A stretch of DNA of 64,000 nt from Pseudovibrio denitrificans JCM 12308 (GTDB taxonomy: Bacteria; Pseudomonadota; Alphaproteobacteria; Rhizobiales; Stappiaceae). Below, one piece after another: positions 1 to 64,000 of this stretch. The translations under genes and the position numbers were made by a program. The notes below the pieces were generated by a model, which was not told the DNA's origin, did no database searches, and saw only the letters and a list, made by a program, of their open reading frames with translations. The stretch spans positions 310,001 through 374,000 of the forward strand of contig NZ_BAZK01000001.1 in assembly GCF_001310815.1 (NCBI RefSeq), given 5' to 3'. Every line of letters starts with the position of its first letter. The first letter of the stretch is position 1.

Positions 1-597
1 GATTGCCTGAACAGTTTCAACGGCCTTATCCAGATCATCATTGACGATGATGTAATCAAACTCCTGCCAGCCAGAGACTTCATCAATAGCGGTCTTCATA
101 CGGCGCTTGATGGCAGCATCGTCGTCATCACCACGGCCAGACAGGCGTGCGTGCATTTCAGCAATGGATGGCGGCAGCACGAAGATTGCGACCACGTCTT
201 CTCCAGCCTGATCCTGCAGCTGGCGAACGCCTGCGATATCGATATCGAACAGGATGTCCTTGCCCGCATTCAGGCTGGCATCCACTGGCTCACGTGGTGT
301 GCCGTAGTAGTTGTCGTGTACCTTGGCCCACTCAAGCAGCTCATTGGCTTTGATCTTGCGCTCAAACTCGTCGGTTTCGAGGAAGTAGTAGTGAACGCCA
401 TGTTCTTCAGCCGCGCGGCGTTGACGGGTGGTTGCAGACACGGACAGAGCCAGCTTGTCATCGTCAGCCAGCAGACGATTTGCGATGGTGCCCTTGCCTG
501 CTCCAGATGGTGCTGCCAGCACCAGCATGAAGCCGCGGCGCACATCTTCGATGTCTTGAGCTGATACGGTTGTTCCGCTTGCGTTTTCTGAGGTCAT
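1..597 (-). CDS. gmk: Guanylate kinase (3' end cut by window edge)
   Basis: Transfers a phosphate from ATP to GMP, giving GDP for GTP and dGTP synthesis. The minus-strand frame opens with ATG at 597 and runs off the left edge after 199 codons, so only the last few residues are missing (family about 205-220 aa). The P-loop APSGAGKGT lies at residues 29-37, followed by a GMP-binding segment with TTR and the HYYF stretch. The usual DIDWQG motif reads DIDIAG here. It lies just downstream of yicC, the common pairing in proteobacteria. Confidence 0.95.
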   Translation of the reverse strand, partial: MTSENASGTTVSAQDIEDVRRGFMLVLAAPSGAGKGTIANRLLADDDKLALSVSATTRQRRAAEEHGVHYYFLETDEFERKIKANELLEWAKVHDNYYGTPREPVDASLNAGKDILFDIDIAGVRQLQDQAGEDVVAIFVLPPSIAEMHARLSGRGDDDDAAIKRRMKTAIDEVSGWQEFDYIIVNDDLDKAVETVQAI

Positions 598-644
598 TTC
601 CAGATTGTCTTCTTTTGCTTATCTGCGTTTACAGCGTCTGCGTC

Positions 645-1534
645 TTATTCGATGTTCTGTGTCTGCTCACGAAGCTGATCGATCACGGTCTTCAGCTCCA
701 GTCCAATTGCGGTCAGTTCCACACTGTTGGATTTTGAGCAGAGGGTGTTTGCTTCGCGGTTAAATTCCTGTGCCAGGAAGTCGAGGCGACGCCCAATAGC
801 ACCACCCTTTACGAGCAGCTCGCCAACGGCTTCTACGTGGGCATAGAGGCGGTCCAGCTCTTCGCGGATGTCAGCTTGGTGGCAAGGATCGCTGCTTCCT
901 GATGGAGCCGCTGCGGGTCCAGCTGGCTGCTTGCCTCAATAAGTTCCTGAACCTGCACTTCAAGGCGGGCGCGGATGGCTTCTGGGCTGCGGGATGGCAG
1001 AGTTTCAGCTTGCTTGGTGAGCGCGTCGATGGTGTCAATCTGGCCCTTCAGCAGCGTTGCAATGGCGCTACCTTCACTGCGGCGCATATCCACCAGTTCA
1101 TTCAGAGCCTCATCGAAGGAAGACAGGAGCGCTGCGATCTGAGCGTTTTTCTCTTCTTCGCTTTCTTCCGCCTCTTCAAACTCCAGAACACCCTTGTAAC
1201 CAAGGATACCGTCGAGAGTTGGTTCTGGTGCATCCGGGAGGCGATCACGCAGGATGGAGATGGCTTTGAGCACTTGCTCCAGAGCCTCTTCATTGACGAC
1301 CAGAGCGGTGTCGGACTGGGAGCGCTGCATTTGCAGGCCTACAGAGACGTTGCCGCGTTTCAGTTTGGCAGCAAGGCGTTTGCGAACTTCTGCTTCAACG
1401 CCATCCAGCCCCTGAGGCAGACGCAGGCGTGCATCAAACCCTTTGCCGTTAACGGAACGAAGCTCCCACACCCAACGTGTCTCTTCGTAGCTGCTTTCCA
1501 CGCGGGCAAAGCCGGTCATGCTAGCCAGTGCCAT
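645..1534 (-). CDS. yicC: YicC family endoribonuclease-like protein (frame broken near 875)
   Basis: YicC-family protein, linked in other bacteria to stationary-phase survival and RNA turnover. The start at 1534 gives MALASMTGFAR, the family's standard N-terminus, and has AAAGGAG eight bases upstream. Reading is normal to about 875. There AAGGCTGAC appears as AAGCTGAC, one G short, and the frame is lost. The other frame then encodes the expected family C-terminus (DIREELDRL, then RLDFLAQEFNREANTL, ending QNIE) with a stop at 645. Repaired length is about 296 aa, the family norm. The break is probably a sequencing error. Confidence 0.9.
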
Positions 1535-1689
1535 CCCTGAAACTCCTTTTGCGAGCATTACCCGTTTTGGTGATGCTCAAAATCAATCTGTGTCGGAGCA
1601 AAGCATACTCATCGGACTGAAGGTTCCCATGAGCTATGTCGTTCCTGCCCCAACGCGTATCCAAAAATTGCTTAGCGATACGCTCTAGC

Positions 1690-1727
1690 AAAAAGCCTGC
1701 CCGGTGTCATTCCTGGGCAGGCTTTTC
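1690..1727 (-). terminator. Rho-independent terminator of mltG
   Basis: A perfect 8-bp stem, GCCTGCCC (1695-1702) with GGGCAGGC (1715-1722), is followed on the minus strand by a run of T. It lies about 30 bases past the mltG stop. T residues on the other side could let it work weakly in both directions. Confidence 0.85.
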
Positions 1728-1754
1728 TTGTTTTCGTCCTGCAAGGCGTGCAGA

Positions 1755-2930
1755 TCAGTTGTTTTTCTTTTCTGCGGCCTGCTTTGCGCGGATCTCTTTT
1801 TCGACCTTGCGCCAGTTGGCGACATTGCGCTGGTGCTGTTTGTAGGTTTCAGCGAATGCGTGACCGCCAGTTCCATCCGCAACGAAGTAAAGATCCTTCG
1901 TACGGGCCGGGTTTGCGACCGCTTCCAGAGCAGCCACACTCGGGTTGCCAATTGGTCCCGGAGGCAGTGCCTTGATCTGGTAGGTGTTGTACGGGTTCTT
2001 TTCCTTCAGCATGGAACGGGTGATCGCGGAGCGGTCTTTTGTCCATGCGTCACCACCAAACAAGCCGTAGAGGATTGTCGGATCGGACTGCAGCGGCATG
2101 CCTTTGCGCAAACGGTTGACGAAGACAGAAGCAACGCGTGGGTGCTCATCCACCTTGGAGGTTTCTTTCTCCACGATGGACGCAAGGATCACGAGCTCTT
2201 CCGGTGTATCGATCGGCAGACCCTGAGAGCGCTTCTCCCAGATGCGGGCGATGTGCTCATCCATGGACTTTTCCATCTGCTCGATGATACGCGCCTTCGT
2301 GGTGCCACGTGTGAAGGTGTAGGTTTCCGGCAGCAGAGAGCCTTCTGCAGGGATTGCAGAGATTTCGCCGGTCAGGATTTTGTTGGCATTCAGGCGATTG
2401 ATGATCTGAGCGCTGCTCCAGCCTTCCGGAAAAGTCACGGAATGGTACACAGCACGGCCACCAACAAGGTCTTCCATGACAGTCTTCATGGAGATCCCTG
2501 CCGGGAATGCGTATTCGCCTGCCTTGATCTTGTTTTCGTTCTTGAACAGGCGTGTGCCCGCTTCAAATACGAGAGAATTGGTGATGACGCCTTCTTCTTC
2601 CAGCTTGCCAGCAATCTGCGGCAGGCTCATTCCGCTCGCGACAATGAAGAGTTTTTCTTCTGTCAGCGGACCAGCGGCATCAAACTCGCCCTTGCCCCAA
2701 TACAGCGCAGCACCGGCAACGATGATGCCGAGGACTGCCATGGAGAGCAGAAAGTTGATGGTGATGACGATAGGATTACGCGCGTGACGTGAGCGCGGTG
2801 GAGGTGGTGGCGCAGCTTCCGGCTGAATGGCGCGACTTGGACTGCGCGGTGCAGACGGACCACCCGGCTGAATATGAAGATCAGACTGATCCTGAGGCCC
2901 ATTTGAGTTGTCTTCAGGCGATTGAGCCAT
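1755..2930 (-). CDS. mltG: Endolytic murein transglycosylase MltG
   Basis: Inner-membrane lytic transglycosylase (YceG family) thought to cleave nascent glycan strands and set their length. The 391-aa protein has a proline-rich cytoplasmic N-terminus (about 1-50), one membrane segment (about 53-77) and a periplasmic part with a LysM-like subdomain. The catalytic Glu is in the ASIVEKET motif, and QSDPTILYG and PGPIGNPS motifs follow. AGAGGG precedes the ATG. It lies downstream of fabF, as is common in alphaproteobacteria. Confidence 0.93.
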   Translation of the reverse strand: MAQSPEDNSNGPQDQSDLHIQPGGPSAPRSPSRAIQPEAAPPPPPRSRHARNPIVITINFLLSMAVLGIIVAGAALYWGKGEFDAAGPLTEEKLFIVASGMSLPQIAGKLEEEGVITNSLVFEAGTRLFKNENKIKAGEYAFPAGISMKTVMEDLVGGRAVYHSVTFPEGWSSAQIINRLNANKILTGEISAIPAEGSLLPETYTFTRGTTKARIIEQMEKSMDEHIARIWEKRSQGLPIDTPEELVILASIVEKETSKVDEHPRVASVFVNRLRKGMPLQSDPTILYGLFGGDAWTKDRSAITRSMLKEKNPYNTYQIKALPPGPIGNPSVAALEAVANPARTKDLYFVADGTGGHAFAETYKQHQRNVANWRKVEKEIRAKQAAEKKNN

Positions 2931-3063
2931 ATTAACCCTCTATATGGGAGCGCAAAACAAGCGCTCCATCATTAGCGTACCTAAAACCGAGAACATGCCC
3001 TGTTTTCGGCGATACACTTTAAATACTCATTACAGAGCCTAACCCATTCGGGAGCCGCAATAT

Positions 3064-3105
3064 AAAAGGCAGATTCCGCCGTACGGAGTCTGGCCCTTTT
3101 TTCCA
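3064..3105 (-). terminator. Terminator of fabF
   Basis: An imperfect stem pairs GGCAGATTCCG (3068-3078) with CGGAGTCTGGCC (3084-3095). T-rich runs flank both sides. It lies 25 bases past the fabF stop and separates it from mltG. Confidence 0.75.
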
Positions 3106-3121
3106 TTATCAAAAAAGCGAT

Positions 3122-4387
3122 TTATGCTTCGACTTTTTTGAGAACCAGAGACGCGTTTGTGCCGCCAAAGCCAAATGAGTTAGACAGAGCGTAGTTAATC
3201 TCCATCTTCTTGGCTTTATTAGGGACCAAGTCGATCTTAGTTTCAACTGATGGATTATCAAGGTTGATGGTTGGTGGAGCAATCTGATCACGGATCGCCA
3301 AAGCGGTGAAGATCGCTTCCACTGCACCAGCTGCACCGAGCAGGTGGCCGATTGCAGATTTTGTGGAAGACATGGTCAGAGAACCAGCATCTTCACCTGC
3401 AAGACGCTCAACAGCACCCAGCTCAATCTCATCACCCAGTGGGGTGGAGGTGCCGTGTGCGTTGACGTAATCAACATCACCGAGAGAGATGCCAGCACGC
3501 TTCAATGCAGCTTCCATGCAGCGGTAGCCGCCGTCACCATCGGATGCCGGAGCAGTGATGTGGTATGCATCGCCGGACAGACCGTAGCCAACAACTTCAG
3601 CGTAGATTTTTGCACCACGTGCTTTTGCGTGCTCGTATTCTTCCAGAACAACGATACCTGCGCCCTCACCCATCACAAAGCCGTCACGGTCTTTGTCGTA
3701 TGGACGGGAACCTTTTTCAGGCTCATCGTTGTAGCCGGTGGACAGAGCTTTACAGGCGTTGAAGCCTGCGATGCCGATGCGGCAAACAGTGCCTTCTGCA
3801 CCACCTGCAACCATCACATCCGCGTCACCAAATGCAACAAGGCGTGCAGCATCACCGATTGCGTGAGCACCGGTGGAGCAAGCTGTTACAACAGAGTGGT
3901 TTGGACCTTTAAGGCCGTGTTTGATGGAAACGTAGCCGCTTGCCAGGTTGATCAGACGACCTGGGATAAAGAACGGGCTTACGCGGCGCGGGCCTTTTTG
4001 TTCCATCATAAGAGCTGTGTCAGCGATCCCCTGAAGGCCGCCAATACCAGAACCGATGAGCGTACCAGTGCGGCACTTGTCTTCTTCGGTTTCAGGCTTC
4101 CAGTCTGCATCTTCAATGGCCTGATCGGCAGCTGCAATCGCATAGACGATGAATGGGTCTACCTTGCGCTGCTCTTTCGGAGCCATGTAGTCATCTGGAT
4201 TGAATGTGCCATCGGTGCCATCACCGCGCGGGACCTGACAAGCAATCTTGGTTTGAAGATCTTCGGTCTCGAAGTTTTCGATGCGACCTGCACCGCTTTT
4301 GCCTTCAAGAATCCGCTGCCATGAAACTTCAGCCCCGTTGCCAAGCGGGCTGACCATGCCAATGCCTGTGATAACGACTCGACGCAT
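3122..4387 (-). CDS. fabF: Beta-ketoacyl-ACP synthase II
   Basis: Condenses malonyl-ACP with acyl-ACP in fatty-acid elongation. The 421-aa thiolase-fold protein has the nucleophile Cys170 in VVTACSTGAH, His311 in NAHGTSTPLGDE, and Lys343/His347 in KSAIGHLLGA, the Cys-His-His set of FabF. AGGAAAT precedes the ATG. It is last in a fabD-fabG-acpP-fabF cluster with gaps of about 115-275 bases, so internal promoters are possible. Confidence 0.97.
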   Translation of the reverse strand: MRRVVITGIGMVSPLGNGAEVSWQRILEGKSGAGRIENFETEDLQTKIACQVPRGDGTDGTFNPDDYMAPKEQRKVDPFIVYAIAAADQAIEDADWKPETEEDKCRTGTLIGSGIGGLQGIADTALMMEQKGPRRVSPFFIPGRLINLASGYVSIKHGLKGPNHSVVTACSTGAHAIGDAARLVAFGDADVMVAGGAEGTVCRIGIAGFNACKALSTGYNDEPEKGSRPYDKDRDGFVMGEGAGIVVLEEYEHAKARGAKIYAEVVGYGLSGDAYHITAPASDGDGGYRCMEAALKRAGISLGDVDYVNAHGTSTPLGDEIELGAVERLAGEDAGSLTMSSTKSAIGHLLGAAGAVEAIFTALAIRDQIAPPTINLDNPSVETKIDLVPNKAKKMEINYALSNSFGFGGTNASLVLKKVEA

Positions 4388-4540
4388 ATTTCCTGCACTT
4401 TAATTAGAATGGCGCTGCCAGCCTCATCTGTCGCTTTTGGGAGAACAAAGTGTCTCTCGCTGCGACGGGCATGCAGCTTAAAAGAAAACAGGCGCGGCGA
4501 GCGCTAATGACCCACCGCGTGCCTAGCTTTTTAAACAGGA

Positions 4541-4777
4541 TTAGCCCTGCTTGGATTCGATGAACTTTACAGCATCGCCAACAGACTGAATGGTTTCAGC
4601 AGCATCGTCTGGAATTTCAACGCCGAATGCTTCTTCGAAAGCCATTACCAGTTCAACAGTGTCCAGGCTGTCTGCGCCCAGATCGTCGATGAAGCTTGCA
4701 GATTCGACGACCTTGTCAGCCTCTACGCCGAGGTGCTCGACAACGATCTTCTTTACCTGTTCTGCAACATTGCTCAT
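4541..4777 (-). CDS. acpP: Acyl carrier protein
   Basis: Carries growing acyl chains on a 4'-phosphopantetheine arm. It is 78 aa and acidic, with Ser37 in the [12 protein letters not shown] motif as the attachment site. GAGGA lies eight bases before the ATG. It sits between fabG and fabF, the usual place. The leader of about 270 bases suggests its own promoter, fitting the high expression expected of ACP. Confidence 0.98.
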
Positions 4778-5051
4778 TTTAAGTCCTCAATTGGTTTTCA
4801 AGGTAGTGTTTCGGTCCGCTTCGCGGGGCCTTATTTCACTCGGCACCCGTGTTGCACACTCTGGTTCTTTTGAAAAGACGCAACGGCCTATATGTTAAGC
4901 CGCTTCCAAAGAAAACCGCAGCTTTTCCGTTCCTCTTTCCAAGAGGTCACTTCTAATCGGCGGGTTCCTAGCACAATTAGCACTGGTTTACCAGCCGCCA
5001 GTAGTGATTGCCCCATTTGTACAAGGGACGGACCGGCTGCGTATTTCTTCG

Positions 5052-5789
5052 TTAAATCATCGCCATACCGCCATTCACGTGCAGTGTCTGACCGGTAACG
5101 TACGCTGCTTCATCACTTGCGAGATAAACAGCTGCACCTGCGATTTCATCAGCAGTGCCCAAACGACCCGCTGGAACGTTGCCCAGGATCGATTCGCGCT
5201 GCTTTTCGTTCAGCTCGTCGGTCATCGCAGTAGAGATGAAACCTGGAGCAATTGTGTTTACGGTGATCTTACGGGAAGCCACTTCCTGCGCCAAAGACTT
5301 GGACATGCCGATCATGCCAGCCTTTGCTGCGGAGTAGTTCACCTGACCTGCGTTGCCGGTGACGCCAACAACAGATGTGATACCGATAATGCGGCCCTGA
5401 CGACGCTTCATCATGCCTTTGATTGCTGCGCGGCAGATACGGAAAGTCGCGGAAAGGTTCACTTCAAGAACCTGATCCCACTCTTCATCCTTCATGCGCA
5501 TGAAGATGTTGTCGCGGGTGATGCCTGCGTTGTTCACGAGGATGTCGAGGCCGCCCATCATTTCTTCAGCAGCTGGAACAAGCGCGTCTACGCTCTCGCG
5601 GTCAGACAGGTTTGCTGCCTTGATGTGAACGCGATCGCCCAGATCAGATGCCAGCGCTTCCAGCTTTGCTTCGCGGGTACCGGACAGGGTCACAGTTGCG
5701 CCCTGCGCGTGAAGTGCGCGTGCAATCGCTTCACCAATGCCACCGGTTGCGCCGGTTACAAGTGCGCTTTTACCTTCTAAATTGAACAT
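5052..5789 (-). CDS. fabG: 3-oxoacyl-ACP reductase
   Basis: NADPH-dependent reduction of 3-ketoacyl-ACP. The 245-aa short-chain dehydrogenase has TGATGGIG near residues 12-19, NNAG at 86-89, and the catalytic Ser139, Tyr152 and Lys156. It ends in the FabG-type TGQTLHVNGGMAM tail. GAGGAG precedes the ATG. Its place between fabD and acpP marks it as the fatty-acid FabG rather than a generic short-chain dehydrogenase. Confidence 0.97.
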   Translation of the reverse strand: MFNLEGKSALVTGATGGIGEAIARALHAQGATVTLSGTREAKLEALASDLGDRVHIKAANLSDRESVDALVPAAEEMMGGLDILVNNAGITRDNIFMRMKDEEWDQVLEVNLSATFRICRAAIKGMMKRRQGRIIGITSVVGVTGNAGQVNYSAAKAGMIGMSKSLAQEVASRKITVNTIAPGFISTAMTDELNEKQRESILGNVPAGRLGTADEIAGAAVYLASDEAAYVTGQTLHVNGGMAMI

Positions 5790-5904
5790 GCCGTTGGTCT
5801 CCTCGGCTTTAAATCCGTTTAAAGAAAGCTCATAGGGAGGAACTATGGGTTCCGTCTATACGCGCGGCAAAATGCGGCGCCTATGAGCCTTCAAAATCTG
5901 TGTA

Positions 5905-6858
5905 TTAGCTCTCAGCGCCTTCAAGACGCGCAACGAGTGCATCAATGTCTTCTGCTGTGTTAACTGCAACACCTTCCAGAGACTTCACGATGCGGCGCAC
6001 CATGCCGGTCAGCACTTTGCCGGTGCCAATCTCAACCAGAGTGGTCACACCGTTGTCTGCCATCCAGCTTACAGATTCGCGCCAGCGCACGGTACCTGTG
6101 ACCTGTTCAACCAGACGGGTGCGGATTTCTTCCGGATCGGTGATTGGAGCTGCCAGAACGTTTGCAACGAGCGGAACTGCTGGTGCTTTGATTTCTACTT
6201 CAGCCAGCGCCTTTGCCATTGCGTCTGCTGCAGGCTGCATCAGGGAGCAATGGAATGGTGCGGATACAGGAAGAAGAACAGCGCGGCGTGCGCCTTTGCC
6301 TTTTGCGATTTCACAGGCGCGCTCTACAGCTGCCTTGTGGCCGGACACAACAACCTGACCGGTTGCGTTGTCGTTAGCTGCCTGACAAACTTCGCTTTGC
6401 GCAGCTTCCTGCGCCACTTCCATGGCTTGATCGAAGTCCAGACCAAGGAGAGCTGCCATTGCGCCCTCGCCTACTGGCACGGCCTTCTGCATTGCATCAC
6501 CACGGATGCGCAGCAGGCGGGCAGCGTCAGCGATGCTCAGGGAGCCAGCTGCTGCCAGTGCAGAGTATTCACCAAGAGAGTGACCAGCAACGAAGCTTGC
6601 AGCTTTGGACAGGTCAACACCTTTTGCCTCAAGCACACGCATGGTGGCGAGGCTGACAGCCATCAGAGCTGGCTGGGTGTTTGCAGTGAGGGTCAGCTCG
6701 TCTGCCGGACCTTCCCACATGATCTTGGTCAGAGACTGACCGAGAGCTGCATCAACTTCCTCAAATACAGCGCGCGCTTCCGGGAACGTGTCGGCAAGTT
6801 CCTTACCCATTCCAACCGTCTGGCTACCCTGTCCGGGAAATGTAAATGCAATAGTCAT
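5905..6858 (-). CDS. fabD: Malonyl-CoA:ACP transacylase
   Basis: Loads malonyl groups from CoA onto ACP. The 317-aa acyltransferase-fold protein has FPGQGSQ at the N-terminus, the nucleophile Ser94 in GHSLGEYSA, and the partner His203 in SAPFHCS. ACGGAG precedes the ATG at 6858. It is first in the minus-strand fatty-acid cluster and is divergent from rpsF. Confidence 0.97.
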   Translation of the reverse strand: MTIAFTFPGQGSQTVGMGKELADTFPEARAVFEEVDAALGQSLTKIMWEGPADELTLTANTQPALMAVSLATMRVLEAKGVDLSKAASFVAGHSLGEYSALAAAGSLSIADAARLLRIRGDAMQKAVPVGEGAMAALLGLDFDQAMEVAQEAAQSEVCQAANDNATGQVVVSGHKAAVERACEIAKGKGARRAVLLPVSAPFHCSLMQPAADAMAKALAEVEIKAPAVPLVANVLAAPITDPEEIRTRLVEQVTGTVRWRESVSWMADNGVTTLVEIGTGKVLTGMVRRIVKSLEGVAVNTAEDIDALVARLEGAES

Positions 6859-7353
6859 TTATAAATAGCTCCGTCGCATTCCAATTGCGTCAAATGTGGG
6901 TGTCCCACTTTGTATTCCAAGATGGGGCGGCTATAAATTCAGCAAATACGTGCAAATTATGACCGCCGCCAAAATAAGTAGCAGTCCAGATGCCCTATGG
7001 GTCAGCTGCCTGCACCTTCAAGAAACCTAGGGGAAACCTTGGTTGCCTGCGTATTCATCGGGGCGACATGAGCGTCTTGCAAGCGCAATGTCAAGGCTGC
7101 ATCTGGAAAAAAGGCATTTTTCCCCGACAGGACTTGTCTTTTACAGGGGATTGGCTATAAAGCCCCTCTCGTTTCCGGTATTTGGCCGGAGGCTTAAAGG
7201 AAGGCAGCCCTTATAAGGACTGTAGGAATCGAAGGATTTCCGGCTTCCCGTGTCTCCGCTCTTGTGAAACATCTTCTTGCGGCCTTTTTCTGAGGGCCAT
7301 TCGAAGGGGCTTTGCGCCGATACCGGGATTGTTAAACTCAGAAAGGCAATCAC
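6859..7353. other. Divergent intergenic region, fabD / rpsF
   Basis: This 495-base gap holds the divergent control regions of fabD and the ribosomal operon. I see no convincing gene. The rpsF side contains a strong promoter-like pair and a leader of about 185 bases with short inverted repeats, for example TCCGG (7174-7178) with CCGGA (7186-7190). The leader could host ribosomal-protein autoregulation, but no known motif is recognised. Confidence 0.5.
7134..7161 (+). promoter_or_regulatory. Sigma-70-type promoter of rpsF operon
   Basis: TTGTCT at 7134-7139 and TATAAA at 7156-7161 are separated by 16 bases. This is a near-consensus housekeeping promoter pointing at rpsF and implies a 5' leader of about 185 bases. 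Confidence 0.6.
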
Positions 7354-7775
7354 ATGGCGCTCTATGAGCACGTGTTCCTGGCACGCCAGGACATTTCTAC
7401 CCAGCAGGTTGAAGCCCTCGTTGAGCAGTTCAAAACTGTTCTCGAAGAAAACGGCGGCAAAGTCGGCAAGATCGAATCCTGGGGTCTGCGCACCCTGACC
7501 TACCGCATCAACAAGAACCGCAAGGCTCACTACATTCTGATGAACGTAGATGCACCTCACGCGGCTGTTGCTGAGATGGAACGTCAGCAGGGCCTGAACG
7601 AAGACATCCTTCGCTTCATGACCATTCGCGTAGAAGAGCTGGACGAAGAACAGTCCGCTATGATGCAGAAGCGTGATCGCGATGATCGTCGTCGTGGCGA
7701 TCGTAATGATCGTGGCCCACGTCCAGATCGTGTCCTCGCCCAGATCGTCGCCCTGAAGCACCTGCAGCGGAGTAA
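7354..7775 (+). CDS. rpsF: 30S ribosomal protein S6 (frame lost near 7732)
   Basis: Small-subunit protein that binds 16S rRNA together with S18. GAAAGGC precedes the ATG. The S6 fold covers about residues 1-95, followed by a charged Arg/Asp tail. Near 7732 the DNA has GATCGTGTCCT where GATCGTGGTCCT would keep a PRPD repeat going. Adding that G gives the tail [13 protein letters not shown] and a TAA at 7773-7775. Read uncorrected, the frame runs to 7779 with an odd C-terminus. Repaired length is 140 aa. Confidence 0.93.
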
Positions 7776-7781
7776 TTGAAA

Positions 7782-8027
7782 ATGGCTGAATCTTCATCCG
7801 CAGGACGTCGTCCATTCTTCCGTCGTCGTAAGACCTGCCCATTCTCCGGTGCAAACGCTCCGAAGATTGACTACAAGGACATCCGTCTTCTGCAGCGCTA
7901 CATCTCTGAGCGCGGCAAGATCGTTCCTTCCCGTATTACCGCAGTGTCTGCAAAGAAACAGCGTGAGCTGGCTCGTGCCATCAAACGCGCTCGTTTCCTC
8001 GGCCTGCTGCCTTTCGTAATCAAGTAA
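7782..8027 (+). CDS. rpsR: 30S ribosomal protein S18
   Basis: Binds the central domain of 16S rRNA next to S6. It is 81 aa, with the RRKTCPFSG and [17 protein letters not shown] motifs. The ATG at 7782 lies seven bases past the repaired rpsF stop. An in-frame TTG at 7776 is a less likely start. Order rpsF-rpsR-rplI is conserved. Confidence 0.97.
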
Positions 8028-8040
8028 GTCTTGATTATTG

Positions 8041-8070
8041 GGTCAGGGTGCTTTGCATCCTGACCTTTTT
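8041..8070 (+). terminator. Terminator or attenuator after rpsR
   Basis: An 11-bp stem GGTCAGGGTGC (8041-8051) with GCATCCTGACC (8055-8065), one G-U pair, ends in TTTTT. Because rplI follows on the same strand, it probably reduces read-through rather than blocking it. Confidence 0.8.
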
Positions 8071-8177
8071 CATGATTTCGGCCAGTCCGGAATCACGGTT
8101 GAGAGACTGATCGCGATCGCGACGCCTCTCTCTAACTGCGGAACACTCTTTCCGCAGGACAGCAAAGGAGAAATTCC

Positions 8178-8783
8178 ATGAAAGTTATCCTTCTTGAGCG
8201 TGTGGCTAAACTTGGCCAGATGGGCGACACTGTAACTGTTAAAGACGGTTACGCTCGTAACTACCTTCTGCCACAGGCAAAAGCTCTGCGCGCTAACAAA
8301 GCAAACCTTGAGCGTTTCGAAAACGAACGCGCTCAGCTGGAAGCTCGTAACCTTGAGCGCAAGACCGAAGCAGAAGCAGTTGGCGCAAAGCTGGCTGGCG
8401 AAAGCATCGTTGTTATCCGCGCTGCTGGCGAAACCGGTCAGCTCTACGGTTCTGTTGCGACCCGCGACATCGCAGGTCAGCTGACCGAAGCAGGCTTCAC
8501 CGTTGTTCGCTCCCAGGTTTCCCTGCGCGCGCCAATCAAGACCATTGGTCTGCACGAAGTATCCATCGTTCTTCACCCTGAAGTTGAAGTTGAAATCTCT
8601 GTTAACGTTGCTCGTTCTGAAGACGAAGCTGAGCGTCAGGCAGCAGGTGAAGACCTCACCGTACAGGACGACGACGCTTTTGAATTCGATGAAGATCTTG
8701 ATGAAGATGAAGATCTCGAAGAAGGCGAAGAAGCAGCTTCTGAAGAAGCTGGTGAAGGCGAAGAAGAAGAAACTGAAGAATAA
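8178..8783 (+). CDS. rplI: 50S ribosomal protein L9
   Basis: Large-subunit protein that binds 23S rRNA near the L1 stalk. AAAGGAG precedes the ATG. The N-terminal domain has the [23 protein letters not shown] motif, then the connecting helix and C-terminal domain. The protein is 201 aa, longer than the usual 150, because of an acidic Asp/Glu-rich tail of about 45 residues common in alphaproteobacteria. Confidence 0.96.
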
Positions 8784-8801
8784 TTTTTCTTCATTCCTCT
8801 A

Positions 8802-8833
8802 TGAAAAAGGCGGGGTCTCTGACTCCGCCTTTT
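8802..8833 (+). terminator. Terminator after rplI
   Basis: GGCGGGG (8807-8813) pairs with CTCCGCC (8821-8827), flanked by A5 and T6 runs. It closes the ribosomal-protein operon. Confidence 0.88.
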
Positions 8834-9118
8834 TTGATGCCTTACACCTGACAGAATCGGCAAAAACTCCTCTGATTCTGTTCCTCAAAAAAGAGTTTGT
8901 TAATAATTGTAGTTGGGGCGAAAATCCCTGAATACAGCTGATTTTAAACAAAAAATCTAAGCTTTTCTCGCGTTTGGAGAGTGTCGACTGTCAATTGGCA
9001 ACCTGCAATTTTCCCCGCTGATTTAATTTTGTTAAAGAACTGGCTTAAGGTGTTCAGAGCCTCTTTTCCTGTTCAACGAATGGCTGTACTCAGGGTGCCA
9101 AGCGGCACGAGGGGCGGA

Positions 9119-10605
9119 ATGAAGGGCACAGTCCAAAAATTAGAAAAGGCTAGTGAGACCATGCGTGTGGTCCCACATAACGCCGAAGCGGAGCGTCAGC
9201 TTCTTGGCGCCATCATGGTGAACAACGAGACCTATTATCGTGTCTCGGAGTTCCTGGAAGCTCGGCATTTTTTCCTGGCACCCCACAAGGATATCTACGA
9301 CAAGTGCGGGGCACTTATTAAGGCTGGCAAGATTGCCTCGCTATTACGCTCAAAACGTTTTTCCCGGCAGATGAGAAGATCGCAGACCTGTCTGCAACTC
9401 AGTATCTGCTGCGTCTTGCTGGTGATGCGACTTCCGTGATCAACGCGGAAGACTACGGCAAGACCATTTATGATCTGGCGACTCGCCGTAACCTGATCAC
9501 CATTGGCGAAGACATGGTGAACATCGCTTATGACGCGCCGATCGACATGCCACCTTCCTCTCAGATTGATGATGCAGAGCGTCGTCTGTTTGAACTGGCG
9601 GAAACCGGTCGTTCTGACGGCGGTTTTCAGGACTTTGGCAGCGCGCTGACTGAAACCATCGAGATGGCGGCGGCTGCGTTCCAGCGTGAAGGTGCGCTTT
9701 CCGGTGTTTCCACGGGCTTGCGCGATCTGGACAAGCTCATGGGTGGCTTGCAGTCTTCAGATTTGATCGTACTGGCTGGTCGTCCTGCGATGGGTAAGAC
9801 ATCGCTGGTTACGAACATCGCTTATAACATTGCCGAGAATTATCAGACCGAAGAGATGCCCGATGGCACTGTACGGACTGTAAATGGCGGCGTTGTTGGC
9901 TTCTTCTCTTTGGAGATGAGCGCCGAACAGCTGGCGACTCGTATTATCTCCGAGCAGACCGAAATTTCTTCTTCCAAGATTCGCCGCGGCGACATCAACG
10001 AGATTGAATTCGAGAAGCTCGTGGCTGCGACTCAGCATATGCAGCACGTTCCACTGCACGTGGACCAGACCGGTGGTATCTCCATCGCTTCCCTCGTCTC
10101 CAAGGCACGCCGCCTGAAGAGACAAAAGGGTCTGGACATGATCGTGGTGGACTATATCCAGCTTCTGACAGGTTCTTCCAAGAACCAGGGCAACCGCGTT
10201 CAGGAAATCACAGAAATCACCACGGGTCTTAAGGCGTTGGCGAAGGAACTCAATGTTCCGATTATCGCCCTCTCCCAGCTCTCCCGTCAGGTTGAAAACC
10301 GTGATGATAAACGTCCTCAGATGTCTGACCTTCGTGAATCCGGTTCGATCGAGCAGGATGCGGATGTGATCATGTTCGTGTATCGCGAAGAGTACTACAT
10401 GGGCAAAAAGGAACCGCCTGAAGGTACGCCTGAGTACGAAGAGTGGAACGCCAAGATGGAACAGTTGCGCGGCAAGGCGGAAGTGATCATCGCCAAGCAG
10501 CGTCACGGTCCGACCGGTATTGTGGATCTGCAGTTCCAGGGTGAGTTCACCCGCTTCTCTGATCTGGCAGATGACGCCCATATTCCTGACAGAATTATGG
10601 AGTAA
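9119..10605 (+). CDS. dnaB: Replicative DNA helicase DnaB (frame broken near 9341)
   Basis: Hexameric ATP-driven helicase at the replication fork. The chosen ATG at 9119 has a GGGGCGGA site upstream and precedes the conserved RVVPHNAEAERQLLG segment; an in-frame ATG at 9079 is possible. Near 9341 GCCTCGCTATT should read GCCTCGCCTATT. One C is missing, and the frame resumes as ITLKTFFPADEKIADL. The helicase domain has Walker A GRPAMGKT, FFSLEMS, VDYIQLL and the SQLSRQVE motif. Repaired length is 495 aa. The gene is essential, so the lesion is almost certainly an error. Confidence 0.95.
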
Positions 10606-10740
10606 GGCAGGATCATCCTACTGAGTTAGCGATTGACCCGGAGTTACGCGCATCAGTTGTGCAGTGCTCCGGGTCTTGCTTTTTTATTGCTCTGATTTTT
10701 TGTAGGTTACTGGGCATTCAAAGAATCTGAAGGCATTCGC

Positions 10741-11891
10741 GTGACACATTCTGCCGCTCCTACATCTGACCGCCCTGCAGTTTCTGCTGGCGGCGCTGCA
10801 AAACTAACCATTGACCTTACTGCTCTACGCTCCAACTGGTGCTATTTGAACGGCAAGGTCGGAGACGGTTGTACCTGCGCAGTGGTTCTGAAAGCCAATG
10901 GCTACGGAACAGGTGCGGCTGAAGTTGGTAAAACACTTTATCACGCCGGTGCCCGCGTCTTTTTCGTTGCTCTTCCTGAAGAAGGCATTGAGCTGCGCAA
11001 AGAACTGCCGCACGCCGAAATCTACGTGCTCAACGGTTTGTTCCGTGATCGCGAGAAGTTCTATTACGATTTTGATCTGAAACCCGTGCTCAACAGCCTT
11101 GAAGAAGTTGCTGAATGGTCCTCCTTTGCACAAAGCCTGCAAGAGGAGTTGCCAGCTGCGCTTCACTTCGACACTGGGATGCACCGGCTGGGCATGTCCA
11201 TTGGTGATGCCCTGCAGATTGGTGAGTCGGCTCATCTTCTGAAAGGCATCCGGATTGATCTGGTCATGAGCCATCTGGCCTGTGCAGATACGCCGGATCA
11301 TGGGCTCAATGAAAAGCAGCTCAATCGCTTCCAGCGCGTGTGCGAGTTGTTCCCAGAAGCGCGAAAGTCTTTGAGCAACTCAGCCGGCATCTTCCTGGGT
11401 GACGACTATCATTTCGACATGGTTCGCCCAGGCATTGCGCTTTATGGAGGTAATCCGGTACCGGACGAGACCAACCCGATGCTTCCGGTGGCCCATGTGC
11501 AGGCAGAGATCATCAGTTTGCGCGAGGTTCCACATGGTGATCCTGTGGGTTATGGGGCTTCCCGCGTAACACCGCGAAAAAGCCGGATTGCAACCATAAA
11601 TGCCGGATATGCGGATGGTCTGCACCGGCTGGTTGGAAGCTCTGATGATCAGCCCAATGGTGCGCGGGTTTACATTGGTGGGCACTTTGCGCCAATCTTT
11701 GGCCGCGTCTCCATGGACATGATTGCAGTTGATGTGACGGACATCCCTGAGGAGCATCTGTCACGCGGGGCCCTGTTGAGATTATGGGGGCGCATGTAAA
11801 CGTGGATGAACTGGCAGAATTTGCGCAAACCATCCCATATGAATTGCTGTGTAGCCTTGGAGCACGCTATACACGCCACTATAAACGCTAG
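10741..11891 (+). CDS. alr: Alanine racemase (frame broken near 11775)
   Basis: PLP enzyme converting L- to D-alanine for cell-wall synthesis. It starts with GTG at 10741. The PLP Lys51 is in VVLKANGYG and the second catalytic Tyr in GYGASR. Near 11775 CTGTTGAG should be CTGGTTGAG. With the G restored the protein continues VEIMGAHVNVDELAEF and ends at the TAG at 11889 (383 aa). Uncorrected, it stops at 11799 without the last 30 residues. An essential cell-wall function makes a real break unlikely. Confidence 0.93.
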
Positions 11892-11923
11892 CGAGAGAAC
11901 ACTGGCAGGAACCTGAATTCGAT

Positions 11924-13325
11924 ATGGCGAAACGCTCCCTTTCATTTGTCTGTCAGTCCTGTGGGGCAACCACACTTAAATGGGCAGGCCGCTGCGAATC
12001 TTGTGGCGAATGGAACACAATTCAGGAAGAACAGCAGGCCGGTGGCATTGGAGCTGGCCCTAAAACGGCTTCCCGCTCCAAAGGACGCGTTGTTCCGCTG
12101 GTTGGATTGTCTGGAGAGACCAAAGAGGCTCCCCGTATCATCACCGGTGTGGCCGAGCTGGACCGCGTCACTGGCGGCGGTTTTGTTAAAGGTTCCGCTC
12201 TGCTTGTTGGCGGCGATCCTGGAATCGGTAAATCCACTTCTCACTCAGGCCAGTGCGCATCTGGCGTTTCAGGGACACAACATCGTTTACATCTCTGGCG
12301 AGGAAGCGGTGGATCAGGTGCGGCTACGTGCTGAACGCCTTGGACTTCGCGATGCGCCAGTTCAGCTGGCTGCAGAGACAAGCGTTGAAGACATTCTGAC
12401 AACGCTGGAAGACAAGAAGGGGGACGAGCGCCCTCACCTTGTGATCATCGACAGTATCCAGACCCTCTGGACCGAAATGGCCGATTCTCCTCCGGGAACA
12501 GTGACACAGGTTCGCGCTTCTGCTCAGGCGCTGGTGCGCTTTGCCAAGAAGACCGGTACTACCGTTGTGATTGTTGGCCATGTGACCAAGGATGGTCAGA
12601 TTGCAGGTCCGCGCGTGGTGGAGCACATGGTTGATGCGGTGCTCTACTTTGAGGGCGACAACGCTCACCAGTACCGCATTTTGCGAGCGGTGAAGAACCG
12701 CTTTGGTCCGACGGATGAAATCGGCGTCTTTGAGATGTCTGATATGGGGCTACGGGAAGTAAAGAATCCCAGTGCTATGTTCCTGAGTGAACGTAGCGCA
12801 ACTGCTCCAGGTTCAGCCGTGTTTGCCGGTATAGAAGGTACGCGGCCATTGCTGGTGGAAATGCAAGCGCTTGTGGCCCCTTCTCCGCTTGGCACACCGC
12901 GCCGGGCGGTGATCGGGTGGGACAGCGCGCGCCTCTCCATGATTTTGGCCGTGCTTGAAGCGCGCTGCGGTGTTAAGTTCGCTCAGCATGACGTTTATCT
13001 GAACGTTGCTGGTGGCCTAAGAATTAATGAGCCAGGAGCTGACCTCGCCGTTGCGGCAGCTTTAATCTCATCGCTTAGTGGGGTTGCTCTTCCCCTCGAA
13101 TGCGTCTATTTCGGCGAAATCAGTCTGTCTGGTGCAGTTCGACCAGTGGCCCAGGCTGCTTCCCGATTGAAGGAGGCGCAGAAGCTTGGATTTGGTCAGG
13201 CGGTAATCCCTGACGGGAATATGAAGGAAGGCTCCAACGCTCTCGGTCATGTCAAAGGACTTGAGGAGCTTGGAGATCTGGTAGCAAATATTGCCGCCAG
13301 TGCGCAGAAAATGGAAAACGCTTAA
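11924..13325 (+). CDS. radA: DNA repair protein RadA (frame broken near 12237)
   Basis: RecA-like ATPase that helps process recombination intermediates. It has an N-terminal C4 zinc finger (CQSCG...CESCG), Walker A GGDPGIGKST, the KNRFG motif (VKNRFGPTDEIG) and a C-terminal Lon-protease-like domain. At about 12237 the Walker A region reads TCCACTTCTC where TCCACTCTTCTC would give GKSTLLTQ. This is two bases short, unlike the one-base lesions elsewhere. Repaired length is about 467 aa. Confidence 0.94.
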
Positions 13326-13406
13326 GGGTTTAACCTAGGCTGATTTTAACCGGCAGGCATTTTTGTTGGTTTGCCTGCCAGTCAAACAAGGGACATGTGT
13401 CGACAG

Positions 13407-14033
13407 ATGCCGATCACACTCTTAGACGGAATTCTACTGGTTATCATGCTGATCTCTGGCGTTCTTGCGATGATTCGCGGGTTCGTTCGTGAGGTGCTCT
13501 CCATAGCATCCTGGGTCGCAGCAGCAGTCGCCGCCTATTTATTCTACGGAAGTCTGAAACCATTTGTGCTGCAACACGTCGCCAATGACACACTTGCAAC
13601 TGCGATCGCAGCAGGTGCTGTTTTCCTCGTGACATTGATTGTGGTGAGCTACATCACCATGCGCATTTCAGACTTCGTGCTGGACAGCCGGATTGGCGCG
13701 CTCGACCGTACGCTCGGTTTTGTATTTGGCGCTGCCCGCGGCTTTCTGCTTGTTGTTGTTGCGCTGCTGTTCTTTAACTGGTTTGTACCAGAACCACGCC
13801 AGCCAAACTGGATCATGGATGCAAAATCCCGTCACCTGCTGGTGACCAGCGGCCAAAGCCTTGTGGCGGCGCTGCCGGAAGATCCTGAGCGTGCTATTAT
13901 GGATCAGATCCGTAAACAGGGCGGTTCAACCGGCTCTGCGAACGGAGCGTCCAGTGATGAAGAAGCCCGCTACTCCCCAAGTGAGCGGCGCGGACTGGAC
14001 CAGCTGACGGCCTCTGGCGATGGCCGGAACTAA
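13407..14033 (+). CDS. cvpA: CvpA family membrane protein
   Basis: CvpA-family inner-membrane protein, named for colicin V production; the true role is unclear, though it is often beside purF, as here. I chose the ATG at 13407 because it gives the family-typical MPITLLDGILL start; AAGGGA lies 13 bases upstream. Four hydrophobic segments cover about residues 5-120, followed by a hydrophilic Ser/Gly/Glu-rich tail. An ATG at 13395 is an alternative. Confidence 0.88.
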   Translation: MPITLLDGILLVIMLISGVLAMIRGFVREVLSIASWVAAAVAAYLFYGSLKPFVLQHVANDTLATAIAAGAVFLVTLIVVSYITMRISDFVLDSRIGALDRTLGFVFGAARGFLLVVVALLFFNWFVPEPRQPNWIMDAKSRHLLVTSGQSLVAALPEDPERAIMDQIRKQGGSTGSANGASSDEEARYSPSERRGLDQLTASGDGRN

Positions 14034-14080
14034 GCTGATATTTTGAGAATTGGCCTAAGGAAGAACCAAGGAGTGATGCC

Positions 14081-15574
14081 ATGAGCAGTGGTGTATCAAA
14101 CAATTCTGCCGACTTGAGAGAGTTGAGAGCAGATTTTGACGGCGATACCCTGCACGAAGAATGCGGTGTTTTTGGCATTCTTGGACATGACGATGCAGCA
14201 GCACTGACCGCTCTGGGGCTTCATGCGCTTCAGCACCGCGGACAGGAAGCAGCGGGCATTGTGACATTTGATGGCGATCAGTTCCGCTCAGAACGCCATA
14301 TGGGCCTTGTGGGAGATCACTTCACCCAGCAAGAGACCATTGACAATCTGAAGGGTCCTTACGCGATCGGTCACGTACGCTACTCCACCACAGGTGAAGC
14401 GGCGCTGCGGAACGTTCAGCCACTGTTTGCTGAGCTTGACGGTGGTGGAATTGCGATCTGTCACAACGGCAACTTCACTAACGCGCTGACCTTGCGCCGC
14501 CAGCTGATCAGAGATGGCGCGATCTGTCAGTCCACTTCTGACAGTGAGGTGGTTCTGCAGCTGGTTGCCCGTTCGCGCGAGAAGAAGATCGTAGACCGTT
14601 TCATCGAGGCGATCAGCCAGATGGAAGGTGCTTACTCTCTTGTGGCGCTGACCCGCAAAAAGCTGATTGGTGCGCGTGATCCTTATGGCATTCGTCCTCT
14701 GGTTCTGGGTGATCTGAACGGTGCTCCGATCTTTGCAAGTGAAACCTGCGCGCTGGACATCATTGGCGCGAAGTTCATTCGTGAAGTTGAAAACGGTGAG
14801 GTTGTTGTTTGCACTCCGGGTGGCATTGAAAGCTACTTCCCGTTTGGCAAGCGCCCTGCCCGTCCGGACATCTTCGAGTACATCTACTTCTCCCGTCCAG
14901 ACAGTGTTCTGAATGGTCATTCCGTTTATGACGTTCGCAAGCGTTTTGGCCGTGTGCTGGCACAGGAAAGCGCTGTTGAAGCGGACGTGATTGTTCCGGT
15001 TCCTGATTCCGGTGTTCCGGCTGCACTTGGCTTTGCAGCTGAAAGCGGTGTTCCATTTGAGCTGGGCATTATCCGCAACCACTATGTTGGCCGTACCTTT
15101 ATTGAGCCGACACAGCAAATTCGTACGCTTGGTGTGAAGCTGAAGCACTCTGCCAACAGAGCGCAGATAGAAGGCAAGCGTGTGGTGCTGGTGGATGACA
15201 GCCTTGTGCGCGGAACAACCAGCCTGAAAATCGTGCAGATGATCAGAGATGCTGGCGCGAAGGAAGTTCACTTCCGTCTGGCCTCACCTCCAATCAAGTT
15301 CTCCGATTACTACGGTATCGATACGCCAGTGCGCGAAAAGCTGCTGGCTGCCAAGTATGATCTGGAAGGTATGCGCAACTACATTGGCGCTGATACTCTT
15401 GCCTTCCTGAGCATTGATGGCGTCTACCGTGCGATGGGTCATGAGAATGGCCGCGATAACGAGAACCCGCAGTTCACTGATCACTGCTTTACCGGGGACT
15501 ATCCAACCCCGCTTACAGATCTGTCTGACGATGTAGACACACGTCAGGCTCCTCGCCTTGTAGAAACTGGTTAA
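14081..15574 (+). CDS. purF: Amidophosphoribosyltransferase
   Basis: First committed step of purine synthesis: PRPP plus glutamine gives phosphoribosylamine. The 497-aa protein has a 27-residue propeptide that would be removed to expose Cys28 (EECGVFGI). An Ntn glutaminase domain and a phosphoribosyltransferase domain follow, with the PRPP loop VLVDDSLVRGTT. AAGGAG precedes the ATG. The next gene begins five bases after its stop. Confidence 0.97.
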   Translation: MSSGVSNNSADLRELRADFDGDTLHEECGVFGILGHDDAAALTALGLHALQHRGQEAAGIVTFDGDQFRSERHMGLVGDHFTQQETIDNLKGPYAIGHVRYSTTGEAALRNVQPLFAELDGGGIAICHNGNFTNALTLRRQLIRDGAICQSTSDSEVVLQLVARSREKKIVDRFIEAISQMEGAYSLVALTRKKLIGARDPYGIRPLVLGDLNGAPIFASETCALDIIGAKFIREVENGEVVVCTPGGIESYFPFGKRPARPDIFEYIYFSRPDSVLNGHSVYDVRKRFGRVLAQESAVEADVIVPVPDSGVPAALGFAAESGVPFELGIIRNHYVGRTFIEPTQQIRTLGVKLKHSANRAQIEGKRVVLVDDSLVRGTTSLKIVQMIRDAGAKEVHFRLASPPIKFSDYYGIDTPVREKLLAAKYDLEGMRNYIGADTLAFLSIDGVYRAMGHENGRDNENPQFTDHCFTGDYPTPLTDLSDDVDTRQAPRLVETG

Positions 15575-15579
15575 GTTCA

Positions 15580-16325
15580 ATGAGTTCGAAAAGACTTGAA
15601 GGTCGTGTTGCTGTTGTCACGGGTGCATCCCGTGGCATTGGCTATTTTGCTGCAAAAAAGCTTGCTGAAGAAGGTGCGCACATTATTGCTGTTGCCCGCA
15701 CCGTTGGTGGCCTTGAAGAACTGGATGATGAAATCCAGCAGTTGGGCAGCTCTGCTACCCTTGTTCCGCTTGACCTGACAGACTTTGATGCGATTGACCG
15801 TCTGGGCGCTGCGATCTTTGAACGCTGGAAAAAGCTCGACATTCTGGTCGGCAACGCAGGTATTCTTGGTCCAACTTCTCCGCTGGGTCACGTGGCTCCG
15901 AAGAAGTTCGATGAAGTGATGCAGATCAATGTGACTGCCAACTGGCGTCTGATCCGCTCTCTCGATCCGCTTCTGCGTCAGTCCGATGCGGGCCGTACGG
16001 TCTTCCTGACCTCAGGAGCGCCACACAAGTGCCGTGCCTATTGGGGACCATACTCCATGTCCAAAGCGGCTCTGGAGGCTCTTGTACGCACGTATGTGAA
16101 CGAGACACGCAAGACCAACGTGAAGTCTATGCTGATCAACCCAGGCCCGATGCGCACTGGTATGCGTGCGAAGCTATGCCGGGTGAAGATCCAAACACAC
16201 TGCCGCATCCTTCTGAGATCTCCGAGGACATCGTTCGTTTCTGCCTGCCTGAAAATGAAGAGAACGGTCGTCTCTACGATTTCCCAAGCAAGGAACTGCG
16301 CGACTTTGTGCAGCTGACAAGCTAA
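15580..16325 (+). CDS. Short-chain dehydrogenase/reductase (frame broken near 16170)
   Basis: NAD(P)-dependent oxidoreductase of the classical SDR type; substrate unknown. It has TGASRGIG, NAG in VGNAGILG, Ser in TSGA, and the YSMSK catalytic motif. It starts five bases after purF, so the two are likely co-translated. Near 16170 GCGAAGC should be GCGGAAGC. Restoring G gives EAMPGEDPNTLPHPSE and a stop at 16325 (248 aa). In other alphaproteobacteria an SDR follows purF, supporting the call. Confidence 0.88.
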
Positions 16326-16344
16326 TCCATTCCTGTTTCAGGAA

Positions 16345-16379
16345 ACGAAAAGCCCCGGTCATTGCCGGGGCTTTTTTAT
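16345..16379. terminator. Bidirectional terminator
   Basis: AGCCCCGG (16351-16358) pairs with CCGGGGCT (16365-16372), with A-rich and T-rich flanks. It lies between the plus-strand SDR gene and the minus-strand phosphatase gene and can serve both. Confidence 0.88.
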
Positions 16380-16397
16380 TGCGTCTTGATATGAGCT

Positions 16398-16505
16398 TTA
16401 GAGCATGTTGCGCTCACTCACATTCACGCATCACGCTCTAACATCTTTACTTTGAGCGAATTCTTGTCGTTTGATTGAATCCAATCAAACGGAACGCGCT
16501 CTAAA
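16398..16505. repeat. Palindromic intergenic element (candidate dispersed repeat)
   Basis: The segment holds a perfect 9-bp inverted repeat, GTTTGATTG (16469-16477) with CAATCAAAC (16482-16490). Outer pieces related to GAGCG/CGCTC include TTTAGAGC at the left and GCGCTCTAA at the right. The layout resembles small dispersed intergenic repeats common in alphaproteobacterial chromosomes. No second copy was found in this window, so the repeat status is inference. Confidence 0.45.
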
Positions 16506-16511
16506 CGCCTA

Positions 16512-17293
16512 TCAGATGAAGCTTTTGTCTGTGAGGGCCTTGACCTGATTGAACACGTCCGGACCCGCAGTGACGACCTTACAGCCGTTCATGATAGCAT
16601 CCTGAACGTTGATCTCCTGACAGATGCCGCCAGCTTCTTCCACGAGCAGCATGCCTGCCATACAGTCCCATGAGTTCATGTGCTCTTCGATGTAACCGAT
16701 GAGACGGCCAGAAGCGGCATAGGACAGCATCAGACCGCCAGATCCATTGCGGAAGAAGATGCCACCTTCATCAAGCAGCATGTTCACAGTGTCTTTTACA
16801 GCCTGATTGCGACCGCGCGCGCTGAAGCCAAGGCCAAGAGAGCCGTTGGACAGGGATGCGCTTTTGGACACGCTGATTGGCACGCCATTCAATGTGGCGC
16901 CTTTACCCTTTTCAGCAGCAAACAGTTCGTCTGCACATGGGTCGTAAACTACGCCAATGTACTTTTCGCCGTTCTTCACGCATGCAATGATCACGCACAC
17001 TGCGGGATGCTGGAGACAAAGTTTGCGGTGCCATCGATCGGGTCGATGATCCATGTGTATTCAGAGGTGCCCTGCTTTGGATCGCCCTCTTCCCCCACGA
17101 TGGTGTCATCAGGAAATGCTTCAGCAATTGCATTTCTAACCAGTATTTCAGTATCGCGATCAGCCTCAGAAACCATGTCCTGATGACCTTTGCTCTCGAT
17201 GTTGAGAGTTTCCAAACGCGTATAGTATTCGTGCGCAAAAGCGCCAGCGCGCTTAACCAGTGCGTTGGCAAACGTAAAACGGTCTTGTGACAT
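16512..17293 (-). CDS. Inositol monophosphatase family protein (frame broken near 16998)
   Basis: Mg2+-dependent sugar-phosphate phosphatase of the IMPase/FIG/CysQ fold. Motifs are GEE, IIDPIDGTANF and the C-terminal NSWDCMAGMLLVEEAGG. Near 16998 the coding strand reads CAGTGTGCGTG where CAGTGGTGCGTG would give PQWCVIIACV, joining the two halves. Repaired length is about 260 aa, normal for the family. Substrate (inositol phosphate, histidinol phosphate or PAP) cannot be decided from sequence alone. Confidence 0.9.
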
Positions 17294-18018
17294 GAGATTC
17301 CTATTTAAAGTACGGAGTGCTGGAAACGAGCGCGATTAAAAGCAGATTCAGGACGAATTGCAACTTCTTAGCGGCGCTCGCTGATATTTCTAGAGAAAAT
17401 TTCAAGTGGGTGACAGGTGGGGCTGTGATTTCTACAGAGCGCCTTGCTTGCGCGAGATATCTTATTGGCATGTGATGGAGGTGTAAAACTTATCCCCCTC
17501 CCCGAAAGCTGTCTCATACTAGGTTTCATGTTCATGCAATCGGGTGGTTTGGGGGAACGTCCCTCAGACTGGTGTGAACTGGGCGGGGCTACTGCGGAAG
17601 GTAACGTATTTCGCAGCAGGTTCGTGGAGGTTCCCCTTTCACCAATAGTGTTGAGGGATAGCGGATGTCCGGCCAGACCAGAGGGCGCCAGCACTGAGAC
17701 CTGAGGCTTTCCAACGGCCTTAAGTCTTCCAAGTGTCTTCTGGCCCCTGGCCTTAGCCTCCTGCAAAAACGCCCGGGCAAGGCGCGTAGCTGATGCCGAA
17801 GAAACTGTTACCTACTAAATGCGCAGGCATTGCCTGTTCGCCTTGCTCATCCCGGCCTTCGGGGTTTCTGACTTCAACACTGCATGGAAAGCCATACGGT
17901 GCTCTTGGTGTTTCATTCTCCCACATGGGAAAGAGACTGTTTTTGAGTAAAGCCGAACCTGCAAAATCTCTAGTGGCCTGCCCCGTCACAGTTTCCGGCT
18001 CTCTACGATTTAGGCAAA
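17294..18018. other. Long gap with no recognised gene
   Basis: About 725 bases between the phosphatase and der. Open frames exist on both strands but none has a recognisable domain, a good start site or family-like composition. The stretch is GC-richer than a typical spacer and has several local inverted repeats (for example near 17847-17860, CCCGGCCTTCGGGG). A structured RNA is possible, but I do not recognise RNase P RNA, SRP RNA, tmRNA or 6S RNA. Confidence 0.35.
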
Positions 18019-18047
18019 TAAAAAAGGGCAGCGTGGTGCTGCCCTTT
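18019..18047 (-). terminator. Terminator of der
   Basis: GGGCAGC (18026-18032) pairs with GCTGCCC (18038-18044). On the minus strand this is followed by six T. It lies just past the der stop. Confidence 0.85.
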
Positions 18048-18068
18048 CAAACTGATGGGAAACTGAAA

Positions 18069-19475
18069 TCAGTTTCTCTTCTTGTGGTACGGGTTTTCGC
18101 CTTTTCTGTAGGACAGACGAACCGGCGTGCCTTTGATGTCAAAGCGCTCGCGAATACCGTTCACAAGGTAGCGGGTGTAGCTCTCCGGCAGATTATCCGG
18201 TTTGGAGCTGAACACCACGAAATGCGGTGGACGTGTTTTGGGCTGCGTCATGAAACGCAGACGAACACGGCGACCAGACACTGCTGGCGGCGGATGGTGG
18301 ATCAGAACGCCTTCCAGCCAGCGGTTGAGGCTGGAGGTACCAATGCGCTTGTTCCACATCTCATAGGCGCGGAACACGGCCTGCATGAGCTTATCAAGGC
18401 CCTGCCCGTTGATACCGGACATGGTGACGATCTCAACGCCGCGCAGCTGGTTCAGATAACGTTCCTGAGAATCTTTGATGTGGCCCCAGGCGTCTTCACG
18501 ATCTTCGATCAGATCCCACTTGTTGACCGCGATTACGATCGCACGACCTTCGCGGGCACACAGATCGATGATCTGCAGATCCTGCTTCTCAAAGGAGATG
18601 GTCGCATCAAGTGTGACAACAACGACTTCCGCAAACTTCACAGCGCGCAGAGCATCTGCAACGGAGAGCTTTTCCAGCTTCTCTTGAACACGTGCTTTCT
18701 TACGGATACCAGCGGTGTCGAAGACTTTGACGTGATGGTCCTGCCATTCCCACTCAACAGAGATACTGTCGCGGGTGATGCCAGCCTCAGGGCCGGTCAG
18801 CAGGCGCTCTTCACCCAGCATCTGGTTGATGAGAGTGGATTTGCCTGCGTTTGGACGACCAACAATCGCCATGCGCAGCGGACGCTCACGCGTACCGACT
18901 GGCTCATCGATCTCTTCGTCTTCTACGTCAACGTCTGTGCGCGCTTCGGTGAACTCCTGAGAGGCTTCCAGCTCTTCAGCTTCATCCACGATTGGACGCA
19001 GCATGTCATAGAGCTCAGAGAGACCTTCACCGTGTTCAGCAGACAGCGCGATCGGATCGCCAAAGCCAAGCGTGAACGCGTCATAGAGCCCAACATCACC
19101 GGCCTTGCCTTCTGCCTTGTTGGCACAAAGGATCACAGGAGTGCTGTTGCGGCGCAGCAGGTTTGCAAAATGTTCATCGAGCGGCATCAAGCCTGCGCGT
19201 GCATCAATAAGGAACAAGCATGCATCCGCTTCCCGGATTGCTTCTTCTGTTTGAGCGCGCATACGCCCTTCGAGGCTAGATGCCTCTGCTTCTTCCAAGC
19301 CGGCAGTATCAACGATCCTGAATCGCAGATCGCCCAAGCGCGCATCACCGGACCTACGGTCACGGGTCACACCTGGGGTATCATCGACAAGCGCGAGGCG
19401 CTTGCCTACAAGGCGATTGAAGAGCGTCGACTTGCCAACATTAGGTCTGCCAATAATGGCGACTGTCGCAGTCAC
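18069..19475 (-). CDS. der: Ribosome-assembly GTPase Der (EngA)
   Basis: Double-GTPase needed for 50S subunit maturation. It starts with GTG at 19475 behind GAGGAG. The first G domain has [13 protein letters not shown] and NKAE; the second has [20 protein letters not shown] and NKWD. A C-terminal KH-like domain ends in [11 protein letters not shown]. The 468-aa length is typical. It lies downstream of bamB, as in many proteobacteria. Confidence 0.97.
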
Positions 19476-19604
19476 GCGAATACTCCTCGTCTGGTCTACA
19501 GCACTTGGAGCATGGCGTTATCTGACACCATGCTCCAAGTTTTTGTTCTTAATCGTACCCATATCCGAAAACCGGGCTCAATGCCACAGTTGCGAAGGCA
19601 CGTT

Positions 19605-20949
19605 TTAATTCAGCGCTGCAACCGCTCCGTCACTGGTAAGGACGACCATACGTCCACCAGCAACAATTGGTGATACAAATACGCCACTGGTCACTTTCCG
19701 CGATGCGGATGCCTGGCCGGTCTTTGCATTCACAGATGCAAGGTAACCATTGCTGGACATGGCGATCAGCTGGCCATTGGCCAGAATTGGACCTGCCCAG
19801 TTGACATTCTTGGCGTCACTTTCGCCAGTTGGCAACTTGGCACTCCAGATAAGGTTGCCGGTCTTGCTTGAGATTGCATGCAATTTGTCATCCAAGCCGA
19901 TCAGGAACACCGTACCACCGGAAACAACCGGCGTGTGTACGGCACCGAAATCAGACTCCCACAAACGCTCACCGTCTTTCAGCGAGATGCCGAGTGTACG
20001 ACCTGCAACGGAGGTTGCGATAACCTTGTTGCCATCAATAACCGGGCTTGCTGAAACATCAGTCAGGCCAGAAAGTGCGCGTGTACGGAAGGACCGTGCA
20101 ACGGTATCGATCCATTTAGGCTCACCGCTGTTAATGTCAAGCGCCATAACCTCACCTGAGGAAAATGGCACAACAACAGTGTTGCCGGAAACTGCCGGAT
20201 TAGCAGAGGAAAGCAGGCCAGCCTGCTCTGCGATACCGGCGAAGGACCATGCCTGCTCACCATCTGACTGGTTGAGGCCGATCACTTCATTGTCCTGGGT
20301 TACGACAACGACTTTGCCGTTAGACGCTGCTGGAGCACCACGAACCGGGGTTTCCAGCGTCTTGGTCCAGAGGATGTTGCCGCCTTATCGAGAGCGTAAA
20401 CATTGCGATATGCGGTTGCGACAAAGATCTTGCCGCCATCAAGCACCACGCCGCCGCCTGCTGCGACTTCGTTTTCGCCTTCCAGACCCAGGTTCTTTGT
20501 GAAGACCTTGGCACCGCCTGTTGTCAGAGCAACAAGATTGCCATCGGACTTGTAAACGTAGATGCGCTGACCATCAGAAACCGGACGCGCTGCAGTGCGC
20601 GGGTTGCTGGAGCCAATGCCGAAGAAGCCTGGGGAGCGAACCTGACCGATGCTGGAGGACCATGCAACGCCGCCGCCTACATTGACTGCAATGTTGCCAG
20701 GGTCATTGCTCTTCGGGCCAGCAGCTGTTGGCCATGTGGAGCCGCCGGTTGCCGCTCCGATCGTGGCATCGCCACCGGTCGCAGCCGGTTTGAGAGCGCC
20801 CTGATATAGAGCTGACGATCGCCTTCAAGGAATTCGTCATCGCCGCCGAATGGATTAAGACTGGAAAGAGAAGAACAACCAGCCAGCGTCAGCGCAAGCG
20901 CGCCGGTTCCAATCAAAGCCTTCCAAGACTTTCTTTTGGTCTCGCTCAC
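19605..20949 (-). CDS. bamB: Outer-membrane assembly lipoprotein BamB (two frame breaks)
   Basis: PQQ-type beta-propeller lipoprotein, a partner of BamA in outer-membrane protein insertion. The GTG start at 20949 abuts the stop of the preceding TPR gene and follows AAGGGGA. A lipoprotein signal with LAGC lies at about residues 22-25. Two one-base gaps break the frame: near 20800 (AGGGCG for AGGGGCG) and near 20380 (GCGGCAAC for GCGGGCAAC). Repaired, it is 448 aa with repeated W/G-rich blade motifs. The order TPR-bamB-der supports the call. Confidence 0.85.
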
Positions 20950-21620
20950 TTATTCAGTCCCCTTTTCGTCTTTGCCCAATGCAGAGGTGATCAGTTCAAG
21001 ATAAATCTGTGCGCGCCCGGAAATGTCAGATGGGGCGGCTGCATCATTCACAATTTCGCTGAAGCGTGTACGTGCCGCTTCCAGATTGCCTGCCTTATAC
21101 TCGGCAGCACCGAGAATTTCCAAAGCGGAGAAGCGCCAGGTGTTGCCTGCAACAGCCAGAACCTCAGTGTGCTTCTTCACAGCTGCAAGGTCACCGCTGT
21201 CCAGCAACAGATAAGCTGCGCGGATGTTTGCCAGGCCCTTGTAGATGGTTGGTGTAGAGCTGTCTGCCGCGACGGCCTCAAAAGCTTGATGGCTTCGTCG
21301 GACTTGCCTTCCAGCGCCAGCTCGGTGCCAACACGCATCTTAGCCATCATTGGATAGCCGCCGATTGCGCCTTCCATGGAGACAAAAGCAGCCTGCGCTT
21401 CTGCGTAGTTGCCTGCATCAGAAAGCTTAACCGCTTCCAGGAATTCTGTACCTGCTGCCTGAGACTGTTTGGTCTGCCAGTACTCATAGCCGCGGTAACC
21501 TGCGGTACCTACAACGATAAGACCTGCTGTCAGGTATACAACCGGAGCAAAGCGCTTCCAAAGCTTTGAAAACTGGTCGCTTCTTACTTCTTCATCGACT
21601 TCGCGAAAAATGTCGGACAT
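20950..21620 (-). CDS. YfgM-like TPR membrane protein (frame broken near 21282)
   Basis: Single-pass inner-membrane protein with a TPR-like periplasmic domain, similar to YfgM, which works with the Sec translocon and periplasmic chaperones. One membrane segment covers about residues 28-45. Near 21282 the coding strand has CTTTTGAGG for CTTTTTGAGG. With the T restored it reads AIKLFEAVAADSS and continues to the TAA at 20950 (223 aa). It abuts bamB, so the two are surely co-translated. Confidence 0.83.
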
Positions 21621-21847
21621 AACTTCAAATGTTCCTGCAGCAACGATTCTTAGGTTTGTGGTATCCCAATGGGCGGCGTCACATTAAAACTAAGAGAGCC
21701 GCAGGCAAACCTCTTTCTCTACCTCTTTCAACCGATTAGTGGCTTAATTAGGGCAAGAAAAGAGTTTTCCCTGCCAACATTTACAAGAGTAAATGCCGGA
21801 GGGAACCACTTTGGTGTCTGTCTTGAAACCTTAACGCATGCAAAAGG

Positions 21848-22426
21848 TCAAGTTATGATCGGCACGCCAATCAAAATTGCATGTAGTTTCCACACGAACA
21901 GGCCGTAGAAAATCAGGCCAAGCCCTACAGAGATCACATCGTTTTTCATTGCGTTCGGATAGTCTCGGTTCGGTGGCGTGATGCGTTCGCGTTTGGCAAT
22001 GGTAATCCTGACGATGATCGCCCAGATCAGGAATGAACCAAACAACACCACAGAGTAAGGCTCTCCATTAGCAAACAGATGCGCAACGGCCCAGAGTTTG
22101 GTTGCATTGATGAGCGGATGTTTGGTGATGCGGGTGATGTTCCCTTTCAGCTGAGAGGCAAAGAACAGCGGAAAGACTGGAAGCATCAGAAGCATGGTGA
22201 CATGACGCCCCCAGTCTGGCGGCACATACCACGGCGTATAATCGCCATGCCATGCTGCACCAAAGCCATAAACAACGGCAACTAACCCGCCCAGTGCTAC
22301 AAGCGTGTAAATGCCTCTGTATCCGTTGAATGTAAGCCGCTGAACCAAACTTTCCCGCAGCCCAGTGAAGGACGGGATCAAATGCACCGCGAAAAATGCG
22401 GTAAGTCCTGAAATCAATAATATCAT
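21848..22426 (-). CDS. NnrU family membrane protein (copy 1)
   Basis: NnrU-family integral membrane protein. The family was named from a nitric-oxide/nitrite respiration cluster but its activity is unknown. I chose the ATG at 22426, which matches the start of the neighbouring paralogue; an upstream TTG would add 11 residues. About six hydrophobic segments are visible, with the LFANGEPYSVVLFG motif. It is about 192 aa and lies 158 bases from a second copy, clearly a tandem duplication. Confidence 0.82.
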   Translation of the reverse strand: MILLISGLTAFFAVHLIPSFTGLRESLVQRLTFNGYRGIYTLVALGGLVAVVYGFGAAWHGDYTPWYVPPDWGRHVTMLLMLPVFPLFFASQLKGNITRITKHPLINATKLWAVAHLFANGEPYSVVLFGSFLIWAIIVRITIAKRERITPPNRDYPNAMKNDVISVGLGLIFYGLFVWKLHAILIGVPIIT

Positions 22427-22518
22427 GCCTTGCTCTCTCCCAAGATCAATTGAGAACAAGGTATTTCACGAATATCTCATTTGCAAAGTAATCTTCCGCA
22501 TTGCGGTCGCGCCAACCC

Positions 22519-22556
22519 AAAAACAAAACCGCCCGCATGGTTGGTTCATGCGGGCG
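22519..22556 (-). terminator. Terminator after NnrU copy 2
   Basis: A perfect 10-bp stem, CGCCCGCATG (22530-22539) with CATGCGGGCG (22547-22556), is followed on the minus strand by GGTTTTGTTTTT. It separates the two NnrU genes, so they are probably transcribed independently. Confidence 0.85.
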
Positions 22557-22584
22557 ATTTCAAATATTTAGTTTCAGGCCCCGT

Positions 22585-23163
22585 TTAAGTCAGGATCGCC
22601 ATACCGATCAACAACTCGTGCAGCTTCCAAACGAAAAGGCCATAGAGCAGGAAGCCAAGGACAACGCTGATGATGTCATTGCGAATGGCATGCGGGAACT
22701 GTTCGGCCTCGGTATTCTTGCGGTCGAATTTCTTCAAAGATATGCGTGCCCAGATTGCCCAGACGAGAAATCCACCAAAGAGAGCAACGGAATACGGCTC
22801 ACCGTTCACCAGCAGATGTGAGATCGCCCAGATCTTCACGGCCAGAATAACAGGGTCTTTGGTCCACTTGGCGATATTTCCCCGGATAAACTTCGCGAAG
22901 ACCAGAATAAAGACCGGCAGCAGCAGTGTCATAGCCAGGTGGCGCAACCAGAACGGTGTCACGTACAGTGGGAACAGGTCTTCTTCCCGCGCCAGAACGA
23001 AGCCGTAGATCATACAGAACAGGCCAGTCAGCACGATCAGCGAATAGACTGCGCGATATGGATTTAGTCCAATGCGCTGGACGACGGAATCACGAAAGCC
23101 CGGAAACGATGGGACAAAGTGAATTCCCAAAAAGATGAAAAGCCCGACAAGTAACAGCGTCAT
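22585..23163 (-). CDS. NnrU family membrane protein (copy 2)
   Basis: A 192-aa paralogue of the gene at 21848-22426, with the same motif order: an N-terminal HFVPSFPGFRDS segment, PYRAVYS, LLVNGEPYSVALFG and a C-terminal LFVWKLHELLIG. About six membrane segments. No denitrification genes are nearby, so a link to nitrogen-oxide respiration cannot be supported here. Confidence 0.85.
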   Translation of the reverse strand: MTLLLVGLFIFLGIHFVPSFPGFRDSVVQRIGLNPYRAVYSLIVLTGLFCMIYGFVLAREEDLFPLYVTPFWLRHLAMTLLLPVFILVFAKFIRGNIAKWTKDPVILAVKIWAISHLLVNGEPYSVALFGGFLVWAIWARISLKKFDRKNTEAEQFPHAIRNDIISVVLGFLLYGLFVWKLHELLIGMAILT

Positions 23164-23441
23164 CGAGTGACCCTTTAGTTTTGTATTTTACGTTAAAGCC
23201 CTTAGTTGAGCTTGTGCACTGTGACCAAACACCGTGAAATATCAATAAGCCTGATCGTCCCTGCGTAAGGTGTTTTCTACATTTACCCAATTCTTTTTCA
23301 AGGAACCCTTGAGGTCATCCTCGTTTTCTCGCTAAATCAGGGTGAGTGGTTTATCTGCATATATCATAACTTGACTGTTTGACTCCTATATTTGCGCAAG
23401 ATCTAAGGATTCTCAAACAGAAACAGCGCCTGGAAAGTTCT

Positions 23442-23750
23442 ATGTCCGAGAGTGACAGTGCAACAGAGATCACAGAACGTCGCCGAGTGCGCCGTCGGCG
23501 TACGCTGAAGGAAGGGCGTATCGTCTTCGCAAGCCAGTCGATGGTTTTCGATTGCATCATTCGCGATTTGTCCGATTTTGGCGCCCGATTGAAGATGGAA
23601 ACAACAATCGATATTCCAGATGAGTTCATGCTCTATCTGGTGCATTTGCGCCAACGCGTGAAGGCTGAAGTTCGCTGGAGAACAGCTGACACTTTAGGTG
23701 TCGAGTTCATTGGTGAAAAGGAAACTGTTTCCAGCCTGATGAAAATCTAA
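23442..23750 (+). CDS. PilZ-domain protein
   Basis: Small probable cyclic-di-GMP-binding protein of about 102 aa. The ATG at 23442 follows GGAAAG; an upstream start at 23379 is less likely. The N-terminus has a basic RRRVRRRR segment, where PilZ proteins carry RxxxR, followed by the D-x-S-x-x-G-A motif (DLSDFGARL). The pair is what binds c-di-GMP in the family. No output domain is attached, so it probably acts on a partner. Confidence 0.8.
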   Translation: MSESDSATEITERRRVRRRRTLKEGRIVFASQSMVFDCIIRDLSDFGARLKMETTIDIPDEFMLYLVHLRQRVKAEVRWRTADTLGVEFIGEKETVSSLMKI

Positions 23751-23855
23751 AGCACCTTCTTAAATGCCCACATTGATGGGCGTTTTTGTTTTGCTTGCAC
23801 AGCTTCTCGTTTCCCGTTCATACTGATGCCAGAGTGTTGGGTGGGAGATGATCGG

Positions 23856-24197
23856 ATGACACTTACTCTCAATGAAGCCCGGGATTTACTTCTGGCACGC
23901 AAAGCTGAACTCACGGAGTTGTCAGAGATCTCTGAGAGTGATCGCGCAACCGTTACGCTCGATCAACAGTCCGTTGGCCGCCTCTCCCGCATGGACGCCA
24001 TGCAGCGACAAGCAATGGCACAAGCCAATGACCGCCAACGCGCCCGCGAACTCCAACGCATAGATGGCGCACTTCAACGGATCAAAGAAGATGAATACGG
24101 CTTCTGTCTAGAATGCGGCGAAGACATCCCCGAAGCCCGCCTGCGTGTTGATCCCGCTGCCCTTTATTGCGTGAGCTGCGCGAAGCTGTTTGGGTAG
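23856..24197 (+). CDS. DksA/TraR-family zinc-finger protein
   Basis: A 113-aa protein with an N-terminal helical part and a C4 zinc finger, CLECG at about 88-92 and CVSC near 106-109. DksA-type proteins enter the RNA polymerase secondary channel, but this one is shorter than DksA and lacks the clear coiled-coil-tip DxxDxA motif, so promoter control is only a family inference. GGGAGA precedes the ATG at 23856. Confidence 0.82.
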   Translation: MTLTLNEARDLLLARKAELTELSEISESDRATVTLDQQSVGRLSRMDAMQRQAMAQANDRQRARELQRIDGALQRIKEDEYGFCLECGEDIPEARLRVDPAALYCVSCAKLFG

Positions 24198-24205
24198 ATG
24201 TGTCT

Positions 24206-24892
24206 CTAGACAACTACAGTAACATTGCGTTTCAGGACAAACAACCAAGCCTGCATGTCCATGTTGTCTTTCTTCGCGATCTCAAACGACGTACTAACCT
24301 GATGGCCAAACCAATCTGCAAATACATAGGGCATGACATTCGGCTTCACCCCAAATGGGTCCTTAGCTCCTGCTTCTGAAGGGCCATGAGCGTCTGTGTG
24401 TTCTATAATCACAAGGCCGTCGCTATGTATTTGGTTGAGCCAAGTCGTTAGTGCTTGCCTTGGGTTCCAGCCTTGATCCAACGAGTTAGAGTAGATGAAA
24501 TCAAAGGTATTTCGCCATTCCTCTCTTTCGTCGTGAAAATCCCATTCTACTGAGCGGTCAAACTGATTGGCAGTGGGAGAGATGTCCGTTCCGAAGACAT
24601 CGAATGCTTTATCCTCAACAAGATAATTCTGCTCAAATCCGTTTCTCGAGCCGTGGCAAATGCCTCTGAACCGATCGTGTTGGAAGCTTTCTCGGACAAT
24701 GTTCTTCACTCGATCAAGCGTTGCCTTATCTGCCCAAATCTTTTGAAGTTTCTTCTTGTTGTAGAAAATCTGTGTTTCTTTGTAGGTCTCGTATGAATCG
24801 TAGCGATGCAGATAAAAATCCAGCTCGTCCTTTGGAGTTTCTGATTTGGACGGCTTTTTCTTCTTAAACATACTCAAAATCGACGTCGTCAT
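24206..24892 (-). CDS. Class I methyltransferase-like protein
   Basis: About 228 aa. The start at 24892 has AAGAGG eight bases upstream. After a basic N-terminus (FKKKKPSK) the sequence shows GICHGSRNGFEQ, then DVFGTDISPTA and DFIYSNSLDQGWNP, resembling motifs I, II and IV of Rossmann methyltransferases. The glycine-rich motif is atypical. It may modify a lipid or sugar, but the substrate cannot be named. It converges on the DksA-like gene with an eight-base gap. Confidence 0.6.
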   Translation of the reverse strand: MTTSILSMFKKKKPSKSETPKDELDFYLHRYDSYETYKETQIFYNKKKLQKIWADKATLDRVKNIVRESFQHDRFRGICHGSRNGFEQNYLVEDKAFDVFGTDISPTANQFDRSVEWDFHDEREEWRNTFDFIYSNSLDQGWNPRQALTTWLNQIHSDGLVIIEHTDAHGPSEAGAKDPFGVKPNVMPYVFADWFGHQVSTSFEIAKKDNMDMQAWLFVLKRNVTVVV

Positions 24893-25010
24893 CGCAGCAG
24901 CGCCTCTTAGTCGCATTTCCTGCGCCGATCATCCTACTGAACAGAGAGAGACACAAACCATACTATTTTAGTGTTTTAAGTCGGTCCGATGCTCTGTCTG
25001 CTGCTCAAAC

Positions 25011-25045
25011 AAAAAAACCGGAGAAGTTCCCTTCCCCGGTTTTTG
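25011..25045 (-). terminator. Terminator of guaA
   Basis: ACCGG-A-GAAG (25017-25026) pairs with CTTC-C-CCGGT (25031-25040) around a four-base loop. A seven-base A run on the plus strand gives the minus-strand T tract. Confidence 0.85.
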
Positions 25046-25051
25046 ATAATT

Positions 25052-26599
25052 TTATTCCCACTCGATGGTTCCCGGAGGCTTGGAGGTCACATCGTAAACG
25101 ACGCGGTTGATGCCGCGGACTTCGTTGATGATGCGGGTCGCTGCCCGGCCAAGGAACTCCATATCGTAGTGATAGAAGTCAGCTGTCATTCCGTCCACGG
25201 AGGTCACTGCACGCAGGGCACAGACGAACTCGTAGGTGCGGCCATCGCCCATTACGCCAACTGTCTGCACCGGCAGAAGAACTGCGAATGCCTGCCAGAT
25301 GGCGTCGTAAAGACCTGCCTTGCGGATTTCATCAAGATAGATGGCGTCTGCCTGACGGAGAATGTCTAGCTTCTCGCGGGTGATACCACCTGGGCAACGG
25401 ATTGCCAGACCTGGGCCTGGGAATGGGTGACGCCCAATGAAGCTGTCCGGAAGGCCAAGTTCGCGACCGAGATCACGAACTTCGTCCTTGAACAGCTCAC
25501 GAAGTGGTTCGACCAGCTGCATGTTCATCCGCTCTGGCAAGCCACCAACATTGTGGTGAGACTTGATGGTTACGGATGGACCGCCGGTGAAGGAGACACT
25601 CTCGATCACGTCAGGATACAGCGTACCCTGCGCGAGGAAGTCAGCACCACCAAGCTTTTTCGCTTCTTCTTCGAAGACTTCGATGAAGAGCTTGCCGATG
25701 GTTTTGCGTTTGACTTCTGGATCGCTTTCACCTTCCAACTGGCCAATGAACAGATCAGAAGCGTCTACGTGAACCAGCGGGATGTTATAGTGATCGCGGA
25801 ACATGGAAACGACCTGCTCGGTCTCTCCAAGGCGCATCAAGCCGTGGTCTACATAGATACAGGTGAGCTGATCACCGATAGCTTCGTGGATCAGAACAGC
25901 TGCTACGGAGCTGTCAACGCCGCCGGATAGGCCGCAGATGACCTTGCCGTCGCCAACCTGATCACGGATCGCCTGAATGGCCTGCTGGCGGTACTCCGCC
26001 ATGGTCCAGTCGCCTGAACAGCCTGCGATTTTGTGGGTGAAGTTCTCAATGAGCTTCGCCCCATCTGGCGTATGCACCACTTCCGGGTGGAACTGAACGG
26101 CGTAGAAGTGGCGTTTCTCGTCTGCAATTGCTGCAAACGGCGCGCCTTCTGAAGTGCCGATCACTTCAAAACCTTCTGGAAGGGAAACAACACGGTCGCC
26201 ATGGCTCATCCAAACCTGATGCTTGGAGCCCTGTTCCCAGCAGCCTTCAAACAGTGCAGAAGACTTTTCGACGGAAACAAACGCCCGGCCAAACTCTTTA
26301 TGGTCGGATGTGGCAACTTCGCCGCCCAATTGGGCGCACATGGTCTGCTGACCATAACAAATTCCGAGGACAGGAATTCCAGCCTCGAATACGATCTGGG
26401 GTGCACGCGGGCTCCCCATTTCAGTCGTGGATGCCGGACCACCTGACAGGATCACCGCCTTTGGATTCATTTCCTTAAAAGCAGCTTCTGCAGACTGGAA
26501 CGGAACGATCTCAGAATACACACCAGACTCGCGCACACGGCGCGCAATGAGCTGAGTGACCTGAGATCCGAAATCAATAATGAGGATGCGGTCAGTCAT
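25052..26599 (-). CDS. guaA: GMP synthase (glutamine-hydrolysing)
   Basis: Converts XMP to GMP with ATP and glutamine ammonia. The 515-aa protein has a class I glutaminase domain (Cys81 in [16 protein letters not shown]), an ATP pyrophosphatase loop (LSGGVDSSV) and the C-terminal dimerisation domain ending in KPPGTIEWE. All key motifs are present. The frame is clean. Confidence 0.98.
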
Positions 26600-26714
26600 G
26601 CGCAGCTTCTACTCTGTACGCATTGATTTGGGAAGGTCTATTCCGAGGAAATTTTGGAGTTACGCTAAGAGCGCTAGGTGTTTTTCTGTGAGCTTTGAAC
26701 AAAGCTGCGCCAAG

Positions 26715-27209
26715 CTACAAAATGGACTGCTCGTGCTCTTCTATACTGCTCATCATCTGACCCAGTCTGATGCGCTCCTGAACATCAAGCTGTGGCAAAA
26801 GATTCTTTTCGAGCTTCTCCAGCTGCGCTTCCAAAGAGCGCAGAACAACACGCCCTTCTTCTGTCAGGCTTAGCCGAACCAGGCGTCGATCTCTCGGATG
26901 TTCCTGCTTCTTGATGAGGTTGGCTTCTGATAGACGTTTTACAGCGCGGGAGACTGCAACCGTATCCAGACCAATGACAGGACCAAGTTCCCGAACAGAG
27001 ACAGCTCCCAAACGTTCAGAAGCGCTCAGGACCAACCAGGAAGGAAGAGACAGTCCGTAATTTGTCTGCAAGTGTTCAGAGAGGCGTCGCTCAATGAAGC
27101 GGCCTGTCGCAATGATGCGAAGCGGCAAATAGTTCAGCAGCTCGACGTTATGTTCGTCTTCAAACAGACTTGCCTGTGTCATTATGTTGGCACGGTACTT
27201 CTCGGCCAT
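26715..27209 (-). CDS. MarR-family transcriptional regulator
   Basis: A 164-aa winged-helix regulator. It has the helix-turn-helix region (VSVRELGPVIGLDTVAVSRAVKRL) and the wing motif HPRDRRLVRLSLTEEG. AAAAGGG lies just before the ATG at 27209; an ATG at 27182 lacks a ribosome site. It is followed by guaA on the same strand after a 115-base gap, but there is no reason to link them. Ligand unknown. Confidence 0.88.
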   Translation of the reverse strand: MAEKYRANIMTQASLFEDEHNVELLNYLPLRIIATGRFIERRLSEHLQTNYGLSLPSWLVLSASERLGAVSVRELGPVIGLDTVAVSRAVKRLSEANLIKKQEHPRDRRLVRLSLTEEGRVVLRSLEAQLEKLEKNLLPQLDVQERIRLGQMMSSIEEHEQSIL

Positions 27210-27519
27210 AACCCTTTTGCCCTGCGTCGAATGCTTTGCTTCACTCCATTGACCGATAAGAAAAACGGAAAATGGTTAAGCTGACTTGAATATTGGTGAT
27301 TTTTCCCAGGCACTAGCCCCTGATTGTGGTTTTGATGCGTTCAAGATCATCTATCCACGCCTTCCTTCCCGATCCACTCGTTCCACCTTTGACGCTGATT
27401 TGCCAAGCGCTTAGGCTTCTTACTGCATAGATACGAATTTGATTCGCAGAATTGCCTGTCAGCAGATCCATCCGGTTGGATCTACGGACGGCACTGCCCA
27501 ACAAGGGGGTCCGTAAAAG
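27210..27519. other. Divergent spacer, MarR / TPR gene
   Basis: A 310-base gap between divergent genes. No reading frame with a credible start or family match was seen. It presumably holds both promoters and a MarR operator, but no clear palindromic site stands out. Confidence 0.4.
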
Positions 27520-28740
27520 ATGACAGAGACACTGCGTGGAACGCCGGAAGCCGATACCCGGCAAGAGAAAATCAACGCTGCACTGGATGCGATTTCTTAT
27601 CTGGAACAGGATGAACGCTTTGATGAAGTGATCCCTGTTTATCAGGATCTCGTGGGTCGCTACCCGGATGATGTGGAACTTCTCTTTAAGATGGCAACAA
27701 TCATGCTGCGCAATGGTGACCTTCGGGAGTCCGTTGCTCATTTGCGCAAAGTTTTGTTCATGAAGCCAGAGCATCTGCCAGCCCGCGCCAATATGGGCAA
27801 CGCGCTGCTTTTGCTTGGCTATCTAGAGCAAGCTAAAGAGGCATTTGACGCTGTCGTAGAAGCCGAGCCAGACAATCGCAATGCGCTCTATGGACTGGCG
27901 ACTATTCTGATCAAAATGCACGTGCATGCAGAAGCTGAGCCCTACGCCAGACGCCTTGTACAGCAGATCCCCAATAGCGCCCCTGCTCTTTCTTTGCTCG
28001 GCGATGCTTTAAGTGCTGAGACGAATGCAGAAGCAGCGATCTTGAACTATCGTGCGGCCCTGAGATTTGATCCGCATTATGTTCCAGCGCTTCTTGGTCT
28101 GTCGAAAGTACTGATTATCCGCAAGAAAAGCGAAGAGGCTCTTGCTCGCCTCAATGAGGCGCATGATCTGCAACCGCGCAACGTGGAAGTGCTTGTTGCA
28201 ATGGGCCATGCTTATTTGCTGGAGGACAGTACGGCCAGTGCTGTTGAGAGCTTTGAGCTAGCGCATGCGTGCGAGCCAGACAATGCGGCGGCTCTTGTGC
28301 ATCTAAGCATCGGCAAGCGGAAGATGGGACTGGTGTATGCTGGCGTTTATCATGCTGCAGCAGCCTGGCGCCTCGCTCCCGGCAACAAGCAGGTTGCTAA
28401 TGCGCTTGGCGCCGCACTTGCGGCAGCAGGTGCCAGCGATGCTGCCCGTGACGTGCTGACCTCTCACGCAAGAGGTCATGAGTTTATGGAAGCCACAATC
28501 GCAGCCATCAAAGAAATCGAATATCTTGCTGAGCAAGGCTATGAGCGACCTGTTCGTGAAGAAAAACGTGTGGCTGAGGCTGTGGAGGTAGATGAGCCTG
28601 ACGCAACAGAGAACGCTGAGCTGGACGAGACAGAAGTACTTCAGGAAGAAAGCGGCGAAGCAGCGAGCGTGGAGCAAGCTGACAAGACTGAAGACAAGCC
28701 TGAGCCTTCTGAAGAACTCGAAGAGAAGTCTACAAGCTAA
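27520..28740 (+). CDS. Tetratricopeptide-repeat protein
   Basis: 406 aa, with about seven TPR units over residues 20-310 (for example AEAEPYARRLVQQIPNSAPA) and a very acidic Glu/Asp tail of about 70 residues. No signal peptide or membrane segment is seen, so it is probably cytoplasmic, a protein-binding scaffold. AAGGGGG lies nine bases before the ATG. Partner unknown; it stands alone between divergent MarR and convergent rRNA-methyltransferase genes. Confidence 0.85.
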   Translation: MTETLRGTPEADTRQEKINAALDAISYLEQDERFDEVIPVYQDLVGRYPDDVELLFKMATIMLRNGDLRESVAHLRKVLFMKPEHLPARANMGNALLLLGYLEQAKEAFDAVVEAEPDNRNALYGLATILIKMHVHAEAEPYARRLVQQIPNSAPALSLLGDALSAETNAEAAILNYRAALRFDPHYVPALLGLSKVLIIRKKSEEALARLNEAHDLQPRNVEVLVAMGHAYLLEDSTASAVESFELAHACEPDNAAALVHLSIGKRKMGLVYAGVYHAAAAWRLAPGNKQVANALGAALAAAGASDAARDVLTSHARGHEFMEATIAAIKEIEYLAEQGYERPVREEKRVAEAVEVDEPDATENAELDETEVLQEESGEAASVEQADKTEDKPEPSEELEEKSTS

Positions 28741-28756
28741 TCATTTTGTTTTCAGT

Positions 28757-28800
28757 AAAAAAGCCTGTCGTAGGTATGCTGCGACAGGCTTTCATTTTTT
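28757..28800. terminator. Bidirectional terminator
   Basis: A perfect 10-bp stem, AAGCCTGTCG (28761-28770) with CGACAGGCTT (28782-28791). A-rich and T-rich flanks let it serve both the TPR gene and the convergent rRNA methyltransferase gene. Confidence 0.88.
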
Positions 28801-28823
28801 GATAGTTGTTGGCCGGCTAGCTC

Positions 28824-30116
28824 TTAGTATCGTTCCATCATTGCGATGAAAAAGCCGTCCGTTCCTGTGTGATGCGGTGTCAGCGTGATCATACCACCAT
28901 CCTTGAACAGCGGACGGCGAGATGTAACATCGCCAAAGTGCTCTTCCCAGACTGGAGCCAGGTCAACAAGCTTGAAGTCTGAATGCTTTTCGAGGAACGC
29001 TTGAACCTGAAGCTGGTTTTCTGCTGGTACAAGTGAGCATGTTGCATAGATCAGTTTACCGCCAGAGCGCACGAAACGGGTTGCTGTTTCCAGCACCTGC
29101 GCCTGATCTTCAACACGCCCATTCAGCGCATTCTCAGTTACACGCCACTTGGTATCCGGACGACGGCGCCAAACACCGGTGCCTGAACACGGCGCATCAA
29201 CAAACACGCGGTCCATTTTGCCATCACAAATGTCCAGAGAGCCGGTTTGCGGATCAATAGTCTGGATATTGCGCACACCAGCACGGGCCATGCGGTCATA
29301 GAGCGGTGCCAGACGAGTTTTGTGAGCATCATAAGCGTAGATCTGCCCTTTGTTCTGCATCTGCGCTGCAAGGGCGAGGCTTTTACCACCGCCACCAGCG
29401 CAAAGATCCAGAACCTGCTCGCCTGGCTGAGCGCCAGAAAGGATGGAGGCAATCTGAGATGCTTCATCCTGCAGCTCAAACCAGCCTTTTCGGAAACTTT
29501 CTTCTGCCTGAACGTGCGGTGACTTACGAGGTCCCACCACTGGTTCCAAACGAACACCAACTGGTGAGAGACCACTTGATTCTGGATGCAGGTGTGACAG
29601 GCGTTTGAGAACTTTATCCTGCGAACTCTTCACCGTATTGACGCGCATATCAATTGGCGCGCGCTCAGAAAGAGAGCGACCAACAGCCAGAGCGTCTTCA
29701 CCAAAGTTTTCCTGAAAGTGTGGCCAGAGCCATTCCGGGATGTTTGCGGAGATCTGATCGTTGTCGCCGACCTGCTTGTTTTCAATCAGCGCGGTGCGTT
29801 CTGCATCGGACAGAGGCTCTGGTGCATGACGGTCTTCTTCCATCACCTGCTCCAGCTTCTCGACCTGATTGCCCCAGCCCCAAATATAAGTGGCAAGCAC
29901 AAGAGCGCGTGCACTCTCAGATCCCATCGCTTGCGCGTGGGAGAGCTTGTGGCGCAGCGCATCAAAAACCAGATTGCCGATGGCCACCCGGTCACCGGAT
30001 CCTGCGAACCTGTGCTTGTTGCCCCAATCCTTCAGAGCTTCCTGCACAGGACGGCGGCGGTCATTAATTTCTGTCAGCACTTCAATTGCAGCCGCAATTC
30101 GTCCACCGTCGCGCAT
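28824..30116 (-). CDS. RsmB/NOP-family RNA (cytosine-5) methyltransferase
   Basis: SAM-dependent m5C methyltransferase, probably acting on 16S rRNA. The 430-aa protein has an N-terminal NusB-like helical part, the SAM motif DLCAGGGGKSLAL, and both conserved cysteines: DAPCSGTG (motif IV) and ATCSLVPAENQ (motif VI, catalytic). It is a single gene; the site modified cannot be set from sequence. Confidence 0.9.
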   Translation of the reverse strand: MRDGGRIAAAIEVLTEINDRRRPVQEALKDWGNKHRFAGSGDRVAIGNLVFDALRHKLSHAQAMGSESARALVLATYIWGWGNQVEKLEQVMEEDRHAPEPLSDAERTALIENKQVGDNDQISANIPEWLWPHFQENFGEDALAVGRSLSERAPIDMRVNTVKSSQDKVLKRLSHLHPESSGLSPVGVRLEPVVGPRKSPHVQAEESFRKGWFELQDEASQIASILSGAQPGEQVLDLCAGGGGKSLALAAQMQNKGQIYAYDAHKTRLAPLYDRMARAGVRNIQTIDPQTGSLDICDGKMDRVFVDAPCSGTGVWRRRPDTKWRVTENALNGRVEDQAQVLETATRFVRSGGKLIYATCSLVPAENQLQVQAFLEKHSDFKLVDLAPVWEEHFGDVTSRRPLFKDGGMITLTPHHTGTDGFFIAMMERY

Positions 30117-30368
30117 GAATGATCCCTAATTCCGTGAATTCTATTTTACGATTTATTCGTTTGGCTTTGCAGCGTGTATGCCAATACTCAAGGCATTTCA
30201 ATAGTGCATAGCATCTGTGAGGCAAAGCTCACATCAACTCATTCAACAATTTCTTGGGTGTTGCATCGCTCACATATGCGGGATTTAGCAGATAACAGTA
30301 AAAATACAGATATTTATGGGGTTCACCCGCTACCTCGTGACGCATAGCGCATTTTACTAAAAACATAG

Positions 30369-30716
30369 ATGCTGTCTCGCAACTCGTCGCAATCCTGTAA
30401 ACAACCCGTGTTGCGTTCTATGTTTTATCAGGTCTCCATCTTTCTGCTTGGCAATGCCATTCTGTTTCTTTTGAAGGCAGATCTTATTGGCGCTTCGATT
30501 GCATCCAACTCCCCGGTTAGTGCAAAGCAAAACCATTACATGTTCGCAGCTGGCGCTTTTACGACTGATGCGCTGCTTTCAGCCGTTCTTTCTTTGGGCA
30601 GCCTTGCGCTGTTGGAGCTGGTCTTTGCAGTCTCCACGACATGGTATTACTCAGTTGTTTGCCTGCTGACATACTTGAGTATTCTCAGCTTCTTCACTCT
30701 TCGCATTCATCGATAA
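30369..30716 (+). CDS. Small membrane protein
   Basis: A 115-aa protein with about three hydrophobic segments (roughly 21-35, 58-88 and 90-112). No family was recognised. The start is uncertain: ATG at 30420 is also possible. A bidirectional terminator follows, which supports a real transcript. Confidence 0.55.
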   Translation: MLSRNSSQSCKQPVLRSMFYQVSIFLLGNAILFLLKADLIGASIASNSPVSAKQNHYMFAAGAFTTDALLSAVLSLGSLALLELVFAVSTTWYYSVVCLLTYLSILSFFTLRIHR

Positions 30717-30725
30717 GCTGAATAC

Positions 30726-30770
30726 AAAAATGGCTCACCCGCTTCCGGAGTGAGCCATCTTTCTTTTTGT
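30726..30770. terminator. Bidirectional terminator
   Basis: ATGGCTCA (30730-30737) pairs with TGAGCCAT (30751-30758), with A-rich and T-rich flanks. It lies between the convergent small membrane gene and the chemoreceptor gene. Confidence 0.82.
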
Positions 30771-30782
30771 ATTTGATCGCAG

Positions 30783-32812
30783 TTACGCGCTTTTTACATT
30801 GCGCAGGAAGCTTGCGATATTGTCTTTCAGAATATCAGCCTGCTTGTTGAGGATCTGAGAGGATGACAGGACCTGACTTGCAGTGGCGCTGGTTTCAGAA
30901 GCAGCTGAAGACACACCTGCCATACTCTCTGCAACATTCTGCGTACCAACAGCTGCTTGCTGTACATTCTCACTGATCTCAGTTGTTGCAGCGCCTTGCT
31001 GTTCTACTGCAGCTGCAATTGTTGCCGTGATATCATTCACATCAGCCATGGTTCTGGTGATGGCACTGATTGCCCCAACAGCTTCCTGAGAAGAGTTCTG
31101 GATGCCAATGATTTGGCTGGAGATCTCTTCTGTCGCTTTGGAAGTCTGATTGGCCAACTCTTTCACTTCAGCTGCAACCACAGCAAAGCCCTTACCCGCC
31201 TCGCCAGCACGCGCCGCTTCGATTGTTGCGTTGAGAGCCAAAAGGTTGGTCTGCTCTGCAATTGCCTGAATGAGGGTCACCACTTCACCAATCCGCTGAG
31301 CAGCGCTGTCCAGACTGGAGACTTTGTCGTTGGTTATCTGCGCTGTTGATGTGGCATCAGAAACAACCTTCTGTGTCTGTCCGATCTGGCGACTGATTTC
31401 ATCAATAGACGCGGCCAGCTCCTCAGCAGCAGACGCAACTGTCTGCACATTGGTGGAAGCTTCTTCAGAAGACGCTGCAGCGGTTGTTGACTGCTCTGTT
31501 GCATGTTCAGCAATACCCGTCAGAGCTTTTGCCGAGATTTCCATTTCTGTGGAGTTATCTGCCACAGTGGTCAGACTTTCCTGAATGGTATCGTCAAAGT
31601 CTGTAATGAGCTCATCAATATGCTTTTGACGCAGCGCACGGGCTTCCTGCTCCTGCTCAGATTCACTTTGCAGCTTCAGGCGTTCAACAGCATTGCCAAC
31701 AAACACTTCCAGTGCTTTCGCCATCTGACCGATTTCGTCTTTGCGATCCGTGAAAGCGACTGGCTCGTCTACGTTCCCTTTTGTCAGGGAGTTCATACGC
31801 GCTGTGATGCCAACAACCGGCTTTGCGATAGAAGACCCGACAAACCACAGAACAACCACACCCAGTGCCAGGCAGATGAGCGCCGTAATGATGGCGTTGG
31901 TGCGGGTGGTGTTTGCAGCCGCCAGGAGCTCTGCTTTATCGACGGTTACGATTGCAGACCAGACCTGCTCAGTGCCACGCAGTGTCAGCGGATAAGTCGC
32001 GATCTCCTTGTCGCCCAGTTCGATCACGATCGGCTGCGTACCTGCATCAACAATAAGCTGTGCGATGTCTGCTGGGATCTCTTCACCTTTTAGCTCGGTG
32101 TTGGAATGTGCAACCCACTTGCCATCATCGCTTACGAGGCCGACAAAACCGCTTTTGAACTTTCTGGACGCCTCGAGGCTCGCAATAAGGCCGTTGAGGA
32201 ACACATCACCAGTGACAACGCCGATTGCCTTGCCATTAGCATTAAACACAGGCGAAGACATGGAAACTGCCATGACGGTATCGCCCTGAGATTCAAAGCT
32301 GTATGGCGGCGTTACCACATCACGACCCAGTCTGAGGGGAAGGCCGTACCAGCTGTCCGCATCGGCCTCATCTGCACCAGCAATCCGCCAACCGGTTTTG
32401 CCATCCTTGCGGGAGAAATAAGGAGAGAAGCGGCCTGCCTCACTGTTGTAATCCTGCCCCACATGAGCAGCATCCTCGCCGATGGTGTTGGGCTCAAAGG
32501 AGGTGGTCAGGCCATCAATAGTGGGGTTGTTTGAGAAGAAGTCGCGCGCAATGTTGGCGACCTGCTCACGGGACAAGTCTACATGAAGGAGCGTTTGTTC
32601 CAGCTGATCTGCAAAACTTGCGGTGATGATTTGGGCTTCGCTGATGGTTTGATTGGCCAGATCTGCTTGAACCTGTGCGTTCTCAATAAGTAATTCCTGT
32701 CCTGCCTCTTCTGAAGAGTTGGACATAAGGACTGAAACAACTGTGATGAGGCAATAAAGCCAAGCAAAAACACGGCATTCGCAGCAGCGAATATCCTGAG
32801 GCGCAGTGACAT
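30783..32812 (-). CDS. Methyl-accepting chemotaxis protein (frame broken near 32730)
   Basis: Transmembrane chemoreceptor. I place the start at 32812, where [22 protein letters not shown] gives the expected first membrane helix and GGA precedes the ATG. One base is missing near 32730 (CAGTCCTTATG for CAGTCCCTTATG), after which the frame is clean. A dCache-type ligand domain (with WYGLPL and TPPYSFE) is followed by a second helix near 315-335, a HAMP domain, and a signalling tip with [21 protein letters not shown]. Repaired length is about 676 aa. Ligand unknown. Confidence 0.92.
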
Positions 32813-33316
32813 GGTTATTTTCCATTGAATTAGTTCAATTTATTCTCAACCTCTCTACCCCTCAAAAATTAATTGCAACTTAAGTCTAGTGTTTTCCAAA
32901 GAAAACCTAGTAATACATTTTGCCGCACTCAATTTTTATCAATACAACTCATTGCTTTTTCTATATTAATTGAAACTTCCAAATAATCGACAAAGATGCA
33001 AAAATATTTTCTCTGCGTGAGATAATTTGCGATATAGCTGAATATTTCTATTCTATATGCAGAGGGCATATATTTTGCGACTCAATTATGGTCTCTAGTT
33101 GAATGCTTCAAGTTACTTTGCTGGCTAAAGTTATTCTAATATATCAACATAGATCCAATTGAAGCAGAACGACATCGAATAGGTATATCAATTGTCCCCT
33201 CGTCATGATCTCAAACCCTTCCTCAAGCTCAATCCCCCTCCAGTTTCAAAGTACATTCTTCCGAATTACTTTGTTTGGTAGAAGGGAACAATGTCCCTTC
33301 TACACGTGTAGCTTTT
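32813..33316. other. AT-rich spacer upstream of chemoreceptor gene
   Basis: About 500 bases, strongly AT-rich. No credible gene or clear terminator was seen. It must hold the chemoreceptor promoter and the 3' region of the acetyltransferase transcript. The composition shift begins here and marks the approach to accessory DNA. Confidence 0.4.
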
Positions 33317-33847
33317 CTAGTCAGGTCTTCCTGAAGTATCCCAGAACATCGGGTTCATGATCGGTGCGGCGGCGACAGAAGTGCCACCGATACCGTCCAT
33401 AGATCCCGGCTTAATCTCCAGCATTCTCCAGGCTTCCGTTTCGCCTACTAACTTATGATGAGGCGGGAGGACTTTGGCTGGAGCAAAGCCTCTGGAGGCG
33501 TAGTATTTTGGGTAGCCGAGTACGAAGATTGCATCAGCGCCTATGAGCTTGAGGTGATAGACGCCCTTCTCAATCAACTCCCTGCCAATGCCTAGTCCTT
33601 GGTATTCTGGCAGAACACCAAGTGGCGCTAAAAGAAAGCATTTCTTCTCAGGATGATCATCCAGACTGAATGGTGAGAAGAGTACATTTCCAGCTATCCT
33701 CAATCCTCGATAGACGTTTATCGAGATAGTTTCTGGTAGCTGCAAAAACTCTTCTGTCATCTTTTGAATGACTGGGCCTTCTTGCTCACCAAAGGCGTGC
33801 AAGTGAAGATTTTGAATTTCTAGTTTTTCATTTTCAGCATGAATCAT
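33317..33847 (-). CDS. GNAT acetyltransferase, probable YjhQ-like antitoxin
   Basis: A 176-aa Gcn5-related N-acetyltransferase. The acetyl-CoA loop is in LAPLGVLPEYQGLGIGREL and a GYPKYYASRGF motif follows. AAGGA precedes the ATG. The upstream gene on the same strand is a YjhX/TopAI homologue. In E. coli yjhX is paired with the GNAT gene yjhQ, whose product counters the toxin, so this is probably the antitoxin partner. The pairing is inferred from position and family. Confidence 0.75.
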   Translation of the reverse strand: MIHAENEKLEIQNLHLHAFGEQEGPVIQKMTEEFLQLPETISINVYRGLRIAGNVLFSPFSLDDHPEKKCFLLAPLGVLPEYQGLGIGRELIEKGVYHLKLIGADAIFVLGYPKYYASRGFAPAKVLPPHHKLVGETEAWRMLEIKPGSMDGIGGTSVAAAPIMNPMFWDTSGRPD

Positions 33848-34057
33848 GCGAACTTATCCTTGTTGGTTTGGTGTTTTGCTTCACCAGATCCATCAGAATT
33901 TCAGATTGCGCACGTTATGCGGACCTGTACTTCACAGGCTTCAGCAGAGACTGCGCTTCAGCCTCTGTTGAGTTATGGCGCTGAAAGATAAGTGTGAGAC
34001 CGATAAATCACGTTGCTCATCGGCGCCGAACACTCGACCAGGTCCGCTTGCGACGGC

Positions 34058-34314
34058 TTATCGGTTGTCAGCCTGCGATCTTACAAGGGTAAGACCTTTT
34101 CTGGTGACACGATAAGGCGCGCTTTTCTTAGACGCGATCAATTTTCGACGCTTGAGTTTGCGAAATAACTCGTCGCTCAGGCCAGAAAACCTCCACCCTC
34201 ACGGGTGAATAATTCAATTTTGGAAATACGGCGGTGGTCGTCTTTTTCGACGCGGATGCAGCCGCCTTGCGCCAACATATGCAGAATTTTCTGCTCTTGT
34301 CTGGAGATGTCCAT
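34058..34314 (-). CDS. yjhX: YjhX/TopAI-family protein (frame broken near 34190)
   Basis: Family of a small toxin that inhibits topoisomerase I in E. coli. The minus-strand frame starts MDISRQEQKILHMLAQGG, as YjhX does. Near 34190 the coding strand has GGTGGAGGTTTTC, one G short. With GGTGGAGGGTTTTC the frame continues as FSGLSDELFRKLKRRKLIAS and ends VRSQADNR at a TAA at 34058. Repaired length is 85 aa, equal to E. coli YjhX. The lesion may be an error like the others, or real loss of the toxin. Confidence 0.78.
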
Positions 34315-35072
34315 AAGAACTGGTTACCCAAATACATGCGTAGTCTCTCCCCTTCCAACCGAGTTGGAGTGGGTGCATGAATTTCAGCTTCCTGCCAGGT
34401 CAGGCATCACTCGAATGCGAGCAATAGATCCAACCCTTTTTACAATGCGAACAACATGTCGGCCTGTAAAAAGGCAGTCAGCAAGGTTACCGATCCTCTT
34501 GTTTAAACAAAAACTCTTCAGATTTATGGCGATGAAGCAGCGGCTTCCTACATTACAACGTCCGCAGCTGGCAAGCATTTTTTGAAAAAGGAAGCACCTC
34601 AAGCAAATGGCACGCTCAGCCTACACATAACTCGATCGACACAAGAGCAAGCTGCGTTCTCAAAAAACGCCGGCTTGATACAACATCAAACAGGCGTAAC
34701 AATTTGATTTTAATTGATTAACTCTAAATCGCGCCAGGGCAATTTGGCGCTTCACCGCTTATTCATAATAATATCATGCTTATCAAGTACTTATGAATAT
34801 AATTTGATCAATTAATCGCACACAAATCACATAGCCTATTTTTTTAGTCTTACATTTTGAAGTCAACCAATCACCAGTTTCTATGTCCAGTGCGATTAAA
34901 AGCCTGCTTGCCCACTCAATCAACACACGCGGCAAATTGGGACAAAGGCAACGCTCTTTAAACTCGTAATCTTACTCGACCTTTTTGAGCTGCACTCAAA
35001 CCTAAACTTTGAACATGTTAAAAAGAAAACTATACTAATACGTGTATTTGACTAAAAGTACGAGGTTGTGTT
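34315..35072. other. Long AT-rich spacer at accessory-region border
   Basis: About 760 bases. Short open frames exist but none has a family-like sequence or a ribosome site. It separates the yjhX pair from plus-strand secreted-protein genes and marks the visible left limit of the accessory region. No tRNA or obvious attachment repeat was seen. Confidence 0.4.
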
Positions 35073-35777
35073 GTGGAACGAAGTGAAAGATTTGAAGGAA
35101 GAGATCGCCTTACAATTTTCTTTTTGACAGCCACCTTATTGAGCTCAGTCGCTATCTTTTTTTATTTTGTATGGTCTCAAAATCTGCTTGCTTTTCCTGA
35201 AGATAAGCTGAGCACGATGAAGGCGAATGATACCTACGAGTACTATGCTCAGTCCCTTGAATATCGTGAAAGGCGGTTAGCTCTCATCCTTACTTATCGG
35301 ACTTTCCTGACGAGTCTCGGATTTACGATCGGCTTAGCGCTTTCTTCAATTGGCGGCCTCTTCGTTCTTCGGCGCGCAACCGCTGAGTTTAATGTGAATG
35401 CAAACGGAGAGCCACCAAACGATGAGCCAGTGGGCCAGCGCTTCATGTTTGCAATGGCGACGAACTCACCTGGTCTTGTGTTCATGATAGGCGGTATCAT
35501 CGTCATGATTGCGACGCAGGCGCTCTCTATCCCGATATCGAATGCTGAAGTATTCCCATCTACAAGTATTGTTTGCTCTCAAAAGCAATTGAATAACGGG
35601 AGCTGCGACTCTCCGGATGCTGTGAACAGTGAACCTGAAGAACGCAGCCTTGAAGCCCAGCAGTTAGATGATTTGCTGGAAAAAATTTCTTTGATCTGCC
35701 CAGACAACAACGAAGAAACAGATTTTTGTCTTGAACTTGTGAGTACAGTTGACGAGGTGATGTATGAAACTGATTAA
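35073..35777 (+). CDS. Membrane protein of unknown function
   Basis: 234 aa, starting with GTG or TTG-type context at GTGGAACG (35073 frame). About three hydrophobic segments (roughly 13-35, 72-100 and 128-152) precede a Cys- and acid-rich C-terminal part of about 75 residues. No family recognised. Its 3' end overlaps the next gene by 14 bases, so the two are co-translated. Confidence 0.65.
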   Translation: MERSERFEGRDRLTIFFLTATLLSSVAIFFYFVWSQNLLAFPEDKLSTMKANDTYEYYAQSLEYRERRLALILTYRTFLTSLGFTIGLALSSIGGLFVLRRATAEFNVNANGEPPNDEPVGQRFMFAMATNSPGLVFMIGGIIVMIATQALSIPISNAEVFPSTSIVCSQKQLNNGSCDSPDAVNSEPEERSLEAQQLDDLLEKISLICPDNNEETDFCLELVSTVDEVMYETD

Positions 35778-36186
35778 CGTTTTTCTAGCTGTGGGATTAA
35801 CTAGCGCTGCAACACTTCCAGTAGCAGCTTCAAGCTTGGATACATCGAAACTGACTACAAAACTCACAAAAAGTTCAAAGAACAAACTTAGGTGCTTTAA
35901 AGTTTCTGGGCGGTTTAGGCGTCCTGTCAAATGCCCCAAACTTAAAGCTGTGAAAGGGCCTCACATCTCGACCTTTGACAACATTGTAGTCGTCTTCGAA
36001 GACAAAGAGATTCCATTTAAGCAATACTATCAAGCACAACTAAACTTACAGAAGCTGCAACTCGATAAAAAGTCAAACACCCTTTCGGGCAATGAGCAGT
36101 TGAAGTTGCTAGAAGCCCTAGACATAGACATAGACAAGAAGCAGTTACAGCAAAGGCTACAACAATTTCAGGCGCCATCTCAATAA
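35764..36186 (+). CDS. Secreted protein of unknown function
   Basis: 140 aa with a clear signal peptide (MKLINVFLAVGLTSAATLPVAAS). The mature part is Lys-rich, holds two Cys near residues 44 and 58, and ends in Gln-rich helices. GAGGTGATGT context gives a ribosome site within the preceding gene. No family recognised. It overlaps the membrane-protein gene before it, which suggests a shared task at the envelope. Confidence 0.62.
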   Translation: MKLINVFLAVGLTSAATLPVAASSLDTSKLTTKLTKSSKNKLRCFKVSGRFRRPVKCPKLKAVKGPHISTFDNIVVVFEDKEIPFKQYYQAQLNLQKLQLDKKSNTLSGNEQLKLLEALDIDIDKKQLQQRLQQFQAPSQ

Positions 36187-36282
36187 GGCACCCATTTACG
36201 TCCTGTTAGCCAGCTCCATAGGGGCTGGTTCACGATCACTCCTCTTCTCCGTCACTTCGGTGGACATAAGAAGGAGTGAAAC

Positions 36283-37134
36283 ATGTCTCAGAAAACAAGA
36301 AAAACCAATAAAGTTTTTTGCGCTGGAGTGGGCGTATCCCTACTCGCCAGCGTGGGTGCCGCCATGGCAAATGATGGCGTACTTGTGCAGGCCTCTATTT
36401 GCGAAGATGTGGTACCTGGCGGTATTGTTGAACTGGGTTGGTTAAATCGAACAAAGGGTACCAAGAACATCTACTATATGGACTCAGTAGGTAATGTTGT
36501 AGCCTTAACTCCTGATGCCCCTGAACTGAAGAACATCAGTAATCTGCGTGTAGTTGAACACGGCAGCTGCACTGAAGTTGGCGGTATGACCTCCCAAAAG
36601 TTCGCCACGGCTTTAGAAGCGGAGTATCATCCTGGACACCCAAAACAAATTGAGCTTGCTACCTGTAACGGCGGCGCGACCACTCCAAATGGCCCGGCAA
36701 GAGTGCTTTTTGACAAGTTCAACGGTGACACCAAAGTGATGGGTTACAATGCTCCTGCAGCAATGACTGGCAATGGAACGGCCAACCTAAGAGATCTCAT
36801 GTTTGGAGCAGCTCATCTTGATTTTAATGGAGACTGGGTCAACGCTGCTGAAGCCGCCAATATTGGCGTGAAAGAGAAATGGGACAAAGCAAGCACTGCT
36901 CCCTACAACCAAAAAACTTGCACGGACACCTTGGTAATGGCTGTTGCTGATCCTGTTGAGTATGACTTTTTGGCATTCGTCAACAATACCGTTGATTACT
37001 ACAGCTCTGCTGAAGCAGAAACGGGTGGATATAGTATCACTAAAGTCCTGTCTTTCCTGCTTCAATCAAAGCGAACAGTTTGCAGTAAAGAGGTAAAAGG
37101 CATCACTGGCCAAAACTGCATCACGGCGCCATAA
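36283..37134 (+). CDS. Secreted protein of unknown function
   Basis: 283 aa. AAGGAG lies just before the ATG. A signal peptide covers about residues 1-29 (ends AMA-ND). The mature protein has seven or so Cys, including SICEDV, HGSCTEV, LATCNGG and TVCSKEV, so it is probably disulphide-bonded in the periplasm or outside. No known domain recognised. It follows the membrane/secreted gene pair on the same strand after 96 bases. Confidence 0.65.
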   Translation: MSQKTRKTNKVFCAGVGVSLLASVGAAMANDGVLVQASICEDVVPGGIVELGWLNRTKGTKNIYYMDSVGNVVALTPDAPELKNISNLRVVEHGSCTEVGGMTSQKFATALEAEYHPGHPKQIELATCNGGATTPNGPARVLFDKFNGDTKVMGYNAPAAMTGNGTANLRDLMFGAAHLDFNGDWVNAAEAANIGVKEKWDKASTAPYNQKTCTDTLVMAVADPVEYDFLAFVNNTVDYYSSAEAETGGYSITKVLSFLLQSKRTVCSKEVKGITGQNCITAP

Positions 37135-37282
37135 CCCAACCAGGTGCTGAGGCTTCTCCCTATCCCGCATAGTCTCTCCGCCGAAGGAGGCAGCACCTGC
37201 CTCCTTCATGTTCTTATTCCACAAATCCCACCGCCTGCCAAAAAGAACAAAATAAGCACAAAAGACAAAAATGGAGTGGCAG

Positions 37283-37426
37283 ATGACTGATGAAAAGCGC
37301 ATAAATTGGCGGCAGATTTGGCCAAATACGCCTGACGATGGTATCGGACGGGATCCTAATAACTCGGAGTATCGACTGCGGGTTTATAAGACGCTTTGTC
37401 CTGAGGGCACTGTCGTCTGGTATTGA
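37283..37426 (+). pseudogene. Truncated paralogue of the gene at 39442
   Basis: A 47-codon frame (MTDEKRINWRQIWPNTPDD) matches the first half of the 95-aa protein at 39442 (MTSEKRIIWRPTWPDQPND), including RDP, LRV and CPEG. It stops at TGA just after VVW, where the other copy continues. Similar upstream DNA is shared by the two, so this is a degraded duplicate. Too short to be judged functional. Confidence 0.6.
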
Positions 37427-37551
37427 TTATCCTGTTCTCACCTATCTGAAACTGCAAATCAAAAGCCCGCCCAAGGCGTATTAGGTTGATTTTGCAACTT
37501 TAAATATATAGGCAAAAATAATTATCTCATTTTGAGAGACGGAGAATGTTT

Positions 37552-37919
37552 ATGAAACTGAAGATTTTATCGACCGTTTTAATATCGGCAGCGATTACAG
37601 GCTGCGGGATGCCTAAGGGAGATTGATAACTCGGCCTGCCAATGGTTATGATAAAATAGTTTTCCAAAATACCGTCCGAGTTAAGGGTGCACCTCTCGCA
37701 GAGTATACTTTTAGTACTGGAAGTGTATTCACCCAAGATAGAACAATGGAAGGTGTGCCAGTATATTGCGGCCCAATGACGATTAACGTCACCCTATTAA
37801 TGGAAGCTTGTATTATTTATGACGGCAATGACACGATACAAGTTAATCCAACACAAATGCGCCAAGCAACACGAAAACTTCCGCAAGGTACGATTAAGCA
37901 CATTAAAGCCCGGCGATAA
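37552..37919 (+). CDS. Small lipoprotein (frame broken near 37618)
   Basis: Begins MKLKILSTVLISAAITGCGMPKG, a lipoprotein signal with the lipobox Cys at residue 19. GGAGA precedes the start. After MPKG the frame hits TGA. Adding one G to AAGGGAGA gives GRLITRPANGYDKIVF and an open frame to 37919 (122 aa repaired). No family recognised. Confidence 0.55.
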
Positions 37920-38178
37920 CGACCCAAGAGCAACCGCCCCCGCATGGAGTGTGGGCGGCTTTGGGGCGAAACAAGCCTGAGTGCTAGAATCAGGCGTTGG
38001 CTTACCCCTAAATGCTGCGTCCTACTAAGGAGCGCTCCTTGGCTTCGACCTCTGAGCAACTGTAATACGCCAACATGCAGCCATCGGCAGGCCGTAGAGG
38101 TCAAACGACTTGGAACGAACTGCACTGGAATGACTACTTTGAACTACTAAAAGTAAAATCTGAAACAGGAATTCTCGC

Positions 38179-38427
38179 ATGTATTTTGCAAAATTGAGCC
38201 GCTTTATTGCTTACGTTTTTTTGGCAATTGGAGCTCTGCAGTATGCAAGCAATATATTTGGGTTTTCGATTGCAGAAACCAAATCTTTTTCCAAGCTATT
38301 CTATAGAGGTGATGCTAACCCGTTACCAGACGCTGGAGTGATACATTGGATCGGTCTTGCGATTATCTTTGGAGCTATCTGGGAAATCTGCTCACATCTA
38401 AAACAGATCAACGACAAATCCAATTAA
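38179..38427 (+). CDS. Small membrane protein
   Basis: 82 aa with two hydrophobic segments (about 7-30 and 52-70). No family recognised. The next gene, a secreted Sel1-repeat protein, begins 10 bases after its stop, so they are likely one operon. Confidence 0.55.
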   Translation: MYFAKLSRFIAYVFLAIGALQYASNIFGFSIAETKSFSKLFYRGDANPLPDAGVIHWIGLAIIFGAIWEICSHLKQINDKSN

Positions 38428-38436
38428 GGGGGTCTT

Positions 38437-39042
38437 ATGAAGATAACACTCAAAACCTCGGTGTTGGCTACGCTCATCATGTGTAACGGCTGGATGACGC
38501 AGCCAGCCAGTTCTCACACGCTTGAAGAATGTCTTGTTGATCCTGTTGGGCAGGAGGCTACCCACCATGCCAATTGCATCAATCTGGCAAATAAAACTGG
38601 CGATAAAAAGCTCCAATTTCAGCTCGCAATAGCATATTTGTCGGGCACAGGGGTGCCGGAGGATCGCGCGAAAGCAGCGGTATGGCTCCGGAAAGCCGCC
38701 TCACAAGGCCTTGCTGACGCCCAGTATATTTTAGCGCGGATGCATTATTTTGGCGACGGGGTGCCGCAGGATTACGCGAAAGCAGCGGAATGGTACCGTA
38801 AAGTCGCCTTACAAGGCGATTCTGCCGCCCAGTATCTTTTAGCGCGGATGCATTATGATGGCGACGGGGTGCCGCAGGATTATATAACCGCCTATATGTG
38901 GGTAAATATGGCTGCCGCCTCTGGTGATCAAATTCCCAAAGATCTGCGTGATGAAATATTGCAGCAGCTCACTCCTGAACAAGTTACCGAAGGCCAAAAG
39001 ATGACCCGCGGATGGCTCGCCGCTTATCCACCTAGAAATTAA
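38437..39042 (+). CDS. Secreted Sel1-repeat protein
   Basis: 201 aa with an N-terminal signal sequence (about 1-26) and three 36-residue Sel1-like repeats at about 62-165 (for example AQYILARMHYFGDGVPQDYAKAAEWYRKVA). Sel1 repeats bind proteins. GGGGGTC precedes the ATG. Units two and three are nearly identical in DNA, spaced 108 bases apart, which points to recent duplication. Confidence 0.82.
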   Translation: MKITLKTSVLATLIMCNGWMTQPASSHTLEECLVDPVGQEATHHANCINLANKTGDKKLQFQLAIAYLSGTGVPEDRAKAAVWLRKAASQGLADAQYILARMHYFGDGVPQDYAKAAEWYRKVALQGDSAAQYLLARMHYDGDGVPQDYITAYMWVNMAAASGDQIPKDLRDEILQQLTPEQVTEGQKMTRGWLAAYPPRN

Positions 39043-39193
39043 CCCACCTGCTCCCCCTGCCGCTGAGAACCGGTTTCCCCAGCTCTTGGCGCAGGCGGTT
39101 GACATAGGCATGTAGATCAGCTTTGCGCGTGGAGCGGAGTTCTATTTCCCACCCCGTGGCGGATCTGATGCGCACCGCCATTGCACCCAACAT
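39032..39193 (-). CDS. Possible small protein
   Basis: A 53-aa minus-strand frame (MLGAMAVRIRSATGWEIELR, ending RWVNF). Composition is protein-like, with an amphipathic middle. No clear ribosome site and no family. It overlaps the end of the Sel1-repeat gene by 11 bases on the other strand. Reported with low confidence. Confidence 0.3.
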   Translation of the reverse strand: MLGAMAVRIRSATGWEIELRSTRKADLHAYVNRLRQELGKPVLSGRGSRWVNF

Positions 39194-39258
39194 AAACTCA
39201 TGCAGAGTTGCATAGGGGCAAACATGGCGATCCTGACATCAAGAGGCATGGCATATTA

Positions 39259-39345
39259 ATGTCAGAAGCAGACAAATTTTTGCAATGGGTGTTGGAACAA
39301 AACCCAGAGCTTAAGGATAAGTTTCACGAACCACAGCCCAACTAA
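39259..39345 (+). CDS. Possible 28-aa peptide
   Basis: A short frame MSEADKFLQWVLEQNPELKD with a charged, helical look. The only support is composition and position before the gene at 39442. No strong ribosome site. Could be chance. Confidence 0.22.
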   Translation: MSEADKFLQWVLEQNPELKDKFHEPQPN

Positions 39346-39441
39346 GGAAGCAGTACACCTGCCTCCTTCACGTTCCCATTCCCCTTTTGCGCCGCTTGCT
39401 GCAAGAGAACAAACAGAGTACAAAGACAAAAACGGAGCAGC

Positions 39442-39729
39442 ATGATGACAAGCGAGAAACGGATAATCTGGCGGCCTACATGGCCCGATCAACCTAACGA
39501 TGAAGCAGGCAGAGACCCACTCAACGACATTTGCCAGTTGCGTGTTCATCAAGACCGTTGCCCTGAAGGGAGAATGGTTTGGCTTTGGGCCGCAAACTTT
39601 ACAACACTGGCCATTGCCCACGGCTCAAGCGATACAATTGAGGAAGCAAAAGCAAGCGCAGAGGAAGCTTATTTCGATCGCCTTCAATCGGGACCTCTGC
39701 CCAAAATCGGAGGTGGGTGGCGGCCTTAG
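39442..39729 (+). CDS. Small protein of unknown function
   Basis: 95 aa, soluble, with CPEGRMVWLWAANF and a helical AEEAYFDRLQ part. An ATG at 39445 is nearer to the spacing expected from GGAGCAGC. A truncated copy lies at 37283 with similar upstream DNA. No family recognised. Confidence 0.5.
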   Translation: MMTSEKRIIWRPTWPDQPNDEAGRDPLNDICQLRVHQDRCPEGRMVWLWAANFTTLAIAHGSSDTIEEAKASAEEAYFDRLQSGPLPKIGGGWRP

Positions 39730-39865
39730 CCGATAAGATTAGCTAGATAAGTCGCCAAGAGCAAAGGCATACTCAAGCGGCATTACCTCAAAAAACAACA
39801 GGCTAGACAGTCTAAATGATCTTGAGCACTTTATGAGAAGCCCTCTAAACACATAGTCCAGTGTC

Positions 39866-40210
39866 TCAGTTTTCAAACTCTCTTGTGACAAGATTACGTA
39901 GATTAAAATATCCTGAGTCGATGACAAAAATCGCTCCGGGGGAGAAGGCAAACAAAATTAAGAGTACATTCCAATCCCAGACCGAATACGCCCCATATGT
40001 GCCGACGGTCAACACAGCAAGGGAACCAAAGCGAGGCAGTGCTAAGAATAAAAAAATCGGAACGATCCACGCTAGATTGCTATACCATCCAAACCAGACC
40101 GCTGCCCCCTGGGCAAAAGCCACACAATAAAACCCAATACAAACGCATAGTACGATTGTGGTGATCGGCCATCTAAGAAAAACTCTGAGCTTTTCAAGAT
40201 AAGCTGTCAT
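39866..40210 (-). CDS. Small membrane protein
   Basis: About 114 aa. The ATG at 40210 is preferred over an upstream TTG. Three hydrophobic segments (about 13-36, 40-58 and 62-92). No family recognised. It is transcribed toward the left, opposite to its plus-strand neighbours. Confidence 0.5.
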   Translation of the reverse strand: MTAYLEKLRVFLRWPITTIVLCVCIGFYCVAFAQGAAVWFGWYSNLAWIVPIFLFLALPRFGSLAVLTVGTYGAYSVWDWNVLLILFAFSPGAIFVIDSGYFNLRNLVTREFEN

Positions 40211-40397
40211 TTCATTATCTTTCTGCAATTACAACTCTAGATTGAGCAATATATGACTCTACATTAATGGCGAGAAATGGGTAGATATCATTCATCCGAG
40301 AAGCGGAAACATATCATCAATTTCCCGACAAGATCCCACTATTAAGCAAATTAAGAACAGAAGCAAAAAGCAGGACTGAACTAGCCTTGCCTTTTCC

Positions 40398-41265
40398 TTA
40401 ACTCCCTAACCGCGTCTCCAGCAGAGAGATCGGCACCACCACTGCACGTCGCTGCTTACCGTCTATGGTGATGGCGTTTTGGGATTGGTGGGCGGCGGGG
40501 AGTTTTTGGAGGGCGAGTTTCCAGTTGCCGTGCCATTGGGTGAGGCGGAAGACCTCCCACAGGTACTCGTGATCGTAGGCGATGGCGACGCCATCCGGGT
40601 ACGCGTGGGGGCGCAGTTTGATGCCCAGTTGCTCCATCCGGCGGGCGCCGACGTCATCTGCCAGGCGAAGGCCAGGGCAATGCGGACGGAGAGGTTTCTG
40701 CCGCAGGTGAAGTTGATCAGGTGTTTCAGGCAGCCATCGGGATCATCGGCAGCGGTGCCGGCGACTTCGTTGACGCCCTCTCCTGCGATATCCGGCAGGC
40801 CGAGCCTGTCCCACAGGGCCATGGCGGCCTCGCGGCCATAGATGTAGCGCGCTTCTTTGAGGAGATTGGCGCGGGCGTTCATCTCGTTGACCAGCAGAAC
40901 CTGCTTTGCGTCTGGCGGCTCGGGCTTTTGGGGTGTGGGGCCCATGGAGTAGATGCCGGACTGGCGCAGCGCGGGCAGCACTTCTGCCGTCACCCATTTT
41001 TGAACTTTTTGGCCGCTGGCTTGCGGGATTCAAAAATGAGCGAGTAGAGACCGCTCTCATTCACCGCTGTTGTTTGACGCTTGCCCGCGTTCGTGTCGGT
41101 TGAAACGACACGAACGTCATCGCTGTCAAGTTTGGTGACAGCATCGCGGCTGTTCTTGATTTCCAACGCCGCGCAGACATCTTTGGCGATGAACCAGAAC
41201 AGGCCTTCCTCCGTCCATGTACGCAGGCTGTGGTCTTCAAAGTCGAAGATGGTGAGCGCACTCAT
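40398..41265 (-). CDS. Phage antirepressor, Bro-N domain (two frame breaks)
   Basis: A 289-aa protein when repaired. The N-terminal Bro-N domain (about 1-100) has FIAKDVCAALEI and SGLYSLIFESRK, typical of phage antirepressors. Breaks: near 40999 an A5 run should be A6 (KFKKWVTAEVLPALRQSG), and near 40664 GCCTGGCAG should be GCCCTGGCAG (ALADDVGARRMEQLG). The C-terminal part has no known domain. GGGAGG lies before the ATG, which overlaps the upstream stop (ATGA). It would act by opposing a phage repressor. Confidence 0.8.
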
Positions 41266-41519
41266 GCCTGCCCTCCCCGGTTCAGCTTGCGGACGTTGAG
41301 TTCCACCGTTTCCAGAGCTTTGATGAGGCTGGTGTGCCGGTCTTCCAGCTCGCCCTGCAGAGCCAGTGCTGCGTTCCACAGAGGATCGGAGCTAGCGATC
41401 TCGTTGGAGATGTGGCCGAGCGCGGTGAAGAGCCCTTCCATGCGGCTGCTCAAGGTGTTGAGCGTGGCAAGGCCGCTGTGAATGTCATTAAGTGAGGTAT
41501 TCCGGGAAAGTTCTGTCAT
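41262..41519 (-). CDS. Small protein in antirepressor operon
   Basis: 85 aa (MTELSRNTSLNDIHSG start), helical, no known family. AAGGGA lies nine bases before the ATG and falls inside a predicted leader stem. Its stop overlaps the antirepressor start as ATGA, so the two are coupled. A similar-sized protein stands in the same place in the Rha operon at 54.4 kb. Confidence 0.65.
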   Translation of the reverse strand: MTELSRNTSLNDIHSGLATLNTLSSRMEGLFTALGHISNEIASSDPLWNAALALQGELEDRHTSLIKALETVELNVRKLNRGGQA

Positions 41520-41528
41520 GACTAATTC

Positions 41529-41608
41529 CCTTGTGTGCGAAATTAGTCTGGTCGACACCTGCGAAAATGGCGGCCAGACGCCACGGGTTCGCAGACCGGT
41601 ACACAAGG
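41529..41608 (-). promoter_or_regulatory. Structured leader A covering the ribosome site
   Basis: Outer stem CCTTGTGT (41529-41536) with ACACAAGG (41601-41608); the strand of the first arm includes the AAGGGA ribosome site of the 41519 gene when read on the minus strand. Inner stem CTGCGAA (41559-41565) with TTCGCAG (41588-41594). Innermost TGGCG (41568-41572) with CGCCA (41579-41583). The 13-base motif TGGCGGCCAGACG (41568-41580) is identical in leader B. Confidence 0.6.
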
Positions 41609-41844
41609 AAACCGGCAGGCACAAAGCCTCCCATAACGCCTGACCATATGCGCAGCAAAAAACGCGCTCAAAAAGCGGTTTTCTGGCGCGTCGACGCCTT
41701 GTGTGTTCGTTCAGGCTGCGAAACCCGGCTCACCGCTTTCAGATGAGCTTGGACAGGTTGACGGAGGATGGGAAGGTTGTCAAGGGAGGTGGAATCTGTC
41801 CAAAACAATATCTCCATTACATTCTATAAAAGCTGTTTTTAAAA

Positions 41845-42657
41845 ATGTCAGAAAGCACGTCCTCTTCACCTGCCGAAAGCAAAAAAGACAAAACATGGCA
41901 GCACTACGCTATCGCGGTATTGGTCTTGTTTGTCATCATAGTTTGGTTCCTAAACTTAGATCACGCTTTGAACTCGCTTTCAGGAGAAGACGCCAAGATT
42001 TATGAGCTTGGCACACTCGGTGATGCATTCGGAATCGCCAACTCCCTGTTCTCCGGCCTAGCCTTCTTAGGACTGCTTTATGCGGTGAAGCTCCAGCGCG
42101 ATGAACTGCATGAGGTGAAAGAAGAACGAAAGGCAGTGGTGAAGCAATTTGAGCAGCAAGAACGGCAAGCCGAGATCAGGCATAAAGCTGAAATTGCGAA
42201 ATACGAGGAGCAGCTTGCGAACAGTAAGAAGCAGGAGTTGCGGAGAGAAAATGATGCTCGCTTCTTTCAACTGTTGAGCCTTTATCGAGAAAACTACAAC
42301 TCAGCTTCTGCTGACAAATTTCGTGGACCTAAAGGCTGGGATCAGTTGGCAAAAGCGTTGATTGGGGCAAGTGAAAATAGCGACATTTATCACACAACAG
42401 GTCAGTTTATTTGGGGAACGCATAGAACTCTTAAAGTTGCTCTAGATCAACTTAATGCATCCAGTACGTCAGGAGTGCATTCATCTGAGGAGATAAATAA
42501 TTATCATGTAATAATTATGGCGCAGCTAACAATTTGGGATGCATTAATATTTTGGAAATACGAGAAAAACATTGGAAGTAACTCGTCGGTCAAAATATTT
42601 ATAAAGGAGTACTTTATTATCAATGAAAGGACTGAGAAGTTTTTCGAGGATCAGTAA
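41845..42657 (+). CDS. putAbiC-like membrane protein, putative phage defence
   Basis: 270 aa. One or two hydrophobic segments (about 20-40 and 58-84), then a charged coiled coil (EVKEERKAVVKQFEQQERQ) and an ENDARFFQLLSLYRENYN segment. This order matches the putative phage abortive-infection family PF16872 as I remember it. No good ribosome site is seen. AT-rich DNA around it suggests transfer. It stands just upstream of a three-gene operon on the same strand. Confidence 0.6.
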   Translation: MSESTSSSPAESKKDKTWQHYAIAVLVLFVIIVWFLNLDHALNSLSGEDAKIYELGTLGDAFGIANSLFSGLAFLGLLYAVKLQRDELHEVKEERKAVVKQFEQQERQAEIRHKAEIAKYEEQLANSKKQELRRENDARFFQLLSLYRENYNSASADKFRGPKGWDQLAKALIGASENSDIYHTTGQFIWGTHRTLKVALDQLNASSTSGVHSSEEINNYHVIIMAQLTIWDALIFWKYEKNIGSNSSVKIFIKEYFIINERTEKFFEDQ

Positions 42658-42840
42658 TTTGTAATCATTCACTTGATGTTGGCCGCAAAAAGCGTCAACT
42701 TGATTAACTTAAGTCAGACCCAGAAAACCTCGTAATTTTTGCGAGGCATTTTACTTGATCAGCCCATCCTTCCAACTCCCCGGGTTGGCAAAGTGTAAGA
42801 CTCATAATAAATCAATTAAAAGTTGATTTAGGAGATTGTG

Positions 42841-43542
42841 ATGTCTGAATTTGTCGCAGATTGTCTTTGGTGCGGCTGTAAAAAAATGACGTTCGAGTAT
42901 GTTGGAGAACATGCAAAGATAGACCTGTTTGATGATGTTGAAAATGTTCAGTTTTTTGGCACCTGTCGTAATTGCGAAGCTGGTTCTGTTTTGACTTGCA
43001 AACCAAAACGTCAAATGAACCGCTATGAACATCAAGAAAGATGGGCAGAAGACCAAGGATACTCAAGATCGGTATTCACTGACTTAGTTCAACTCAGGCC
43101 TCCTGCAGTCAATCAAATCCCTTGCCCTGAACACGTGCCAGAACCAATCCGGAGTGCCTTTGACGAAGGTGCTAAATGCCTGACCGAAGATTGTTATAAT
43201 GCTACCGGAGCTATGTTCCGTTTATGTTTGGACCTGACAACCAAAGATAAACTGCCGCAAACTCCAGCGGATGATGGCGGCCCTAACAAGTATGTCAGAG
43301 GTAATCTCGCTGCCAGAATAAACTGGCTTTGTGAGGAAGAACACCTCAACCCTAAACTGAAAAGGTTTGCTGAAAAAATTAAGTTAGATGGAAACGATGG
43401 TGCTCATGTTGGCAATTTGAAAAAGATTGATGCTGAGGATCTGGCGACGTTTACCAAACACCTCCTCGAAAATATCTACACACTTCCAGAAAGTCTTGAG
43501 CTTTCATTTGAAAGACGTAGTTCAGAGAAGGAAACTTCATGA
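42841..43542 (+). CDS. DUF4145-domain protein with zinc ribbon
   Basis: 233 aa. The ATG at 42841 follows AGGAGA. The N-terminus has two CxxC-type pairs (CLWCGC and CRNCEAG), a likely zinc ribbon. The C-terminal part (about 100-225) resembles DUF4145, with the closing IKLDGNDGAHVGN where the family has IRxxGNxAAH; Lys replaces the usual Arg. The family is thought to be HEPN-like, which is from memory. Its stop overlaps the next start (ATGA). Confidence 0.65.
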   Translation: MSEFVADCLWCGCKKMTFEYVGEHAKIDLFDDVENVQFFGTCRNCEAGSVLTCKPKRQMNRYEHQERWAEDQGYSRSVFTDLVQLRPPAVNQIPCPEHVPEPIRSAFDEGAKCLTEDCYNATGAMFRLCLDLTTKDKLPQTPADDGGPNKYVRGNLAARINWLCEEEHLNPKLKRFAEKIKLDGNDGAHVGNLKKIDAEDLATFTKHLLENIYTLPESLELSFERRSSEKETS

Positions 43543-44321
43543 GCGATCGCATCTATCATTACACTTCCGTTCAATCACTGGCGTGTATATTGAAATATAA
43601 GACCATGCGCTTCACAAGACTGGACTGCCTTAATGATCCGAATGAAGGGATTGCTCTTAACTTCAAAAACTCAGCAAAGCAGATTTATTGCTCTTCATGG
43701 ACTAAACGGCATGATGACTTCATTCCAATGTGGAGAATGTACTCTGACTTAGATGGCATACGGTTATCACTGCCTGAAGAGATATTTAAGGTCCGAGGTC
43801 AAACACAGGCTCCGGAATCAATGAAACCAGTCAGGTACAATTATCTCTCAAATGAAGTTCAGGTAACCGAAGTTAACTCGAAAGATAGTAAGACTTCTGA
43901 GGTTGGCTTGGGACAACTCTGCGGGCCAGATCCAGTTTTGTACCAAAAGGACGAATTTGAGATTTCGCCTGTTTTTTCTTTCGGGGACGCAGATATCCAA
44001 GAAGACCAACATTCGTTCGCAGCAATCGGCCTTTTCAAAGGAGCACATTGGGAGTTTGAGGAGGAGGTAAGGTTTAGGCTTATGAGAAACCTCGCCATAA
44101 CAACTACAAAAAGTTACGGTGAGGTCTTTAGGAACAATATATCTTATGAGCAAAGATTTGTAGATGTGCCTCTATGCGAAGGTGTGTTTGAACATGCGGA
44201 AGTAATGCTCGGTCCATTGTGCAAGAACTCGCCAAATGAAATTTTAGTTGACGCACTTCTCAAAAATTACGCGCCCAATGCGAAAGTAAGTAAAAGTCAA
44301 ATTGATATTCAAAAAATTTAA
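43539..44321 (+). CDS. DUF2971-family protein
   Basis: 260 aa. The N-terminus YHYTSVQSLACILKYKTMRFTRLDCLNDPNEG and CSSWTKRHDDFIPMWRMYS match the pattern of DUF2971, a family often found in defence islands. Activity unknown. Its ATG overlaps the upstream stop by four bases and the next gene starts 13 bases after its stop, so the three genes form one operon. Confidence 0.72.
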   Translation: MSDRIYHYTSVQSLACILKYKTMRFTRLDCLNDPNEGIALNFKNSAKQIYCSSWTKRHDDFIPMWRMYSDLDGIRLSLPEEIFKVRGQTQAPESMKPVRYNYLSNEVQVTEVNSKDSKTSEVGLGQLCGPDPVLYQKDEFEISPVFSFGDADIQEDQHSFAAIGLFKGAHWEFEEEVRFRLMRNLAITTTKSYGEVFRNNISYEQRFVDVPLCEGVFEHAEVMLGPLCKNSPNEILVDALLKNYAPNAKVSKSQIDIQKI

Positions 44322-44334
44322 TTAGAGAGAGACC

Positions 44335-45375
44335 GTGTTTACATCCAGATTTGACGATTCAAGTATTGAAGCTATCCGAAAGTCAATTTTCATTTTTGCA
44401 TCGATGATCGGTTTTGTTTGGTGGTATCAACTCAGCCTTACCTTACCCAAGGACTTTGTACTCTCAGGAGCCAATCCTCCAGTCCAGATCACATACCTCC
44501 ACGCCCTTAAAGTACTTGGTATCTTGCAATTGTATTTGCTAATACGTCTATTCGTCTCCTTCCGGGTTCATCAGGCGAAGTTTGAGAAAACTTGGATTAT
44601 AGATGAGGTGAAGGATGAAGACTTTAAAACGATTAGAGAGCAAATAGAGAAGTTCATACACTACGCTGAAACCAAAGAGGTAAATGTAGCTGGCACTCAT
44701 TTCGATAAAGAGTATTTTGATAAATACTTTGATTTAGTGCGAGAAATCCGTCAAAATATCGACGAACATATCAATTCTCCATCTGATGAGTCGGAAGTAA
44801 CCACCGCAATACTTAAGAAAATTAAACAGATTGAAAAGAGCTTTTCAGGAGCGCTAAAGCAACTCAGCGATACTCCACCACAATCTGCAGATACCAAAGA
44901 CACCCAGTTTATACTGAAAGATCTTGCTCCACTCAAACAGCAAGTACAAGAAATAGCCGGTGAGTTATCAATCTTGTTCAAGCAAGCGCCAGAACAAAGT
45001 TATTCTAAAACACTCAGCAGTATTCATAGTGGAATGGAGCAAGCATTTAAATTAAATGAGGATATATTTAGCAATCTCAAAGATTTAAGGAAGCTACCTG
45101 AGGCATTTGACCAGAGTGGTCTTAGAGACGCGCTAAATATCGATAGTAGCTCGCTGTTACATGCTAAATCAGTGCGAGCCAAAGAAATGTTTGTATTTGA
45201 GCTGCTCATACCAACAGCTGTATCAATCGGTTCTCTCGCTATCTGTTCGAATGTGTTTTTGATTGGCTCTTGGTACTATACTGCGCCATTTACACTGATT
45301 ATTGCCCTTCTAGGCTTCGGATATTACTGGAACCGCTATGGCAACACTACTTTTCAGACCGCAGCCAAATCATGA
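44335..45375 (+). CDS. Membrane coiled-coil protein, putative effector
   Basis: 346 aa with GTG start behind AGAGAGAG. Two hydrophobic segments near the N-terminus (about 17-36 and 58-78), a long helical coiled-coil middle (about 85-280), and two more near the C-terminus (about 292-328). No family recognised. The layout of membrane anchors with a long sensor-like helix is common in membrane-targeting defence effectors, but that is inference. Confidence 0.65.
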   Translation: MFTSRFDDSSIEAIRKSIFIFASMIGFVWWYQLSLTLPKDFVLSGANPPVQITYLHALKVLGILQLYLLIRLFVSFRVHQAKFEKTWIIDEVKDEDFKTIREQIEKFIHYAETKEVNVAGTHFDKEYFDKYFDLVREIRQNIDEHINSPSDESEVTTAILKKIKQIEKSFSGALKQLSDTPPQSADTKDTQFILKDLAPLKQQVQEIAGELSILFKQAPEQSYSKTLSSIHSGMEQAFKLNEDIFSNLKDLRKLPEAFDQSGLRDALNIDSSSLLHAKSVRAKEMFVFELLIPTAVSIGSLAICSNVFLIGSWYYTAPFTLIIALLGFGYYWNRYGNTTFQTAAKS

Positions 45376-45396
45376 TGGCTGCGGTTATGAGCAAGC

Positions 45397-46167
45397 CTAC
45401 TTCAGCCGCAGAACATTGATGTTATAGAGCTCGCTTTGAGGATCGTCGTCACAGGCGAGCGACACATGCCATTTGCTGTCGTATGGCTTCATGGAAATGG
45501 TTCTTTGGCTGACGCCAGATGAGCCGTCTGCCCTCACCTCACTGCAATCAATAATGCTCAGATACTGGGTCTCTGCGATGGAGTGCAGAACGGTATCTTC
45601 CGCCACCACCATCACATGCCCGGTATCCGTCGGATGCTCATCTGCGGGCAGTGACCACGCCAGGATGGATCCACGGGCAATGTAATAGGGCCCGATGTTG
45701 ACCGTGCCGTCGTCAAACTGCGTGATGTTCTGCTTCACAAAAAACTCGTCTGACCCTTGCGTCGCATAGCAGTTCGCGAGCTTCTTTTTTCCCTTCGGAT
45801 TGAGCGCGGCCCCAACACCGCCGCAGACATGAGAGACCACGTGGTTGATAAAGCCGGAGCAATCGGTGAGCACAAACGGCGCGTCGTTTACAATGCCAAT
45901 ACAGGGGTTGCTTCTACTGCCTGCCATTCCGTAGACCCCAAAGGTGGAGACGGTGTAAGGGGACTTTATCCGCTCATTGAGCGCATCTTTGGCTGCTTGG
46001 AGCTGCTTAGGGAAACTGCCGTTTTCCAGATTGTGAAAGTCCGAGAACCTCTCATTTTCAAGAAAGTCGGCCTCGCCATAGGCATAGACATTGAGCACCT
46101 GCTCGGTCGCCAAAACAAAGCTCTGCGCGCACTCTAAAACAGAGCCGTAATTGATGGGCAATAACAT
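45397..46167 (-). CDS. NlpC/P60-like cysteine peptidase
   Basis: 256 aa. The catalytic Cys is in LTDCSGFINHVV, the His in TDTGHVMVVAED, which match the Cys-His pair of papain-like NlpC/P60 or CHAP peptidases. No signal peptide is clear. AAAGGAAA precedes the ATG. It could cut peptidoglycan peptides or a host protein. It lies convergent to the defence-like operon with only 21 bases between. Confidence 0.62.
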   Translation of the reverse strand: MLLPINYGSVLECAQSFVLATEQVLNVYAYGEADFLENERFSDFHNLENGSFPKQLQAAKDALNERIKSPYTVSTFGVYGMAGSRSNPCIGIVNDAPFVLTDCSGFINHVVSHVCGGVGAALNPKGKKKLANCYATQGSDEFFVKQNITQFDDGTVNIGPYYIARGSILAWSLPADEHPTDTGHVMVVAEDTVLHSIAETQYLSIIDCSEVRADGSSGVSQRTISMKPYDSKWHVSLACDDDPQSELYNINVLRLK

Positions 46168-46553
46168 TTCCAGTTTCCTTTATTGGTCTTGTCTGGAGTT
46201 GTTCAGATATCAACGCGCCAACCTAAGTTTTGTCAGTGCCAACACCCAAGCCCTATCTCAATCTAAGGTGTACACCCCTTTTACCTACACCCCCGCATTT
46301 TATGCTGCTTGCATTTGTCTTTGAGGGACTTTTTAGCGCCTAAAATTTGAATGCATGAGCAGGTTTAAATGACTGGCTTTTGAGGCTCTGTGATGGAGCT
46401 GAAACGCCCTGCTCTCAGCTGTTGGTAAGCCGGAAACAGCGCTTTAGGTGCGCCATGGCGCATGCAAGAGTAATGCACGTTACTCTTCAGAATGACGCCA
46501 GATTCCTTCTGGCATCATCCTTTCGGATGCCCCAGTTTTATTGCGGAGGCGGA
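46168..46553. other. Divergent spacer
   Basis: A 386-base gap between the minus-strand peptidase gene and the plus-strand gene at 46554. An open frame upstream of 46554 is continuous but lacks a ribosome site. No clear operator, terminator or RNA was seen. Confidence 0.35.
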
Positions 46554-47177
46554 ATGCAAATTGATCATTTAAGCCAGTATTTTAGCCGTGGCTTTTCCAT
46601 TGAGAACGGGCAGCAGGTGCATGCACCGCTTGTCACCTTTGAGGAGTGGATGGAACGCCCGGGCATGCGGGACAACTGGATCAAAACCACCCAAGATGGC
46701 TTTGACAGAAACATGAAATATCTTGATGGAGCCACCGCGCATTATCAGGCGATTCAAGATATGATGCCCCGATGGATCCAGCAGGATAAAGAACGTCTTG
46801 CCAAGGCTCAGAGCAATCTGGCGCAGGCGCAAACTCCGGAAGACCGTGCTGTCTATCAACTCCACGTAGACACTGCGCAGAAGGAGCTGGATCATCTTTA
46901 CGATGTGAAGCGGAAAATGAACGATCCGGACTACAAGATTGAATGGATGGAACAGCGTGGCTACTTCGATAACGTCGCCCAGTTCCTGCCCGGTCAGTCA
47001 TCCGAACAGGTCAAACAGACCTATGTGGCTGGCGGTGATCTACGCAAAGACTTCGATCCTCTCACCACCATTGAAGCCCGAAAAGCGCTGCCCCCTGTTG
47101 AGGCTCTGATGCCTTTGCCACCTACTGTTTGGAGTGGAGAGCCCAGCAAGCACGCAAACATCGGTCAGCCGGCTTAG
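46554..47177 (+). CDS. Helical protein of unknown function
   Basis: 207 aa from the ATG at 46554, which has GGAGGCGGA directly upstream. Mostly helical, with a charged segment (KERLAKAQSNLAQAQTPEDRAVY) likely to form a coiled coil, and a Pro-rich C-terminus. No family recognised. It converges on the RTX gene. Confidence 0.6.
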   Translation: MQIDHLSQYFSRGFSIENGQQVHAPLVTFEEWMERPGMRDNWIKTTQDGFDRNMKYLDGATAHYQAIQDMMPRWIQQDKERLAKAQSNLAQAQTPEDRAVYQLHVDTAQKELDHLYDVKRKMNDPDYKIEWMEQRGYFDNVAQFLPGQSSEQVKQTYVAGGDLRKDFDPLTTIEARKALPPVEALMPLPPTVWSGEPSKHANIGQPA

Positions 47178-47216
47178 ACCCACCCAAACCATGATTTGAG
47201 CGGGTCCAAAGCTTTA

Positions 47217-48260
47217 TCAGAGCAGGAAACCGCTCAGGTCATAACCTTGACCGTCACTTCCAAAGACGAAATTGACATGCTCTTCGCTTGTATAGAAATC
47301 AGCCAGGATCACGCCGGTGTTCAGCTGACCATCTGCGAAGTCGTCCTGAGATGAAACGAAGAGGTCGTTTCCAACTTTGTAGAAGGCCAAATCGGCACCA
47401 AGTGTTTTATCAAGGAACACTCTGTCATTTGATCCGCCTGAATCACGGATGATTGCGATACCAGCTTCATAGTGCCGTATCTGATCATCGCCTGCTCCAA
47501 GCTCCACCTGCGCAGTCCCAGCACGTGTATGAACTTGGTCGTCGCCCTCACCAGCATCGATCAACGCGTTTAGTCCATCGGTGACAATGACATCATTACC
47601 CATGCCTGCGAACACTTCAGCAAACTCACCGTAAGTCTCAATCGTGTCCGCACCGTCTCCAGCATTAATTGTTGCGTGAGCACCTCTGGAAATGATCGTG
47701 TCATCACCTTCACCGCTGGTGATTTTGTTACCACTGGCCGTCGCGTCAACGAAAATAAAGTCATTTCCGGTGCCACCATCAACGGTGTTGTTGCTCCCAT
47801 AAGATTCGATGTGATCGTTATCAGCGCCTCCTGATAGAAGTGAATGTGCACCGGTAGAGCTGACAATGTAGTCCTCTCCATCACCGCCATAGAGTTTGTC
47901 TGTACCCTGTGTCCCCTTTTCATCCAGTAGGTCGTCACCACTACGGCCAAACACTACATCACTACCAGTTCCACCGTAGAGCCGATCATTACCGCTGCCA
48001 CCATCCAGGTAATCATCGCCCTGATCACCATAAAGATAGTCATTGCCCTGCTCACCGTGCAGAGCGTCATCATCATCGCCACCTGAAATTCTGTCGTAGC
48101 CGTAACCGCCTTCAATGTAGTCTTTGCCTTCGCCGCCGTAGATCAGGTCGTCGCCGCCCTCACCGTAAAGCATATCATTGCCACCCAAGCCTCGAATTTC
48201 ATCGTTTTCTTCGTTGCCATGAATATCATTGTTGTTGTGATCGCCGACGTAATAACCCAT
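47217..48260 (-). CDS. RTX calcium-binding repeat protein
   Basis: 347 aa, almost wholly of RTX nonapeptide repeats. A block of about nine GGxGxDxLx units at residues 25-105 (GGNDMLYGE, GGDDLIYGG, SGNDRLYGG and others) is followed by more divergent ones. Such repeats fold as Ca2+-bound beta rolls after export by type I secretion. No enzymatic domain, transporter gene or hydrophobic N-terminal signal is visible. The hydrophobic C-terminus (YDLSGFLL) may be a secretion signal. Confidence 0.85.
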   Translation of the reverse strand: MGYYVGDHNNNDIHGNEENDEIRGLGGNDMLYGEGGDDLIYGGEGKDYIEGGYGYDRISGGDDDDALHGEQGNDYLYGDQGDDYLDGGSGNDRLYGGTGSDVVFGRSGDDLLDEKGTQGTDKLYGGDGEDYIVSSTGAHSLLSGGADNDHIESYGSNNTVDGGTGNDFIFVDATASGNKITSGEGDDTIISRGAHATINAGDGADTIETYGEFAEVFAGMGNDVIVTDGLNALIDAGEGDDQVHTRAGTAQVELGAGDDQIRHYEAGIAIIRDSGGSNDRVFLDKTLGADLAFYKVGNDLFVSSQDDFADGQLNTGVILADFYTSEEHVNFVFGSDGQGYDLSGFLL

Positions 48261-48454
48261 GTTTTAACACCCATTTTAGAATAAAATAATTCAGTCAAAT
48301 AAATCACTTAGACCATTATTCGACGCAGCATGCATATCTGATTCTTCCTTTGCGTCATTACTGTAATGTTTTCAGTAAATAAGGGCTGAACACGACGATG
48401 TTTTAGGGTTATTACGTATTGCCAAACCTTCGTACTAGAAGGTCGCCAAACGAC

Positions 48455-48805
48455 TTAACTTCCAATCTTTGGGATCTTGGGATTCTCACGCCAACGCCGT
48501 GCAATCTTGACGAGCCCCTCGGACAGCGCCAAACCGCACAAGCCCAAAACAAACCCTGTAGCTCCTTCCACACTGGCGTCACGTACGTTAGACCAACTGG
48601 AGATAAAGGGTGCAGCTATGGGCGTCAGGTGGCCAGCAAATAAAGCGCCGACAATTGCTGTCCCAATCGTTCTTAAGAGCCAGAGGAGCCAGCCATCTTT
48701 TCGTTCCTCCTTTGAAGAAACTATTGCCCGAACTAAACCACCGAAGAAGCCTGCCGAAACATGTACAAGTTTAATTCCCAGAAAAGCGTGTAGTGGGTCA
48801 CTCAT
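48455..48805 (-). CDS. Holin-like small membrane protein
   Basis: 116 aa from the ATG at 48805. Three hydrophobic segments (about 10-30, 42-65 and 80-102) and a basic C-terminus (KIARRWREN). Size, topology and position beside lysis-type genes suit a phage holin, but no holin family is recognised with certainty. Confidence 0.5.
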   Translation of the reverse strand: MSDPLHAFLGIKLVHVSAGFFGGLVRAIVSSKEERKDGWLLWLLRTIGTAIVGALFAGHLTPIAAPFISSWSNVRDASVEGATGFVLGLCGLALSEGLVKIARRWRENPKIPKIGS

Positions 48806-48878
48806 TGTGCTTCCAATCTTCAAAAGAAAACCCGGCCTTTGGGGAGGCCGGGTCTAAGCATCCTTCAGGTATGCTTGC

Positions 48879-49382
48879 CTACTGATCCAGACACCAGGGC
48901 GCGACCTTGGTGCCGCCGTCATAGGGCACTGCATGATCGTTCTGGATGAGAAGCTCTGCCAGATCCCGCCCATCGTTCAGTGCCAGCCTGCCGACGGCGC
49001 GGCCTGCGTATTTACCCAGCTTCACATCCGTCAGCACCAGCGTGTCCTGCGGCTTCAAATGGGCCTTTACAAACTCCGTGGCCTCAAGCCCCAGTTGCTT
49101 CTCCCGCTGTTTGATATGTGCCGGCACATCCGCTGCTTTGCCGCCATAGAGCGCTGAGCAACCTGTGCTGCGCTTTTCCGGCGTATCAATGCCCTCCAGC
49201 CGCACATCCACCCGCTTGAAGTCCAGCGGCCAGACTTCCACGTCCACGCGCACGGTGTCGGCGTCAATCACCTTGATGATCTTGGCGGCGTAAGGCCCGG
49301 GCAGTGTCCGGCTCTTGGCTAATGATTGCTGTGCGCCCGCCCAGATCGTCAGGCACAGAATGACTGTCAGAAGATGTTTCAT
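48879..49382 (-). CDS. Secreted staphylococcal-nuclease-like protein
   Basis: 167 aa with a signal peptide (about 1-22). The SNase fold shows IDADTVRVDV, the VRLEGIDTPEK motif carrying the first catalytic Arg, and AVGRLALNDGRDLAELL with the second Arg. It would be exported and cut DNA or RNA in the periplasm or outside. It sits within the leftward lysis-type cassette, an unusual place for an exported nuclease. Confidence 0.8.
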   Translation of the reverse strand: MKHLLTVILCLTIWAGAQQSLAKSRTLPGPYAAKIIKVIDADTVRVDVEVWPLDFKRVDVRLEGIDTPEKRSTGCSALYGGKAADVPAHIKQREKQLGLEATEFVKAHLKPQDTLVLTDVKLGKYAGRAVGRLALNDGRDLAELLIQNDHAVPYDGGTKVAPWCLDQ

Positions 49383-49391
49383 GGGAACCTT

Positions 49392-49646
49392 TCAGAATTT
49401 GGCAAGCCGGTTGCTGCCATGTGTCGATCGCGCACACAGCCCGCCGCAGAGCCTGATAGTGCGCCGAGATCTGTCGCAGCTTTGAATGCCGCGGCAGGGT
49501 CTCCAGCTCCTGCGCAACCCCAGCGGAGTATGTGAGGCTGTAGGCTGAAGTGTCGGAGTTGGAAAGCGCCAGTGATAGCTTGAGGCTGGTTCTGGCGGAT
49601 CAGAGCCCGTGCTTGCGCAGGCGCTCAGGCAGGTCATCAGGGCCAT
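49392..49646 (-). CDS. Rz1-like lipoprotein, frame disturbed
   Basis: Starts at ATG 49646 or 49637 inside the gene at 49600, in another frame: MALMTCLSACASTGSDPPEP, a lipoprotein signal with lipobox LSAC. After PASS the printed frame gives unlikely sequence. Adding one base near 49578 gives LSLALSNSDTSAYSLTYSAG and KLRQISAHYQALRRAVCAID, which looks like real protein and would overlap the nuclease gene. A lipoprotein nested in a small gene is the classic Rz/Rz1 spanin layout. Confidence 0.4.
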   Translation of the reverse strand: MALMTCLSACASTGSDPPEPASSYHWRFPTPTLQPTASHTPLGLRRSWRPCRGIQSCDRSRRTIRLCGGLCARSTHGSNRLAKF

Positions 49647-49821
49647 CCTCCAGCTGAGCCTGATGAGCGGCGGCCTCTGCTGCTCTGGCCTGCTGTTCAA
49701 AGTCATGATGCGCCTCCGTTTTGATGAGCTCATCGGTGCGGGCCTGCGTGCGTTTCTGGTCAAGGCGGCTAAACACCGCCTCAGCCAGAGCTTTGAGGAT
49801 GAGACGCAGCAACTGGCTCAT
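49600..49821 (-). CDS. Small phage protein, possible Rz counterpart
   Basis: 73 aa. A hydrophobic-amphipathic N-terminus (LLRLILKALAEAVFSRL) is followed by a charged helix and a C-terminal DLPERLRKHGL. Its ATG overlaps the stop of the preceding gene. It hosts a lipoprotein frame within its 3' half. Rz function is inferred from layout only. Confidence 0.5.
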   Translation of the reverse strand: MSQLLRLILKALAEAVFSRLDQKRTQARTDELIKTEAHHDFEQQARAAEAAAHQAQLEDGPDDLPERLRKHGL

Positions 49822-50324
49822 GTGCTGCCCTGCCCGGTTGTCCGCGTGCCGTGCTGTATCTTCTGCAGGGTTTTGGGGCCCACACGTCCGGAGACGAACT
49901 CCGCCAGTTCTGCAGGCTGCAGTTTGAAGTGGCGAATGGCGTCCGGCGCTTTTCTGGCTGCGTAGTCGGCAACTTCAGCCACTAGTTGGGATCTGGAGTG
50001 GATGCGCATGGAGGCCCGGTTGCCCTCATAGGCATCCGTCAACATCTGGCGCAGTTTGGAAACGACAATGTCTTCCAGAGTTTTGCGGTGACGCTCATCC
50101 AGCGATACGCCCACGTATCGGTGCAGCAAGCGTCCGGCCCATGCCAGAACGGCAGAGACGAGTGCTCCCAACAAAGCAATCAACGTTGGCATGATGGCAT
50201 CTGCAAGAGGAGCAAGGTCGATGGTGTAACTGTCTTCAGTTGCGGCCCACACAGCGCTGGTAAAACTGAGAAGCGCAAAGCAAAGGGCGCACAGGCCCAT
50301 TGCAAGGGAATAGATCCGCTGCAT
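49818..50324 (-). CDS. Phage-type membrane protein
   Basis: 168 aa. An N-terminal signal or membrane segment (about 5-28) and a second hydrophobic segment (about 42-64) precede a soluble helical domain. Stop overlaps the next start (ATGA). Such two-helix proteins next to an M15 peptidase are common in alphaproteobacterial prophages, where they may act in lysis. No firm family. Confidence 0.55.
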   Translation of the reverse strand: MQRIYSLAMGLCALCFALLSFTSAVWAATEDSYTIDLAPLADAIMPTLIALLGALVSAVLAWAGRLLHRYVGVSLDERHRKTLEDIVVSKLRQMLTDAYEGNRASMRIHSRSQLVAEVADYAARKAPDAIRHFKLQPAELAEFVSGRVGPKTLQKIQHGTRTTGQGST

Positions 50325-50357
50325 CAGAAATGTCCTTTCAGGATTGAAGTTGGATGA

Positions 50358-50824
50358 TCAGGTATTGATCCAGGTGGCGTTGGTGCCGCGCCCATCCACG
50401 TGGACGAAACTGCGGTAAAGGCCGAGGCCTCCGCAAAACACGCCGCGATCGCGCTGGATGCTGAGCCAGTCGAAACAGGCTTGCGGGGTGATGCCCGGAC
50501 AGCTCAGATCCAGCGCGCTAAACTTCAGGTGCTGGCTGAGGGAGCTCCGCCAATAGCCGCGTTGTAGACTGCGTTGCGGTAGGCAGAGAGAATGACAACC
50601 GGTCGCCCGAAATGTTCTCTCATTCTATCAGCCATGGTGATGGCGGGGATAACATTGGGCCAGAGCTCCGGAGGCGGATCAGCATTGAGGCCGAATCCAC
50701 GATACCCCGGTGTCTCATGTGCCTTCCCCTTGTTCCGCAGTTCCAGCGGTGAAAAATGAAGCAAGTTGAGCCCTTCGCAGAAGGCGGCAAAGCCCTCCAC
50801 GCGCTCAAGTTCAGTGATGTTCAT
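50358..50824 (-). CDS. M15-family peptidase, probable endolysin (frame broken near 50541)
   Basis: Repaired length 155 aa. Zinc-ligand motifs of M15A peptidases are present: SQHLKFSALD and FVHVDGRG. The printed frame stops after GGAPSAST. Adding one C to GCTCCCTCAGC gives GGAPLSQHLKFSALDLS and runs to the TGA at 50358. GGAG precedes the ATG at 50824. It would cleave peptide cross-links of the cell wall for lysis. Confidence 0.78.
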
Positions 50825-50837
50825 GGGGACTACTCCA

Positions 50838-50864
50838 ATAAAAAACCCGCCTATGAGGCGGGTG
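50838..50864 (-). terminator. Terminator just upstream of the M15 gene
   Basis: ACCCGCC (50845-50851) pairs with GGCGGGT (50857-50863) and is followed on the minus strand by TTTTT. It would stop leftward transcription from the early genes before the lysis-type cassette unless overridden. Confidence 0.72.
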
Positions 50865-50977
50865 GATTAGTTGCGGATGACGCAACCAGGAGCTGAATAA
50901 ACCTGCAAAATGCAGTATATTATTTTGTGTGGTGAAGGGGATGGATGCCCCATCCCCACCACAAGGAGAAAAGCGAA

Positions 50978-51058
50978 ATGAAGTTACAGCTTCTAGCAAT
51001 TCTCCTTCAGATTATCGTGGGCTTGATGCTCCTAGTGAACATCATACACCATTGGTAA
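50978..51058 (+). CDS. 26-aa single-span membrane peptide
   Basis: MKLQLLAILLQIIVGLMLLV then NIIHHW. One hydrophobic helix fills nearly the whole peptide. The ribosome site AAGGAG lies nine bases before the ATG and is close to ideal. Too short for standard gene finders. It may be a membrane toxin, a small regulator or a lysis peptide; no family assigned. Confidence 0.5.
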   Translation: MKLQLLAILLQIIVGLMLLVNIIHHW

Positions 51059-51123
51059 CCTGAAGCCGGTAGGCCCTCTCTGACACAGAGGGTCTACTTG
51101 GCTTACAATATAGGAGCACAATC

Positions 51124-51216
51124 ATGTCAACGCAAGATAAACTGGCAATCGCCTCAATCGGGCTTTCCATCGTGATCCTAGTTCTGATCGGCATCAACTT
51201 CGGCTGGTTCTCGTAA
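51124..51216 (+). CDS. 30-aa single-span membrane peptide
   Basis: MSTQDKLAIASIGLSIVILV then LIGINFGWFS. A polar start is followed by one membrane helix. AGGAG lies eight bases before the ATG. It follows the 26-aa peptide on the same strand after 65 bases that hold a CCCTCT/AGAGGG hairpin. Function unknown. Confidence 0.5.
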   Translation: MSTQDKLAIASIGLSIVILVLIGINFGWFS

Positions 51217-51257
51217 ATCCTTGATCTGAGAACTACAGTGAACTTGTAAAGCCAATG

Positions 51258-51490
51258 CTATGCCGCCTTGGCCCTGCCTTCGACCTCAGTTATTAGACCG
51301 CCACCTTTGGAGTAGGTGTGCGCCACGCTTTCAGCGATGAACTCCAGCCCATCGACGCCCGGTCGCACACCGGCATAGGAGAACGGTTGTCCGGCCAGAA
51401 ATTCTGGTCTGCCTTCAATTGTGACAGCTGAGGTCACCTCAGCTCGTTTGCAAAGTGCTGCAAAACTGGATGGGATTGTGGTGCGTTCAT
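51258..51490 (-). CDS. Small protein with gpD C-terminal-like tail (frame broken near 51437)
   Basis: The ATG at 51490 overlaps the upstream stop (ATGA) and has GGGAGG six bases before it. The frame starts MNAPQSHPVLQHFANEL and then stops. Adding one G near 51437 continues it as VTSAVTIEGRPEFLAG to 51258 (77 aa repaired). The later part (RPGVDGLEFIAESVAHTYSKGG) resembles the C-terminus of phage late-control/baseplate protein gpD. It may be a remnant or a stand-alone domain. Confidence 0.5.
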
Positions 51491-52383
51491 AGCGCGCCTC
51501 CCGCCGCAAACTCTGCGCTCAACTCATCAATTGCAGCATTGCATCGCTCTCGAGAAGCATCTCGCTCTTTCACGCGTTTAGCAGCGGCTTGTGCACCAAA
51601 ATTCTTGTAGTTTGGATTGATTTGCGAGAGTTCCTTGCGGGATTTCATCGCGGAAACAATAGCTTTTGTGAAGTAGTTCAAGCTGTTCGGCAGCGAAGGC
51701 GCCCGCTCCAACACAATTGCAAGCGCCGGTTTCACGTCTTGGTCAAGATCACAACCGACCGTGAACCAACCCATAATCGGGTTTATGCCACCAGCCATCC
51801 GGCCCACATCCAACCCCGGCTTCAGCCGTGCCAGTGTGCTCACGACCTCGTTTGCATAGCGTTTAAATGAACCATCCGCATGCGGTTTCGCTGGAGTGGG
51901 CACATCAGATTTCTCCCCATTCACCCTACTCGCAGCCGCTTCTTCATCATCAATCGTTATATTTAATTCGTTATAATAGGTGTCCGCCTGAGCGGACAGG
52001 GTCTGTCCGTTTTTGAAGCAGTTTATTTCAAGGCGCGCGGCCTCTTCTTCGAGGTCTGGTTCAAGCAAATCACCCTGATTGTCTTCCGGTAAATCTTTAT
52101 GGATAACACGGTAAGTGAAGGAGCAGTCACCACCGTTCTTGCGTTTGCCGCCAGACCGCTCCAGCCAGCCTGCTTTCATCAACTTATGAATGGCGCGATG
52201 CACAGTTGTTCGGCCAACACGCAGCAGCTCTGCAATCTGCACCATTGATCGACAACAGACCCCAAATCTATTGGTAGAGCTGCAAAGCACACCCATCACT
52301 TCTTTATCTCGAGGAGACAGCTCGGGATCGCCGTAGATACCTATGGGCACATACGACCATTTACGTTTATCAGCTGTAGTCAT
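51487..52383 (-). CDS. Helix-turn-helix phage replication-type protein
   Basis: 298 aa. The N-terminal winged-helix region (about 20-75) has LSPRDKEVMGVL and LLRVGRTTVHRAIHKLMKAGWLER. The C-terminal part is basic and helical, as in phage replication initiators, but no named family is certain. Start and stop both overlap neighbours, so it is translated with them. A small paralogue of its HTH part lies directly upstream. Confidence 0.7.
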   Translation of the reverse strand: MTTADKRKWSYVPIGIYGDPELSPRDKEVMGVLCSSTNRFGVCCRSMVQIAELLRVGRTTVHRAIHKLMKAGWLERSGGKRKNGGDCSFTYRVIHKDLPEDNQGDLLEPDLEEEAARLEINCFKNGQTLSAQADTYYNELNITIDDEEAAASRVNGEKSDVPTPAKPHADGSFKRYANEVVSTLARLKPGLDVGRMAGGINPIMGWFTVGCDLDQDVKPALAIVLERAPSLPNSLNYFTKAIVSAMKSRKELSQINPNYKNFGAQAAAKRVKERDASRERCNAAIDELSAEFAAGGAL

Positions 52384-52657
52384 TTCCCACTCCTCTCAAC
52401 TACACGGTAGGAAAAAGCACATTGCGCTCCATCACGTGTTGTGCCGCCAAATCGTTTTAACCAACCCGTCTTCATCAGCCGCTTGATTGAACGACTTATT
52501 GTAGTGCGCGACACTCCCAGCAACGCTGCTACCTCCCGAGTGGGCTGTCACAAACACCCTCTTTATCGGCAAGGGAACACAGCAGGCCCAGAACCTCTCG
52601 ATCTCGTGGTGACAGGCTGCTGTCTGACTGAATTTCTAATTTTGGGGTTGAGTTCAT
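52380..52657 (-). CDS. Small HTH protein, paralogue of the next gene (frame broken near 52552)
   Basis: Starts MNSTPKLEIQSDSSLSPRDR with LGLLCSLADKEGVC. The printed frame then stops. Adding one C to GACAGCCCACTCGG gives TREVAALLGVSRTTISRSIK and runs to a TGA at 52380 that overlaps the next start (ATGA). Repaired length 92 aa. It matches residues 20-95 of the 51487 protein, so it is a duplicate winged-helix domain. Confidence 0.6.
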
Positions 52658-52766
52658 CTATCCGCTCCCTCGTCTTTAAAAGAAGGATGGTTGAAGTTGA
52701 TCAGTGATCTGCGATTTAGAAGGCTCAGGCGCTAAGACTGCTCACGCTGAACCGAGTTGACACAAA

Positions 52767-52895
52767 CTATGGTGGCGGATCGCTCATAGAAACTCGGCGC
52801 TCTCGAACTCTCCAATCAGGACAATCCTGCGCCCTGCAAGGATGATCTAAAATCTTGTTTTTGGGCGTTTTGTTAAGAGCAATGTTGAGGGTCAT
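52767..52895 (-). CDS. Possible 42-aa protein
   Basis: MTLNIALNKTPKNKILDHPC, then a basic stretch. Its ATG overlaps the HD-protein stop (ATGA), as all neighbours do, which is the main support. No family. Confidence 0.42.
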   Translation of the reverse strand: MTLNIALNKTPKNKILDHPCRAQDCPDWRVRERRVSMSDPPP

Positions 52896-53683
52896 GCAGC
52901 ATGCCTCCGTTTACCCGCATAAAAAACGCCTGCAGCGGAGTTTGCATCCCAACGCCTTTCTGGCGCTCCGAACTCACATCCCTCCTCTGCAAGGAACAGC
53001 AGCATGTAGAGTTCGCTTAGTCTTCGTGCTTCCGACGCGTTTGTCTCGCTCCTCAGCAATCTTGTCTCAATCTCACCGAGAAATTGCCGGTGAGATAAGT
53101 TACCGTCATTTAAAAGCTTTTTCTGATAAACAGGGTTTGCATAGAGCCGTTCCAGGAACTCTGCAGCAGCAAGTTCTTCCCCCCAAGGCTCAATAGGAAT
53201 ATCGAGCTCACTTTCATCCCGAGGGCGGTGTCCATGCAAAAGCTGGCACTGTTCGTTGAGAAGCAGTTCTTTATCTACCTCTTTCACGCGCTTCAGATCG
53301 TCAAGCGAAGCAACGCGGCTAATTCCTGCAGCTTTGCGAATGGCGTAATCATGAGAGACCTTCAACGTTTCCAGCCAAACCTCCAACTGGTCCTCATCAA
53401 TCAGAGAGTTCAGCGCTTTCTTTACCGGTGTAAGAATATCGCCGATATACGCCTCATGAGCATCATGGAGCAAAGCCAGCAAACGCAGCTCTGGATGATC
53501 CCCTTCACACACGTGGTCGTGTGCCAGACAGCAATGCTGAGCAACCGAATACGGCATCCGTGTATGCCCATTGAAACGAGGGATGCGGGCCAGAACCTCA
53601 GCAACCTCCCAGAAACTTACAGCGCGAGCTTGAGGGTTAAGAAGATCCCATTTTCGACCATAGCGGGTAGTAATCGTTGTCAT
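52892..53683 (-). CDS. HD-domain phosphohydrolase
   Basis: 263 aa. The metal motif is seen in YSVAQHCCLAHD and LALLHDAHEAYIGD, as in YfbR/YedB-like nucleotidases. It may hydrolyse nucleotides during phage growth. The start overlaps the Rha stop (ATGA). Such HD proteins are frequent in early regions of alphaproteobacterial prophages. Confidence 0.78.
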   Translation of the reverse strand: MTTITTRYGRKWDLLNPQARAVSFWEVAEVLARIPRFNGHTRMPYSVAQHCCLAHDHVCEGDHPELRLLALLHDAHEAYIGDILTPVKKALNSLIDEDQLEVWLETLKVSHDYAIRKAAGISRVASLDDLKRVKEVDKELLLNEQCQLLHGHRPRDESELDIPIEPWGEELAAAEFLERLYANPVYQKKLLNDGNLSHRQFLGEIETRLLRSETNASEARRLSELYMLLFLAEEGCEFGAPERRWDANSAAGVFYAGKRRHAA

Positions 53684-54447
53684 GCCGCTTCTCCTCGGTC
53701 TGCGACATCAATCAGCTGCATCAGGTCTGCGAAGGTGGAGATGTAGTAGAGAGGTTGGGTTTCTCGCGGATTGTTAGGGCTGACTTGGTTTTTGCCGAAG
53801 GACAGGCCCTTTTCTGTCAGCAGTTTGAAGCGCTTTTCCTTGCCGCTGGTGGAGGTGCGGGTGCGCTCCTCCAAGATACCAAGGTCCAGCAGCACCTTGT
53901 TGACGGCGCGGGCGGAGCGGTTTTCTCCGATTTCCTTCAGCAGAGTTGTGAGCGCCAGACAGGTCTTCTCATCAACATAGTCAGGCAACATGTTGGTTGA
54001 GCAGCCATGGTTGTTGGCGACGGTTTCAATCATCTTGAGCTTTGAACTGTCAGACATGGCAAGCGCCCGTCCCGCTGCTTCTGCAACAGCCATTTCCATT
54101 TCAATAGCGATGACTTGCGGAGGCCGATCATAGTTGCTGGAAGCACGCCGATCCCGATACTCCAGAAACGCTTCAACAAGCTTACGTTGCCCTTCTTTTG
54201 ATTTCCGGCCACCAATGAATGGCATTGCAATCAACGCTGCTTTTTCTGACAGCTGATACATCGGCTGTTCTTTGTTCTGAGCGTTGAGGTAGGAGGACGA
54301 CGCAAATTCCCGGAGTCCTAATGTCCCCTCATTAATCAATCCCCGCACGCTTCTGAGCACTTCGTCATGCCGCCGACCAAACACTTCCGCAATCACCAGA
54401 GTGTCTGTAACAGGCTTACCATTTTCAATTTTGATCAGATGTTGCAT
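53680..54447 (-). CDS. Rha-family phage regulatory protein
   Basis: 255 aa from the ATG at 54447, which has AAGGAG just upstream. The Rha domain (about 10-105) has VIAEVFGRRHDEVLRSVRGL and YQLSEKAALIAMPFIGG. The C-terminal part (ENRSARAVNKVLLDLGILEE) resembles a KilA-C/antirepressor tail. It overlaps both neighbours, so it is coupled to the 93-aa protein and to the HD protein. Second antirepressor of the element. Confidence 0.82.
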   Translation of the reverse strand: MQHLIKIENGKPVTDTLVIAEVFGRRHDEVLRSVRGLINEGTLGLREFASSSYLNAQNKEQPMYQLSEKAALIAMPFIGGRKSKEGQRKLVEAFLEYRDRRASSNYDRPPQVIAIEMEMAVAEAAGRALAMSDSSKLKMIETVANNHGCSTNMLPDYVDEKTCLALTTLLKEIGENRSARAVNKVLLDLGILEERTRTSTSGKEKRFKLLTEKGLSFGKNQVSPNNPRETQPLYYISTFADLMQLIDVADRGEAA

Positions 54448-54716
54448 TCCGAAACTCCTTGGGTTGGTAAAAGCGTGCGGGTGGAGTGCCACGCGGATTG
54501 GGTGTGGGTGAAAATCTCTTTGTGGTGGGTGAGAAGAAGGGATTGCAGGGTCACAATGGACTGCACCGCCTCGCACTGATGGGGAGGCAGGTTGTTGCCG
54601 AGCGCGTTCATGGCGTGCAAAAGCGCGCCGAACTGGGCCACAGCTAAATCAATATGTTCAAGGGAATTCCGTAGGTCTCGGCACGCACGTGTCGTGTCAT
54701 CTGCCAGCACTGCCAT
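54435..54716 (-). CDS. Small protein in Rha operon
   Basis: 93 aa (MAVLADDTTRACRDLRNSLE start), helical, no known family. AAAGGAG lies nine bases before the ATG and falls within a leader stem. It overlaps the Rha start by 13 bases. The same placement, small helical protein before an antirepressor, is seen at 41262-41519. Confidence 0.62.
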   Translation of the reverse strand: MAVLADDTTRACRDLRNSLEHIDLAVAQFGALLHAMNALGNNLPPHQCEAVQSIVTLQSLLLTHHKEIFTHTQSAWHSTRTLLPTQGVSECNI

Positions 54717-54724
54717 GGCTAATC

Positions 54725-54809
54725 TCCTTTGGTCAGAATGTATCTGACTGCCGGAGGTACCAATCTCTGGCGGCCAGACGAGCAGGATTGGTACTACCGT
54801 CCCAAAGGA
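54725..54809 (-). promoter_or_regulatory. Structured leader B covering the ribosome site
   Basis: Outer stem TCCTTTGG (54725-54732) with CCAAAGGA (54802-54809), including the AAAGGAG ribosome site of the 54716 gene on the minus strand. Inner stem GTACCAATC (54757-54765) with GATTGGTAC (54786-54794). Innermost TCTGG with CCAGA. A side hairpin pairs GTCAG (54732-54736) with CTGAC (54744-54748). TGGCGGCCAGACG (54768-54780) is identical to leader A. Confidence 0.62.
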
Positions 54810-55079
54810 AAACGGCGCGCGTGAGCGCTCCCGCCCGCCTAGCCATAAAAGCAAAACGCCGCTGGCATAGACATGCCGCGGCGCGAAGCGTGCGCCTTTG
54901 GATCTGGAAGGGGTACCAATCCCCGCACGCCTTTGTGTGACGCGCTCACTAGCAAACCACCAGCTGAGCGGAATCATGGCCTGATTTGTACCTGTTGTCA
55001 ACGCAGCTGGAATCGCGGATAGGTTATTTGACGCCATGTAAGGACAACCATGAAGAGCGGTCAGAGGAGAGATCAAAGA
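54810..55079. other. Spacer between Rha operon and pentapeptide gene
   Basis: About 270 bases with the divergent promoters. It holds a second GGTACCAATCC-type sequence near 54912-54922, related to the leader B arm. No gene seen. Confidence 0.4.
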
Positions 55080-56596
55080 ATGACCAACGCTGACGCCATG
55101 AAAGAATACATCTTCAGCGATCCCCAAAAATGGAACACATGGCTGTCCAAACAAGTTGATGCGGACTTGACGTTTGAGGTAACCTTTTCGGATCCATCTT
55201 TCACGGGAGACGCAATAAAGGATGTCTTTTTGGCATCCTCCAAACTCGTCGGAAGCTTGCTTGATGTTAACAGCATCCAGAAAACCAATTTTTTCAATAG
55301 CAGATTGGATAACGCTGCATTTCAAGTTGCAGCACTTTCTGATGTGGGGTTCGAAAGTTGCGTCTTGTTTGGAGCAACATTCCACGGAAGCAAACTTCAT
55401 CGCTGTAACTTCGACTTCACGCAGTTGGACGATGCGACATTCGAGCGAAATCAGATACACAACTCGAGGTTCGTTGGCGCGAAGGGAGAGAAGGTCAAAT
55501 TTCTTGGTGTTTCGGTAAAAGACACTCAGCTGCGCCGGAGCAATCTTCGCAGTTCGAGTTGGAGCAAAGCAACCCTTCGCAATGCAAACTTCCACGACGG
55601 TGGTTTGATCGAAGCAAATTTTACCGAGTGCAAGTTTATCGGTTGCAAATTTAACGGCGTTCGGTTTGGCAATGCTACTCTGTCTAATTGCGAATTTGTT
55701 GCAGGCAGCTTCATTAGGGCAAACTTTAAGAATGCCCGTCTTGCCGACATAGAGTTTGCAAATGTAAATCTCCTGAAAGCCAACTTTCGCGACGCGGAGC
55801 TGCAAAACGTCATTTTCGTTGATTGCGACCTGACAGGTGTCGATTTTACAGGGACGAGTATCTATAGCGCTGATCAGCTGAAAGGTTGTACTACCGATAG
55901 AACTACAATATTTGCAACCGACCCAAATGAGAATGAGGTCACTCGCGAGGTAAAAGCGGCCAAAACAGAACATCACTTGGCTCCGCCACCCTCACGCTTC
56001 CACCCATTGAATTTTCTGTAGGAGAACTCACAACGGGTTCTCAACTTAGAAATCGGCAAACGATACATACAGTAACCCCGATTTCTTTTGAGCGAGCAGA
56101 TGGTTCCCATGAAGCAATAGTTCTTGAAAGCCTTGCGATCGCTATGTGGGGAAAGGAGAACAGGCTTGGTTTCTTGTTTGACCAAATCCAAGCTGAACTG
56201 CATCAGCAGGAAGATCGAAGCGCTTACCTTGAGGGACAATCTTGGCTTGAGAGGCTGATGGATTACGAACTGGCTGACGTCAATCGAGACGCTAGATATG
56301 CAGCCGTCAAAGCCGCAATTGATGAACGCTATGCAATCCCTTACTTCGGTAGCCTCAAATCCCTGACAGAGCAGTCGCTTTCCAGTTTCATGGGGTTTGT
56401 GACTTTTGCTCAAGAAACGGGGACTGAAGCCGTTGTTACAGGAGCTCTTGTCTACGGGTGCTCCGTTATCATCATCAGAGCAGCACCTGTCATTGGGGAT
56501 GCTGCCGGTGACAACAGTCGCAAAGTCATGAATGCCCTTGGCAATCGCATAGTCACGATGATTGAAGCCAAAGACAAAGAGCTGGAAGACAGCTAG
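55080..56596 (+). CDS. Pentapeptide-repeat protein, probably one gene with a frame break near 55981
   Basis: The ATG at 55080 follows GGAGAGA. Residues about 65-265 are pentapeptide repeats (A[D/N]LxF type: NFDFTQLDD, SNLRSSSWS, ANFKNARLAD). The printed frame ends at 56021. One extra base near 55981 joins it to a frame open to 56596 that continues SATLTLPPIEFSVGE and ends in a part with one hydrophobic helix. No ribosome site exists for a separate downstream gene. Repaired length 505 aa. Confidence 0.68.
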
Positions 56597-57022
56597 ATGA
56601 CTATCTTGCCCCCTGCTCCACCGAGACCTTTCCTCTCCTACCTGCCAGGACAGCTGCGTGGGTTTGGGTTTGTTTTTGCGGGTAATTTGTGGAGCCTGGG
56701 CGTCTATCTGATTTATCAGGGTAGCGCGTTGCGGGACTGGTTTCTGGCTGGGTTTCTCTGGATTATTGGGGCGGTTATCGTTTACTGGCTGGCAACACGG
56801 ATTGATCCCGTTTTCAGCCCGCTCAAAGCCCTGCTGGTCACCCTGTTCTTTCAGGTACAGATGTTCGCCTCCATCGCCCTCATCCGCGTTAGTGTGGCGG
56901 ATTTCGAGATCGAAGCCATCAACCAGCTGACCATCACCCAAATGGTTTTGGCGGTCTACATCCTCATGGTGCCCATAACCCTCCTCTCCGCTTTCATAAG
57001 CTGGGTGAGGCAGAGCAACTGA
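56597..57022 (+). CDS. Membrane protein coupled to the pentapeptide gene
   Basis: 141 aa with four hydrophobic segments (about 20-42, 48-66, 74-98 and 108-135). The ATG follows the upstream TAG with no gap, so the two are co-translated. No family recognised. It probably anchors or acts with the pentapeptide-repeat protein. Confidence 0.62.
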   Translation: MTILPPAPPRPFLSYLPGQLRGFGFVFAGNLWSLGVYLIYQGSALRDWFLAGFLWIIGAVIVYWLATRIDPVFSPLKALLVTLFFQVQMFASIALIRVSVADFEIEAINQLTITQMVLAVYILMVPITLLSAFISWVRQSN

Positions 57023-57176
57023 TGGTGCCAAGTTTTTGTTTGGAAAATCAGTAAGCATCATAGCATTAACCTCTGCCACTTAACGCAGAGTGCAAAAATG
57101 CTATTGAAGAATCTCCGAAAATAAATCTAACTAAATTCAATTTACTTAAAAGTGTTTTTATTTTCGGGTTAGAACT

Positions 57177-58331
57177 ATGGAAGACAAAACTCATTGGTCT
57201 GAAGTGATGCTCCCAGTTATGGGAGTATTCTATGCATTTGCTGTTTTTGCTGCAGCTATTATGGCTCTCACAGTTCCTAATGATCCTTTGAATTTCTGGT
57301 TTCCCAGTACCACTTCTGGGGCAGAAACTTGGAGAAATATTGGTTTGATGTTTGTGGGAGTAGTTGGTTTGCCATTTATTGTTTGGCGAACAATAACCGC
57401 ACATAAGCAGTCTAATACCGCCAATGCGCATCTTGAGCTTACGGTGCGTGGACATAGCATAGACCGCTTTCAGCAGGCAGCTCATTTGTTGAATAGTGAT
57501 GTATTGCCGATCCGCGTGGCAGGTATAACCAAGTTTGGAGAGTTGGGTAGCGCTCCAGAGAATCTCCGTTACATGACTATCCAAAAAATACTCTGCTCTT
57601 TCATTCGCACACGATCTGAAGAACTTAAAGAAACGCTGGATAGAGATGCAGCAAACTATATGATGATGAATCTTCGACGCGGAAAGGAAGGTTCTGGAAA
57701 TAGTAAATGGAGCTATGCAACTATAATTGATGAAGATATCACCGAAGCATTTCGAGTATTTTCTGAAATTAGGACGGAAGAAAACCGAAAATACGAGAAA
57801 GATTGGTGCCACAATTTTGCTAAGATAAAATTGCCTTTTGTGGCTCTCCCTGGCTACGATCTCTCGGGTAGCGCGATCTGGGAGGCTAACTTTCTTTTTG
57901 GTATTTTCATCAATACCGATTTTTCTGAATCCCTTTTGGGGCTTGCTGATTTTCGTTTCGCAAGACTTAGGGGAGCTAACTTCACCAGTGCTGACTTGTC
58001 TTATTGCAACTTCGCCAATGCTGATCTGTCGGAATGCAATTTGACTAAAGCAGATATGACTTGTGCTAAGTTGCATGAGGCAATCCTCAAAGAATCTAAT
58101 TTCTCTGACACGAATGTGAGCCGGGCTGAGATATCGCCTCATTGGCAGCACCTTTTTTGCTGCAGCCAGAAATCGCAGATACGTTGGGTTAACAAGGATG
58201 GAAACCCAATCCCCTTCATTCCAGATCCCCTACACAAGCCTCTATCGCCAAAACCTCTCAAGCCACTGCCCTCCTCGCGTTCACAAGCTCACTCGGACGA
58301 GGTGCGCCAACTTGAGTGCAGTAGCGGTTGA
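57177..58331 (+). CDS. Membrane-anchored pentapeptide-repeat protein
   Basis: 384 aa. Two N-terminal membrane segments (about 11-32 and 55-70), a helical part with RFQQAAHLLNSDVLPIRVAG, and C-terminal pentapeptide repeats at about 220-310 (ADFRFARLRGANFTSADLSYCNF). This domain order is common in cell-envelope pentapeptide proteins. Its 3' end overlaps the convergent gene at 58258 by 74 bases, an odd arrangement. Confidence 0.72.
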   Translation: MEDKTHWSEVMLPVMGVFYAFAVFAAAIMALTVPNDPLNFWFPSTTSGAETWRNIGLMFVGVVGLPFIVWRTITAHKQSNTANAHLELTVRGHSIDRFQQAAHLLNSDVLPIRVAGITKFGELGSAPENLRYMTIQKILCSFIRTRSEELKETLDRDAANYMMMNLRRGKEGSGNSKWSYATIIDEDITEAFRVFSEIRTEENRKYEKDWCHNFAKIKLPFVALPGYDLSGSAIWEANFLFGIFINTDFSESLLGLADFRFARLRGANFTSADLSYCNFANADLSECNLTKADMTCAKLHEAILKESNFSDTNVSRAEISPHWQHLFCCSQKSQIRWVNKDGNPIPFIPDPLHKPLSPKPLKPLPSSRSQAHSDEVRQLECSSG

Positions 58332-58770
58332 CGGCTCGGCAGACGACGTGGACGCTGACGCCGGAGGCGGTGGCGATGCGCTCGTAGTTCCAGTGGAACT
58401 GGCAGCTGAGGCCGTAATAGAAGCATCCCCGACAGAAGACATCCTGCTTGCGTTTGCTGGCGCTGGTGAACAGACGGCCAACGGGCACCTTGCAGGTTTT
58501 GGCCACGCCAGCTGCAAAGCTCTGCACGTCCTCCGGCAACGCTTTGAACAGGCGGATCTGGGGTGTCAGTTCCCTGCTCTGCACCGGATGCAATGCCACA
58601 CCGTTCACCACCGGAACACCGGAGAGAATGGTGCGCTCGGCCTCTTTGGGCTGGATCACGTTCTCCACGTCATCCTCTGAGCAGCCATAGATGCCTGCAA
58701 TGGCTCGTGGGCTCATGTTGTTGGCGTGGTGCTGTAAAATTCTGCGGCGGATTTTGGGGGACTGGATCAT
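58258..58770 (-). CDS. Phage HTH protein
   Basis: 170 aa. Two helix-turn-helix-like parts: an N-terminal one (MSPRAIAGIYGCSEDDVENVI) and a C-terminal one (YERIATASGVSVHVVCRAVNRY). Between them is FCRGCFYYGLSCQ with clustered Cys. It could bind DNA at the phage origin or act as a regulator. Its start overlaps the stop of the CII-like gene (ATGA). Confidence 0.55.
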   Translation of the reverse strand: MIQSPKIRRRILQHHANNMSPRAIAGIYGCSEDDVENVIQPKEAERTILSGVPVVNGVALHPVQSRELTPQIRLFKALPEDVQSFAAGVAKTCKVPVGRLFTSASKRKQDVFCRGCFYYGLSCQFHWNYERIATASGVSVHVVCRAVNRYCTQVGAPRPSELVNARRAVA

Positions 58771-59261
58771 TTTACGCCCTCCCGCTCGATGGCTTCGCAG
58801 GTTTTGTCCAGCTTGACGGCCACGCTGATCAGTTCTGCGATTTCCTTGCGCAAGTGGTGGCGCTTCACTTCATCGGCAGAGACTTTGCCGTCATCCTTCA
58901 GGCACTCGGCCACGCGGGAGATCACATCAGAGAACTCTTTGGAGAGCGAGCCCATGTTACCGATCCAGTCGGGCTCGGCGGCTTCTCGTGGGAGTTTGAC
59001 CAGGGCATGGCCGCTCATGCGTGCCAGGATGCGGGTGAGCACGGGATCAGCGGCCTCATGCTCCAGATCGGCAATCACGTCCACCGGCATGGCGTCATGA
59101 CTCTGCTGGTTGCCATAGCGGGAGAGCTGGCACGGTGCCACGCGGGTGACCATGCTGGCCGCTTCCACCCCGCCATTCAGCTTCACCAGAGCTTTGGAGT
59201 AGGCAAACAGGCGGGAATAGTCAGATTCCGGCAGGGTGCGACTGGTCTGTGAGCGGGACAT
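58767..59261 (-). CDS. CII-like phage regulator
   Basis: 164 aa. AAGGATAG precedes the ATG. A central DNA-binding-like part has NGGVEAASMVTRVAPCQLSRYGN, and a helical C-terminus follows. Similar proteins follow cro in other alphaproteobacterial prophages. The family call is by resemblance and position. Confidence 0.55.
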   Translation of the reverse strand: MSRSQTSRTLPESDYSRLFAYSKALVKLNGGVEAASMVTRVAPCQLSRYGNQQSHDAMPVDVIADLEHEAADPVLTRILARMSGHALVKLPREAAEPDWIGNMGSLSKEFSDVISRVAECLKDDGKVSADEVKRHHLRKEIAELISVAVKLDKTCEAIEREGVK

Positions 59262-59267
59262 GCAAAA

Positions 59268-59486
59268 CTATCCTTCAGTGTTTCGCTGACAGCGCCCGGT
59301 CAGTCTTGCAGACTGACCGTCCAAAGCAGCGGAGCCGAGCTGATGCAGGCAGAGAAATGGAATTTGGAAAAACTGGAGCGCGATGCTGAACGGCAGAACC
59401 ATGAGTGCCGGCGACAGATGCAAAGCGCCCTCGCCGCCTGCCGGTTCGCCCGGTGCTTTTCGGGCAAGGTCAGAGAGGAGTGTCAT
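59268..59486 (-). CDS. Possible 72-aa protein
   Basis: A minus-strand frame from ATG 59486 (MTLLSDLARKAPGEPAGGEG) that overlaps the Cro-like gene. An opposing plus-strand frame at 59343 is equally open. Composition does not decide between them. Low support. Confidence 0.25.
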   Translation of the reverse strand: MTLLSDLARKAPGEPAGGEGALHLSPALMVLPFSIALQFFQIPFLCLHQLGSAALDGQSARLTGRCQRNTEG

Positions 59487-59706
59487 CGCGGCGCTCCTCT
59501 CCGTCTTCTGAAGCATGCTTCCAATTGAAAAGCGTACGCGGAACGGAAACGCCTTGGGACGCTCCCATATTGTCCAGCGCATCAAACCAGGCCGCGGGAA
59601 AGACGCCCTTGCCTTCGGCGGCATAAATTGCGGATTGCTTGACGCCCAAAGCCGACTTAACAGCTTCGCGGCCAAGTGATTGGAGAACTTGCTTTGCATC
59701 GGTCAT
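59470..59706 (-). CDS. Cro-like HTH repressor
   Basis: 78 aa from ATG 59706. The sequence VLQSLGREAVKSALGVKQSAIYAAEGKGVFPAAWF is a YdaS/Cro-type helix-turn-helix. It is divergent from the XRE repressor at 59795, the standard layout of a lysis-lysogeny switch. Confidence 0.7.
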   Translation of the reverse strand: MTDAKQVLQSLGREAVKSALGVKQSAIYAAEGKGVFPAAWFDALDNMGASQGVSVPRTLFNWKHASEDGEERRDDTPL

Positions 59707-59794
59707 GACCCGTAACATTACAAATATTTTGTTACATCACAAGTACAAAATAAAAAAGCTTCCAATTTTTTTGTAATCTGGAATCTTTAAGGCC
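59707..59794. promoter_or_regulatory. Switch operator region
   Basis: Between the divergent repressor genes. ACAAATATTTTGT lies at 59720-59732 inside a GTAAC (59712-59716) / GTTAC (59731-59735) inverted repeat. TACAAAAT (59744-59751) and TTTTGTAAT (59769-59777) look like weaker half-sites. The core recurs twice near 61.4 kb. Confidence 0.62.
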
Positions 59795-60109
59795 ATGAAA
59801 GAACCAGAAGAATCCTCGACCAAACACGTTGCCGAGCGCCTTAAATGGCTCAAGGAATACTATGACTTGAGCACAAAAGAGCTCGCGAGCAGTGTGGGCG
59901 CGAGCTACACCCAGATGGCAAACTGGGAGAATGGCACACAGCGCCTATCCCTCAAGGGTGCGCTGGCCATTAACGACACTTACGGCACCTCATTGGACTT
60001 CTTGTTCATTGGGAGAGTTGAGGCATTGCCACAGAAGATTGCGAAAGCCTGGGCATCCAGACCACGCGAGAGCAGCTCTAGTAAATCGAGCGATAGCCCT
60101 GTCGAATAA
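59795..60109 (+). CDS. XRE-family repressor (CI-like)
   Basis: 104 aa. HTH motif TKELASSVGASYTQMANWENGTQRLSLKGALAI at about 29-65, then DFLFIGR. A short C-terminal tail and no protease-like domain, so it is not LexA/CI-type self-cleaving; relief by an antirepressor fits better. Probable immunity repressor acting on the ACAAATATTTTGT sites. Confidence 0.78.
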   Translation: MKEPEESSTKHVAERLKWLKEYYDLSTKELASSVGASYTQMANWENGTQRLSLKGALAINDTYGTSLDFLFIGRVEALPQKIAKAWASRPRESSSSKSSDSPVE

Positions 60110-60148
60110 GCGATAATTATCAGTCGTCTCAATCTACATTCATCACGC

Positions 60149-60188
60149 ATAACTCAACCCTTAAAATACGGAATAAGGGCTGAGTTAT
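60149..60188. terminator. Large inverted repeat between convergent genes
   Basis: ATAACTCA-A-CCCTTA (60149-60163) pairs with TAAGGG-C-TGAGTTAT (60174-60188), one mismatch. No long T run. It probably ends both convergent transcripts, or could be an operator. Confidence 0.55.
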
Positions 60189-60210
60189 AGGATGTATGCA
60201 GATTGAATAT

Positions 60211-61335
60211 TTAGAAGCAGAGGCTATAATAGTCATCACAGAGCGCAGCCCGCGCATCCTGAAGAACAAGCTTATAGGTAAATGGCGTAGGAGCGTCAGC
60301 CAAACTCAAATTAAACTCCTTCATCTCAAGGCCCTGATACGCAATATCATTTAGTAGCCCTGGATCCCCTTTATACTTTTCTCGAAATAGATTGTATACA
60401 AGATCAAGCTTCGCTGGCTTCCTATACGAAGTTGAATAAATTACATCAGCCTTCACAAATTCTTGCAGAAGAGAATAGAAGTCTTCGCCTATATTGAAGT
60501 CATTACCCCTCACCGTGAGAGTTTCTGACTTCGCAGAGTAAGTCAGCCTAGAAGAAGCCATACCTGCAGCATAGCGGTCAGCGCCACCAGTTATTAAAGT
60601 CAAATCAATGTCGACCTTAGGCCGTATTGAGTTTATTAACTTTGCCAATGAAGTCAGAGACCTTGCTCGCTCAATAGAGGTCCAGTCACCAATTCCGGCC
60701 TCCATAAAAAGCATACTCACCTCCCCCTCTTCATTTTCTCTATCTTCGAGCTTGTAGTAGCCACCCCTTATTAAATGCAACGGCACAAGGCTGTGCTTTT
60801 GTAGATCTGAAGGAGTCTCCACCTTCGCAAGCTGACTTGAGAAACTCAAATCCTCGCACTTTCGGCTCAGGTGCTCCATCGCAGCAGAAAGACTCTTCGC
60901 GCTATAGAGAAGGACATCACCATTTAGGCTACGCATTTCCATTCCGCCCTGCACCTGCTTCATGCCCCTTACGGGATAGGAGGAGTGCTTCAAAGCGGTT
61001 TCATAGCTAGATAGAACAATATCGCCACGATAGCGCTCTGCTCGCAGATGGGGGCGACTAACCTCCTCGTCATCCACCTGAAATAGAAAGCTCAGAAATG
61101 TCGGATCCAGCAAAGTTCTGCGGCTATACTCCTCAAGGCCCAGAAGGGAGAGGCTATACAGAGTAACTATCCCGCTAGTGCAGGAAATAGCCAGCTGTAG
61201 CGGATGATCAGTGTGCCCGGCAGGCTCAATCACGACGGACGCCGTTGCGCGCGGAAGCGGGGGTACAACCTCAAACGCATCCGAGGATGTGGCAGACAAA
61301 AATAAAATCAATGAAGTTAATGCGATAGCTTTCAT
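60211..61335 (-). CDS. Exported protein of unknown function, prophage cargo
   Basis: 374 aa with a signal peptide (about 1-20, ends SDA-FE). The mature part is soluble with alternating strands and helices, few Cys and no known domain. It is transcribed away from the operator pair at 61407-61452 and may be expressed in the lysogen. It shows AT-rich codon use compared with flanking phage genes. Confidence 0.6.
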   Translation of the reverse strand: MKAIALTSLILFLSATSSDAFEVVPPLPRATASVVIEPAGHTDHPLQLAISCTSGIVTLYSLSLLGLEEYSRRTLLDPTFLSFLFQVDDEEVSRPHLRAERYRGDIVLSSYETALKHSSYPVRGMKQVQGGMEMRSLNGDVLLYSAKSLSAAMEHLSRKCEDLSFSSQLAKVETPSDLQKHSLVPLHLIRGGYYKLEDRENEEGEVSMLFMEAGIGDWTSIERARSLTSLAKLINSIRPKVDIDLTLITGGADRYAAGMASSRLTYSAKSETLTVRGNDFNIGEDFYSLLQEFVKADVIYSTSYRKPAKLDLVYNLFREKYKGDPGLLNDIAYQGLEMKEFNLSLADAPTPFTYKLVLQDARAALCDDYYSLCF

Positions 61336-61406
61336 AGGTGCCCCTTAGAATTTAGGGGTAACTTTAGTAAATTTGCAGCATCTCGGCACAATGAAAAATA
61401 TTCATC

Positions 61407-61452
61407 TACAAATATTTTGTACTACATCGGTTGACAATACAAATATTTTGTA
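61407..61452. promoter_or_regulatory. Two repressor-type operators around a -35 element
   Basis: TACAAATATTTTGTA occurs at 61407-61421 and again at 61438-61452. TTGACA (61431-61436) lies between them, a perfect -35 for rightward transcription. The same core is in the repressor switch region at 59720. Rightward genes begin at 61613. Confidence 0.65.
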
Positions 61453-61510
61453 ATTTCTTATGAAGATCAATCAGACAACTTTTTTGCTCTGAAAACACAC
61501 TTTCCGAAGT

Positions 61511-61577
61511 GCCTGTCATGCAGCTCCCTACGCTAGGCAGGTGACAGGCGCGGGCACTCCTTCCAACCCTTGTGCCC
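61511..61577 (+). other. Hairpins in leader of the 61613 operon
   Basis: GCCTGTCA (61511-61518) pairs with TGACAGGC (61542-61549). GGGCAC (61552-61557) pairs with GTGCCC (61572-61577). No T run follows. They may shape the leader RNA. Confidence 0.4.
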
Positions 61578-61612
61578 GTGCCATTTGCTTCATGCGCTCA
61601 GGAGATTTCTGC

Positions 61613-61897
61613 ATGAGTTCATATCTGACACTTGCCTCACACAACACCGGCCCACTCCTGCAACCAGGACAGTTGCCGACAAACTCCACCGCCGAGCAAC
61701 AAGGCCACAAATTGCTCGACCAGATCGCCCCAAGCTTTGGCGAGATTGCGTTGAAGCGAGAAGACCTGAAACAGGTCCTGAAAGACAGCCCCGCAGACAG
61801 CACTGCGATCGTGGCGCAGATCCATAACCTTCAGGATTTCTATCGTGACGGCTGGCAGCTGTGCCAGCATGCCCTCAACAAGTTGGGTCGGGGGTGA
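61613..61897 (+). CDS. Small phage protein
   Basis: 94 aa from ATG 61613 behind AGGAGA. Helical, with LLDQIAPSFGEIALKREDLK. No family. First gene after the operator pair; the next start lies two bases after its stop. Confidence 0.6.
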   Translation: MSSYLTLASHNTGPLLQPGQLPTNSTAEQQGHKLLDQIAPSFGEIALKREDLKQVLKDSPADSTAIVAQIHNLQDFYRDGWQLCQHALNKLGRG

Positions 61898-61899
61898 TC

Positions 61900-62450
61900 A
61901 TGAACGAGACCGTAAGCCTCATTCCATTGCCAGAGCGCTGTTACATCAATCTGAGCCACCCTGCCTCATCCAAAGTGAGCTGGCGGTCTCTGGGTATTGT
62001 TCTCGGCCGCGTCGCTGCCCTGCCAAACCTGACGGATATCTTCTTATCTCAGGCCCAGTTCAATCTGCTGGCAGCCCGGTTCACACCACGCCCTTTGCGC
62101 CCGCTGATGATGACCTCTGGCCTCCAGGTGATCCTGACCAACCTTGCTTATGTGGAAACGGACTGTGATAGCGGCCAAACAACCCTGCAGCGCCCCTCAG
62201 GCGGCCTCTGCGAGCTTGCCAAGCACTTGGGGAGCTCATACCCCGCCCCAACACCATCTCGCGCACTGACAGCGCCAAGCTGGAGCAAATCCGGCAAGCC
62301 ACCACAATCACCGCCCTCAACCAACTCTCCCGCCGAAGCCTGACAGGCCCAACCATTCCACTAGCTGCGACCATCAAGCCCAAAAGCCCCGAGATTGCTG
62401 CCATCGACTGCAGATGCGATGGAGACAGCCGTAAACTGCAACACCTTTAA
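61900..62450 (+). CDS. Phage protein (frame broken near 62232)
   Basis: Starts MNETVSLIPLPERCYINLSH. Near 62232 a G4 run should be G5. The frame then continues ELIPRPNTISRTDSAKLEQI and ends IDCRCDGDSRKLQHL at the TAA at 62448. Uncorrected, it ends at 62343 in low-complexity Pro/Ser sequence. Repaired length 183 aa. No family recognised. Confidence 0.58.
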
Positions 62451-62465
62451 AAACGGAGCCGCAGC

Positions 62466-62657
62466 ATGAGCACGATTGAACTACTGACGACACGAGAAGC
62501 AGCAAAACGCCTTCGCCTTTCCAAGTCCACGCTCGATGCATGGCGCTGTCAGGGGATCGGCCCGAAATACTGCAAAATCGGACGAACTGTCCGCTACACG
62601 GCAGAGGAACTCAACGCGTACATAGCTGCAACAGCCTGCCGCCACACGGGAGAGTAG
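62466..62657 (+). CDS. Excisionase-like HTH protein
   Basis: 63 aa. HTH_17-type motif TTREAAKRLRLSKSTLDAWRCQG, then KIGRTVRYTAEELNAYI, as in AlpA/Xis proteins. ACGGAG precedes the ATG. Its place in the operon near the integrase supports a role in excision. Confidence 0.78.
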   Translation: MSTIELLTTREAAKRLRLSKSTLDAWRCQGIGPKYCKIGRTVRYTAEELNAYIAATACRHTGE

Positions 62658-62778
62658 AAAAAACCGCTACTCCTTCACAACAAGAGTTAGTAAATCGATA
62701 AATTTGAACATAAACATTGATACAGGCCTGTATCTGCCATATCCGCATCTCAAACACATAACAACGAAAGACTATGCG

Positions 62779-63393
62779 ATGCGGAAATGGCTGATACTGG
62801 GGCTAACAGCCTTTATTTTGAGTGGCTGTAAAACATTAACGAGCCTGCCTTACCTACTGAACAACTTCCCCATCGACAGCAAGCGAAACTACGTTGTCTG
62901 GAGATTTGACAGTTCAGCCTTCTTCATGGTCGACACCTTCTGCAAGGTCTCAAAAAACAACAGTTTCAAGGACTGTAGCAAAGACAAAAACAGCAATCCG
63001 AACAAGCTGTTTTTTGGCCAGAACAGAGTGTCTTTTCAGCATGATGGCCATCTCTATTTCATCGGCTATTCTGAGCAGCCTCGCCGTGGGAGGTTTGCTC
63101 TTTACAAATCAGAGGGCAGTTTCACCCAATCAACGCAGACGCTTGAGATTGAAGACGCCACATATCACAGCAACTTTGCTCCAGGCACAGTGACTGTTAT
63201 CCCGTATGGCGATCGCGAACGCCCCTCCCACAGCAAGTGGATCAAAAGCCTCAGAAAAGCCCTCAACGAAGCCTTTGGCCCCAGAGCTGCAAAGTTGAAA
63301 ATCGTGACAGCTAAGAAGCAATACACTGTATGCAGCACCCTACCTAAGGATGCGAAAGATGCGGTTGAAGTTTGCAAGCTCTCCAAACGCTAA
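62779..63393 (+). CDS. Lipoprotein, prophage cargo
   Basis: 204 aa from ATG 62779. Signal MRKWLILGLTAFILSGC with the lipobox Cys at 17. The mature part has several Cys and basic residues. No family. It lies between the excisionase-like gene and the integrase, a common place for lysogenic cargo. An upstream start at 62704 is unlikely because it would hide the signal. Confidence 0.6.
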   Translation: MRKWLILGLTAFILSGCKTLTSLPYLLNNFPIDSKRNYVVWRFDSSAFFMVDTFCKVSKNNSFKDCSKDKNSNPNKLFFGQNRVSFQHDGHLYFIGYSEQPRRGRFALYKSEGSFTQSTQTLEIEDATYHSNFAPGTVTVIPYGDRERPSHSKWIKSLRKALNEAFGPRAAKLKIVTAKKQYTVCSTLPKDAKDAVEVCKLSKR

Positions 63394-63444
63394 AACATAG
63401 CTCTTTGCCTGATAGTGTGGCGGGTCATCCTTGCCCTGCCACGG

Positions 63445-64000
63445 CTATTTCTGCTTCATCAAGGCGGCGACAACTTCCACCTTATCCTGATGAGATGCAC
63501 CATCCAGATGCGCGTAGTGCCGGCGCGTTGTCGTCAAATCTGAGTGCCCGAGAATGTCAGCAATGTCCGCCAGCCCAACACCACTCAGACGAAGATGCGA
63601 TCCGACTGTTCGCCGCAGATCGTGGATCTGCAAATCTTTGATACCAGCACGGTCGCAAATATCCTTATGAGCACCATAGAGCGTGTGCTCATCAATCGGC
63701 GAGTTGGCCCTGCCAAATGACGCAAACACAAAGTCACAGCCCTTCACCTTTGGGATGTTCTGCAGATGCTCGACAACCTCTCTTGCCAACCGAAATGTTT
63801 TCTCACCCGTCTTCGTGGGCTGAGTGACCATTGCCATTTCAAGGTCCAACTGCTCCCAACGCAGCGATAAAGCCTCGTCTTTACGTCGCCCTGTCATGAG
63901 TAAGTAGCGAAGCGCATGCAGAGCCATGATCCAGCGCCGCCCACCAGACTGAACTTGCTCCAAGCCCTCCCAGTAAGAGCTAAGCTCTTCAGAGCTCATG
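63445..64000 (-). CDS. Tyrosine recombinase / phage integrase (5' end cut by window edge)
   Basis: The visible 184 aa are the C-terminal catalytic domain. Active-site residues are Arg in LLMTGRRKDEALSL, His-x-x-Arg in IHDLRRTVGSHL, His in LGHSDLTTT and the nucleophile Tyr in RRHYAHL. The N-terminal arm- and core-binding domains must lie beyond 64,000. It is transcribed leftward toward the lipoprotein gene. Confidence 0.9.
   Translation of the reverse strand, partial: MSSEELSSYWEGLEQVQSGGRRWIMALHALRYLLMTGRRKDEALSLRWEQLDLEMAMVTQPTKTGEKTFRLAREVVEHLQNIPKVKGCDFVFASFGRANSPIDEHTLYGAHKDICDRAGIKDLQIHDLRRTVGSHLRLSGVGLADIADILGHSDLTTTRRHYAHLDGASHQDKVEVVAALMKQK

Follow-up and report, generated by a model that had tools for sequence, protein, structure and literature searches.

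The window analyzed here, a stretch of 64,000 nucleotides from Pseudovibrio denitrificans JCM 12308, contains a segment (41529-41608) whose two ends are perfectly complementary over 8 bp (41601-41608 with 41529-41536), and the second of these arms (41529-41536) overlaps the AAGGGA ribosome site of a gene starting at 41519. An earlier note had read this arrangement as a self-contained leader hairpin in which the ribosome site of an antirepressor operon is masked and its translation may be coupled to a signal, and had pointed to a second leader with the same layout, in which the arms are different yet still pair. These observations hold: at both places (loci A and B), two versions of one arrangement, an antirepressor operon has its ribosome site within a paired region, and it is the pairing rather than the sequence that is conserved.

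A covariance search with Rfam models identified C4 antisense RNAs (RF01695) on the minus strand at both loci, scoring 64.7 bits at A and 62.9 bits at B against a cut-off of 45 (Table 1). Both matches span the whole 87-position model (positions 1-87), and they are the only RF01695 matches found in the 6.05-Mb assembly. In each RNA, b' can pair with the ribosome site, and the sequence just 5' of that site is complementary to a' (names a' and b' as in PMC5320573, available in part). Downstream lies an antirepressor gene, of Bro-N type and broken at A and of Rha type at B, with a small open reading frame (ORF) in between. A second copy of the C4 targets, a1 and b1, is present upstream of C4 at A and B and pairs with the cognate C4. 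In the P1 record, a1 and b1 precede c4 and are labeled as putative C4 target sites, a2 and b2 follow it, and the order of the P1 immI operon (a1, b1, c4, a2, b2, icd, ant) is the order at both loci. The RNA at A and B is a real functional RNA, as had been suspected, of a family already in Rfam, and the system is of a known kind in an alphaproteobacterial prophage rather than a new signal-sensing leader; nothing seen here points to sensing of a ligand or signal. We are highly confident that each locus is a P1 immI-type operon with a C4 switch, its cis targets and an antirepressor. The interval 41529-41608 cuts C4 in half, and the actual feature at A is larger, covering about 41517-41748 on the minus strand.

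Table 1. Features of the two C4 modules (positions in the window).
Feature	Position	Strand	Details
Upstream element A (a1b1, isrK-like) and terminator-like hairpin	41657-41748	-	a1 41722-41716, b1 41704-41697
C4 antisense RNA A	41566-41651	-	b' loop 41612-41601, a' 41595-41588; RF01695 and fold
Target A	41525-41565	-	a2 41565-41558, b2 41536-41525 over the ribosome site; pairing
Small ORF A (85 aa), positional counterpart of P1 icd	41262-41519	-	stop overlaps the next start (ATGA)
Antirepressor gene A, broken	40398-41265	-	Bro-N fragment at 41265-40990; other frames hold additional fragments
Upstream element B (a1b1)	54852-54943	-	a1 54923-54913, b1 54902-54895; pairing with C4-B loops
C4 antisense RNA B	54766-54850	-	b' loop 54811-54802, a' 54794-54784; RF01695
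Target B	54723-54765	-	a2 54765-54757, b2 54732-54723 over the ribosome site; pairing
Small ORF B (93 aa)	54435-54716	-	overlaps the Rha start by 13 bases
Antirepressor gene B (Rha type, 255 aa), apparently intact	53680-54447	-	PF09669, E 1.3e-14

All four sites pair with their cognate C4 across loci. The pairing set comprised 73 loci (C4 loci from the genome searches plus P1 and Gifsy-1; the phylum sample gave 30, from among the matches listed), 70 of which had distinct loops and full flanks; the three with repeated loops or short flanks were left out, and the counts also leave out 119 pattern loci (L023-L141) and 33 viral contigs (L183-L215). For each locus we determined the longest helix of the a' or b' segment with the 200 nt upstream or the 110 nt downstream. 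Cognate helices scored at least 7 at a1 in 64, at b1 in 62, at a2 in 63 and at b2 in 63 of the 70 loci, versus 17.7%, 25.4%, 9.5% and 18.4% of mismatched pairs, respectively; the loci are related to varying degrees, and taking mismatched partners from the same set helps without fully removing shared ancestry. None of 10,000 permutations reached the observed mean at any of the four sites. Site positions were tight: the median distance to C4 was about 72 nt for a1 and 57 nt for b1 on the upstream side, and 3 nt for a2 and 33 nt for b2 on the downstream side. Applied to P1, the method recovered the annotated a1, b1 and b2 within about one base, and only 5 of 7 bases of a2 because our cut of C4 included the other two. 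In a first test based on duplex energy, every site reached p <= 5e-5 over 59 loci, and the median ranks were sharper for a1 and b2 (0.05 and 0.07) than for a2 and b1 (0.19 and 0.18). Predicted duplex energies between the two modules favored the cognate partner in 8/8 comparisons, least clearly for b'; for a' with the upstream site, the cognate pairs reached -17.4 (A) and -17.7 (B), against -10.7 for A with B and -5.6 for B with A.

In P1, C4 blocks translation. By analogy, a block of translation at b2 is the best-supported mode of action for the present RNAs. We propose that a single transcript would carry a1-b1, the terminator-like hairpin, C4, a2-b2, the small ORF and the antirepressor gene, and that C4 would likely be excised from it, as RNase P does in P1, where processing yields about 77 nt (PMC5320573, available in part). 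The loops of C4 would pair with a2 and with b2, the latter lying over the small ORF's ribosome site, and would thereby block translation of the small ORF; through the overlapping reading frames this block would likely carry over to the antirepressor, and with the antirepressor off the prophage repressor would stay active. The a1b1 element would most likely tune the switch, either through early termination promoted by C4 or as a short a1b1 RNA that soaks up C4. A consensus scan of 41450-41850 found no sigma-70 promoter.

Upstream element A matched the isrK model (RF01394) with 36.9 bits (cut-off 50) and c4-a1b1 (RF03163) with 13.5 bits (cut-off 46.7); at B, isrK reached 16.5 bits (E 0.14, not significant; cut-off 50) and c4-a1b1, which Weinberg et al. 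2010 (PMC2864571, available in part) list as a gammaproteobacterial and phage motif, was absent among matches up to E 10. The weak isrK scores alone mean little, because at E <= 1 the model also matches in 10/14 control genomes, in none of them above the cut-off. Among 20 alphaproteobacterial C4 loci of our choosing, A and B included, isrK matched at E <= 0.01 in 12, always below the cut-off and always directly upstream of C4. Between a1b1 and C4, a terminator-like hairpin occurred at 39/70 loci, versus 7/70 in a control stretch; the scan found none in B nor in 31/70 loci. A conserved leader ORF from an AUG near the 5' end of C4, suggested by Gifsy-1 orf45, was considered as well and rejected for want of frame preference: ATG occurs within the first 14 bases of 61/61 C4 sequences, and its frame was open for at least 25 codons in 40/61, against 44/61 and 39/61 for the other two frames, so that there is no sign of coding.

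The Gifsy-1 prophage links the upstream element to published data. In its record (L217), Rfam matches stand in a row across 34131-34329, with isrK at 34316-34240, c4-a1b1 at 34329-34277 (48.1 bits, cut-off 46.7) and C4 at 34214-34131 (69 bits). The isrK match shares bases with c4-a1b1 and precedes C4, which places a C4 RNA inside the published orf45/STnc1160 region and suggests that IsrK may act by titrating it. Counting from the first base of isrK (+1), 12/12 checked base positions of PMC4825925 (available in part, here and below) carry the named base; G28 and G31 fall within a1, and C159 and C162 within a' of C4.

One reading of a1b1 is that it serves as an attenuator: C4 on the nascent a1b1 would favor the terminator between a1b1 and C4, and C4 would thereby limit its own transcript and the operon, like the P4 CI RNA with seqA. 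The excess of terminator-like hairpins over the control stretch is consistent with this, as are the Gifsy-1 findings that IsrK in trans raised transcription about 8-fold and that a1 mutants in cis were derepressed (93 and 218 units), and the authors themselves named the parallel with P4 CI, seqA and seqC (PMC4825925); the loci in which the scan found no terminator, B among them, argue against it, and we place this reading just short of an even chance. A second reading, to which we would give much the same credence, hesitating slightly to accept it, is that a short terminated a1b1 RNA (IsrK in Gifsy-1) would act as a sponge, mimicking the target, binding C4 and turning antirepressor translation on. 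Across our loci, pairing with the cognate C4 is about equally good at the upstream sites (a1, b1) and at the downstream ones (a2, b2). In Gifsy-1, translation rose about 140-fold when IsrK was supplied in trans, a G28 or G31 mutation in IsrK abolished this activation, C159U and C162U were derepressed, and matched double mutants stayed partly derepressed at 224 and 327 units versus 4 in the wild type, all of which point to a sponge; the derepression of the a1 mutants in cis would be unexpected for a pure one, co-expressed orf45/STnc1160 strengthened the IsrK effect, and the authors report that orf45 translation is needed, saw a tagged product and read IsrK as a cis structure switch (PMC4825925).

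Attenuator and sponge may also be combined. IsrK and c4-a1b1 would then be one thing, a decoy and attenuator of C4 that comes built into the module. Such a module would be a double lock: C4 would hold down readthrough at a1b1 as well as translation at a2b2, and the short a1b1 RNA would lift both blocks by titrating C4. Two locks of this kind, differing in their pairing sequences, would operate in this prophage family, one next to the genes for replication and the repressor, the other next to the lysis genes. The Gifsy-1 IsrK numbers would fit this combined model, which we offer tentatively, as a proposal somewhat more prone to fail than to stand. No mention of C4 RNA, P1 or immI was found in the available part of PMC4825925; a 2025 review treats IsrK and c4 RNA in separate paragraphs (PMC12197685), and both Rfam names stand side by side in one table (PMC12189769), these two sources likewise being available in part. 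The link between IsrK and C4 was not found in the literature searched, which left aside the supplements to Weinberg et al. (2010) and to the IsrK paper, and the literature searches returned nothing on isrK as a target mimic. C4 (P1) and IsrK (Gifsy-1), two research lines kept apart in the literature searched, parts of which were available, are tied together by this comparison. Should IsrK prove to be the a1b1 decoy that binds C4, the mutants already published for it would be informative about C4 pairing, and a simple experiment could decide whether titration of C4 turns these operons on.

Antirepressor A matches PF02498 (Bro-N, E 2e-19) and the PHROG anti-repressor Ant (E 2e-31), and antirepressor B has PHROG Rha-like and anti-repressor matches; neither small ORF has a Pfam match at E <= 0.01. 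At the aligned place of antirepressor A, a genus mate (L232) carries an uninterrupted, intact-looking ORF of 288 aa, and ORFs of 286-288 aa begin about 300 nt past C4 in L005, L007 and L223. In a wider set (n = 71), downstream ORFs matched Bro-N (11), AntA (4), Rha (3), KilA-N (2), ANT (1) and ORF6N (1), counts that rest on a crude choice of ORF (longest start within 700 nt), with wrong frames possible and one member able to match several families. Homologues with paired changes, for which the earlier note had proposed a covariance search, were found, and the antirepressor linkage it proposed to check proved frequent, not general, by this crude count. Some C4 RNAs precede ORFs that match GGDEF, LuxR-type, QslA, integrase (core) or other families and not antirepressors; reuse of C4 or a fault of the ORF choice are both possible.

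C4 was present in 10/16 genomes of the genus, in 17/397 of the order sample, 5/385 of the class sample and 62/398 of the phylum sample (each including the source genome). Among the matches listed, C4 arrays occur in tandem, three copies within about 1.5 kb in one genome (G816, contig C237, 13851-15365) and two within about 0.7 kb in another (G1005, contig C1, 796249-796961). Locus A had no blastn match among phage records, a first pattern scan of viral contigs gave 0 matches, and a literature search found nothing on C4 antisense RNA in alphaproteobacterial prophages. Within the genus, G328 has two C4 copies 37 kb apart on one strand, with a' the same as in A and as in B, and G1097 has two copies 34 kb apart. 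The blocks around A and B align to these paired copies, which assigns both modules to a single prophage family. The pieces between the paired copies (L233, L236) have no match of at least 100 nt in the window, and in G1097 two aligned blocks meet at window 51431-51433; the source prophage appears to lack an inner part, or else its relatives gained one. Positions 51431-51441 are a likely deletion point, where G1097 has more than 12 kb without a match in the window. The prophage region also contains a 347-aa ORF (47217-48260, minus strand) that is rich in glycine-aspartate repeats; by eye only, these resemble calcium-binding RTX repeats.

With antirepressor A broken, module A may be idle. It could be a relic in which C4-A is jobless or only silences incoming related phages, a reading in keeping with the broken gene and the apparently missing inner part; C4-A, a1b1 and a2b2 remain in register, which argues against decay, and we regard a relic as unlikely.

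The fold of the region bears on the single hairpin proposed at the outset. Cut out, segment 41529-41608 folds at -31.1 kcal/mol (z -3.0), and 2/200 shuffles fold as well; C4-A on its own reaches -41.3 kcal/mol (z -3.9, 0/200 shuffles as stable), with the a' stretch and b' loop largely unpaired in the predicted fold. Over the 161-nt stretch 41500-41660 (minus strand), the C4 fold of A wins by 7 kcal/mol (-61.1 vs -54.0 with the hairpin enforced), and the expected number of b'-b2 pairs in cis is 0.001. At B the two states are nearly level (-69.5 for C4 vs -69.2 for the hairpin, whose limits we set) with 5.9 expected b'-b2 pairs, so that b'-b2 pairing within one transcript is possible there. At A, the predicted fold puts the core of target b2 into a hairpin loop, an arrangement that would lend itself to loop-to-loop contact. 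The nested stems of the earlier note were thus real as arms (outer b'/b2, inner a'/a2) and misread as a fold: what it took for a self-contained leader is a separate antisense RNA, C4, followed in tandem by its target, and TGGCGGCCAGACG, which the stems were said to present, is part of the 3' strand of the C4 stem. That the ribosome site is masked by a cis hairpin alone, with no separate C4 RNA involved, is very improbable, for although the arms pair, the cut-out hairpin is stable and the cis form at B is level with the C4 fold, A folds better as C4, both loci match the whole C4 model and a1b1 would be left unexplained.

The finding belongs to the known phage immunity RNAs and occurs in two versions in this alphaproteobacterial prophage. 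Specialists may be interested in the presence, within a single prophage, of two C4 modules that pair through different sequences, and in the overlap of Gifsy-1 IsrK with the a1b1 element of a C4 RNA. Among known systems, the P4 CI RNA resembles C4 as a processed antisense RNA with complementary sites up- and downstream (seqA and seqC; PMC4825925, available in part), but it acts by transcription termination; the likeness drawn here is one of described layout. IsrK of Gifsy-1 shares with the upstream element its position before C4, the a1 hairpin and the terminator, whereas element A scores below the cut-off of the isrK model and element B not significantly. As in c4-a1b1, a target copy lies upstream and pairs with the cognate C4, although that Rfam model stays below its cut-off at A and is unlisted at B. 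The closest relative is C4 of P1 and P7 (immI, RF01695). The host class here differs, the antirepressors are of Bro-N and Rha type, and one prophage carries two modules of different pairing sequences; shared with P1 and P7 are the match to the whole covariance model, the order of sites and genes, b' on the ribosome site with a' just upstream, and a small ORF overlapping the antirepressor.
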